This document shows positions 1-35,644 of a stretch of DNA of 35,644 bases, in pieces. The position numbers were made by a program, and so were the translations under genes. Source of the DNA: Haloterrigena salina JCM 13891 (lineage in GTDB: Archaea > Halobacteriota > Halobacteria > Halobacteriales > Natrialbaceae); NCBI RefSeq assembly GCF_000337495.1, contig NZ_AOIS01000065.1, forward strand, positions 1 to 35,644, written 5' to 3'. Positions within the stretch are counted from its first letter, which is position 1. Every line of letters starts with the position of its first letter. Under the pieces are notes generated by a model that saw nothing but the letters and a program-made list of their open reading frames with translations, made no database searches and had not been told where the DNA came from.

Positions 1-320
1 TGGAACGAGCGCCCGCGGACGCGACCGACCGGGCAGACGCGGACGCAAAACTGTCCGAACTGACCGACCGCATCGACGAACTCGCCGATCAGCTGGCCGC
101 GGTCGAGCGAGAACTCGCGGACCGCGAGCGAGGGACGACCAGCCGGGAGGGCGGCGCCGAGTCGTCGGCGCTCGCCGACCCCGAACTCGCACACAAGATC
201 GTCCACGCGTGCGTTCACTCCGATCGGATCAGCGAGGAAGAGGAACTGCAACTGCTCCGTGACGTCACCGCGATCGGTGCGGCCACGGAGAGAGACGGAA
301 ATTCGGCGAACTCCGTGTAG
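1..320 (+). CDS. C-terminal part of a coiled-coil protein (5' truncated)
   Basis: An open frame enters from the left edge (first full codon at base 3) and stops at TAG 318-320, giving about 105 visible residues. The visible part begins with a heptad-rich, highly charged segment (LSELTDRIDELADQLAAVER), which predicts a coiled coil, followed by a Gly/Ser linker and a compact helical tail rich in Glu and Asp. Acidic composition and strong third-position GC are typical of haloarchaeal genes. The N-terminus is missing, so no family can be assigned; coiled-coil regulators and structural proteins are both possible. It is co-directional with the DUF1616 gene but separated from it by a 333-base CTAG-rich gap, so an operon is unlikely. 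Confidence 0.75.
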   Translation, partial: ERAPADATDRADADAKLSELTDRIDELADQLAAVERELADRERGTTSREGGAESSALADPELAHKIVHACVHSDRISEEEELQLLRDVTAIGAATERDGNSANSV

Positions 321-408
321 GAATCCGACTCACGAACGTTTTCTGCCCGCCGTACTCGTCGGCTCGCAGTCGACCACGACGGACGGACCTACGCTACTCT
401 CACTCGCG

Positions 409-505
409 CTAGTCCCTCCACTAGTGCTAGAGTACTAGCGACCGAACTCGAGTGAGAGCCACTAGTGCACTAGTATCACTAGTGCGATCGTGGTACCAGC
501 GCTAG
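409..505. promoter_or_regulatory. Cluster of eight CTAG tetramers in an intergenic region
   Basis: CTAG starts at 409, 421, 427, 435, 462, 470, 479 and 502: eight copies in 97 bases. Several form the longer palindrome ACTAGT (461, 478). CTAG is generally rare in haloarchaeal DNA and is the target of a widespread orphan m4C methyltransferase (established in Haloferax). The cluster fills the 321-653 gap upstream of the DUF1616 gene. A regulatory or methylation-sensitive role is inference. I see no gene in the gap. Confidence 0.55.
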
Positions 506-622
506 TCCGTCGGCTCCGATAGCGGTAGCGGTCGGGAGCCGGACGCCGATCGCTCGGGTGACGGCTGCGAGTGGCGACGACAGCGGGTTGTGGCGACCCG
601 TCGCACGCGACGATCGGTTCGC

Positions 623-628
623 TTTTGG
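623..628 (+). promoter_or_regulatory. Putative TATA-like box for the DUF1616 gene
   Basis: TTTTGG is centred about 28 bases before ATG 654, the spacing expected for a leaderless haloarchaeal transcript. No Shine-Dalgarno sequence lies between the box and the ATG. The match is weak. Confidence 0.35.
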
Positions 629-653
629 GCACGTCCACAGTACGTAGCAGCCA

Positions 654-1733
654 ATGGCTGAGACGCGATCACTGGTGGCACTGCTTCCGCGGCCGGTTCG
701 GACGCTCCCGGCCGATCTCGCCGCCGTGTTCGCACTCGTGGTCCTGACGAACGTCGCCGCGCTCGCGCCCGTGCTCCGCGAGACGTCGCTTCGCGTCCCG
801 CTCGGGCTCGCGTTCGTCCTCTTCGTGCCCGGGTACGCGTTCATCGCGGCGCTGTTTCCCGAAGCCGGCGACGATCCGACCGCCGATCCGGAGGCCGACG
901 GCGATAGCGACGGGGACCTCGCCGACGGTGCGAATCGCGGCCCGCTCCCGGTCGGTTCCTTCCTCGACGATCGGTCGGGGATCGACGGCATCGAACGCGT
1001 CGCCCTCTCCTTCGGCCTCAGCATCGCCGTTACTCCCCTGATCGGTCTCGTGTTGAATTTCACGCCGTGGGGGATCCGGCTGACACCGATCATGCTCGCC
1101 ATCAGCGCGTTCACCGTCGGTGCGGCCGCCGTCGCCGCCGTTCGCCGGTGGGAGCTTCCCCCGGACGAGCGGTTCCGGGTTCCGTATCGCACGTGGTACG
1201 CGGCGGGCCGCGCCGAACTGTTCGAGCCGGACACCCGCGCGGACGCCGCGTTGAACGTCGTGTTGGTCCTCTCCCTACTGCTCGCGGTCGGCAGCGTCGG
1301 CTACGCGGTCGCGGTGCCGCCCGACGGCGAACAGTTCTCGGCCGTCTACCTCCTCACCGAGGACGACGACGGCGAGTTCACGGCCGACAACTACCCGACC
1401 GAGTTCACGCGGGGCGAATCCAAGGAGATCGTCCTTGGGGTCGACAACCACGAACACCGGACCGTCGACTACACCGTCGTGCTGGTCGAACAGCGGGTCT
1501 CGGTCGAGGACAACGAGACGACCGTCGAGGAGCAACGCGAACTCGACCGATTCGAGACCCGGCTCGGCCACAACGAGAGCTGGCACCATCAACACGAACT
1601 CGAGCCGACGATGACCGGGGAGAACGTTCGCCTCGTCTGGCTGCTCTACCCTGGCGGGGACGTCCCCGAGGAGCCGTCGGCGGACACGACGGAGTACTCG
1701 GCGCACCTCTGGGCCAACGTGAGCGAGGAGTAA
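654..1733 (+). CDS. DUF1616-family polytopic membrane protein
   Basis: A 359-aa protein. Hydrophobic segments are visible near residues 20-40, 45-67, 118-138, 143-165 and 198-222, with an acidic Asp/Glu/Gly-rich cytosol- or surface-exposed loop around 70-105. After the last membrane segment comes a soluble domain (about 225-359) with a beta-rich look that contains several N-x-S/T sequons (for example NET, NES, NVS), consistent with a surface-exposed, glycosylated domain. The architecture and the opening FVLFVPGYAF motif fit haloarchaeal DUF1616 proteins, often found near S-layer glycosylation genes; the biochemical function is unknown. The family assignment is from memory of the family pattern. 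ATG 654 is supported by the putative box at 623-628. Confidence 0.7.
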   Translation: MAETRSLVALLPRPVRTLPADLAAVFALVVLTNVAALAPVLRETSLRVPLGLAFVLFVPGYAFIAALFPEAGDDPTADPEADGDSDGDLADGANRGPLPVGSFLDDRSGIDGIERVALSFGLSIAVTPLIGLVLNFTPWGIRLTPIMLAISAFTVGAAAVAAVRRWELPPDERFRVPYRTWYAAGRAELFEPDTRADAALNVVLVLSLLLAVGSVGYAVAVPPDGEQFSAVYLLTEDDDGEFTADNYPTEFTRGESKEIVLGVDNHEHRTVDYTVVLVEQRVSVEDNETTVEEQRELDRFETRLGHNESWHHQHELEPTMTGENVRLVWLLYPGGDVPEEPSADTTEYSAHLWANVSEE

Positions 1734-2162
1734 CGGGACCGACTGAAACTGACAGCCAGCAGGCGATAGCTACTCGAGCGATGGCCGTCGCGGAAGAGGA
1801 GTGCTCGAGCGGACAGCGATCGCGGAGGAAGGGACTCGAGCGACCACTGGTTCTTGGGCGGCCGTCGAGTTCGAGTCGAGCCGGTGTGTTTCGAACCGAC
1901 ACCCGTAACTGAACGTTTCCGTACCGTGACCGGGATCCGCGGCTCCCGTCGTCCGTTCGCGGCAGTAAGAGTCATATTACCGTCACTTGAACGATTCCGT
2001 CCGGATACCGACTGTCGGCCGCGAAAACCGATCCGACCGAACGGGACCGCAGCTGCCGCCATCGGCGACGGCGGCGCCCTGTTCGAACATATTTCGTAAT
2101 TACAGACCGTCCCCCTGACGATAACGGGCGTTTATGACAGGTTTCTCCATGGGTAGGTGTGG
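1734..2162. other. Intergenic region, no gene seen
   Basis: This 429-base gap has no frame with convincing codon use on either strand. It includes scattered CTCGAG sites and, at its end, a candidate promoter for the next gene. Short open frames here are shadows or random. Confidence 0.5.
2131..2136 (+). promoter_or_regulatory. Putative TATA box for the Tat-exported protein
   Basis: TTTATG is centred about 29 bases before ATG 2163. This favours a leaderless start at the ATG over the in-frame GTG at 2157. Confidence 0.45.
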
Positions 2163-3356
2163 ATGACAGATCCCAGTGCGAACGACGCTGATCGACGATT
2201 CGGTCGACGGTCGACGCTCCTCGGCCTCGGGGGGCTCGCTCTCGGCGGTATCGCGAGTGGACCGACCGTTCTCGGTGACGAGGACGAAGGGGCGACGGGC
2301 CAGTACGACGACGAGCGCTCGGGAGCGTCACCGCAACGGTTTCTCAGTCGACTGCGGACCGAAGCGTTCGTCGTCGATATGGACGGAAGCGGTTCGCTCA
2401 CGACCGAGACGCAACTGGTCGGCGATCCGTCAGGGGAGCGCCGAGACGCTGCGGTTCACGTGACGTCCCGCGGCGAGTCTTCCCGCGACTACGTCGCCGC
2501 GGGAATCGACCTCCGAGCGGACTCGCTCACGCTTGCTGATGTCAGCGGCGACGCAGCGATCGCCTACGACTACTACAAGGACGCCGAGACGACCCACCGC
2601 GTGCCCGACGACGCGTTTCTCTTCCTACAGACGGGGCCGACCACGTTCGCCGTCGCGGTCCGCGGCGCCGACGCCGAGCGGTCCGGAACGTGGGAGACGC
2701 GCGCGGTCTCGAGCGAACTGACCGAGGACGGCTGGCGGGCGATCGAGGTCGACACGGGCGAACTCGATCTCGGGAACCTCCAGCGACAGCTCGCCGGCAG
2801 CGGCGTCGAGATCGGCGATATCGGCGGATTGATAGCGATGGTCTCCGGCGGTATCGAGTCCGTCTCGGACCTCGCCCACCGGTTCGGCGGCGACGCGGCC
2901 GTCCTCGGACTGGGGATCGGCACCGGCGCCCTGGACGGCGCGGTGACCGAAGCCTATTACAACGGGCTCGAGGTCGCCGGTGAGAGGCGGCCGCTTCCGG
3001 CCGCGCTCGCCGTGGACCCCTCGTTCAGCGCTCCGCACGGACGGAGCGACGGTCGGTTTACGGCGTCGTTCTCGTTGGCTACGAACGAACAGATCGTTTC
3101 CGCGTCGGATATCGATCCGGATTCGGTCCGGCTCGCCCCCTACTCGCCCGTCTCACCGCCGATACCGGGGTCCCCGTGGGCGGACACCGCCGCGACCGCG
3201 GACGGCGTCGACGTCTCGGACGGTACCGTCCGCGCCGAGTTCGTTCCCGGACAGGTCCGGCGCTCGCTGCAGGGCGACCGGTCACGGCCGCTCGTCGTCT
3301 ACGGCGACTTCGACGTGCCCGAACCGTACACGTTCGTCGGCGTCGGTCACCGCTAG
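2163..3356 (+). CDS. Hypothetical protein with a Tat signal
   Basis: A 397-aa protein starting at ATG 2163 (an in-frame GTG lies 6 bases upstream). The N-terminus carries charged residues, then a twin-arginine motif (GRRSTLLGLGGLALGG), a typical haloarchaeal Tat signal. The mature part is acidic and soluble, with a Gly-rich stretch in the middle (around 195-270) and a beta-rich C-terminal section ending FVGVGHR. I see no known catalytic motif. The protein probably acts outside the membrane, either free or anchored. Its neighbours (a DUF1616 protein, and an ABC export-type system in convergent orientation) do not fix a role. Haloarchaeal surface proteins of this size are often unique, so no function is proposed. 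Confidence 0.75.
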   Translation: MTDPSANDADRRFGRRSTLLGLGGLALGGIASGPTVLGDEDEGATGQYDDERSGASPQRFLSRLRTEAFVVDMDGSGSLTTETQLVGDPSGERRDAAVHVTSRGESSRDYVAAGIDLRADSLTLADVSGDAAIAYDYYKDAETTHRVPDDAFLFLQTGPTTFAVAVRGADAERSGTWETRAVSSELTEDGWRAIEVDTGELDLGNLQRQLAGSGVEIGDIGGLIAMVSGGIESVSDLAHRFGGDAAVLGLGIGTGALDGAVTEAYYNGLEVAGERRPLPAALAVDPSFSAPHGRSDGRFTASFSLATNEQIVSASDIDPDSVRLAPYSPVSPPIPGSPWADTAATADGVDVSDGTVRAEFVPGQVRRSLQGDRSRPLVVYGDFDVPEPYTFVGVGHR

Positions 3357-3447
3357 GACGGCGACCGAAGACGCGGCGCTGTCGGCCGGTTGCGTCCCTT
3401 TTCCGCGACCGTCTCCGGCTCGGGCCGCGGCCCGCACCGTCCCGGAG

Positions 3448-4683
3448 TCACTCCGCGAGGTGCTCGAGGCGAGCGTACCGACTGGTGCGCCAGCCGGCGA
3501 CGGCGGCGCCGAGCGTGCCGACGACGACTGCGATCGCCCCGCCGGCGAGGTAGACGATCGGTGGCGTCCGCAACAGGTTCTCGAAGCCGACCAGCGAGGC
3601 GGCGAGGTGGTTCAAGGCGAACGCGGCCGGCGGCGTCGCGAGCAGTCCGAGGAGGCCGCCACAGAGCCCGAGCACGATCCCCTGGCCGCCGATGATCCCC
3701 GTGAGGAGCCACCGCGAGAGCCCGAGCGCGCGCAACGCCGCCAGCTCCCCGCGCTGTCGGGACGCGACCAGCGCCAGGAGGTTGACCGTCAACACCACGC
3801 CCGCGACGACGGCGAGCACGACGAGGGCGGTCCCGCTGGCCAGCAAGAGGACCTGATCCTCGAACATCGACTCGAACTGTTCCTCGCTCGTGCGCACGTC
3901 GTACTCCGGATGGGCTTCCTGTATCTCGTCGCTGACGGCGCCTCGGTTGGCGCCAGAGGCGACGGTCGCGGTCACGAAGGCCGCGCGATCCGACCCCGTT
4001 GTCCCGGCGATCTCCTGGAGTTCGCTCAGCGGCATCGTCGCGGTCGTGGTCCCCAGGAACTGCGAGTACGACGAGGAAATCCCGACGACGGTAAACTCCT
4101 CCTCGGCCGCGGTCGACGGACTCGTCCCGACGTAGATCGTGTCGCCGACCTCGAGGTCGAACCGCTCGGCCATGCGCGGGTCCACGATCACTTCGCGGGT
4201 CATCGGCCCGTCGTAGTCGCCCTCGCCGTAGTGGACGTCCCCCTCCGAGAAGCCGTCGCCCTCCTCGAGGGTCAGCCCGCCGTGTTCGCCCGGCACCCCG
4301 ACGCCCGAGACGAGTTCGAGCTCCGACGGCTCCGGCTCCGTGCCCACGTAGATCGCGTGAAACGCGATCGGCGACGCGCTCTGGACGTCCTCGCGCTCCT
4401 CGACGTCGGCCGCGAGTTGATGGGAGTCGGCGATCGGGTTCTCCATGCCGCCGCCGGCCGTGAGTTCGACCGCGCCGCCCGAGATCCAGACGTCCTGATC
4501 GGCCTCGTCGAACCGATCCTGTCCGGTCTCGAGGACGCCGAGGCCGAGCCCCGCGAGCAGGGTCACCGCGAGGACGGCCAGTGCGATCGCGACGATCACC
4601 AGTACAGAGCGACCGATCTCGTGGCGGAGCTGGGCCGCCGAGAGGCGCGCGGTCGCGGCGAGTTTGCGGAGTCTGTGAGCCAT
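3448..4683 (-). CDS. ABC transporter permease, FtsX/MacB-like
   Basis: A 411-aa protein that is last in a three-gene minus-strand operon. The pattern is the FtsX/MacB/LolCE permease fold: one N-terminal membrane helix (about 27-49), a large extracellular core domain (about 50-265, MacB periplasmic-core type), then three C-terminal membrane helices (about 270-300, 325-352, 373-398). A permease signature follows the second helix (RQRGELAALRALGLSR). Such systems do not import solutes: they extract lipids or lipoproteins, export peptides, or transmit mechanical force. The ATG at 4683 is only two bases from the upstream gene's stop, so translation is probably coupled. The substrate cannot be read from the sequence. 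Confidence 0.9.
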   Translation of the reverse strand: MAHRLRKLAATARLSAAQLRHEIGRSVLVIVAIALAVLAVTLLAGLGLGVLETGQDRFDEADQDVWISGGAVELTAGGGMENPIADSHQLAADVEEREDVQSASPIAFHAIYVGTEPEPSELELVSGVGVPGEHGGLTLEEGDGFSEGDVHYGEGDYDGPMTREVIVDPRMAERFDLEVGDTIYVGTSPSTAAEEEFTVVGISSSYSQFLGTTTATMPLSELQEIAGTTGSDRAAFVTATVASGANRGAVSDEIQEAHPEYDVRTSEEQFESMFEDQVLLLASGTALVVLAVVAGVVLTVNLLALVASRQRGELAALRALGLSRWLLTGIIGGQGIVLGLCGGLLGLLATPPAAFALNHLAASLVGFENLLRTPPIVYLAGGAIAVVVGTLGAAVAGWRTSRYARLEHLAE

Positions 4684-4685
4684 GG

Positions 4686-5957
4686 TTACTGTCTGAGTTC
4701 GGCGACGACATCCGTTTTCGTCGTGAGATACAGCGGATAGGGCAACGCGAACAGGCCGGCGACGACGGCGATCGCGAGCGCGTACGGGACGAACAGCGGG
4801 TCGGTCGTCGCGATCGGCGACGACGTCACCGTCGACGTCGCGATCCAGTTCGTGACCGCGACGCCCGCGTAGCCGAGCGCGATCCCGACCACGGCGCCGA
4901 CGACCGTCAGCGTCAGCGTCATCACGGCGACGACGGCGAGCCGCGACCGGCCGGGGAAGCCGACCGCCGAGAGGACGGCGAGGGTCTGACGTTCGCGTTC
5001 GACGAGCAGCCCCGTCGCGGTCGTGACGAACAGCGTACAGATGCCGATCCCCACGACCAGCGTGATGAGGCTCGTCGCCAACGCGAGGTCGTCGTCCTGC
5101 AACGCGGCCAGCCCGGGCTCGGTCCCCGACTCGACCGTCGCGTTCGGATACGTCTCCTCGATCGCCTCGTGAGCGCCGTCCGAGTCCGTGCCCACGAGCA
5201 CCTGATCGGCCAGGTCCTCGTCGTCGGCGCCGGTCAGCGTCTGGAGTTCGCTCAATCGGAGGACCACCACCGGGAGACCGTCCGAGAGGCTCGCGGTGTC
5301 GGCGTCCTCGACGGTGGTCACCTCGTAGGTCCCGGCGCTGGCGTTAGCGGTCATCTGCGACCCACTGACCACCAGCGACGCCCCTTCGGACGCATTGAGC
5401 TGGTCGGACGCCGCCGTCGAGAGGACGACGTCGCCGGTCTGGGGGCCGTCGTAGCTCCCGTTCGCGTAGTGGGGATCGCCCGGCTCGAGGGGCGCCGTCG
5501 GGACGCCGCCGACCGGCGGTGACGACTCGCGCGGGACGACGCCGACGGCCATGACGTTCACCGACTCCTCGCCCTCGGGCGATCGCGCCTGGACGACCTC
5601 CATGAGCACCGGCGTCGCGTAGTCGACGTCGGCCCGGTCGTCGATCGTCTCGGTTCGGTCGTGGACGTCGCTGAGCCGCGGCCCCTCGACCCCGACGACC
5701 GGGGAGAAGGTGCCGCCCTCGTGGGGCACGACGCGGAGGTCGGCCTCGTTGTCGTCGGCCGCCGTGTCGCCCGCGAGCGCGACGCTGATCCCGGTGACGG
5801 TCACGAGCAGCGCGATCGTGATCGCGACGAGACCGACCGTCACGGCCGTCCGGCGCGGCGTCCGTCGGGCCTGCGTGGCGATTCGGCCGGCGGCGAAGCG
5901 AACGATAGCGAGCCAGCGGCGGACTCTCGTGCGCTCGGTCGGCTCCTCATCGACCAT
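4686..5957 (-). CDS. ABC transporter permease, FtsX/MacB-like (second subunit)
   Basis: A 423-aa protein with the same layout as its downstream neighbour: an N-terminal helix (about 38-62), an extracellular domain (about 65-290) and three C-terminal helices (about 298-325, 345-372, 388-412). The motif [18 protein letters not shown] is the conserved cytoplasmic coupling region of this permease class. The two permeases are paralogous but clearly diverged, so the transporter is probably a heterodimer (LolC/LolE-like). Its start overlaps the end of the ATPase gene by 11 bases, a sign of translational coupling. The extracellular domain has sequons, as expected for a haloarchaeal surface domain. 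Confidence 0.9.
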
Positions 5958-6696
5958 CGTCGACCACCGCTCCGTCGAGAAGAGAAATCGCGCGCTCAGT
6001 GCGGTCGACCGCCCGCTCGTCGTGGGTCGCCAGGACGACCGTGCGCTCGGCGGCGGCGTCGACGAGATCGTCGAGGACGGCCATCCCCGTTTCCGTGTCC
6101 AGTTCCCCCGTCGGTTCGTCGGCCAGGATCACGTCGGGGTCGGTCACCAGCGCGCGGGCGATGGCGACGCGTTGCCGTTCGCCGCCGCTGAGTTCGCCGG
6201 GCCGGTGGGTGGTCCGGTCGCCCAGTCCGACCTGCTCGAGCCGCCGTTCGGCCCGTCGGCGTCGTTCCGCTCGGCTGTAGCCCAACTGCACGAGCGGCAG
6301 GGCGACGTTCGCGACGGCCGTCAGCGACGGCAGGAGGTGGAACTGCTGGAAGACGAGGCCGACCCGCTCGCGGCGGAGTCGGGTTCGTTCGCGTTCGGAG
6401 CAGGCGGTGAGGTCGTCCTCGAGGAGTTCGACGGTCCCGTCGTCGGGCACGATCAGGCCGGCGAGCACGTGCAGGACCGTCGACTTCCCGCTGCCGCTGG
6501 GCCCGATCAGCCCGACGACCTCGCCGGTCTCGATCTCGAGGGAGACGTCCTCGAGGGCGGTGACCGACCGATCGGAGCCGGATCCGATCCAGCCGGACCG
6601 CCCATCGTACTCGTGGATGACGCCGTCACAGCGGATCGTGACGGATCGACCGGGCGATACGCGGGCGTCGCTCCTCGCGGACGATTCGCTTGCCAT
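5947..6696 (-). CDS. ABC transporter ATP-binding protein (LolD/MacB type)
   Basis: A 249-aa ATPase, first gene of the operon. Walker A is GPSGSGKST (about residues 84-92), the Q-loop region reads [11 protein letters not shown], the ABC signature is [15 protein letters not shown], and Walker B runs into [11 protein letters not shown], followed by the switch His in ATHDERA. This combination is the MacB/LolD/FtsE subfamily that pairs with FtsX-type permeases, which are encoded directly downstream. The N-terminus has about 35 extra Ser/Arg-rich residues before the core; an internal start is possible but none is clearly better. The ATG at 6696 was chosen by frame length. Confidence 0.92.
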
Positions 6697-7060
6697 GTTC
6701 GGATGGGTCGATCGTCACGTCCACCCCTTCGGCCATAGTTTGCATCCGCCTAACTTGGCGCGGGAGAACGCAATCGTCAGGTCCGGGGCGCCGCCGTCGG
6801 TTGTCTCTCGTTCAATTGCGGGTCTCGACCGCTGAAACTGCACTTCCTTCCGATTCGGATTCGGCGGCCGTTACGCGAGCCGTACGCCACCGTCACAACC
6901 TTGATATTTCAGTCGCTTCACGGAATTTTTCTCGAGTACGACCTTTCGATTAGGGCCGATCCCTCCACCATTATCTCTGGTTACGGATGTCCTAACTCCG
7001 TCGAGCGAATAAATATTATATTGAGAAACATTCATTAGTGCTTACTGTAACTGTTGCAGT
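6697..7060. other. Intergenic region upstream of the ABC operon and the zinc-ribbon gene
   Basis: This 364-base divergent region separates the minus-strand ABC operon from the plus-strand microprotein. It becomes AT-rich toward 7010. Apart from the box at 7012-7020 I see no gene or clear repeat. Confidence 0.5.
7012..7020 (+). promoter_or_regulatory. Putative TATA box for the 45-aa zinc-ribbon gene
   Basis: AATATTATA is the most AT-rich box in the region. It lies about 41-49 bases before ATG 7061, which implies a short leader of about 15-20 bases. Confidence 0.5.
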
Positions 7061-7198
7061 ATGGGGGAAAATCTCGAGCAGCAACTGACAGCTGTCTGTC
7101 CGGAGTGTGGCGACGAACGATCCATCAAACAAACCGTCCCGTGGCAACCTGATATCTGTACCTCGTGCGGGTCGAATATTCCGGATTCGAACGCGTGA
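7061..7198 (+). CDS. CPxCG-type zinc-ribbon microprotein (45 aa)
   Basis: A 45-codon gene: ATG 7061, stop TGA 7196-7198. Two knuckles are visible, CPECG (C13, C16) and CTSCG (C33, C36), spaced as in a single zinc ribbon. Haloarchaea encode many such proteins under 70 aa, several needed for stress survival, biofilm or swarming in Haloferax; the exact role of this one is unknown. An AT-rich promoter box precedes it. The same frame stays open for 56 more codons after the TGA, to 7367-7369, with four further cysteines (see findings). It stands alone between the ABC operon and a convergent membrane protein gene. Confidence 0.75.
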   Translation: MGENLEQQLTAVCPECGDERSIKQTVPWQPDICTSCGSNIPDSNA

Positions 7199-7394
7199 TC
7201 CGACGGACGGGGTTGGCAGGCGTGCGGTAGCGGATCGGAAGGTGGCGCTCCGGCGACTGTGACGACTCTCGAACGGCACGGCGACTGCGGCGACGATCGT
7301 CTCGAGGGCGATCGGTACGAACAGTGCTTGGCACCGTCGCCGTACTGTGAACTCTTCGGCGTCGATTGACGGACTCGAGTAGCGCATGCCTCGG

Positions 7395-8189
7395 TCAGCG
7401 ATCCGCGGGCGTCGGCAGGGCGATCCGACGCACGGTCGTAATGCAGGCGCCGACCAGCGTCCCGGTGACCGCGAGCGCCAGCAGACTCGGCCAGTCGACG
7501 AGCGGCACGGGCGGGGACGCCTCGAGGACGACCCGCGCCCACAGCGGGAGGACGAGTACGATTCCGACAACCCAGGCGACGAGCCCCAACTGGAGTCCGA
7601 GCAGCGAGCCGACGAACGGCCGGCGTGCGTAGCGGTCCGGGACGGCCACCGCGACGGCGTAACTCCCTGCGACGCTCGCGACGAGCAGCAGGGCCGCGCT
7701 GGCGAGCGTTCCGTCGGCCCCGACCAGCGCGGCCACGGTCTCGACGCGCCCGGTCGCGGACAACATCGTACCGACGATCGCGGCCGCGACCAACGCTGCA
7801 ACGGGGATACCGAGCCTCGAGACGAACCGTTTCGTGTGTCGCGCTCGCTCCGGGTCGGCCCGAGCGGCCGCCGTGAAGCCGCCGACGGCGAGGCAAAACA
7901 GGAGGATCGACCCGGCGATTCCCGCGAGAGGTCGATTTCGAACGGCCTGGCTATCGAGCGCGTAGTGAAAGGCGAACGGGGTCGCCCAGAGGGAATCGTG
8001 GAACGCGTAGAGTTGCGATCGGAACGCCGGCGCGACGTTGTGGAGGTCCGGGCCCAGCCCCCACACGCCCCCCGCGAGGACGAGCCACAGATCTACCCGT
8101 CGGGCGCGCTCGTCGTGCAACGCGACCGGCGTCGCGAGGACGAGCAGTATCGACGCGCCGACGAGGAAGTGGACGATCGCGGGTGCCAT
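7395..8189 (-). CDS. Polytopic membrane protein, DUF457/YdjM-like metal-dependent hydrolase family
   Basis: A 264-aa protein from ATG 8189; the frame extends upstream, but this Met begins a clean membrane helix (MAPAIVHFLVGASILLVLA), so it is the better start. About seven hydrophobic segments cover the chain. An early HF motif in the first helix and a GPDLHN motif after the third match the His/Asp pattern of the DUF457/YdjM 'membrane-bound metal-dependent hydrolase' family, whose substrate is not firmly known. A second, shorter protein of the same type is encoded at 33730-34236. The gene converges on the 45-aa zinc-ribbon gene. The function stays tentative. Confidence 0.7.
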   Translation of the reverse strand: MAPAIVHFLVGASILLVLATPVALHDERARRVDLWLVLAGGVWGLGPDLHNVAPAFRSQLYAFHDSLWATPFAFHYALDSQAVRNRPLAGIAGSILLFCLAVGGFTAAARADPERARHTKRFVSRLGIPVAALVAAAIVGTMLSATGRVETVAALVGADGTLASAALLLVASVAGSYAVAVAVPDRYARRPFVGSLLGLQLGLVAWVVGIVLVLPLWARVVLEASPPVPLVDWPSLLALAVTGTLVGACITTVRRIALPTPADR

Positions 8190-8657
8190 GGGGATCGGCC
8201 TCGAGACGAGGGTAGCGGGAGTGCGTCGAGAACGGTGGTAAGTGTCATGCGTGCAATCGTAAGGCACAGATTGGGCAGCGGTTGATTTATCGACAATCGT
8301 GGGACTCAGTCTCACCTAATAGTCTTGGAAGAACGACTATCCGCTCGAGGGGTATATCACCGGGCGGCGAGGACGTAATCGTGGCCCTTGCTCGCGACGC
8401 CGCGATGTGGGCCGTCTCGCGGTGGTGTGTCGATCGACACTGGTGTGTCGCGTGCGATGCAGCCCACATTTGCCGACTCGCTTCCAGTACTATTTGTGTG
8501 TCGACCGTCCGTCGGTTACGTCTCGACGCGACAGACTACCGGTCGGGTCTGATGCACTCCTACGGAACTCGAGCGAACGCCCGGTGCGACCGTCGCGGCG
8601 GTGCCGGCCGCACGCGCGGGCACAAGCCACTCGTGGTCTGGCAGCGGACCGTCCGGT
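8190..8657. other. Intergenic region with a perfect 14-base palindrome
   Basis: This 468-base gap has no frame with haloarchaeal codon statistics. It includes a perfect 14-base palindrome at 8427-8440 (GTGTCGATCGACAC), followed by another TGGTGTGTCGCG stretch, so it could hold a dyad operator. No promoter box is convincing. Confidence 0.4.
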
Positions 8658-8891
8658 ATGGTCGACGAGCAGCACGCACGCGACAGTGAACCAGGGCGGT
8701 ACGAGTCTGCCGACCGCAATCGACTGGCGCCGCCGGGGTCGCCGGGCGGGGCGGCAGCGGCGGCGTCGATCCTCTGGGGGCTCGTCGCCTACGTGACCAC
8801 GGGGTCGCTACTCGTGGCCGTGCTCGTGACGCTCGCCGCGCTCACGACGCTCGAGGCGATCGCCGGGTTCACGAGTGAATGGCTCGAGTGA
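8658..8891 (+). CDS. Small membrane protein of unknown function
   Basis: A 77-aa protein from ATG 8658. The first 30 residues are hydrophilic and acidic; the rest is a Gly/Ala-rich hydrophobic hairpin of one to two membrane helices (about 32-68) that ends acidic (SEWLE). Codon use is haloarchaeal. The frame extends upstream to 8601, but without a supported start. I do not recognise the family. It lies directly upstream of the first tRNA-like locus on the same strand, with 88 bases between. Confidence 0.55.
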   Translation: MVDEQHARDSEPGRYESADRNRLAPPGSPGGAAAAASILWGLVAYVTTGSLLVAVLVTLAALTTLEAIAGFTSEWLE

Positions 8892-8979
8892 GCGTCCGGG
8901 TCGGTGACCCGGGACGGTCTCATCTCGTCGTGTGAGCGCCAGTGGCTTTTTGCCCGTGGTCATTGTTTTCACGCGGATA

Positions 8980-9126
8980 GGGTATGTAGTTCAGTCCGGA
9001 AGAACGGCTGAACCGTTGCACCGGTCGGGCGAGGGACGTGAGTCCGCGCGGCACGTCGTTCGCACTTGGGGGAGCATTCGTACAGTGTCGGTCAGCAGGC
9101 CCGGGGTTCGAATCCTCGCATACCCA
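8980..9126 (+). ncRNA. tRNA-like RNA, copy 1 (intact arms, large insertion in the anticodon arm)
   Basis: The acceptor arm pairs perfectly: GGGTATG (8980-8986) with CATACCC (9119-9125), then discriminator A9126. The D-stem is GTTC/GAAC with a GG in the loop; the T-arm is CGGGG-TTCGAAT-CCTCG. The anticodon stem is GCTGA (9007-9011)/TCAGC (9092-9096). Between its strands lie 80 bases instead of 7. They could be a 73-base archaeal-type intron, but the residue at position 33 would be C rather than U and no standard anticodon is obvious. Instead the arm extends: CCG pairs with CGG and GCAC with GTGT. A T5 box lies about 31 bases upstream, consistent with transcription. It may be an unusual intron-containing tRNA, a pseudogene, or a separate structured RNA; no CCA is encoded. 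Confidence 0.6.
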
Positions 9127-9172
9127 CTCGCGAGACGGCGGGTCGTTCGGCCAGTGCGATCGGTCGGCAGTG

Positions 9173-9358
9173 CTACGCGTCCGATTCGGACGGTCCGACC
9201 GTGGGGATTTCGACGGCCGACTCGTCGGTCTCGTTCTTCTTCTTGCCCGTCGGCGAGTAGTGTTCTCGAACGTACTCCCGCCCGAAGGGATGTTTCAGAA
9301 ATCCCCAGTAGGTCATCGTCCGTTCGATTCGGCCCAGCACTCGTTTGCGAACGCTCAT
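9173..9358 (-). CDS. Small basic-N-terminal protein, paralogue of the gene at 26914-27096
   Basis: A 61-aa protein. The first 40 residues are conserved with the 60-aa product of 26914-27096: MSxRKR, then R..R, YWG.L.HP.GRE and E.Y.P.G, with about 20 identities in 38 positions. The N-terminal half is basic and amphipathic, possibly lying on a membrane; the tail is acidic and not conserved. No enzymatic motif is present. Copies sit near both edges of the glycan island on the same strand, which suggests either a role linked to surface glycans or duplication together with the locus. The family is unknown to me. ATG 9358 is the only good start. Confidence 0.7.
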   Translation of the reverse strand: MSVRKRVLGRIERTMTYWGFLKHPFGREYVREHYSPTGKKKNETDESAVEIPTVGPSESDA

Positions 9359-9530
9359 GGCCCTACGAGGTGACGACAGCGACTTATCCGTTCGCAGCGT
9401 TTCGGGCCGCGTATCGAGCCGTGAGTTGTGGGGATCTCGAGTCGGGCGGTCGGTTTCAGTGGAGCATCGTGCCGTCGGAGCCAGTCAGCGGCGCGTGTCG
9501 CGAGCCGCGCGGCTCCGTTCCGAAGCAGTG

Positions 9531-10451
9531 CTATTCGGTGTAGGGTTCACAGACCTGTTCGACGCCTTCCTCGAGGGAGATCTGGGGTTCCCAGCCGGTT
9601 TCCTCGCGCATCTTGCTCGAGTCGGCGCAGGTGTCGTGGACGTACACTGAGTCGGGAATCGGGTTCTCGACGTACTCGGGGTCGATGTCGGTGCCGAGTT
9701 CGTCGTTGAGCATCTCGACGAGTTCGTTGAAGCTGTAGGCGTCGCCGGTGCCGAGGTTGTAGACGCCGGTGAGTTCGTGGTCGGCCGCGAGCTCGAGGCC
9801 GCGGACGATGTCGTCGACGTGGGTGAAGTCCCGCGTCTGGGTGCCGTCGCCGTAGAGGGCGGGCGCGTCGCCGCCGGCGAGGTCGTCGGCGAACTGGGCG
9901 ATCACGTTGGCGTACTCGCCCTTGTGTTCCTCGGCGCCGCCGTAGCCCTGGTAGACCGAGAAGAAGCGCATCCCGGCGACGTCCATGTCGTAGTGGTTCG
10001 CGAAGTACTCGCCGTAGCGCTCGCGGGCGAGCTTGGAGGCCTCGTAGCCGGTGTTGACCGAGACCGGCATATCCTCCGGGGAGGGCTCGGTCTGGCTCCC
10101 GTAGATGGAGGACGTGGAGGCGTAGACGACGGTGTCGCAGCCGTCCTGGCGGGCCTGGTCGACGACGTTGACGAATCCCTCGACGTTCACGCGGGCGCCC
10201 GTCGTGGGGTCCTCCTCGTGCATCGCGTACGACGAGAGCGCGGCGAGGTGGAAGACGACGTCGACGTCCGTCGGGAGGTCGTCCTCGAGGACGCTTCGGT
10301 TGCGGTAGTCGACGGACGACTCGAGGTTTTCGGCCGTGCCGAGGTACTCGTCGTCGATCGCGATGACGTCGTTGTCTTCGGCGAGGTGGTTCGCCAAATT
10401 GGAGCCGATAAACCCTGCTCCGCCCGTTATCAGGACGCGCTGGTTCTGCAT
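9531..10451 (-). CDS. NAD-dependent sugar-nucleotide epimerase/dehydratase
   Basis: A 306-aa protein of the extended SDR (GalE-like) family. The Rossmann glycine motif GGAGFIG is at residues 10-16, and the catalytic pair is Y136/K140 (YEASK) with Ser/Thr-rich STSSIYG just before it. A mid-chain GDGTQTRDFTHVDDIVRG motif is typical of UDP-glucose 4-epimerase-like enzymes that bind UDP- or dTDP-sugars. The chosen Met (10451) starts six residues before the first beta strand; the frame extends seven codons further without support. It probably makes a sugar donor for the glycosyltransferases of this island. The exact epimer (Glc/Gal, GlcA/GalA or other) cannot be told from the sequence. Confidence 0.9.
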   Translation of the reverse strand: MQNQRVLITGGAGFIGSNLANHLAEDNDVIAIDDEYLGTAENLESSVDYRNRSVLEDDLPTDVDVVFHLAALSSYAMHEEDPTTGARVNVEGFVNVVDQARQDGCDTVVYASTSSIYGSQTEPSPEDMPVSVNTGYEASKLARERYGEYFANHYDMDVAGMRFFSVYQGYGGAEEHKGEYANVIAQFADDLAGGDAPALYGDGTQTRDFTHVDDIVRGLELAADHELTGVYNLGTGDAYSFNELVEMLNDELGTDIDPEYVENPIPDSVYVHDTCADSSKMREETGWEPQISLEEGVEQVCEPYTE

Positions 10452-10588
10452 GTCAGCACAACTGGCAGCCACCTACGAGAACGCTACGGTCTTCAGCCGT
10501 TCGTGAGTCTCGGTCGTGTTGACGGGAGGCCTCGCTGCGAGTGGTGCTTCACCAGAACGAAAGAGGAAGCGGGGACCGGTTTCGGGCG

Positions 10589-10756
10589 CTACCAAAGCTG
10601 TGCGGTAGGCGTCTCGCAGGACTCGCAGACAACGGCGTTCTTCCCTTTGTAAATTCCCTGCACGAGCTCGCCTTCGTCGCAGAACGTACAGCTTTTACCC
10701 TCGAGCGCGTCAACTACCGGATGAACGGCGACAGTTCCGTCTACGGTTTCTTGCAT
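10589..10756 (-). CDS. Zinc-ribbon microprotein (55 aa)
   Basis: A 55-codon gene too short for most gene callers. ATG at 10754-10756, stop at 10589-10591. Four cysteines form two knuckles: CTFC (C23, C26) and CESC (C44, C47), the spacing of a single zinc ribbon; the N-terminus (MQETVDGTVAVHPVVDALEG) looks beta-stranded. It differs from the CPxCG protein at 7061 in lacking the CP and CG residues. The promoter box at 10783-10790 lies at the leaderless distance and supports the start. It is oriented like the epimerase gene 137 bases downstream, so it could be co-transcribed with it. Function unknown; nucleic-acid or protein binding is the usual guess for the fold. Confidence 0.75.
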   Translation of the reverse strand: MQETVDGTVAVHPVVDALEGKSCTFCDEGELVQGIYKGKNAVVCESCETPTAQLW

Positions 10757-11212
10757 ATTATCGTACACATCGTAACTTGACGTGTTAAATCCATGGGTTA
10801 ACCCGGATAGTATCCGCTTGCTCCCGACTATTTGTTTTATTTACACCTATTGTGTTTTTGAAACGGCTCTGTATGGATATATTCACTTTTCCCCCGATCT
10901 CAGCTCGACCACGTTCCAGACTAGTATCCCGTAATCATTCTTATTTGAGATATTCATTGACCGATTACTCTCGCTCCGGTACTTTTATCAGTATGATTAT
11001 CGATACTACTGCGTTCTCATCTCAACGAGATCCGTGACCGTCTCTGACGTCGCTATCGAGATGTTACCGCAGTGTCGTATTGTCGCAGGAGCGATTAGTG
11101 CGCTAGTACTCAACACTAGCCTAGTTATTTTTTGTGAAATATGAATAGCTACTGTTAAGAGGCCGGTTCTGTACTAGACAGATCATGCGAGGGAGCTGAA
11201 ACGAACTCATCC
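10757..11212. other. AT-rich divergent intergenic region with CTAG sites
   Basis: This 456-base region separates the minus-strand zinc-ribbon gene from the plus-strand GT2 gene. It is notably AT-rich for the surrounding DNA. CTAG occurs at 10919, 11102, 11116 and 11121. A TTAAC/GTTAA inverted pair (10784-10788 and 10798-10802) overlaps the zinc-ribbon promoter. I see no coding sequence. Confidence 0.5.
10783..10790 (-). promoter_or_regulatory. Putative promoter of the 55-aa zinc-ribbon gene
   Basis: On the minus strand ATTTAACA is centred about 30 bases before the ATG at 10756, fitting a leaderless transcript. It overlaps one arm of a GTTAA/TTAAC inverted repeat that could be an operator. 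Confidence 0.45.
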
Positions 11213-12445
11213 ATGGCTTCAAAATCACACTCGGACGGTTCTACTTCGGCAGAGCAGGCTCCGGAGGCGGAGCAGGTCCTCGAGCATCGATCGGCGGACG
11301 AACTCCTGGTCGGTCGCGACAGCGACGTTAACCCGGAACTGTCCGTCGTGATGCCGACGTTGAACGAGGAGGAGGGAATCGAAACCTGTATCGGCTGGAT
11401 CAAGTCGGCCGTCGAGGAGTTGCAGTTGCCGACGGAGATCATCATCAGCGACAGTTCGACGGACCGAACGCCCGAGATCGCCCGCGAGATGGGTGCGATC
11501 GTCGTCGAGCCCGACCAGCCGGGGTACGGCTACGCGTACCGCTACGCCTTCGAGCGCGCTCGGGGCGAGTACATCGCGATGGGCGACGCCGACACGACCT
11601 ACGACTTCAAGGACATCCCGCGCCTACTCAGTCACCTCGAGGAGACCGGCGCGGACATGGTGATGGGCAGTCGCCTCGAGGGCGAGATCAGACCCGGTGC
11701 GATGCCGACATTGCATCAGTACATCGGCAATCCGCTGCTGACGAAGTTCCTGAACCTGTTCTACCGGGCCGGCGTGAGCGATGCCCACAGCGGGTTCCGC
11801 GTGTTCCGCCGGCAGGCCCTCGACGAGATGAACCTCGAGACGACCGGGATGGAGTTCGCCTCGGAGATGATCATGGAGGCCGGCGCGAAGGACCTCGTGA
11901 TCGAGGAGACGCCGATCATCTACCACGAACGCGAGGGCGAGGAGACCCTCGAGAGTTTCAAAGACGGGTGGCGCCACGTCCGATTTATGTTAGTTAATGC
12001 GCCGGGCTACCTGTTCTCGGCGCCCGGCCTACTGATGAGCCTACTCGGGATGGCCGTGATGGGCATCGCGTACAGCGGTGTCTCCATCGGCGAGGCGAGC
12101 CTGGGGATCCACTCGATGATCGCCGGCAGCCTGCTGACGATCGTCGGCTATCAGGTAGCGAGTCTCGGCGTGTTTGCTGCTGTTACCAGTGACCCGATCC
12201 AGAAGCCCGAGGACCCGATCACGGAACACGTGGTCGGCTCGTTGTCGCTCGAGCACGGCGCGACGGCCGGCGTCCTGGTGTTCGGCGTCGGCGGACTGTA
12301 CGCCGCGGGCCTGGTCTACCAGTGGGTCTCGAACGGGTTCGCCTCGCTCGAGTTCACGATGGGAGCATTGGTCGCCTTTACCGCGATCGTCATCGGCCTC
12401 CAGACCGTGTTCTCGTCGTTCTTCCTGAGTTCCGTCGACCGGTAG
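11213..12445 (+). CDS. Family 2 glycosyltransferase with C-terminal membrane helices (dolichyl-phosphate sugar synthase-like)
   Basis: A 410-aa protein. Residues 1-42 are an acidic extension; the GT-A domain follows: SVVMPTLNEEEG (about 44-55), a DAD metal motif at 125-127, and GSRLEGE and SGFRVFRR signatures typical of dolichyl-phosphate mannose/glucose synthases (GT2). From about residue 255 four hydrophobic segments follow, ending at residue 410. Such enzymes charge a polyprenyl phosphate with a sugar from a nucleotide donor on the cytoplasmic face; the lipid-linked sugar is later flipped and used for S-layer glycan synthesis. It stands between the two tRNA-like loci. No ribosome-binding site is obvious, and the ATG at 11213 was chosen by frame. 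Confidence 0.88.
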   Translation: MASKSHSDGSTSAEQAPEAEQVLEHRSADELLVGRDSDVNPELSVVMPTLNEEEGIETCIGWIKSAVEELQLPTEIIISDSSTDRTPEIAREMGAIVVEPDQPGYGYAYRYAFERARGEYIAMGDADTTYDFKDIPRLLSHLEETGADMVMGSRLEGEIRPGAMPTLHQYIGNPLLTKFLNLFYRAGVSDAHSGFRVFRRQALDEMNLETTGMEFASEMIMEAGAKDLVIEETPIIYHEREGEETLESFKDGWRHVRFMLVNAPGYLFSAPGLLMSLLGMAVMGIAYSGVSIGEASLGIHSMIAGSLLTIVGYQVASLGVFAAVTSDPIQKPEDPITEHVVGSLSLEHGATAGVLVFGVGGLYAAGLVYQWVSNGFASLEFTMGALVAFTAIVIGLQTVFSSFFLSSVDR

Positions 12446-12501
12446 CGCTCGAGCGCGTCCGTCGGTGACTTTTCGCGTTCGTTCTGGTTCTCACGCGAGT
12501 C

Positions 12502-12600
12502 GGGTACGTCGTTTAGACCGGCAACACGGCTGAACCGTTGCCAACAGTCGGTTGTAGAGCGTCGGTCAGCAAGCCCGGAATTCGAATCCTCGCATACCCA
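12502..12600 (+). ncRNA. tRNA-like RNA, copy 2 (diverged, probably decaying)
   Basis: This locus is homologous to copy 1 at 8980-9126. GGGTACG (12502-12508) pairs with CATACCC (12593-12599) with one mismatch, and A12600 follows. The anticodon stem GCTGA/TCAGC is identical to copy 1, as is the following AACCGTTGC, but the insertion is only 32 bases. The D-stem has one mismatch and the T-stem two A-C mismatches, so the fold is weaker. The upstream 40 bases resemble those of copy 1, including a T4 box about 30 bases before G1 and the shared stretch CTCACGCG (TTCACGCG in copy 1). It is most likely a duplicate of copy 1 that is losing structure. Confidence 0.5.
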
Positions 12601-12660
12601 TCTCTGTGGCAGTTGAATGCGTAAGGTGTACTCGAAGAGGGTGAAAGTACGTTCGAGATA

Positions 12661-12682
12661 CTAGTCGGATACTCGATACTAG
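12661..12682. promoter_or_regulatory. Small CTAG pair between tRNA-like copy 2 and the nucleotidyltransferase gene
   Basis: ACTAGT occurs at 12660 and 12678. The second reads ACTAGTGTGATCG, nearly identical to ACTAGTGCGATCG at 478-490 in the first CTAG cluster. The surrounding gap 12601-12869 shows no gene. Confidence 0.35.
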
Positions 12683-12869
12683 TGTGATCGATTTGACGAC
12701 CCAGGCCGTCTCACGATCCGGTTATGCGACGGATCGCCGGCTCGATGTCGGCGCGTTTTACGAACCCCACCCGTTCGAACCACTCGATCTCCACTCGTCT
12801 GACGTGTCGATTGTAAGGCGCGTAACTGAGGTCACGATTCGCTCCGTCCTCGAGTCTGCCCTGTCGTCG

Positions 12870-13853
12870 TCAGCGAGTGGAAACGGTCTCCTCGAGCGTC
12901 ATCTCCGGTCCGACGAGTGCGGACTCGACATCCGTCGCGCGGATCTCCGTCTCCGTGTCGATCACCGATCGTTCGATCGTGCAGTCGGCGATCGTGGCGT
13001 CGGGGAAGACGACGCAGTCCCGCAGGGTCGCGTCGGTGACTCGGGCGCCCTCCATGACGTGCACGTTCGGGCCGATCGTCGTCCCCTCGAGCGACGCGTC
13101 GGGGTGGATCGCACTGTCGCCGTCGAACCGCCAGGCGACGGCGTCGAGGTAGCTCTCGGGCGTCCCGATGTCGTACCAGGCGCCGTCGAACGTGAACGCG
13201 TCGACGCGCTCCCGGTCGACGAGCCACTGGACGAACCAGCCCGGCTCGTCGGGATTGTTCTCCCCGTCCAGATACGTCTCGAGTAAGTCGAGGTCCGCCG
13301 CACGGAACCCGTAGCAGGCGACCGACACGAGCGTGCTCGGCGGGTCGTCGGGCTTCTCCTCGAAGGCGACGATCTCGCGGCCGTCGTCCTCGAGCTCGAG
13401 CACGCCGTAGGACGTCGCGCGGTCGTAGTCGCCGACGTCGTAGGCGGCGAGCGTCGGGGTCCGTCGTTGGCGGAAGAAGTCGACGAACTCGCTGACGCCG
13501 AAGCTGAGGAGGTTATCGCCCGCGATGACGATCGTGTCGTCCTCGAGGTTTTCGCGGTCGACGAGCTGGGCGAGCGCGCCGATGACGCCGAACTTCTCGT
13601 CCTCGTCGGTCGTGTCTTCGATCGAGAGCTGGGGTTTGTGGTACTCGTTGGTCTCGAGGTGGTCCTCGAACGCGTCCGCGAAGCGTTCGTTCGTCGAGAC
13701 GTAGACGTCGTCGATTCTAGTGTCGGTCTCGAGGTCCTCGAGCACGCCGTCGATCACGGTCGTGTCGCCGACCGGAAGGAACATCTTGGGCCGGTGTTTC
13801 GTGATCGGCCAGAGTCGTGTCGCGTAGCCGCCTGCGAGTACGATTGCATCCAT
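12870..13853 (-). CDS. Sugar-phosphate nucleotidyltransferase with a beta-helix tail
   Basis: A 327-aa protein. The first 23 residues carry the nucleotidyltransferase signature (MDAIVLAGGYATRLWP followed by KPK-like HRPKMFLPVG), which binds NTP and sugar-1-phosphate. The central metal Asp region IVIAGDNLLSF and the motif VVAFEEKPDDP follow. From about residue 240 there is a left-handed beta-helix with hexapeptide-like repeats (SAIHPDASLEGTTIGPNVHV). This fits glucose-1-phosphate thymidylyl/uridylyltransferases of haloarchaeal glycan loci; the nucleotide preference is not visible. The start at 13853 was preferred over an upstream frame extension because it begins the fold and lies about 25 bases after a TATA box. 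It marks the left edge of the AT-rich island. Confidence 0.88.
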   Translation of the reverse strand: MDAIVLAGGYATRLWPITKHRPKMFLPVGDTTVIDGVLEDLETDTRIDDVYVSTNERFADAFEDHLETNEYHKPQLSIEDTTDEDEKFGVIGALAQLVDRENLEDDTIVIAGDNLLSFGVSEFVDFFRQRRTPTLAAYDVGDYDRATSYGVLELEDDGREIVAFEEKPDDPPSTLVSVACYGFRAADLDLLETYLDGENNPDEPGWFVQWLVDRERVDAFTFDGAWYDIGTPESYLDAVAWRFDGDSAIHPDASLEGTTIGPNVHVMEGARVTDATLRDCVVFPDATIADCTIERSVIDTETEIRATDVESALVGPEMTLEETVSTR

Positions 13854-13874
13854 AGGCAATAGTTCTACGTTGTG

Positions 13875-13880
13875 TATATT
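13875..13880 (-). promoter_or_regulatory. Putative TATA box for the nucleotidyltransferase
   Basis: AATATA on the minus strand is centred about 25 bases before the ATG at 13853, consistent with a leaderless transcript. The region 13854-14071 is AT-rich and otherwise empty. Confidence 0.45.
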
Positions 13881-14071
13881 GCAATTTTCTATTTGATATA
13901 TATTGGTTTCCAGATTTCGCCCTAGTACTGGTGTCAAATGGAAATATGTTAACCTTTTTATAAAGAAATCAAAACATTACTAAGAGTTAGGAATTACTGT
14001 CTATAATGTGGGCCAGAAGACATTATGATGGATTCCGACAGAGAAATACTTACTGTGACTGACGATCCTTC

Positions 14072-15694
14072 TTAACAGTAGATCACTACATCTGTATTTT
14101 CGAAAACCAGTGCCCGGCTGGACTCGTTCAGCCGCGTGATTGGGTCATACTTCAATCGATACAGTCCATTGTACCGGACTCTGTCTTGTCCCTTCCGCAA
14201 AAAGAAGCACCCATCTGCTTCGGACAGGTTACCCGATACGAGGTACTTGCTGGCGGGTGACCACCCAGATGGAAACCCACCTCCAGCCCCTGTCTTGTAC
14301 GTAGCACGTTCTCCCTCAAAGTCAGTAATCTCCTGCGCTACGAAGTAATGCCCGTATATTCTCTGGTCGAGGTGTTTGTTTGCCCAATCCTTTGCCTCAA
14401 TCTCCTCATCAGTAAGATGTTCGTTTACTTCGGTAGGGTGGTCTGGGACTACACCAGCCCCTATAAGTTGAGTGATGATAAGAATCCCAATGACTATTGG
14501 TGCAATTGATTTATCTGTCCTCTTTGATAGAGAAATAGCCCCTATTACGGCCAATATAATCAGAAATGGTTCTCCGATTCCGATTGCCCGCTGAATAGAA
14601 AGGCTAAACGGTGTCGCCACAGCGAAACAGATAATTAGAGCTGCCAATCCAGAGATTCCTAAGAGGCCTGCCGTCTGTCGATCTCTCCGCGTATAGAGAA
14701 GCCAAACCCCTGAAACACCGGCGGCAAATAGCAGAAGAATCCAAGAACTATGTTCGAAGAATAGGTAATTCAATCCTCCGATTTTTGTTGCTGCAGGCGC
14801 TTCGATAGTCGTATCGATAGATGCTCCAGTGATAATGTATGTGAGTTTAAGGGTGATAGCTTTGATCCAAGTAGTTAACCAGATCATTTGTACCATAAAT
14901 ATTAACCCTGCAATTATGGCATAACGATAAAGATAGCGGGGGAGCAACACGCGATTGTCTCGCATAGCATTGATAAAATTCACTACTGCTACCCCGACCA
15001 CGCCACCAAGTGCAAGTATCGCACCTATTTTATGCAGACTTGCCATTAGCGCAATTAGAATGACCAGAAGCGCTGAACTCATTTTGTGGTGACGATCAAC
15101 GATCAGAATAACTGCAACGAGATACCACAATAACAGCATCAGGCCCTGTGGTATTGTGAGAGTAGCATAGATAATGCTAGCTGCTCCAGCTGATGCAAGA
15201 ATACAACCTAATTTTGCTGCTCGGTCTCCACTAAGCATCGCTGCTAGATAAGAGACTATTACAACAGGGACAAGTGCGAAGAAAATAGTTGACGTTATTT
15301 GAAGGGTCGTAGCAGGTCCTAATCCAGAAATATCCATTACGACCGTGTGAAATAGATGATAGATGGGCGTCGTTCCGTAAAAACCTAAATCCGAAATAGC
15401 TCCAATACCATTATCAGATACTCTGCTAATGGCAACAGCGTACTTGTCTGGATCCATTCCAATCATTGAGGGTGTTGCTATCCAGATAATTGATCGGTAC
15501 ACTAGACCAGCAATAATTGACTCAACTATAACCGATCGTAAACACAGTTGTTCACAGTCATATAACAGTAGGAGTAGAGTGATCGCAAACCCGAGTGGAA
15601 GAACCGGCCAAACCCCCGGTCGAAAAATTGTCCAGATTGAAGCTACCAAAAGGGGGAAAAGATGGAAAATTTGTCGTCGGAGTCGTGCTGGCAT
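14072..15694 (-). CDS. Large polytopic membrane protein (possible glycan polymerase or membrane glycosyltransferase)
   Basis: A 540-aa protein from ATG 15694 (MPARLRRQIFHLFPLL), with about 11-13 hydrophobic segments to residue 430 and a soluble C-terminal domain of about 110 residues. A loop after the first helices reads GMDPDKYA, and Asp/Glu-containing external loops follow, as in membrane GT-C or Wzy-like enzymes of glycan loci, but no diagnostic motif is clear. The start was chosen because the promoter box at 15717-15726 sits at the leaderless distance. Codon use is far more AT-rich than in flanking genes, a sign of transfer. It is divergent from the flippase gene with 122 bases between. 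A role in glycan assembly is inferred from context only. Confidence 0.75.
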   Translation of the reverse strand: MPARLRRQIFHLFPLLVASIWTIFRPGVWPVLPLGFAITLLLLLYDCEQLCLRSVIVESIIAGLVYRSIIWIATPSMIGMDPDKYAVAISRVSDNGIGAISDLGFYGTTPIYHLFHTVVMDISGLGPATTLQITSTIFFALVPVVIVSYLAAMLSGDRAAKLGCILASAGAASIIYATLTIPQGLMLLLWYLVAVILIVDRHHKMSSALLVILIALMASLHKIGAILALGGVVGVAVVNFINAMRDNRVLLPRYLYRYAIIAGLIFMVQMIWLTTWIKAITLKLTYIITGASIDTTIEAPAATKIGGLNYLFFEHSSWILLLFAAGVSGVWLLYTRRDRQTAGLLGISGLAALIICFAVATPFSLSIQRAIGIGEPFLIILAVIGAISLSKRTDKSIAPIVIGILIITQLIGAGVVPDHPTEVNEHLTDEEIEAKDWANKHLDQRIYGHYFVAQEITDFEGERATYKTGAGGGFPSGWSPASKYLVSGNLSEADGCFFLRKGQDRVRYNGLYRLKYDPITRLNESSRALVFENTDVVIYC

Positions 15695-15716
15695 AAAACA
15701 ATATCCGTAGTCATAG

Positions 15717-15726
15717 TTTATAAAAA
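15717..15726. promoter_or_regulatory. Putative shared TATA region of the divergent membrane-protein and flippase genes
   Basis: TTTATAAAAA lies about 28 bases before the minus-strand start at 15694. It is the strongest TATA match in the island and could also serve the plus-strand flippase with a leader of about 65 bases. Confidence 0.55.
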
Positions 15727-15816
15727 CCACCCTCCGTTATCGATAGGAAATGAAGAAGTGGGAACACATAAGTTGTGATATGCTGAACGAGAACACCTGT
15801 GAGAGATTAAAAATCT

Positions 15817-17301
15817 ATGACTAAAAAGAGTGTGGCAGATATCGGCCAAGCAGGAGTAATTGTTTTATTAGGTACTATACTAAGCATGCTTTCGGGATTT
15901 CTGTTCCGTTTAATTGGGGCCAGATACCTCCCTACTGATCAGTTTGGATTGGTCGTTCTTGGCATCTCGCTTGTAAATATCGCATCTATACCTTGCATAT
16001 TAGGGCTAAATCAGGGTGTTGTTCGATTCATAGCTTCTGAAGATGACAGGTTTCAGAATTCATATATAACGGTATCAATCATAACCGTTCTGTCATTCAG
16101 TATAGTAGCTGTAGCTATTGGACTTATTTTCAAGGATACGGTAAATGAGACTATATTCGGGAATTCAGCTTCAGATGTATTATTATTTCTGTTCTTGATT
16201 ACAATCCCGCTTTTTTCTCTTTTAAAATTAATAACTGGTATTCTTAGAGGGGAAATGAATTCAAGCGGATTTGTCCACATTTCGAAAATCATCCGCCCAG
16301 GTATGAAACTATTGTTAACTATTGTAGCTGTTTTCATCTTCGGTACTAGTACTTCGGTGGCACTTGCATTTTTTTCCGCAATATTGATTACGGTTTTCTT
16401 TGGTCTTTATCTTATCTGGTATGAAGGATGGCGTCCTCAAGTGGATCGTTCTGCAGATTTCCTTTCTCTATATCGTTTCAGTTTCCCATTATTAATATCG
16501 TCCTCGATCTTTATTTTGCTCTCGTATGTGGACAAGATGTTAATTGGAGCCTATCAATCTCCAAATTCCGTAGCAATTTATGAAGTTACTGTGACGATTG
16601 CTAGTTTATTGGGCCTTTTTCGGTCAGCGTTCGGATTTCTACTCTACCCAAAACTTTCGGAACAAATATCAAGCGGAAATGAATCAATTGTTGGGAATAT
16701 GTATAAGCAAACGACGAAGTGGATCCTTTTACTCACCACTCCTGCTTTTGTTGTCCTTGTTTTCCGTCCTGATTTTCTCATCTATATATTTGGTAGTGAA
16801 TATAGTGTGAGTGAAATCTCGCCTGTTCTTTTTTTACTAAGTTCTGGCCTGTTCTTGAATGCGATTGTAGGACCGAATGGAGAAGCTCTATTAGGTTTCG
16901 GACGTTCCAGAGCAGTGCTAATTTACAATATATCGGCAGTAGCAATAAATATAGTTCTTAATATTATACTCATTCCAAGATTCGGTCTTTTTGGGGCAGC
17001 AGCAGCGTCACTGATTGGTTATACAATCATGAATGTTCTAAAGTCATTTGATCTGTATGCGTATCACCAAGTTTCTGTAATATCATCCAAGTCAATCTTG
17101 GCAGCGGCCACTATCTTTATTATCGGGGCAGTTGGAATCCAGATCCTTCCCGAAGGAATACCTCTTCCTCTAGAAGTTGTTGCACTATCTACTATTGGAA
17201 TTGGTTCGTCTATCATAGGAATTACTATTCTTTGGATTATTGGAGGTGTTTCAGATGAAGATCATGAGCTAGTCAATAGGCTAGTTGCTTATGTGTCCTA
17301 G
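15817..17301 (+). CDS. Polysaccharide/oligosaccharide flippase (MOP superfamily, Wzx-like)
   Basis: A 494-aa protein with about 14 hydrophobic segments, the hallmark of RfbX/Wzx-like flippases. It opens with GQAGVIVLLGTILSMLSGFL and a GARYLPTDQFGL loop typical of family members; a KML motif around residue 231 and a conserved GFGRSR loop near residue 362 also fit. It would move the lipid-linked glycan across the membrane for the locus's glycosyltransferases (the Haloferax counterpart is AglR-like). Its composition is strongly AT-rich compared with the neighbouring chromosome. ATG 15817 follows a purine-rich stretch (GAGAGATT). The exact substrate cannot be predicted. Confidence 0.9.
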   Translation: MTKKSVADIGQAGVIVLLGTILSMLSGFLFRLIGARYLPTDQFGLVVLGISLVNIASIPCILGLNQGVVRFIASEDDRFQNSYITVSIITVLSFSIVAVAIGLIFKDTVNETIFGNSASDVLLFLFLITIPLFSLLKLITGILRGEMNSSGFVHISKIIRPGMKLLLTIVAVFIFGTSTSVALAFFSAILITVFFGLYLIWYEGWRPQVDRSADFLSLYRFSFPLLISSSIFILLSYVDKMLIGAYQSPNSVAIYEVTVTIASLLGLFRSAFGFLLYPKLSEQISSGNESIVGNMYKQTTKWILLLTTPAFVVLVFRPDFLIYIFGSEYSVSEISPVLFLLSSGLFLNAIVGPNGEALLGFGRSRAVLIYNISAVAINIVLNIILIPRFGLFGAAAASLIGYTIMNVLKSFDLYAYHQVSVISSKSILAAATIFIIGAVGIQILPEGIPLPLEVVALSTIGIGSSIIGITILWIIGGVSDEDHELVNRLVAYVS

Positions 17302-17699
17302 AATAAGATATGGACTTTGACCTGAATTAAGAGAGGTAGTCAGATTACCATAACCGTCGACGAGAAACACTGTCTCGGAGAGATGCAGCGGTTTGATTGG
17401 TACCTGGTCGAGCGAACATGTTGATATTGAGCATCAGCTGTATATCTGAGTCTATTACAGTGACCACCACTTGATGGGCGTTTAATACCGAACGAGCGGA
17501 GAGTCGCTTTTTCAAAGTAAACAACTAGCCGCATGAGAACAAATAGTGAATACAGATGGACGCCACCTTCCGCTCATGCCCCAAGCTCACCAAATTTCAC
17601 CACGTAAGACTTGATAAGAGGACTGAGAATATTGTTCCTATCAAACTCTACATTCGCTTGCTTCTCAGATTTACAACTGGATAGTGTCTGTGTGTTGGT
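17302..17699. other. Intergenic stretch with possible degenerate coding remnants
   Basis: This 398-base gap lies between convergent genes (flippase and AlkP enzyme). Frames on both strands are broken by several stops, yet stretches such as VDEKHCLGEMQRFDWYLVER and WAFNTERAESRFFK look protein-like in adjacent frames. Local GC (about 45-50%) is higher than in the flanking genes. It may be a decayed insertion-sequence gene; I could not identify it. Confidence 0.3.
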
Positions 17700-19091
17700 T
17701 CATGAATTTATATATCCTAATTCCTCAAGTCGATCTTCAACATTGTCGGAAATATCTCCATTAGATGACTCACTGTCTGAATCATTTGTAATTTCAGCCA
17801 ATCGATCTTCTGCAATCCTTCTTAGTTTGTCCCCTATTTCTGGATGATCATCAACAACATTCTCCTTCTCCTTCTCGTCTTTCTTAAGATTGTATAATCT
17901 ATCCTTCTCTATTTGATTATTAAGAATATATTTCCATTCATCCGACCTAACACTAATAATCGCTTTGTCTCTGTTTATTGGCCCACCCAGTCCTTGGTCT
18001 GCAGAGTGGCAGAGTTCTGAAATAACTTTTGGATTTTCGTCACTTCTCCCTTCATCTAGTATGCTAAGTAACGATTCTCCTCGCCAATTGTCAGCTGGTG
18101 CTCTATCAAGAAGATCACAGACTGTCGGAGGTATATTGAGTAAGGATGTTGGCCTACGTATGTTTTTCTCCGCTATATCAGATGAGGTGCTGTATACAAT
18201 CAGAGGAACATTCACTAGTTCTTCATAGAGCTTAGGCTGGTGTCCAAAATGACCATGCTCAAAGAATTCCTCTCCATGATCTGCACAGATAATAACAGTA
18301 ACTTCCTCTAAATGTCTCTTTGCACCTTCAACCAGTCTCTTTATTTCCCTATCAAGGAATTTGGCTTCCGATTTATAGTATTTTTCCATACTCGAACGGA
18401 CCGATTTCGGTATTATACTTGATGTATCTTCAGGGGTTGTGGGTGAATTCACCTTGGGTTTGTTTTTATTGTAGCTGTCTATATGTTTGTTTACTGTAGG
18501 GATCCCCTCTGATGGGCTACCAAATTGAAATTCCTCAGGAGGGAAATAAGGGGTATGAGTTTCCATATAGTGCGCCCAGAGAAAGTTATCATTTTTATTG
18601 CATTTGTTGAGTTCGGATAGCGCTGTATCAGTCACTTCATTAGCAGGAGTATATGATGGACTGTTGTCGGAATCAAACATTTTCTCACCGATTTTTATTG
18701 CTTTTTCCCCGAGCCGCAGAAGCCAATCATTTTCCCTGATGACCTTCCGAATTTCTCCCAAGTATGAGTTATCAACATTGTCATTCCATCTATTGAATCC
18801 TCGATTGAAATTATAGATACTTGAGGTAGGAAGGCTACTTGAAATACCAATAGTAGTTGAATCAAGTTGCTCTGCCAGCGTGACATGCTCTGGACGGAAT
18901 TTTGCGTACCCATAATCCATTGGTAGCGAACTTGCTAGAATTCCTGGAAAAGATGAAGAAGTTCCGGATCCAGTTGAGATAGCATTGTCAAATGTCACTC
19001 CTTCCTTTGATATTTTAGATAGGTATGGTGTGTGAGACCCACTCACGAGATCTTTTCTAAAAGCGTCTAATGTGATGAGTAGTACATTCAT
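17700..19091 (-). CDS. Alkaline-phosphatase-superfamily enzyme, sulfatase-like, with Thr at the nucleophile position
   Basis: A 463-aa protein. The N-terminus MNVLLITLDAFRKD supplies a metal Asp (D9). The nucleophile region is T44-S-S-S-F-P49-G-I-L, where canonical sulfatases read C-x-P-S-R; Thr stands at the Cys position and the following Arg is missing. The second metal motif is ADHGEEFFEHGHFGH (about residues 270-285), and LxxSLL/DVLPT-type features follow. The tail ends EDRLEELGYIN, shared with two other AlkP proteins in the window. The chain is AT-rich. It probably cuts or transfers a phosphoryl- or sulfuryl-linked group on a surface glycan; the Thr argues against formylglycine sulfatase chemistry. 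No signal peptide is visible, so it may act inside. Confidence 0.85.
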   Translation of the reverse strand: MNVLLITLDAFRKDLVSGSHTPYLSKISKEGVTFDNAISTGSGTSSSFPGILASSLPMDYGYAKFRPEHVTLAEQLDSTTIGISSSLPTSSIYNFNRGFNRWNDNVDNSYLGEIRKVIRENDWLLRLGEKAIKIGEKMFDSDNSPSYTPANEVTDTALSELNKCNKNDNFLWAHYMETHTPYFPPEEFQFGSPSEGIPTVNKHIDSYNKNKPKVNSPTTPEDTSSIIPKSVRSSMEKYYKSEAKFLDREIKRLVEGAKRHLEEVTVIICADHGEEFFEHGHFGHQPKLYEELVNVPLIVYSTSSDIAEKNIRRPTSLLNIPPTVCDLLDRAPADNWRGESLLSILDEGRSDENPKVISELCHSADQGLGGPINRDKAIISVRSDEWKYILNNQIEKDRLYNLKKDEKEKENVVDDHPEIGDKLRRIAEDRLAEITNDSDSESSNGDISDNVEDRLEELGYINS

Positions 19092-19459
19092 AGCTAGGTA
19101 CTATATCCAAATGGTTAAAATTCTATCGGATAAATTTCGTAGTATTATCTATACTATCTTATTATGCCACCATATATAGTTCTGGCATCTAATGTATATT
19201 TTGTGTCGGAATGGAGGCTGTGACTATGGAGTGGAGTTTTGAGACCTAATGGAGAACCATCAGAAACATGGTATCTATGTTGGGTTTTCTTGAAACAATT
19301 TAGTTAAATGAATCAACAGTAGCTATAGGTTTTACTCTATTGAATTGCGTCAGTAATCTTCATCCTAGTCTGAATAGTAGAATATATATGGTGGTTATAA
19401 AAAGACTAGGGTTGCTTGATTTGATAAGATATATCTGTGAGATGCTCTATCAGTGAGGT
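19092..19459. other. AT-rich divergent intergenic region
   Basis: This 368-base region lies between the minus-strand AlkP gene and the plus-strand pyruvyl-transferase-like gene. It is very AT-rich, with several TATA-like runs (for example ATATATATGG near 19382 and AGATATATC near 19428) that could drive the plus-strand operon. I see no gene. Confidence 0.45.
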
Positions 19460-20458
19460 ATGAAAATAGTCTTACTACGGACCTGGCTGACAAATATTGG
19501 AAATGGGTTTATCGATAAGGGTGCTCAAACAATACTAAGAAAGGCCTTCCCAGACTCAGAAATTATTGAGGTAAGTGGATACCCTAACTTCACTGCTGGT
19601 CGAAAAGATACTGGTATCTTCCCAACAGTGCAAAACAAGTTATCCAATAAACTCTTAGGAAATAGCAGACCAGATCAGTCATATTTAGATCGAACAATAA
19701 ATGTCAGTGAATACATTGATGCCGATCTAGCTGTGCTGCCAGGATGTATATTGTATGACCATGTCATAGAAAAGTACTCAAATGTTCTACAATCTCTAAA
19801 GGATAGAGATGTTCCGATAGTTCTTCTCGGAGTAGGCGGCGGCGATTATCAACCGAAAACACAGAGGTATGTCAAAAGTTTCCTAAGAGAGATCGAACCA
19901 ATTGGCATGATAACTCGAGACTCTAATGCATATAATGCATACAAAAGCGATGTCGATAACACTTATGATGGAATTGATTGTGCATTCTTTATTAACGATT
20001 GGTATGAACCGCCAGAGACCGAACATAACTTCACAGTCCTTACATTCGACAAAATAGATGAGCCTAAAAAACTCTCATACAAAAGCGACATAATACGCAC
20101 AGATCATTTTCCTTTTGAGCAGCCGCACGGAACCCTATGGAAAAAGGTGAAGAAAATGCGAAAGCAATCGCCTTTCTACAAAGAAGACAACATTTTTGTA
20201 TCTGACTCTATCAAAGATTATCTTTTCTTCTATTCTAACGCAAATGTAACTCATTCTGACCGAATACATGCGTGCTTACCAACGCTTGCCTATGGAAATA
20301 AAGCAAAGTTCTGGTTTGATACACCACGAGGTGCCTTATTTGATAAAGTCCTTGATGAAGATATCCACACAAACCAAGTGAGATTGGATGAAGACAAGGT
20401 AGATAGGTTAAAGTCAGAACAGGTTGAAGCAATCCAGAACATTGTGTCGGAGATGTAA
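19460..20458 (+). CDS. Polysaccharide pyruvyl transferase-like protein
   Basis: A 332-aa protein. The N-terminus (LRTWLTNIGNGFIDKGAQTI) carries the N-x-G-N/D pattern that starts polysaccharide pyruvyl transferase (CsaB/PssM-like) domains. A glycine-rich LGVGGGDYQPK segment lies near residue 123, and the late signature SDRIHACLPTLAYG (around 272-285) is the typical [ST]xRxHa motif. Such enzymes add ketal-linked pyruvate from PEP to sugars, making the glycan acidic; some family members are glycosyltransferases instead, so the reaction is not certain. It is first in a plus-strand unit with GT4 and AlkP genes (15-base gap, then an 8-base overlap). Codon use is AT-rich. A GAGGT stretch directly abuts ATG 19460. 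Confidence 0.8.
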   Translation: MKIVLLRTWLTNIGNGFIDKGAQTILRKAFPDSEIIEVSGYPNFTAGRKDTGIFPTVQNKLSNKLLGNSRPDQSYLDRTINVSEYIDADLAVLPGCILYDHVIEKYSNVLQSLKDRDVPIVLLGVGGGDYQPKTQRYVKSFLREIEPIGMITRDSNAYNAYKSDVDNTYDGIDCAFFINDWYEPPETEHNFTVLTFDKIDEPKKLSYKSDIIRTDHFPFEQPHGTLWKKVKKMRKQSPFYKEDNIFVSDSIKDYLFFYSNANVTHSDRIHACLPTLAYGNKAKFWFDTPRGALFDKVLDEDIHTNQVRLDEDKVDRLKSEQVEAIQNIVSEM

Positions 20459-20473
20459 ACAACTCTGAGTTAC

Positions 20474-21595
20474 ATGATGGCCCAAGATCACAATCGAATA
20501 CTCATCCTTTCTGGTCAGTTAGGAGCTGCCGGAACCCCACAAGTTTTGCTGAATATAACAAAACACCTGAGAAAAGAAACTGATATAGAAATTGCATATC
20601 TTGGTGGGAAGAGCGAATTAGTCCCAGAGTTCCAAGATTTGGGCGTCCCTGTCCACCGGTTGGGGGAGACTCCGATCTCAATCGAATCCCTATTGTCATT
20701 ACGCCGTCTTTTGAAGGATAGAAAATACGATTTACTTCATACTCATATGATGGCTGGTGGGCTAATTGGCCGTATTATTGGAAGAATAGTGGGGATTCCC
20801 GTTGTTTCGACTATACATACATCATATCCAAACCGACCCTATAGAGCAAAAATTCCTGATTTAGCGACTAGTCCGCTTGCAGAGATGAATATTTGCGTAT
20901 CTAATGCAGTGGAACAGTCACTTCCAAGAACATACAAACTCGGATCCCGAACAAAAGTTGTGCATAATTGCATAGATGTTGATCAAATACGGCAGGAGGG
21001 GATGAAGGAGTGGGATAGTCTTGATTGGACAACAAATGTTGAAAAAGATGCACCACTAATTGCGAATGTCGCGCGATATGATCCAAAGAAACGTCGTAAA
21101 GACTTAATCAAATCACTTCCGCTTATTTTAGAAGAGCACCCCTCTGCCACCATTATATTTACTGGCGATGGACAGGGAAAGGAAGAACTCCAAATGCTTG
21201 CTAGAAAGTATGATGTTCATGATAATATAGCTTGTGTTGGATTTGTTGAGAATCCTCAATCGGTCTATCATCACGCAGATCTTGTCGCACTTCCATCCAT
21301 CTCCGAGGGATTTAGTATTAGTATGTTGGAAGCAATGGCACATGGAAAACCAATCGTTGCTACCAGTATCCCACCATTCCAAGAAGCACTTGGTGAAGAT
21401 CATCCATTTGTGGAACCATGTTCGCCCCAAGAACTGGGAGAGAAAATACGTCAAGTTCTATCAGACGAAAGCTTTGCAGAAGAGTTGGGAGAAAAGGCAT
21501 TTGCCCGTGTCCAAAAGAATTTTTCTGGCGAATCTGCAGCAATCAAGTATAGACGGATATACCAATCTGTTCTAGACACTGCTAACAATGAATAA
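20474..21595 (+). CDS. Family 4 glycosyltransferase
   Basis: A 373-aa GT-B protein. The N-terminal domain begins ILILSGQLGAAGTPQVLLNI (a donor-independent Gly-rich loop), a hinge follows CIDVDQIR (about 165-172), and the C-terminal domain carries PSISEGFSISMLEAMAHGKP with the E-x7-E motif (around 278-288), which binds the nucleotide sugar. It has no membrane helix and is probably attached to the membrane's inner face. A second ATG lies directly after the first (20474/20477). It follows the pyruvyl-transferase-like gene by 15 bases and overlaps the AlkP gene by 8 bases, so the three are likely co-transcribed. Codon use is AT-rich. The sugar is unknown. Confidence 0.9.
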   Translation: MMAQDHNRILILSGQLGAAGTPQVLLNITKHLRKETDIEIAYLGGKSELVPEFQDLGVPVHRLGETPISIESLLSLRRLLKDRKYDLLHTHMMAGGLIGRIIGRIVGIPVVSTIHTSYPNRPYRAKIPDLATSPLAEMNICVSNAVEQSLPRTYKLGSRTKVVHNCIDVDQIRQEGMKEWDSLDWTTNVEKDAPLIANVARYDPKKRRKDLIKSLPLILEEHPSATIIFTGDGQGKEELQMLARKYDVHDNIACVGFVENPQSVYHHADLVALPSISEGFSISMLEAMAHGKPIVATSIPPFQEALGEDHPFVEPCSPQELGEKIRQVLSDESFAEELGEKAFARVQKNFSGESAAIKYRRIYQSVLDTANNE

Positions 21596-23201
21596 AAACA
21601 AACAGAACCAAGTAATCCTGATTGGTCTTGATGGGTTAGATTGGTCTGAAATCAATGATTGGGTCAATAGTAGAGATCTAAGAACAATTAATGATATTGC
21701 CAATGAGAAAAAATCTATAAATCTGCAGAGCACTAACCCTCCATGGACTCCTTGTGCCTGGCCATCACTTCTCAGTGGGCGCAATCCAGGCAAACATGGC
21801 GTCTTTGATTTCTTCACTCAAGACGGATACAAGAAGCAGCTTATTGAGCGTCCGAATGTTAATGCACCCTATCTGTTTGAAGTAGCTGACGCAGAAGAGT
21901 ACACATCGATCGCCATCAATTATCCAGTTACACATCCCGCATCCGCGCTTGAGAACGGTGCAATTGTCCCCGGCTATCTCGCACGCGAAGATATTCCGTT
22001 CTATCCAAAGGATCTCAGAGACGAATATGAGTCCGAGTACGGTAAGTACGTTATCTATCCCGAATACGGAACTGAAGATGACGCCGTCAGCGAATATGTC
22101 GATACCGCTCGACACCGACGGGATATGGCGCAATTCCTCGACAAACGTTACGACTGGGACTTAATGGCGGTCCAGTTCCAAGTTACTGATTCGATCTTCC
22201 ACGATCTAAACGACCGCGAAAAGATCCGCCAGATCCTCGAGAAAGTCGATGAATACGTTGGAGATATAATCGAACTCGGCGGAGATGATCCGACTGTCTT
22301 CATTGCGTCGGATCACGGTATGGGTGACTACGAGTGGACGTTTTACGTGAACTCGTGGCTCGCTGAGCACGGATACTGCGAAACGACAACAGGTAACGCT
22401 CAGTACTTCCGACAACAGAAGAAGACACTGAAGAGGACAGATGACGAAACCGAGGAATCCAGTCCCCTCGAAAGTGCTATCGGAACAGCAGCGAGTACCC
22501 TCTCGAAGGTTGGACTCTCACCTCACCACGTCCATCGGGGCCTTTCCGCAGTCGGGCTTGCGAAGACCGTTGAGCGAATTCTTCCTGAAGACGCGCTCGT
22601 CGCCGCACAGAACCAGGTCGTCGATCACGCCAATTCGGAGGCCTTCCAGTTGTATTTCAACAGTCTCGGAGTACACCTGAATGTCGAAGGCCGAGATCCG
22701 AGCGGCCAGATCCCGGAATCAGAGTACGAAGAAACACGCGACGAACTCATCGCGGAACTCGAGCAGGTTCGCGATCCCGATGGGAATCTCGTCTTCGATG
22801 CCGTTCGTCCTCGAGAGGAGGTCTACGAGGGCGAGCACGTAGAGGATGCGCCGGATATCGTCCTCGTCCCGCGAGACTATCAGTACGATGTCAGCGGCTC
22901 AATTCTAGATACGTTCCGACGATATCCGCACAAGAACCACAAGCCGGACGGGATCCTACTCTCGAACCGAGAACTGACGTGTGACGACCGCGCCGAAATC
23001 TACGACATCGCACCAACCGTCGCGGCAGCGCTCGGGATCCCTGTCGATACGAACACTGATGGGGAAGTCCTCCTCGACGGAATCGACGATATCGAACGTG
23101 CGGATTGGGACGAATTGGCAGAAGGATATGGAACCACAGGATCCGACACAGACATGTCGGGTGTCGAGGACCGACTCGCGGATCTCGGGTATATGGAGTG
23201 A
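21588..23201 (+). CDS. AlkP-superfamily phosphodiesterase/phosphotransferase-like enzyme (compositional mosaic)
   Basis: A 537-aa protein. The metal Asp is D15 (LIGLDGLDW); the nucleophile is T54 in W-T-P-C-A-W-P-S-L-L-S-G, the Thr pattern of nucleotide pyrophosphatase/phosphodiesterase enzymes; SDHGMGD supplies further metal ligands near residue 241. The chain ends EDRLADLGYME, like the other AlkP proteins here. The first 100 or so codons are AT-rich, like the upstream genes, while codons from about 150 onward have the high third-position GC of the chromosome, so the edge of the AT-rich island lies inside this gene. It overlaps the upstream GT4 gene by 8 bases. Role: probably removal or transfer of a phospho-group on a glycan or its carrier. 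Confidence 0.88.
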   Translation: MNKNKQNQVILIGLDGLDWSEINDWVNSRDLRTINDIANEKKSINLQSTNPPWTPCAWPSLLSGRNPGKHGVFDFFTQDGYKKQLIERPNVNAPYLFEVADAEEYTSIAINYPVTHPASALENGAIVPGYLAREDIPFYPKDLRDEYESEYGKYVIYPEYGTEDDAVSEYVDTARHRRDMAQFLDKRYDWDLMAVQFQVTDSIFHDLNDREKIRQILEKVDEYVGDIIELGGDDPTVFIASDHGMGDYEWTFYVNSWLAEHGYCETTTGNAQYFRQQKKTLKRTDDETEESSPLESAIGTAASTLSKVGLSPHHVHRGLSAVGLAKTVERILPEDALVAAQNQVVDHANSEAFQLYFNSLGVHLNVEGRDPSGQIPESEYEETRDELIAELEQVRDPDGNLVFDAVRPREEVYEGEHVEDAPDIVLVPRDYQYDVSGSILDTFRRYPHKNHKPDGILLSNRELTCDDRAEIYDIAPTVAAALGIPVDTNTDGEVLLDGIDDIERADWDELAEGYGTTGSDTDMSGVEDRLADLGYME

Positions 23202-23219
23202 GACCGTCGAAGACGTCGT

Positions 23220-24353
23220 TCAGTTTGTGGAAGTGATCCGTTCGTAAATCCGATTCGTCTGTTCGGCGACGCCCTCCCACGAGTACTCGTCCTCGACTAG
23301 TTCGTATGCATTTGCGGCCCACTCTTCTCTCTCGTCTCCGTTCGATAGTGCGTACTGAATCGCGTCTGCAAGTTCACTCGGTGATTTCGGCGGGACGAGA
23401 TATCCGGTCTCTTCGTGATCGACGAATTCAGCAATTCCTTCGACATCGCTCGTGATAACCGGGACCTCTCCTGCCCACGCCTCGAGCAGCGTCAACGGAT
23501 GCCCTTCCCAAACCGATGGGAGTACGAATAGGCGAGCTCTCCGGTAGTATCGTGGGATGGCTTCGTCGGAGACGCGACCCTCGAAGCGAACGCGATCGTC
23601 GATACCCAGGCGGTTCGCCTGCGCTTTCAACTCGTCGCTCTTCGGTCCGGTGCCGACGATGACGAGATCGGTCTCGGGAACGTCGTCGGCGATACGATTG
23701 AACGCATCGATAAGATCGCTCACTCGCTTCTTCGGCGCGAGTCGGCCGAGGAACAGAATCTCGTCACGTCGATCGACGTCGACATCGAACCGCTCGAGAT
23801 TGACGCCGTTCGGAACGCACGAGAGATTTGTGTGATGCTCACCGAGGAGATCGAGATGCTCCGTATTGACCGAGATCACGTGATCGTAGTCGAAGTTAAG
23901 CACGAACAGTCGCTCGAGGCGACGTTTGACGTGAGCGAGCATCGATTCGTCACGGCCGACACCGGAGGTAAGCGCCGTTCCGTGCACGGTAAAGACCGTC
24001 GACGCGTCCGTAAGCGCGCCACCGGTTCGCGTCGGAACTGCCGGTAAGAACGTATGTCCGTGGACGACATCGAAATCCTCCGTCAGCAGATGCGGTACTG
24101 GTGTTCCGAGTGACGAAACGCGACCGAGCGGATTCCAGTATTCTGTCGACGGCTTCAGTCGGTGGACTCGTACGGCCCCGTCGACGAATGTGTCCGTACT
24201 AGTATGGGCCTGTCCATCTTTCTCGAGAGCCCGCGTGTAGATGTCGATCGTGTGATCGAACTGTTTCGCGAGCGCAATCGAGAGCTCCTTGACGTGGACT
24301 GGTCCGCCGCCGGTACGCGGCCACCAGTCGTCCTGAATCATCGCAATTCTCAT
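23220..24353 (-). CDS. Family 4 glycosyltransferase
   Basis: A 377-aa GT-B enzyme. It opens MRIAMIQDDWWPRTGGGPVH with the Gly-rich donor loop, continues with HGTALTSGVGRDE and LFLGRLAPKKR (the start of the GT4 C-terminal domain, about residue 203), and has the catalytic E-x7-E region PSVWEGHPLTLLEAWAGEVP (around 285-304). It is soluble and probably peripheral. Codon use is high GC, typical of the host. It lies four bases downstream of the AlkP gene on the same strand, so both form one transcript. The 3' end converges with the mosaic AlkP gene, 18 bases apart. The sugar specificity is unknown. Confidence 0.92.
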   Translation of the reverse strand: MRIAMIQDDWWPRTGGGPVHVKELSIALAKQFDHTIDIYTRALEKDGQAHTSTDTFVDGAVRVHRLKPSTEYWNPLGRVSSLGTPVPHLLTEDFDVVHGHTFLPAVPTRTGGALTDASTVFTVHGTALTSGVGRDESMLAHVKRRLERLFVLNFDYDHVISVNTEHLDLLGEHHTNLSCVPNGVNLERFDVDVDRRDEILFLGRLAPKKRVSDLIDAFNRIADDVPETDLVIVGTGPKSDELKAQANRLGIDDRVRFEGRVSDEAIPRYYRRARLFVLPSVWEGHPLTLLEAWAGEVPVITSDVEGIAEFVDHEETGYLVPPKSPSELADAIQYALSNGDEREEWAANAYELVEDEYSWEGVAEQTNRIYERITSTN

Positions 24354-24357
24354 TGTA

Positions 24358-25623
24358 TTATTCTTTGTACCCCAGCGCTTCCAGTCGTCGATCGATCTCC
24401 TCGTCGACGTCCCCGGAATCGGCTACGTCCTCGCCATTTTCTTTCCCGATACGGATCTCGACGTGCCCCTCGAGTTCGCTGCGAAGCGACCGAGACGTAC
24501 AATCAGAAAACGAGATTGCCTCCGTCTCCTGATCGCGTTCGCAGAAACAGGCACCGTCTGCGGTCCGAAGTGCGTATCGTCGGACGTGACTCGCATCGTC
24601 TTCACCCCGTGCCTGCATGAATACGGTTCGATCTTCCTCGAGTGATTCGAGGAGGGACGCTCCTTCGTGATCACTGCCAGCGGAAACCGACTCTTCGATC
24701 GTTGCAGCGATATCCAGTGTACTAGCTGGTATCGATACCTCGTCGTCAGCACCTCCAGGAGGTCGAACCATCAGTGGGACGTGCGTAATCTCGTCGTGAA
24801 GATATCGTGGATGCTCGTAGTATCCATGCTCACCGAATGCGTCGCCGTGATCGGCAGTGAAAATGAGCAACGATCGCTCGAGTAGATCTCGCCTTCGTAA
24901 CTCCTCGAGGAACTCACCGATTCGCTTGTCGTTGTATCGAATCTCGGCGTCATAGAGCGCGATCAACAACTCTTGCTCTTCCTCGGTGATCGAGTCAGGA
25001 TCCTTGATCGCCCGGCGGTACAGCGACTGTGCGTCTCGGCCAGATAATCCCTCGTCGTGGTATAACTGCTCGTACTCACCCGGTGGCTCGTATGGGCCGT
25101 GTGTATCCATGTAGTGATTCCAGAGGAAGAACGGTTCATCGTCCTCGACGGAATCGATCCACGAAAGGGATCGCTCGTTGATCTCCTCGGCTCGAGCGTA
25201 GTGACGATTCCGCAGTTTGTCGAGTGCCCGCTGGGCCAACGCGATGAGCTTGTGCTTCCCGAAATGCAGATCGTCGTCGAACTCGTCGAATCCATGATCG
25301 AAGCCGTACGCGCGGGAGATGAACGGATTCGAGTGGAAGCCACCGGTAGCAAATCCGTGTTCGGAGAGCGTCGAGGCGATCGTATCGGTCGCAAGCCGAT
25401 AGTCAGAGCCGACCGCAGTGTCCGGATATTCGCCGGTCAACAGTGCGGGGACTGCTTCCCTCGTATGCGAACTCGCACTGTAGGCGTTGGTGAAGTGAAT
25501 ACTCTCCTCGGCTAATTCGTCGAGAACGGGGGACGTGTCTCGATGATAGCCGTGACACGAGAGATGATCTGCTCTCAGTGCATCCGCCGAGAGCAGAATA
25601 ATATTGTCCCAGTCGTCAGGCAT
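24358..25623 (-). CDS. Alkaline-phosphatase-superfamily enzyme, sulfatase-like, Thr nucleophile position
   Basis: A 421-aa protein from ATG 25623; the frame extends 24 codons upstream, but the box at 25648-25655 supports the shorter form. The metal Asp is D14 (LLSADALRAD); the nucleophile region is T54-R-E-A-V-P59-A-L-L-T-G, again Thr where sulfatases have Cys/Ser; TADHGDAFGEHGYYEH gives the second metal site; WNHYMDTHGPY is a familiar sulfatase-fold segment. The tail ends IDRRLEALGYKE. The protein is first in a two-gene unit with the GT4 gene at 23220. It is most similar in layout to the AlkP protein at 17700 but uses host-like GC-rich codons. Probably glycan modification. Confidence 0.88.
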   Translation of the reverse strand: MPDDWDNIILLSADALRADHLSCHGYHRDTSPVLDELAEESIHFTNAYSASSHTREAVPALLTGEYPDTAVGSDYRLATDTIASTLSEHGFATGGFHSNPFISRAYGFDHGFDEFDDDLHFGKHKLIALAQRALDKLRNRHYARAEEINERSLSWIDSVEDDEPFFLWNHYMDTHGPYEPPGEYEQLYHDEGLSGRDAQSLYRRAIKDPDSITEEEQELLIALYDAEIRYNDKRIGEFLEELRRRDLLERSLLIFTADHGDAFGEHGYYEHPRYLHDEITHVPLMVRPPGGADDEVSIPASTLDIAATIEESVSAGSDHEGASLLESLEEDRTVFMQARGEDDASHVRRYALRTADGACFCERDQETEAISFSDCTSRSLRSELEGHVEIRIGKENGEDVADSGDVDEEIDRRLEALGYKE

Positions 25624-25647
25624 TATTGACGAAGATGGCAAGGAAGT

Positions 25648-25655
25648 CTTTATAG
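25648..25655 (-). promoter_or_regulatory. Putative promoter of the AlkP-GT4 unit
   Basis: On the minus strand CTATAAAG is centred about 29 bases before ATG 25623, fitting leaderless transcription. The 131-base region between the divergent genes also holds a weaker ATTAG-like box before 25755. Confidence 0.5.
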
Positions 25656-25754
25656 CTTTATTCTCGAGTGACATACTAGGCGCACCATCAATCAAATAAA
25701 ACGTATAACTCGATCTCGAAGGTTCATTAGTGCCTGCGTCCGAACACGAGAATA

Positions 25755-26891
25755 ATGGATATTGCGTTCGTCTCGAACGTCGTTTTCCCGTTCGTCAAAG
25801 GGGGTGCCGAAAAGCGAATTCACGAAATCGGTACTCGACTCGCAGCTAACGGTCACGACGTCACGGTATACGGTCGTCACTACTGGGACGGGCCGCAGGT
25901 AATGGAGTACGACGGACTCACGCTTTACGGAGTAGCCCCCGCTAAAGAACTCTACGACGACGAACGACGGTCGATCACGGAAGCGATCGACTTCTCCGCG
26001 CGTCTACTCCCCCACCTTCGACGAACTGCCGACGATCACGATGTCATCGTCGCCTCTCTGTTCCCCTATTTCCCAGTGCTCGCCGCTAAACTCACAGCAC
26101 TGGGTACTGACACACCACTGGTCACGACCTGGCACGAGGTCTGGCTCGACTACTGGGACGAGTACCTCGGTCGACTCGCGCCGTTCGGGAAAGCAGTCGA
26201 AGGACTCACCGCGAAAACGCCACACTATCCGATCGCTATCTCGAGCGTCACCGCCGACCGCCTTACGGAGATCAGCCCGTCTCGAGACGAAATCGAAATC
26301 GTCCCCAACGGGATCGATGTCGACCAGATCGAAGCAACTCAGCCTGCCGAAGACGGGTTCGACGTCCTCTATGCAGGGCGACTTATCGAGCACAAGAACG
26401 TCGATTACCTCCTCGAGGCGTTCGACCGGATCGCCGAAACCGACCCGAATATTACACTAGGTATCATCGGCGATGGCCCAGAACGCGACGCTCTCGAACG
26501 CCAGGCCCAAAACCTAACCCATGCCGACCGAGTGACGATGCTCGGCTTCCTCGAGGAGTACGACGACGTTCTCGCACACATGCGCGCAGCGGACGTCTTC
26601 GCCTCGCCGTCTACTCGTGAAGGCTTCGGGATCACGTTCGCGGAGGCGATGGCCGCGGATTGTACCGTCATCGCAGCGGAACATCCCGAGTCCGCCGCCT
26701 CCGAAGTGATCGACGACGCGGGATTCCTCGCCTCACCGACGGTCGACGACGTAACCGATGTCCTCGAGCGCGCACTCTCGGGCGAACGACCAAATACGGA
26801 GCCGACGGCTCGAGCCCAGCGATACGACTGGGACGCCGTCGCTGAACAGGCAGAGCAGTGCTACCAACGGGCGATTGACGGTAACTGGTAG
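25755..26891 (+). CDS. Family 4 glycosyltransferase
   Basis: A 378-aa GT-B protein. It begins MDIAFVSNVVFPFVKGGAEK with the donor Gly-rich loop (VKGGAEKR), a hinge DVDQIEATQ after GIDV (about 195), LYAGRLIEHKNVDYL at the start of the C-terminal domain, and the nucleotide-sugar region PSTREGFGITFAEAMAADC (around 293-311) with E-x7-E. Codon use is host-like. It is divergent from the AlkP-GT4 pair, 131 bases away, and is the last glycan gene on the right. Acceptor and donor are unknown; GT4 enzymes are retaining. Confidence 0.92.
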   Translation: MDIAFVSNVVFPFVKGGAEKRIHEIGTRLAANGHDVTVYGRHYWDGPQVMEYDGLTLYGVAPAKELYDDERRSITEAIDFSARLLPHLRRTADDHDVIVASLFPYFPVLAAKLTALGTDTPLVTTWHEVWLDYWDEYLGRLAPFGKAVEGLTAKTPHYPIAISSVTADRLTEISPSRDEIEIVPNGIDVDQIEATQPAEDGFDVLYAGRLIEHKNVDYLLEAFDRIAETDPNITLGIIGDGPERDALERQAQNLTHADRVTMLGFLEEYDDVLAHMRAADVFASPSTREGFGITFAEAMAADCTVIAAEHPESAASEVIDDAGFLASPTVDDVTDVLERALSGERPNTEPTARAQRYDWDAVAEQAEQCYQRAIDGNW

Positions 26892-26913
26892 GAGCCGAGT
26901 CTCTCATCACAGA

Positions 26914-27096
26914 TCAACTATCTCGCTCGTTCGAAGACGCCAAATCGTCGTTTTCGTCTATCGCATATTTTTCGCGTTCCCCACCGAGTGGCGTGTATCG
27001 TTCTTTCGCGTGCTCGCGACCGTACGGATGCTCCAAGAGCCCCCAGTAGAGGAGCGCCCGGTGAAGTCGTAAGCCCAGCCGCTTCCGGAGACTCAT
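26914..27096 (-). CDS. Small basic-N-terminal protein, paralogue of the gene at 9173-9358
   Basis: A 60-aa protein with the same conserved core as 9173-9358: MSLRKR, YWGLLEHPYGREH and ERYTPLGG, then an acidic variable tail (DENDDLASS). The basic, aromatic-rich first half and absence of membrane helices suggest a small peripheral or nucleic-acid-binding protein. It is convergent with the GT4 gene at 25755 (22 bases apart) and marks the right edge of the glycan island, as its paralogue marks the left. The family is unknown to me. The start is the first Met. Confidence 0.7.
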   Translation of the reverse strand: MSLRKRLGLRLHRALLYWGLLEHPYGREHAKERYTPLGGEREKYAIDENDDLASSNERDS

Positions 27097-27188
27097 ACGG
27101 CTACCTCGATGACCTACCTAATACGGATGGTGCCAGATATTATATCCGATAGCTATACCCGACGAACGAAAGTCCAAAGTCGCTCACA

Positions 27189-27229
27189 CTAGCGTCAAAC
27201 GGATGGCCTAGTTTCGATGCTAGTACTAG
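27189..27229. promoter_or_regulatory. Cluster of four CTAG tetramers
   Basis: CTAG starts at 27189, 27208, 27220 and 27226 within 41 bases, in an intergenic stretch upstream of the hairpin repeat. Two are linked as GCTAGTACTAGTAC. A fifth CTAG is at 27795, overlapping the operator-like palindrome. The rest of 27097-27282 shows no gene. Confidence 0.4.
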
Positions 27230-27282
27230 TACTCTGTAGTCACTATCGATAGCTTGCCGATCAGACCACCGCGGGTGGGACT

Positions 27283-27386
27283 GAAAGGGGCGACACGCTC
27301 GAGGTGCGAGACGAAGTAAGCACTGGAGCGAACAACGTGAGCGAAGCGCGCAGCGAGTCGCAGCCCGCGAGCGTGTCGGGGCTTTC
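27283..27386. repeat. Hairpin-forming repeat element (haloarchaeal intergenic repeat)
   Basis: The outer arms GAAAG (27283-27287) and CTTTC (27382-27386) pair, a GGG/GGG internal loop follows, then an 11-base perfect inverted repeat: CGACACGCTCG (27291-27301) and CGAGCGTGTCG (27368-27378). The left flank is GTGGGACTGAAAGGGG, a sequence I recall from intergenic repeats of several haloarchaeal genomes; that recall is not verified. The loop contains AGCACTGGAGCGAACAACG. No open frame with good codon use crosses it. It sits 40 bases downstream of the winged-helix gene's stop. Confidence 0.45.
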
Positions 27387-27426
27387 TGGGTATTCTCAAA
27401 GGTCCAGTAGCAAGCCAGAGTAGCTG

Positions 27427-27705
27427 TCAGTCGTCCTGCTCGAGATCCCCCAACTCGAGTTCCCCCTCGAGATACGCCTTTCCCATCGAACTCACCTGAT
27501 AGTATCCTGCTTCATCGACTTTCTCGATTAATCCGTGCTCTTCCAATTCCCGCAACCGCTGGCGAACGGTCGAGTATCCGATCTCGTGGCCGTGCCGGTT
27601 CAGATTCCGATAGAGCGGCTTCGCCGGGAGTTCGAGGTCGTTCTCCGCGAGGAACTCGAGAATGAGACCGTCTTTCAGCGACATCCACTCTGGCCGGGGG
27701 CGCAT
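27427..27705 (-). CDS. Winged-helix DNA-binding protein, PhiH1-repressor-like
   Basis: A 92-aa protein from ATG 27705; a GTG at 27723 would add six residues, but the TATA-like box at 27731-27737 is about 29 bases from the ATG and only 11 from the GTG. The domain reads MSLKDGLILEFLAEND (helix 1), LPAKPLYRNLNRHG (helix 2), YSTVRQRLRELEEHGLIEK (recognition helix and start of the wing), and YYQVSSMGKAYLEGE (wing). This is the haloarchaeal PhiH1-like repressor family found on viruses, plasmids and chromosomes. The perfect inverted repeat at 27782-27797 lies in its divergent promoter region, suggesting autoregulation and control of the plus-strand pair. Confidence 0.85.
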   Translation of the reverse strand: MRPRPEWMSLKDGLILEFLAENDLELPAKPLYRNLNRHGHEIGYSTVRQRLRELEEHGLIEKVDEAGYYQVSSMGKAYLEGELELGDLEQDD

Positions 27706-27730
27706 TCGGCGCTGTAGTCCCACTGTCGCA

Positions 27731-27737
27731 CATTAAC
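27731..27737 (-). promoter_or_regulatory. Putative TATA box for the winged-helix gene
   Basis: GTTAATG on the minus strand is centred about 29 bases before ATG 27705. It decides for the ATG over the upstream GTG start. Confidence 0.45.
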
Positions 27738-27781
27738 TTGACTAGGTTCTCTGATTTTGGAGCACATCCAGTTCCCAATAA

Positions 27782-27797
27782 TAGCGTAAATACGCTA
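27782..27797. promoter_or_regulatory. Candidate operator: perfect 7-2-7 inverted repeat
   Basis: TAGCGTA-AA-TACGCTA lies between the divergent winged-helix gene and the 27936/28315 pair, directly upstream of a TATA box at 27801-27808. Position and symmetry fit the binding site of a dimeric winged-helix repressor. Binding by the neighbouring protein is inference. Confidence 0.55.
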
Positions 27798-27800
27798 GTC

Positions 27801-27808
27801 TATAAGTA
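27801..27808 (+). promoter_or_regulatory. Putative promoter for the plus-strand accessory pair
   Basis: TATAAGTA lies immediately after the inverted repeat. It would place transcription near 27830, with a leader of about 105 bases before the start at 27936. Confidence 0.45.
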
Positions 27809-27935
27809 CGGGGAATTGTTAGTGAGCTATACGGAAGCTCCAATTCGGACTCGTCGCTCACGAGTCCAGAAGTAGCGGACCGGTGTTTGCGGCACCGAGT
27901 CCGCGAGAAGCTCCCGTAAACCAGGTACGGAAGCC

Positions 27936-28322
27936 ATGTGCAACGACGATTCGCGGGGCAATGAAAGCTCCGACCGACGAGATGCATCGCCGGACGCGAA
28001 CCAGCGACCCGACTACCGACCGTTTCTTGAGGTCCTCCACACCCACATTACGAACCTCCGAGATACAGTCAACGACGACCCGACATTAGACCCGCCCACC
28101 CGCCGAGCGGCCAGACGCCACTGCCGCGAGCTCCGGGCGGAACTCGAGTGGGTCCGCCGAGAACTCCCTGATCCACCCGAGAACGCCCTCCCCCCGATCA
28201 CCCGCTCATCCGACGCTGTTACGGTCGTCAAGGATCCCAGCGAAGCGACACTCGAGGCGGCCCGCCGACGATCCGAACTGAACGACCCCTACACCGAGTC
28301 CGGAGGTGAGGACGGTGACTGA
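27936..28322 (+). CDS. Hypothetical protein, helical
   Basis: A 128-aa hydrophilic protein from ATG 27936. The core (about 25-80) is predicted helical: FLEVLHTHITNLRDTVNDDP, then RRAARRHCRELRAELEWVRR, which could form a helical hairpin. Ends are disordered and charged. I do not recognise the family. Its stop overlaps the start region of the coiled-coil gene (GTGACTGA), showing translational coupling. The pair is controlled from the operator-like repeat region next to a PhiH1-like repressor, a layout common in integrated elements. Confidence 0.6.
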   Translation: MCNDDSRGNESSDRRDASPDANQRPDYRPFLEVLHTHITNLRDTVNDDPTLDPPTRRAARRHCRELRAELEWVRRELPDPPENALPPITRSSDAVTVVKDPSEATLEAARRRSELNDPYTESGGEDGD

Positions 28323-29232
28323 CCGACCCCTCGAGGACGCGTCGCTCGAGACTCTCGTCGCGGAACTCCGGGCGCTCCGGGAGCGAAACGAGCGACTCGA
28401 AGAGCGCGTCGCCGACCTCGAGCGAGAAATCGACGATCTCGAGGCCGACGTGGACGACCACAACGACGAACTCGCTGCGCACGAGACGCGACTCGAGACC
28501 CAACAAACGGAGACGAACCGCCTCGAGGCGATCACCGAAGCCACCCGCAAACGCACGGGCGCGAACAAGGCCCGCATCGAGGAGCTCCAGGCCCGCGAAC
28601 TCGAGAAGGGCGCCCACCTCCAGACGAACAACGTCGACGAACACGAGATCGACGTCCCCAACGGGCGACTCGAGCGCATCACCAAGACCGACAACGAACC
28701 GTACTACCGCCTGCCCGATCACGAGGATCCCCTGAACCGAGACGACGTGGCCCTCGCCCACGGGGACCTCCTCCCGATCCAGCAACTCGCCCGGATGGAC
28801 GCGGACATGCGCCGCGCGACGGCCGACGCCCTCCCGACCCGACTGGCCGCCAAACTCTGGCAGGCCAGAGCCGACCCCACGGTCGGAGACGATCCCTGGA
28901 CGACCGGCTGCAAGTCCGTCCGGGAGTACGTCGCCGCCTCCGACCTGAAACACTGGATCCGCAGACAGGAAGAGGGTATCAGCGAGACCTACGCGAAGAA
29001 ACTCGTCTCCCGGACGATCGACGCGGCGCTCGAACTCTCGAAGAACCGCCTCGCGGTCCGCAAACGCACCCAGCGCAAGAACGGCCTCGAGTACACCGAA
29101 CGCAGACTGATCCTCCCGGCCGACGCCGAGATCCCCGGCGAAACGGCGTCCTCGAGGAACGCCGAGCGGAGTTCCTCGAGTGGCACCGCAACGCGAAACC
29201 CGAGCGACCCGACCGCCCCCGGAGACAGCTGA
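28315..29232 (+). CDS. Coiled-coil protein with a possible C-terminal DNA-binding domain
   Basis: A 305-aa protein from GTG 28315, whose GTGACTGA overlaps the previous stop; a GTG at 28306 would add three residues. Residues 5-95 are a long heptad-rich coiled coil (LVAELRALRERNERLEERVA). A middle region reads PYYRLPDHEDPLNRDD. The C-terminal part (about 190-275) is helical and basic (SETYAKKLVSRTIDAALELS then KRTQRKNGLEYTERRLILP), reminiscent of a winged helix. The tail is Ser/Thr-rich and disordered. Co-directional and coupled to 27936, it is probably a DNA-binding or scaffolding protein of an accessory element. No named family is certain. Confidence 0.7.
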   Translation: MTDRPLEDASLETLVAELRALRERNERLEERVADLEREIDDLEADVDDHNDELAAHETRLETQQTETNRLEAITEATRKRTGANKARIEELQARELEKGAHLQTNNVDEHEIDVPNGRLERITKTDNEPYYRLPDHEDPLNRDDVALAHGDLLPIQQLARMDADMRRATADALPTRLAAKLWQARADPTVGDDPWTTGCKSVREYVAASDLKHWIRRQEEGISETYAKKLVSRTIDAALELSKNRLAVRKRTQRKNGLEYTERRLILPADAEIPGETASSRNAERSSSSGTATRNPSDPTAPGDS

Positions 29233-29759
29233 CGTCCTCGGACGACCGTGGACGGCCCCCGAACGCTCGCCTCGAGAGAGCACACGTCTCTCACGGACGA
29301 CACCGATCCACCCGCCGCGAGCGGTTGTTCGCTGGGTTCGGTAGTCGTGGGTCCACCGCCTCGAGCAGTCCTCGGCAGTCTCGCGAGCGACGGTCGCGCG
29401 TCGTCGACCGTGGACGACTGCTGTCCACGGACGACCGCCACCGACGCCGGTGGTCGGGACTGCGTGAGAGCTGCCCGTCCGTGGCCGTCGGTGTGCTGGC
29501 CGCCGACGTCGATCCCCTGCTGGTCCATCGCATCGGGCGTGCTCTCGCGTTCATCACTCCCCCGAACAACCGAAGGACACACTCACAGGCTCATCGATGA
29601 AGGACGGATCGAAAGGAGACCTGAGGCTCCCTCGATCGCTGCCCTCCGAACGGGAGTCGGTCCGTACTACAATTCCACCCTGAATTCAGCACCGCTGCTG
29701 AAACCGCTCCTCGAGTACGGGTTCACCGGACGACACTCGCACGCGCTTCCCGGGCGCAA
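29233..29759. other. Gene-poor GC-rich stretch with hairpins
   Basis: This 527-base region has no frame I trust as coding; long frames lack haloarchaeal codon periodicity and acidic composition. It includes CCGTGGAC (29408-29415) paired with GTCCACGG (29423-29430), a perfect 8-base stem with a 7-base loop, and other GTGGAC/GTCCAC variants nearby. It may be a decayed part of the accessory element. Confidence 0.4.
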
Positions 29760-29762
29760 TAC

Positions 29763-30083
29763 TTATGATGCGCGGTACCGTACCACATGCTGTGGGCGAA
29801 GCCACGAGGAGTCACCGAACGACTCGATTCGAATGTCCGTACGGGACAGGAAGGATCGAGTGAGGGGTACAACCAAAGATCCCGTAACAGGGAAACGAGG
29901 TCGACACCCTCGAGGAGACGAACGCGGCCCGTAACTCGGCCACCATGGTGGTCGAGTGAGAAGGCTCAGTAACGGATCTCGCGTAAGCGAGGTTCGTGAA
30001 CTGCAGATACCCAGGCCGAAGGGCCGTAGAAACGCGCTCCCGTTCGGATCCAAATCGTGGCTATCGGCCGTGTGTTATTTTAT
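29763..30083 (+). ncRNA. Candidate structured RNA of about 290 nt (unknown class)
   Basis: A chain of hairpins is visible on the purine-rich plus strand: CCACA-TGC-TGTGG (29783-29795), GAGTC/GACTC (29809-29813/29821-29825), TGTCC/GGACA (29834-29838/29844-29848), TCCC/GGGA (29880-29883/29890-29893), CGAGG/CCTCG (29896-29900/29908-29912), a 22-base near-perfect palindrome (29935-29956), TGAG/CTCA (29957-29968), CTCGC-GTAA-GCGAG with a GNRA loop (29978-29991), GTTC/GAAC (29992-30001) and GGCC-GAAG-GGCC (30014-30025). CTTATGA at 29762-29768 could be a promoter and TTATTTTAT at 30075-30083 a terminator. No RNase P or SRP RNA signature was found. A group II intron 5' fragment is possible (GTGGG start near 29792), but no reverse transcriptase or domain V follows. 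I infer RNA; this is not proven. Confidence 0.4.
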
Positions 30084-30582
30084 CGCCGAAAATCCCATTC
30101 TGCTGACCGATAGCGAAGGCATTGGGGCAGAACGGAGCTCATTCGCGTCTTCCAGTGCGTGGGTCCGCTCCACTCGCCTGGCAGCGACCTGCGTCGCTCC
30201 CAGGGCGCGAACGGACTCGCAGATACGCAGTTGACTGGGTGCCGGTGGTACCAGGAAAGACAGGGGCCTGTTCGTCCACAATCACTCCGTCGATCGCAGC
30301 GTGACTCTCTGACAGACAGCTGATCCCGTATCGGACCCTCGAGCAACTGGGACGACGACTCCCGGAACGACGTTCGCGGCGGCGTGGACTGGCCGGGTAC
30401 TGAACGTAATTCAGGGAGGACGGCCGTCTCTTTTAGCGGGTGTCTCGTGTCGGTCACGTCTCCCGCGGTGGCTCCGGCAGCGTAGCCGCTAGTATGCCCT
30501 AATACAACTATATCCGGATAATGGGAAGACTTAACAGCACACGATAGACAGAGACTCTCACGGTAACACACCGCAAAGACAG
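30084..30582. other. Gene-poor stretch, no coding sequence seen
   Basis: About 500 bases without a convincing gene on either strand. It carries CTAG at 30488 and an AT-rich patch (30500-30530) that may include the promoter of the next gene. Confidence 0.4.
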
Positions 30583-30813
30583 ATGGGACCGGATGAGACG
30601 TCTTCGAAGCAGACGGAAACGGAACAGGCTACTGACGAACGTTCGAGAACGCAGCGGGCACGGAAGCAACCGCAACGCGAACCGGTACCGGCAGTCCCCG
30701 ACCGGTATGCGGCGCTCAGTCTCGCCGAGGACAAGACGTTCGTCTACGATCGGCGAAATCCGGATGCATGGGTGCAATCGGACGTGGCCCGCTCGCTCGA
30801 GCACGCAGCATAA
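30583..30813 (+). CDS. Small haloarchaeal protein with a YDRRNPDAWVQSD motif
   Basis: A 76-aa protein from ATG 30583. The N-terminal half is disordered, charged and Gln/Arg/Thr-rich; the C-terminal half (about 38-72) has the conserved-looking block DRYAALSLAEDKTFVYDRRNP then DAWVQSDVARSLE. I recall similar blocks in short haloarchaeal proteins of unknown function (DUF7331-like); the exact family name is unsure. No membrane segment or cysteine is present. It stands alone between the structured-RNA region and the DUF7344-like gene. Confidence 0.7.
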   Translation: MGPDETSSKQTETEQATDERSRTQRARKQPQREPVPAVPDRYAALSLAEDKTFVYDRRNPDAWVQSDVARSLEHAA

Positions 30814-30924
30814 CGCACGTGGCACACCGCCTGCTCCCAGTGGTGGTGTGGGCAGCGAGCGTGTAGTGAACTAGAATCATTCGAATATCAGGAACGCGAC
30901 CAGTCCGTCGGCGCCGCGAGCCAC

Positions 30925-31317
30925 CTACTGCTCGGCCCGGTCCGGGACCGCGGCGATTTCGGGATCGTCCATCGCCCGGATGTGCTCGAGGGCCGGCCGG
31001 AGGTCGTCACCGATCGGCGTCAGGGTGATCGCCCCCGCCTCGCGGTCGTAGTCGATAATGTGGAGATCGACCAACCGCGGGAACTGGATGTGGTGGAACC
31101 CGACCACGGCGTCGGCGTCGAAAGCGGCCTCGAGGTCCTCGACGAACACCGTCCCCCCGCGGGCCGTCAGGAAATACAACAGCTGCCGCGTCCGGTCAGT
31201 CGCGAGGAGCTGGAACAGATCACCGAGTGCGATCGGGTGGTCGGTCGCCTCCCACCCTGCGGGCAGCGCTGCTGGGGAGCCATCGGCGGGATCAGGCCGT
31301 GGGTCGTCGCGGTCCAT
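30925..31317 (-). CDS. DUF7344-like winged-helix protein
   Basis: A 130-aa protein from ATG 31317; the frame continues 24 codons upstream without support. After a disordered Pro/Asp-rich N-terminus, LGDLFQLLATDRTRQLLYFL begins the helical part, VEDLEAAFDADAVVGFHHIQ continues it, and FPRLVDLHIIDYDREAGAIT forms the wing, with LTPIGDDLRPALEHI closing. This is the usual form of haloarchaeal DUF7344/ArsR-like winged-helix proteins, probably transcription regulators with unknown targets. A TATAATT box on the minus strand near 31359-31366 could drive it with a leader of about 20 bases. Confidence 0.8.
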   Translation of the reverse strand: MDRDDPRPDPADGSPAALPAGWEATDHPIALGDLFQLLATDRTRQLLYFLTARGGTVFVEDLEAAFDADAVVGFHHIQFPRLVDLHIIDYDREAGAITLTPIGDDLRPALEHIRAMDDPEIAAVPDRAEQ

Positions 31318-31514
31318 AGAAGCCCTCACTCGTCGGACACAGGTAACTGTTGCCTCAATTATAGCCAGCCGGCACCCAGCACGGCTCACACGTGGCCAGA
31401 CCGGACGGTGCCCGAAGACATCCCATGGGGGGCGTCCCGCCGGTGGCCACGCGACCGGCGGCCGTGATCCAGCGTGCTGGGCGTGGGCTGGGGCCGGTCG
31501 CGGCCCAGCAGTCG

Positions 31515-31826
31515 TTAGCGGTCGCGTTCCGGCTCGCGACCGAGCACGCTCGCGACGGACTCGACGCGATCCGCGGCGTCCTGCTCGCGGCTCTGGTAGT
31601 CGTCGATCTCGAGCGAGGTGATGATGCGGTCGCTGTCGACGGCGTTGTGCGCCGCGTGGACGGCCTCGAAGACCTCGTCGACCGACTCGGCCTCGATCAC
31701 CGTATCGGTCGCGGTCAGTTCATACGCGATGTCGAACTCGTCGAGCGCGTCGATGGCTCGGGCGATCTCGTCGGAGAGACTCCCGTCGCGGACGGGGATG
31801 ACTTCGAATCTGGCGATGACTGTCAT
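31515..31826 (-). CDS. MTH1187-family thiamine-binding protein
   Basis: A 103-aa protein from ATG 31826. It shows the MTH1187/YkoF ferredoxin-like fold pattern: MTVIARFEVIPVRDGSLSDE (first strand, loop with Ser/Asp), EIARAIDALDEFDIAYELTA, TVIEAESVDEVFEAVHAAHN and DSDRIITSLEIDDY. Such small proteins form tetramers and bind thiamine or related compounds. The C-terminal 20 residues are an acidic-basic tail. The frame extends upstream to 31898, but the chosen Met starts the first strand exactly. Neighbours give no further clue. Confidence 0.85.
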   Translation of the reverse strand: MTVIARFEVIPVRDGSLSDEIARAIDALDEFDIAYELTATDTVIEAESVDEVFEAVHAAHNAVDSDRIITSLEIDDYQSREQDAADRVESVASVLGREPERDR

Positions 31827-32418
31827 GGTGAACACCTCGAATGCCGGCCGCGGGGTGGGCCCCCGCTGGCACCCATGGAGTACGTGCACGAGGCGCATAG
31901 TTCTTCGCGCGCTGGTGGCCCCGCCGCGGACGGCAGTACTGCGCGTCGCCAGCTCGCCTACGTGACTGACGCAGGCGGCCTCGATCCATCAGCTGTGAGA
32001 TCGGCGGTGGCACGCATTTCAGGTGCTAAACCGGCGCCGGATGCTCGAGCCAGCCGGCACGGAGCGCCCGACGTGGCGGCCCGCCGCAATCGCAGCCGAC
32101 GAGCGGTGCCGATCCCGCGTAAGCGAGGGCGCCGAGCGTCGAGACCGGCAACTCGAGCAGTGCCATCACGCGGCGACACGCACGGCAGTCGGCAGGGAGT
32201 GGCGCCGAACGCAGCCGGTGGAGGGCAGGAGCGACCGGTGACCGCCCGCAACGGCCTGTGGAGGGCACCGCGGCCGGCGTGACGTGCCCCAGTCCGGAGC
32301 GCGGCTCTCGAGGTCGGGCCGAGACTGGCGACCGACACCGCCGCATTCCCGTGACTGCCACACCCCGTCCCGCCGCCGCTCCGGTGGCTCACCCCAGGAT
32401 TAGTCGGCCGCGCCCGAG
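31827..32418. other. Intergenic region with one weak zinc mini-ORF
   Basis: A 592-base GC-rich gap. Long frames on both strands look like random shadows, rich in Arg and Pro. The only candidate is a minus-strand frame at 32026-32166 and upstream. A GCGTAAGCGAGG stretch near 32117 is identical to part of the GNRA hairpin at 29980-29992, possibly by chance. Confidence 0.4.
32026..32166 (-). CDS. Possible zinc mini-protein (uncertain)
   Basis: From ATG 32166 a 46-codon frame reads MALLELPVSTLGALAYAGSA, then LVGCDCGGPPRRALRAGW and ends at 32026. Codon third positions are about 78% GC, like real genes here. The frame is open further upstream, where DCRACRR precedes the Met, so a longer zinc protein with CxxC and CxC cysteines could start earlier. 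No promoter box is visible. It may equally be a chance frame in GC-rich DNA. Confidence 0.25.
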   Translation of the reverse strand: MALLELPVSTLGALAYAGSAPLVGCDCGGPPRRALRAGWLEHPAPV

Positions 32419-32850
32419 TCACTCCTCGGTTTCGACGACTTCGATGACGTTCCCGTCGGGATCGCGGAAGAACAGGATCTCGAGACCGACCTCGATCCGT
32501 TGGGGTTGGCTGATGGGGTCGACGTCCGCGGGCAGCGCCTCGTAGAACGCCTGGAGATCCGGCACTGCGAACCCGATGTGGGCGGCCCCGCGCTGGTTGA
32601 TCGCCGTCGGGTGGGCGTCGTCGCCGGCCGGCTCGTATTCGATGAGTTCGATGCGCGTTCCGTCGGTCCCGGCCGTCAAGTGGGCGAAGTGACCGGTCGC
32701 GTCGTCGACGTCGATCGCCGTCGCGATCCCCTCGCCGGCGAGCGTGAACTCGTCCACGACCTCGAGGCCGAGCGTCTCGCGATAGAACTCGAGGGCCTGG
32801 TCCAGGTCCGTGACGACGATGCCAATATGATGTGTGTCACTCACATTCAT
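32419..32850 (-). CDS. VOC-family protein (glyoxalase/methylmalonyl-CoA epimerase-like)
   Basis: A 143-aa protein with two beta-alpha-beta-beta-beta modules. The predicted metal ligands of the vicinal oxygen chelate fold are H8 (HHIGIVV), E68 (RIELIEY), H91 (AHIGFAV) and E137 (NVIEVVE), all present and correctly spaced. This fits glyoxalase I or methylmalonyl-CoA epimerase-type enzymes; substrate choice cannot be told from the sequence. The start at 32850 is supported by a strong TATA box at the leaderless distance. Confidence 0.9.
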   Translation of the reverse strand: MNVSDTHHIGIVVTDLDQALEFYRETLGLEVVDEFTLAGEGIATAIDVDDATGHFAHLTAGTDGTRIELIEYEPAGDDAHPTAINQRGAAHIGFAVPDLQAFYEALPADVDPISQPQRIEVGLEILFFRDPDGNVIEVVETEE

Positions 32851-32873
32851 TATCTGGAGCTACGGTCTCCGCG

Positions 32874-32882
32874 TATAATATA
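32874..32882 (-). promoter_or_regulatory. Putative promoter of the VOC gene
   Basis: TATATTATA on the minus strand is centred about 28 bases before ATG 32850, a good leaderless promoter. Confidence 0.6.
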
Positions 32883-33068
32883 GTCAGTTACGAGAGAAGC
32901 TAACGCGACCCAACCGTTCCGCCCGCCGACTCGCCTGCGGTGTCGGTGGGTGACGAAATTGCACTGGCCGCGTCGACCTCGCTCCGCACCGGTCCCGTGC
33001 GTTCACTCGAGTGGCCGACGAGAACAGAAGACATTTGTCGTGACTACCTAATTTACGCGAGGAGTAGT

Positions 33069-33737
33069 ATGTCGGAGCCGTACGGGCAGTCTGGTCGCAT
33101 ACTCGCCGGTGTCGTGCTCGTCGGCCTCTTAATCGGCTGTTTGATCTGGGCGGGCGCGACAGTCGGCGACCTGACGGAGACCCAGTATCCGGACGAGACC
33201 GACGTGACGCCGGAGCCAGCTGCATACGTTGGCGACGAAGTCACTCTTGGTGGCTACGTTGTCGACACCGACCCCGTCGTGATCGCGACGCGGGCCAGCG
33301 GCTACGGACGGTTCACGCTCGTGGACGCCAACGCTCAGCTCAGAACCGATGACGCGCCGCTCGAGCGGGGCGACCGGGTGACTGCGTTCGGCACCCTCGA
33401 GGACGACTCGACCCTGGTCGTCGAGCGCACGATAACGCGCGAGTCGACCGAGACGCGCTACATGATCCTCGCCTCGGCGCTGGGCGGGCTCTGGGTCGTC
33501 GGGCGGTTCGTCCGCCACTGGCGCATCGATCGGACCGCACTCGCGTTCGTACCCCGCGAGCGATCGCGTAATGGCCGGTCCGACCAGGGGAACGGCCCAC
33601 GTGAGACGGGAACGCAGCCCGCCGCTCGAGCGAACGACAGTCGAGCCGACCAGCCGCAGACCGACGGCCCACGGACCGACGCCTACAGCGACCAGGGCGA
33701 TCGCACCGCCGCGACCGGAGGTGAGCCGTGTGCCTGA
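33069..33737 (+). CDS. Membrane-anchored OB-fold-like protein
   Basis: A 222-aa protein from ATG 33069, with GGAGTAG just upstream as a possible ribosome-binding site. There is an N-terminal helix (about 11-33), then a beta-rich domain (about 50-125: AYVGDEVTLGGYVVDTDP, YGRFTLVDANAQL, GDRVTAFGTLEDDSTLVVER) that resembles an OB-fold/CcmE-like barrel, a second hydrophobic helix (about 136-150) and a disordered polar tail. The barrel would face outside. The stop overlaps the next gene's start by 8 bases, so they are coupled. The ligand and role are unknown. Confidence 0.75.
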   Translation: MSEPYGQSGRILAGVVLVGLLIGCLIWAGATVGDLTETQYPDETDVTPEPAAYVGDEVTLGGYVVDTDPVVIATRASGYGRFTLVDANAQLRTDDAPLERGDRVTAFGTLEDDSTLVVERTITRESTETRYMILASALGGLWVVGRFVRHWRIDRTALAFVPRERSRNGRSDQGNGPRETGTQPAARANDSRADQPQTDGPRTDAYSDQGDRTAATGGEPCA

Positions 33738-34236
33738 CGTCTTGACCCACGTGCTCGTCGGCTACATCCTCGGGACGCTGCTCTCGTTTCACTACCCGCG
33801 GCTGCGCTCGGCCCACGTCACGCTCGTCATGGCCGGCGCGCTCGTGCCGGATCTCATGAAGATCCAGCTACTGGTGCCGGACGGGCTCGTCGCTCACGTC
33901 CTCGGCGTCCCGTTCGCCTGGAGTCCGATACACACTCTCGTCGGCTCCGCGCTCGTGGTCGGGCTCGGCGCGCTCTTCGTTACGCCGGCCCAGCGCCCTC
34001 TCGCGGTCGCCCTGCTCGCGGTCGGCGCCGGCTCCCACCACGCGCTCGATCTCCTGCTGGTGACGGCGTCGGGCGACACCTACGCCGTCTTCTGGCCGCT
34101 GCTCGAGTATCGCCCGCCGACGGGTGATCTCTACCTGAGCAGCGACCGCTGGCCGGCGGTCGTCGCCGGGTTGGGTGCGCTCTGCGTCCGGATCGTCGCC
34201 CATCGGCGGGACACGGACCGGACACCGCTCGAGTGA
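33730..34236 (+). CDS. DUF457/YdjM-like membrane protein
   Basis: A 168-aa protein from GTG 33730 (a second GTG at 33721 is possible). The N-terminus MPDVLTHVLVGYILG has the typical His in the first helix; ALVPDLMKI after the second and SPIHTLVGS in the third follow, with SHHALDLLL late in the chain, matching the His/Asp pattern of metal-dependent hydrolase-type DUF457/YdjM proteins. Four to five membrane helices are likely. It is translationally coupled to the OB-fold protein. It is a shorter relative in type of the protein at 7395-8189. Substrate unknown. Confidence 0.78.
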   Translation: MPDVLTHVLVGYILGTLLSFHYPRLRSAHVTLVMAGALVPDLMKIQLLVPDGLVAHVLGVPFAWSPIHTLVGSALVVGLGALFVTPAQRPLAVALLAVGAGSHHALDLLLVTASGDTYAVFWPLLEYRPPTGDLYLSSDRWPAVVAGLGALCVRIVAHRRDTDRTPLE

Positions 34237-34354
34237 TACCTGGCATCGTGCGAGTGATGTCCGTCTCATCGCGACCGACCGTGACAGGTGCGGACGGCCG
34301 AAAGTCACCGCGAGCACCGAATAGTATCATAGGGCCAGCTGCTAAAGTATCGGT

Positions 34355-34621
34355 ATGCTCGACGAGAGAAGGGTGCCGAGTCCTCGCTCTCGCAGGCAGG
34401 CCCAAGTCGAACCGGAGCCGCGATGGGCCAAGTGTAGAACCTGTAACGGCACCCTCCGCCGGGGAGCCATCAGATGTCCCCACTGTGGCACGCGGACCCG
34501 CCACTGGTGGCTGACCGGACCGGGCGCGTGGCTGATCGTCACGGGGGCGCTCGTCGGCGGGCTGCTCATTGCGGTCGGCTGGCGGCGCGTGGCCCAGCGG
34601 CTCCGCGCCCGTGGGGCGTGA
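34355..34621 (+). CDS. Small zinc-ribbon membrane protein
   Basis: An 88-aa protein from ATG 34355. The knuckles CRTC (C27, C30) and CPHCG (C41, C44) form a zinc ribbon on the cytoplasmic side; one membrane helix follows (about 53-75: GPGAWLIVTGALVGGLLIAV), then a basic tail. The N-terminus is basic and disordered. Proteins of this kind are common in haloarchaea and uncharacterised. Confidence 0.75.
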   Translation: MLDERRVPSPRSRRQAQVEPEPRWAKCRTCNGTLRRGAIRCPHCGTRTRHWWLTGPGAWLIVTGALVGGLLIAVGWRRVAQRLRARGA

Positions 34622-35024
34622 ACAGCCCGCCGCGGCGCGGCTTCTGTCGCGGTACAGCGGTAGCGAGGCGAAAGCCGTGGGAGGAGGCCGATCGTCTGAT
34701 CCGGCGAAAACGCCTGCTCCTAGTTGTCGGATGAGTCCAACTCGAGCGCCGCCGAACCATCGACCAGTCCGTTGCCCGCTCGCGTTCGGTGGCCCGGCGA
34801 GCGCGGCCCCCGTCACCCGATGTTCACCGCGACTCGATCAGCGGCGTTGGTGGCACAAGAACATCGTGTCGGTCACTCCGAGACGGCACGCGACGGGGAT
34901 TCGGCCGCGAGATATTCCTTGGCAATATCACTTTATTATTTCCCTTTCAGCCATTGATTTTCACGAATCCGTGTGTGGCAGTCTCAGTCTACGTTTATAG
35001 CGGCCCTCGTGGCACGTGGTTGTG
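34622..35024. other. Intergenic region upstream of the winged-helix/thiolase unit
   Basis: A 403-base gap with no convincing gene. Its right part (34910-35000) is AT-rich and carries the promoter box at 34994-34999; another TTTATTATT run lies near 34930. Confidence 0.45.
34994..34999 (+). promoter_or_regulatory. Putative TATA box for the winged-helix gene at 35025
   Basis: TTTATA is centred about 28 bases before ATG 35025, which supports this ATG rather than the upstream in-frame GTG at 35016. Confidence 0.55.
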
Positions 35025-35240
35025 ATGTCCACGAGTGAACGCCGACTAACAGTTCCGAACGAGCTTGCATCGCCGCAGGCCAAACTCGTCTATCTGGCCG
35101 TCCGCGTAACGGACGAGCCGACGGTCACCCAACTGCAGCAGCTGTTAGGGCTCTCCAAACTCACGCTCTTGCCGCTTCTCGCATCGCTCGACGACCGGGA
35201 TTTCGTTCGGCGGACGGAGGACGGCTATGTCGGCCGGTGA
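35025..35240 (+). CDS. Small winged-helix DNA-binding protein (TrmB/MarR-like)
   Basis: A 71-aa single-domain protein. LASPQAKLVYLAVRVTDEP is helix 1, TVTQLQQLLGLSKLTLLPLL are helices 2-3 (recognition helix SKLTLLPLLASLDDRDFVRR) and RRTEDGYVGR the wing. This is the short haloarchaeal form often found next to acyl-CoA/thiolase genes. It overlaps the next frame by 14 bases and is probably co-transcribed with the thiolase. Confidence 0.8.
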   Translation: MSTSERRLTVPNELASPQAKLVYLAVRVTDEPTVTQLQQLLGLSKLTLLPLLASLDDRDFVRRTEDGYVGR

Positions 35241-35463
35241 GTCCGCTCCGTCCTCGACCGTCGCGCTCGACGCGGCGGACCGCGACGCGCCCGCTGCGGG
35301 GCCGGACCCGTCGCCGGTACCGGGGGGGACAGCGATGACCGTCTCCCGAGTCGCGAAACCGGTGACCCCCTCGCGAGGCCGCGCGGCGAGCGACTCCCGA
35401 TTCGCCGCTCGGATACCGTGCCGCCGAACCCGCCGGCCGTCGACGTCGGGAGGTGACCGGTGA
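35227..35463 (+). CDS. Hypothetical short protein between regulator and thiolase (uncertain)
   Basis: A 78-codon frame from ATG 35227, Ala/Pro/Ser/Arg-rich, without predicted structure or a recognisable domain. It overlaps the winged-helix gene by 14 bases and its TGA overlaps the ATG of the thiolase by one base (TGATG), which suggests a coupled operon. The composition, however, is compatible with a non-coding frame. Confidence 0.4.
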   Translation: MSAGESAPSSTVALDAADRDAPAAGPDPSPVPGGTAMTVSRVAKPVTPSRGRAASDSRFAARIPCRRTRRPSTSGGDR

Positions 35464-35644
35464 TGCCGTCCCGACGGCAGTCCGCCGACGAAGCGGCGGA
35501 TCGCGTGGCGGTGATCGGCGCGTCGATGACGAAGTTCGGGCAACGCGAGGAGGAGTGGATCCTCGAGTTGCTCGCGGAGGCCGGGCTGGAGTGCCTCGCG
35601 GACGCGGGTGCGGAGGCCGGCGACGTCGACCACCTGTACGTCTC
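35463..35644 (+). CDS. Thiolase-family protein, N-terminal part (runs off the right edge)
   Basis: About 60 residues are visible. After a 13-residue lead, DRVAVIGASMTKFGQREEEW is the N-terminus of archaeal thiolases/acetyl-CoA acetyltransferases of the SCP2/ACAT-like type, followed by LLAEAGLECLADAGAEAG and VDHLYV, the typical first helix and strand. The catalytic Cys lies beyond the window. In haloarchaea such genes are usually followed by a zinc-ribbon OB-fold partner; that cannot be checked here. Confidence 0.85.
   Translation, partial: MPSRRQSADEAADRVAVIGASMTKFGQREEEWILELLAEAGLECLADAGAEAGDVDHLYV

What the first reader, a model, noticed from the sequence alone, without database searches (positions are those of the whole stretch)
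17700..25623. Three 'sulfatase-like' enzymes with Thr at the formylglycine position
Aligning on the conserved LL[TS]G turn (IL-A-S in 17700), the residue seven before it is Thr in all three (T44, T54, T54), with Pro five after the Thr and no CxPxR motif. Sulfatases need Cys or Ser there for formylglycine. Thr is the nucleophile of nucleotide pyrophosphatases/phosphodiesterases and of phosphoethanolamine and glycerol-phosphate transferases. The locus may therefore add or remove phospho-substituents on its glycan rather than sulfate, a decoration scarcely described in archaea.
Basis: partly seen in the sequence, partly recalled or inferred. Interest (0 to 1): 0.7.

Follow-up and report, generated by a model that had tools for sequence, protein, structure and literature searches.

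The report
Thr-type sulfatase-like glycan-modifying enzymes
Three enzymes in a haloarchaeal sugar-coat gene cluster do carry threonine where true sulfatases carry cysteine or serine, but this is the usual state of such proteins, and the nearest tested archaeal relatives add sulfate to glycans, so the residue alone does not show that they handle phosphate.

Summary
T44 (A, 17700-19091), T54 (B, 21588-23201) and T54 (C, 24358-25623) sit at the formylglycine position in profile alignments and are invariant in 31 of 31 aligned sequences each. It is not special to this locus: 89 of 98 haloarchaeal PF00884-type relatives have Thr, and a 2016 paper reports Thr in 30 of 59 PF00884 seed sequences. The inference 'phosphate, not sulfate' does not follow. 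In Halobacterium salinarum the AlkP-fold proteins Agl30 and Agl31 are experimentally supported N-glycan sulfotransferases; in their orthologues the same position holds Ser, and Agl30's family uses Ser or Thr. A and C lack EptA/LtaS-type membrane anchors and share Agl31's active-site set apart from Thr for Ser. Best reading: A and C transfer a charged group to lipid-linked glycan, sulfate more likely than phosphate. B is different (PF01663, two-metal, NPP-like) and probably does phospho-chemistry. B and C each travel with a particular glycosyltransferase across haloarchaea. Unexplained: nearly all Thr/Ser AlkP proteins, A, B and C included, end in a conserved RLxxLGY tail, absent from the two Cys-type sulfatases here.

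The parts
17700..19091 (-). A: AlkP-superfamily 'sulfatase-like' protein, 463 aa, no TM or signal peptide; T44 codon 18960-18962; LGY tail 17712-17720
   Evidence: PF00884 1.3e-27; T44 31/31; closest relatives only 34-36% identical
19460..20458 (+). polysaccharide pyruvyl transferase-like protein
   Evidence: PF04230 2.5e-11
20474..21595 (+). GT4 glycosyltransferase
   Evidence: PF00534/PF13439
21588..23201 (+). B: type I phosphodiesterase/NPP-like protein, 537 aa; T54 codon 21747-21749; LGY tail 23184-23192
   Evidence: PF01663 2.6e-37; D15, T54, D201, H205, D242, H243, H451 conserved; PDB profile hits phosphonoacetate hydrolase and NPP
23220..24353 (-). GT4 glycosyltransferase that accompanies B (10 of 10 loci)
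   Evidence: PF00534 3.7e-46
24358..25623 (-). C: AlkP-superfamily 'sulfatase-like' protein, 421 aa from the ATG; T54 codon 25462-25464; LGY tail 24367-24375
   Evidence: PF00884 5.9e-45; T54 invariant; AlphaFold2 pLDDT 66.8, pTM 0.74, T54 at the start of helix 54-63; best structural matches choline sulfatase Z 31.5, PMH Z 30.8
25755..26891 (+). GT4 glycosyltransferase that accompanies C (9 of 10 intact C loci)
   Evidence: PF00534 1.9e-34
15817..17301 (+). Wzx/MATE-type flippase
   Evidence: PF01943 1.4e-23
11213..12445 (+). GT2 glycosyltransferase resembling AglJ / dolichyl-phosphate hexose transferase
   Evidence: PF00535 3.8e-27; TIGR04182 below its cut-off
9531..10472 (-). NAD-dependent sugar epimerase/dehydratase
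   Evidence: PF01370 1.9e-48
12870..13937 (-). sugar nucleotidyltransferase
   Evidence: PF00483 1.7e-38

Best explanation
A and C are cytosolic AlkP-fold group transferases of a glycan-assembly locus. A metal-activated Thr attacks a donor, forms a covalent sulfo- or phospho-Thr intermediate, and passes the group to a sugar of the lipid-linked glycan before the flippase exports it. By analogy with Agl30/Agl31 the group on A and C is more likely sulfate than phosphate (about 55:25, the rest hydrolases). B is a separate, NPP-type two-metal enzyme, more likely to make or cut a phosphate ester. B and C each decorate the sugar laid down by the glycosyltransferase they travel with. Shown here: alignment of the Thr, its conservation, lack of membrane segments, gene pairing, AlkP fold of C, equivalence of the position with the putative nucleophile of the Agl30/31 orthologues. 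Inferred: covalent intermediate, acceptor, donor, chemical group, partnership with the transferases.
For: Agl30/Agl31 are AlkP-superfamily proteins of the Hbt. salinarum aglB cluster; deletion and heterologous expression show N-glycan sulfation, and NMR assigned 2S/3S sulfates, added at the dolichol-phosphate stage (PMC11980604). Their Hbt. salinarum DSM 3754 orthologues (L162/L182) have Ser at the position aligned to C's T54: Agl31 in the alignments, Agl30-like family by hhalign, prob 99.2, E 1e-19. In the Agl30-like family Ser (9) and Thr (3) interchange, and Ser arises within Thr clades at three places. A, C and Agl31 share D14, R17, D19, H175, D258, H259, H271, whereas the alignable Cys-type sulfatase has Lys at the last position. 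A, B and C have no TM or signal, as for Agl31, shown soluble and cytosolic. B-GT4 pairing 10/10; C-GT4 9/10. PF13469 is absent from 15 genomes including Hbt. salinarum, which sulfates glycans.
Against: A and C are in a different clade from Agl31 and are no orthologues of it or Agl30 (A-Agl31 22% identity). The studied sulfotransferases carry Ser, not Thr, here, so Thr could mark another group. In the parts of the paper read, no catalytic residue was tested by mutation. No PAPS pathway was found: APS-kinase hits are mostly partial P-loop matches, so the sulfate donor is unknown. No biochemical data exist for A, B or C.
Confidence: 0.48

Rival explanations
1. One reading: all three move phospho-groups (phosphoglycerol, phosphoethanolamine, sugar phosphate) on or off the glycan, with Thr as phosphoryl-accepting nucleophile as in EptA, LtaS and NPP.
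For: Thr invariant; weak EptA/MCR similarity of C; C matches the PMH fold, Z 30.8; B matches phosphonoacetate hydrolase and NPP.
Against: No membrane anchor; A and C are nearer to sulfatases/PMH (E 1e-36 to 1e-48) than to LtaS (about 1e-16) by profile; the only tested archaeal analogues add sulfate.
Confidence: 0.27
2. They are hydrolases (phosphodiesterase/phosphatase or editing enzymes) that trim or recycle glycan intermediates or nucleotide sugars in the cytosol.
For: Most characterised AlkP-superfamily members are hydrolases (own knowledge); B has a complete NPP-like ligand set; no signal peptide.
Against: Agl30/31 precedent of net transfer; separate pairing of B and C with particular glycosyltransferases suits a biosynthetic step better.
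Confidence: 0.2
3. They are formylglycine sulfatases with an unusual residue.
For: PF00884 match; best structural matches are sulfatases.
Against: No Cys/Ser and no CxPxR; no FGE (PF03781) in the genome; His in place of the sulfatase Lys; Thr oxidation would give a ketone, not formylglycine (PMC5066984).
Confidence: 0.03

Closest known systems
Agl31 (VNG1057C), Hbt. salinarum N-glycan sulfotransferase
   Same: AlkP/PF00884 fold, soluble cytosolic, glycan cluster, same active-site residues, LGY tail
   Different: Ser instead of Thr at the nucleophile position; separate clade; 22% identity to A
Agl30 (VNG1056C), Hbt. salinarum N-glycan sulfotransferase
   Same: AlkP superfamily, [ST]xE[WF] position aligns to C's T54, LGY tail
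   Different: shorter, one N-terminal membrane helix, barely matches PF00884
EptA/MCR and LtaS phospho-transferases
   Same: Thr nucleophile, AlkP fold
   Different: membrane-anchored, catalytic domain outside the cell; only distant similarity
Choline sulfatase (6fny) and phosphonate monoester hydrolase (2vqr)
   Same: closest solved folds of C, Z about 31
   Different: Cys-derived formylglycine nucleophile
NPP / phosphonoacetate hydrolase (PF01663)
   Same: B: Thr nucleophile and two-metal ligand set
   Different: B matches the solved ones only weakly (E 1e-4 to 1e-7), has an extra C-terminal part and LGY tail

Membership tests
Formylglycine-dependent sulfatase (S1) | Cys or Ser in (C/S)xPxR | tested here: not met
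   Thr in A and C, no xPxR
Formylglycine-dependent sulfatase (S1) | maturation enzyme FGE in the genome | tested here: not met
   PF03781 absent in own genome; anSME not tested
Alkaline phosphatase superfamily | core fold, metal Asp/Asp-His, nucleophile at helix start | tested here: met
   (structure for C only)
EptA/LtaS phospho-transferases | membrane-anchored enzyme with external catalytic domain | tested here: not met
   no hydrophobic segment of TM strength in A, B, C
EptA/LtaS phospho-transferases | Thr nucleophile | tested here: met
   position met by alignment; catalytic role not tested
NPP / type I phosphodiesterase (B) | PF01663 over cut-off with two-metal ligand set D, T, D, H, D, H, H | tested here: met
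   third His (H451) placed by conservation only
Agl30/Agl31-type archaeal glycan sulfotransferase | AlkP fold with Ser/Thr nucleophile position in a glycan locus | tested here: met
Agl30/Agl31-type archaeal glycan sulfotransferase | orthology to Agl30 or Agl31 | tested here: not met
   separate clade from Agl31; Agl30 is a distinct short family
Agl30/Agl31-type archaeal glycan sulfotransferase | sulfate transfer to glycan | not testable with these tools
   needs deletion plus glycan mass spectrometry

The most novel reading that the evidence does not exclude
The Thr/Ser AlkP proteins with the RLxxLGY tail, found in archaea and in bacterial-type relatives, form one large class of cytosolic glycan group-transferases (sulfate and phosphate) recruited through a shared C-terminal tail, and B adds a phosphodiester group to a haloarchaeal surface glycan.
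Probability: 0.2. Interest if true: 0.68.

Novelty: new member of a known kind. Interest (0 to 1): 0.38.

Why it matters
Databases name many such proteins 'sulfatase'. If most are transferases that build charged glycans, the annotation has the chemistry backwards, and haloarchaeal surface charge gets a large enzyme set to test. The residue alone cannot tell sulfate from phosphate, which this case makes explicit. The shared LGY tail is a simple, testable handle on how these enzymes are recruited.

Tried and rejected
Single-sequence AlphaFold of B failed (pLDDT 32) and was not used. Viral-contig scans gave only distant relatives; the two hits with B were short chance matches in long phage tail-type proteins. 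Literature searches for archaeal phospho-glycans and for an LGY motif found nothing usable in the held library. The idea that Thr is a special feature of this locus was rejected by the genome census.

Full report
What is there. The window lies in a haloarchaeal genome (G000, contig C65). The three ORFs are real: A 17700-19091 (-), B 21588-23201 (+), C 24358-25623 (-). A and C match PF00884; B matches PF01663, so it is not 'sulfatase-like' in the same sense. The surroundings are a glycan-assembly locus: sugar epimerase, nucleotidyltransferase, AglJ-like GT2, Wzx-type flippase, pyruvyl-transferase-like protein and three GT4 enzymes. The genome's only AglB hit is on another contig, C31, with its own set of AlkP genes, so this is a second glycan locus.

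The observation. Thr sits at the formylglycine position in A and C by profile alignment to solved sulfatases, and B aligns Thr to Thr with A. It is invariant in 31 of 31 sequences of each family. The AlphaFold2 model of C (pLDDT 66.8, pTM 0.74, nine-sequence alignment, weak C-terminal part) puts T54 at the start of a helix, the usual place of the AlkP nucleophile, and matches choline sulfatase and phosphonate monoester hydrolase at Z about 31.

How special it is. Not very. In 98 PF00884-like proteins of the fetched loci the column reads 89 T, 6 S, 2 C. In this genome only two are Cys-type (CTSAR in L006, CSPSR in L007), and no FGE gene was found. The SulfAtlas paper reports Thr in 30 of 59 PF00884 seed sequences and warns that the profile has caused false 'sulfatase' annotation (PMC5066984).

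What it means. A 2025 paper shows that Agl30 and Agl31 of Hbt. salinarum, both AlkP-superfamily proteins of the aglB cluster, are N-glycan sulfotransferases, by deletion and by expression in Hfx. volcanii; the sulfates were assigned by NMR, and Agl31 is cytosolic (PMC11980604). I found their orthologues in Hbt. salinarum DSM 3754 (L162/L182): adjacent genes, one soluble PF00884 protein and one 326-aa protein whose most hydrophobic segment starts at residue 23, against 21-39 in the paper. This assignment rests on species, gene adjacency and membrane segment, not on a named locus tag. Agl31 has Ser in the Thr column. The Agl30-like family aligns to C (prob 99.2) and shows Ser in nine and Thr in three of twelve members. 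Ser also appears at three places inside Thr clades. So Ser and Thr interchange, and the other active-site residues of Agl31 are those of A and C, including a His where the Cys-type sulfatase L006 has Lys.

Mechanism. A and C are most simply cytosolic transferases acting on the lipid-linked glycan: donor to Thr, Thr to sugar hydroxyl. Lack of any membrane segment fits Agl31 and not EptA or LtaS. I favour sulfate over phosphate for A and C on precedent, but they are in a different clade from Agl31 and carry Thr, so the matter is open. B has the conserved set D15, T54, D201, H205, D242, H243, H451 and aligns to phosphonoacetate hydrolase and NPP; phospho-chemistry is likelier there.

Gene pairing. 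In the twelve cassette loci, B always has the 23220-type GT4 beside it (10 of 10), and intact C has the 25755-type GT4 in 9 of 10. C occurs without B in G091 and G055, and B without C in G104. C orthologues at 74-78% identity also sit on plasmids of Natrinema, Halopiger and Halarchaeum. The two modules can therefore spread separately, each as transferase plus AlkP enzyme. A is rarer; its closest relatives are 34-36% identical.

The tail. A, B and C all end in RLxxLGY plus two to three residues. In the fetched loci 137 of 148 AlkP ORFs have LGY in the last twelve residues against 2 of 919 other ORFs. The sample is of relatives, so the figure is not independent per protein, but the own-genome census taken by Pfam shows the same: 18 of 18 intact Thr/Ser types (two of them short Agl30-like ones) have it; both Cys types, a phosphoglycerate-mutase-like protein and one other (L017) lack it. 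Three relatives from viral contigs, bacterial in type, have it too. Agl30 and Agl31 orthologues have it. I know of no described function and found none in the held papers.

Verdict. Observation confirmed, interpretation partly supported. Known kind of enzyme, new uncharacterised families, with an unexplained shared tail worth testing.

Noticed in passing
window 17712-17720, 23184-23192, 24367-24375; and most AlkP ORFs in fetched loci: Conserved C-terminal RLxxLGY tail on Thr/Ser-type AlkP proteins of two Pfam families and of the short Agl30-like family; absent from the two Cys-type sulfatases of the genome.
   Followed up: partly
G000:C45, L011 1459-2949 and 2953-3999: The window's own genome has an adjacent Agl31-like (Ser) and Agl30-like gene pair, as in Hbt. 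salinarum.
   Followed up: partly
G000:C31 8777-9399, L012/L015: A broken A/C-like gene (in-frame TAG) near AglB.
   Followed up: no
L175 10291-12648: In G164 the C gene is a short fragment between a partial and a full copy of its partner GT4, suggesting recent decay or rearrangement.
   Followed up: no
L007 1483-2910 and L006 1147-2736: Two Cys-type sulfatases in a genome without a detectable FGE gene; another maturase such as anSME may serve them.
   Followed up: no
window 654-1733: DUF1616 protein, strong Pfam match (9e-121); a homologue (56%) lies beside the cassette in L174.
   Followed up: no
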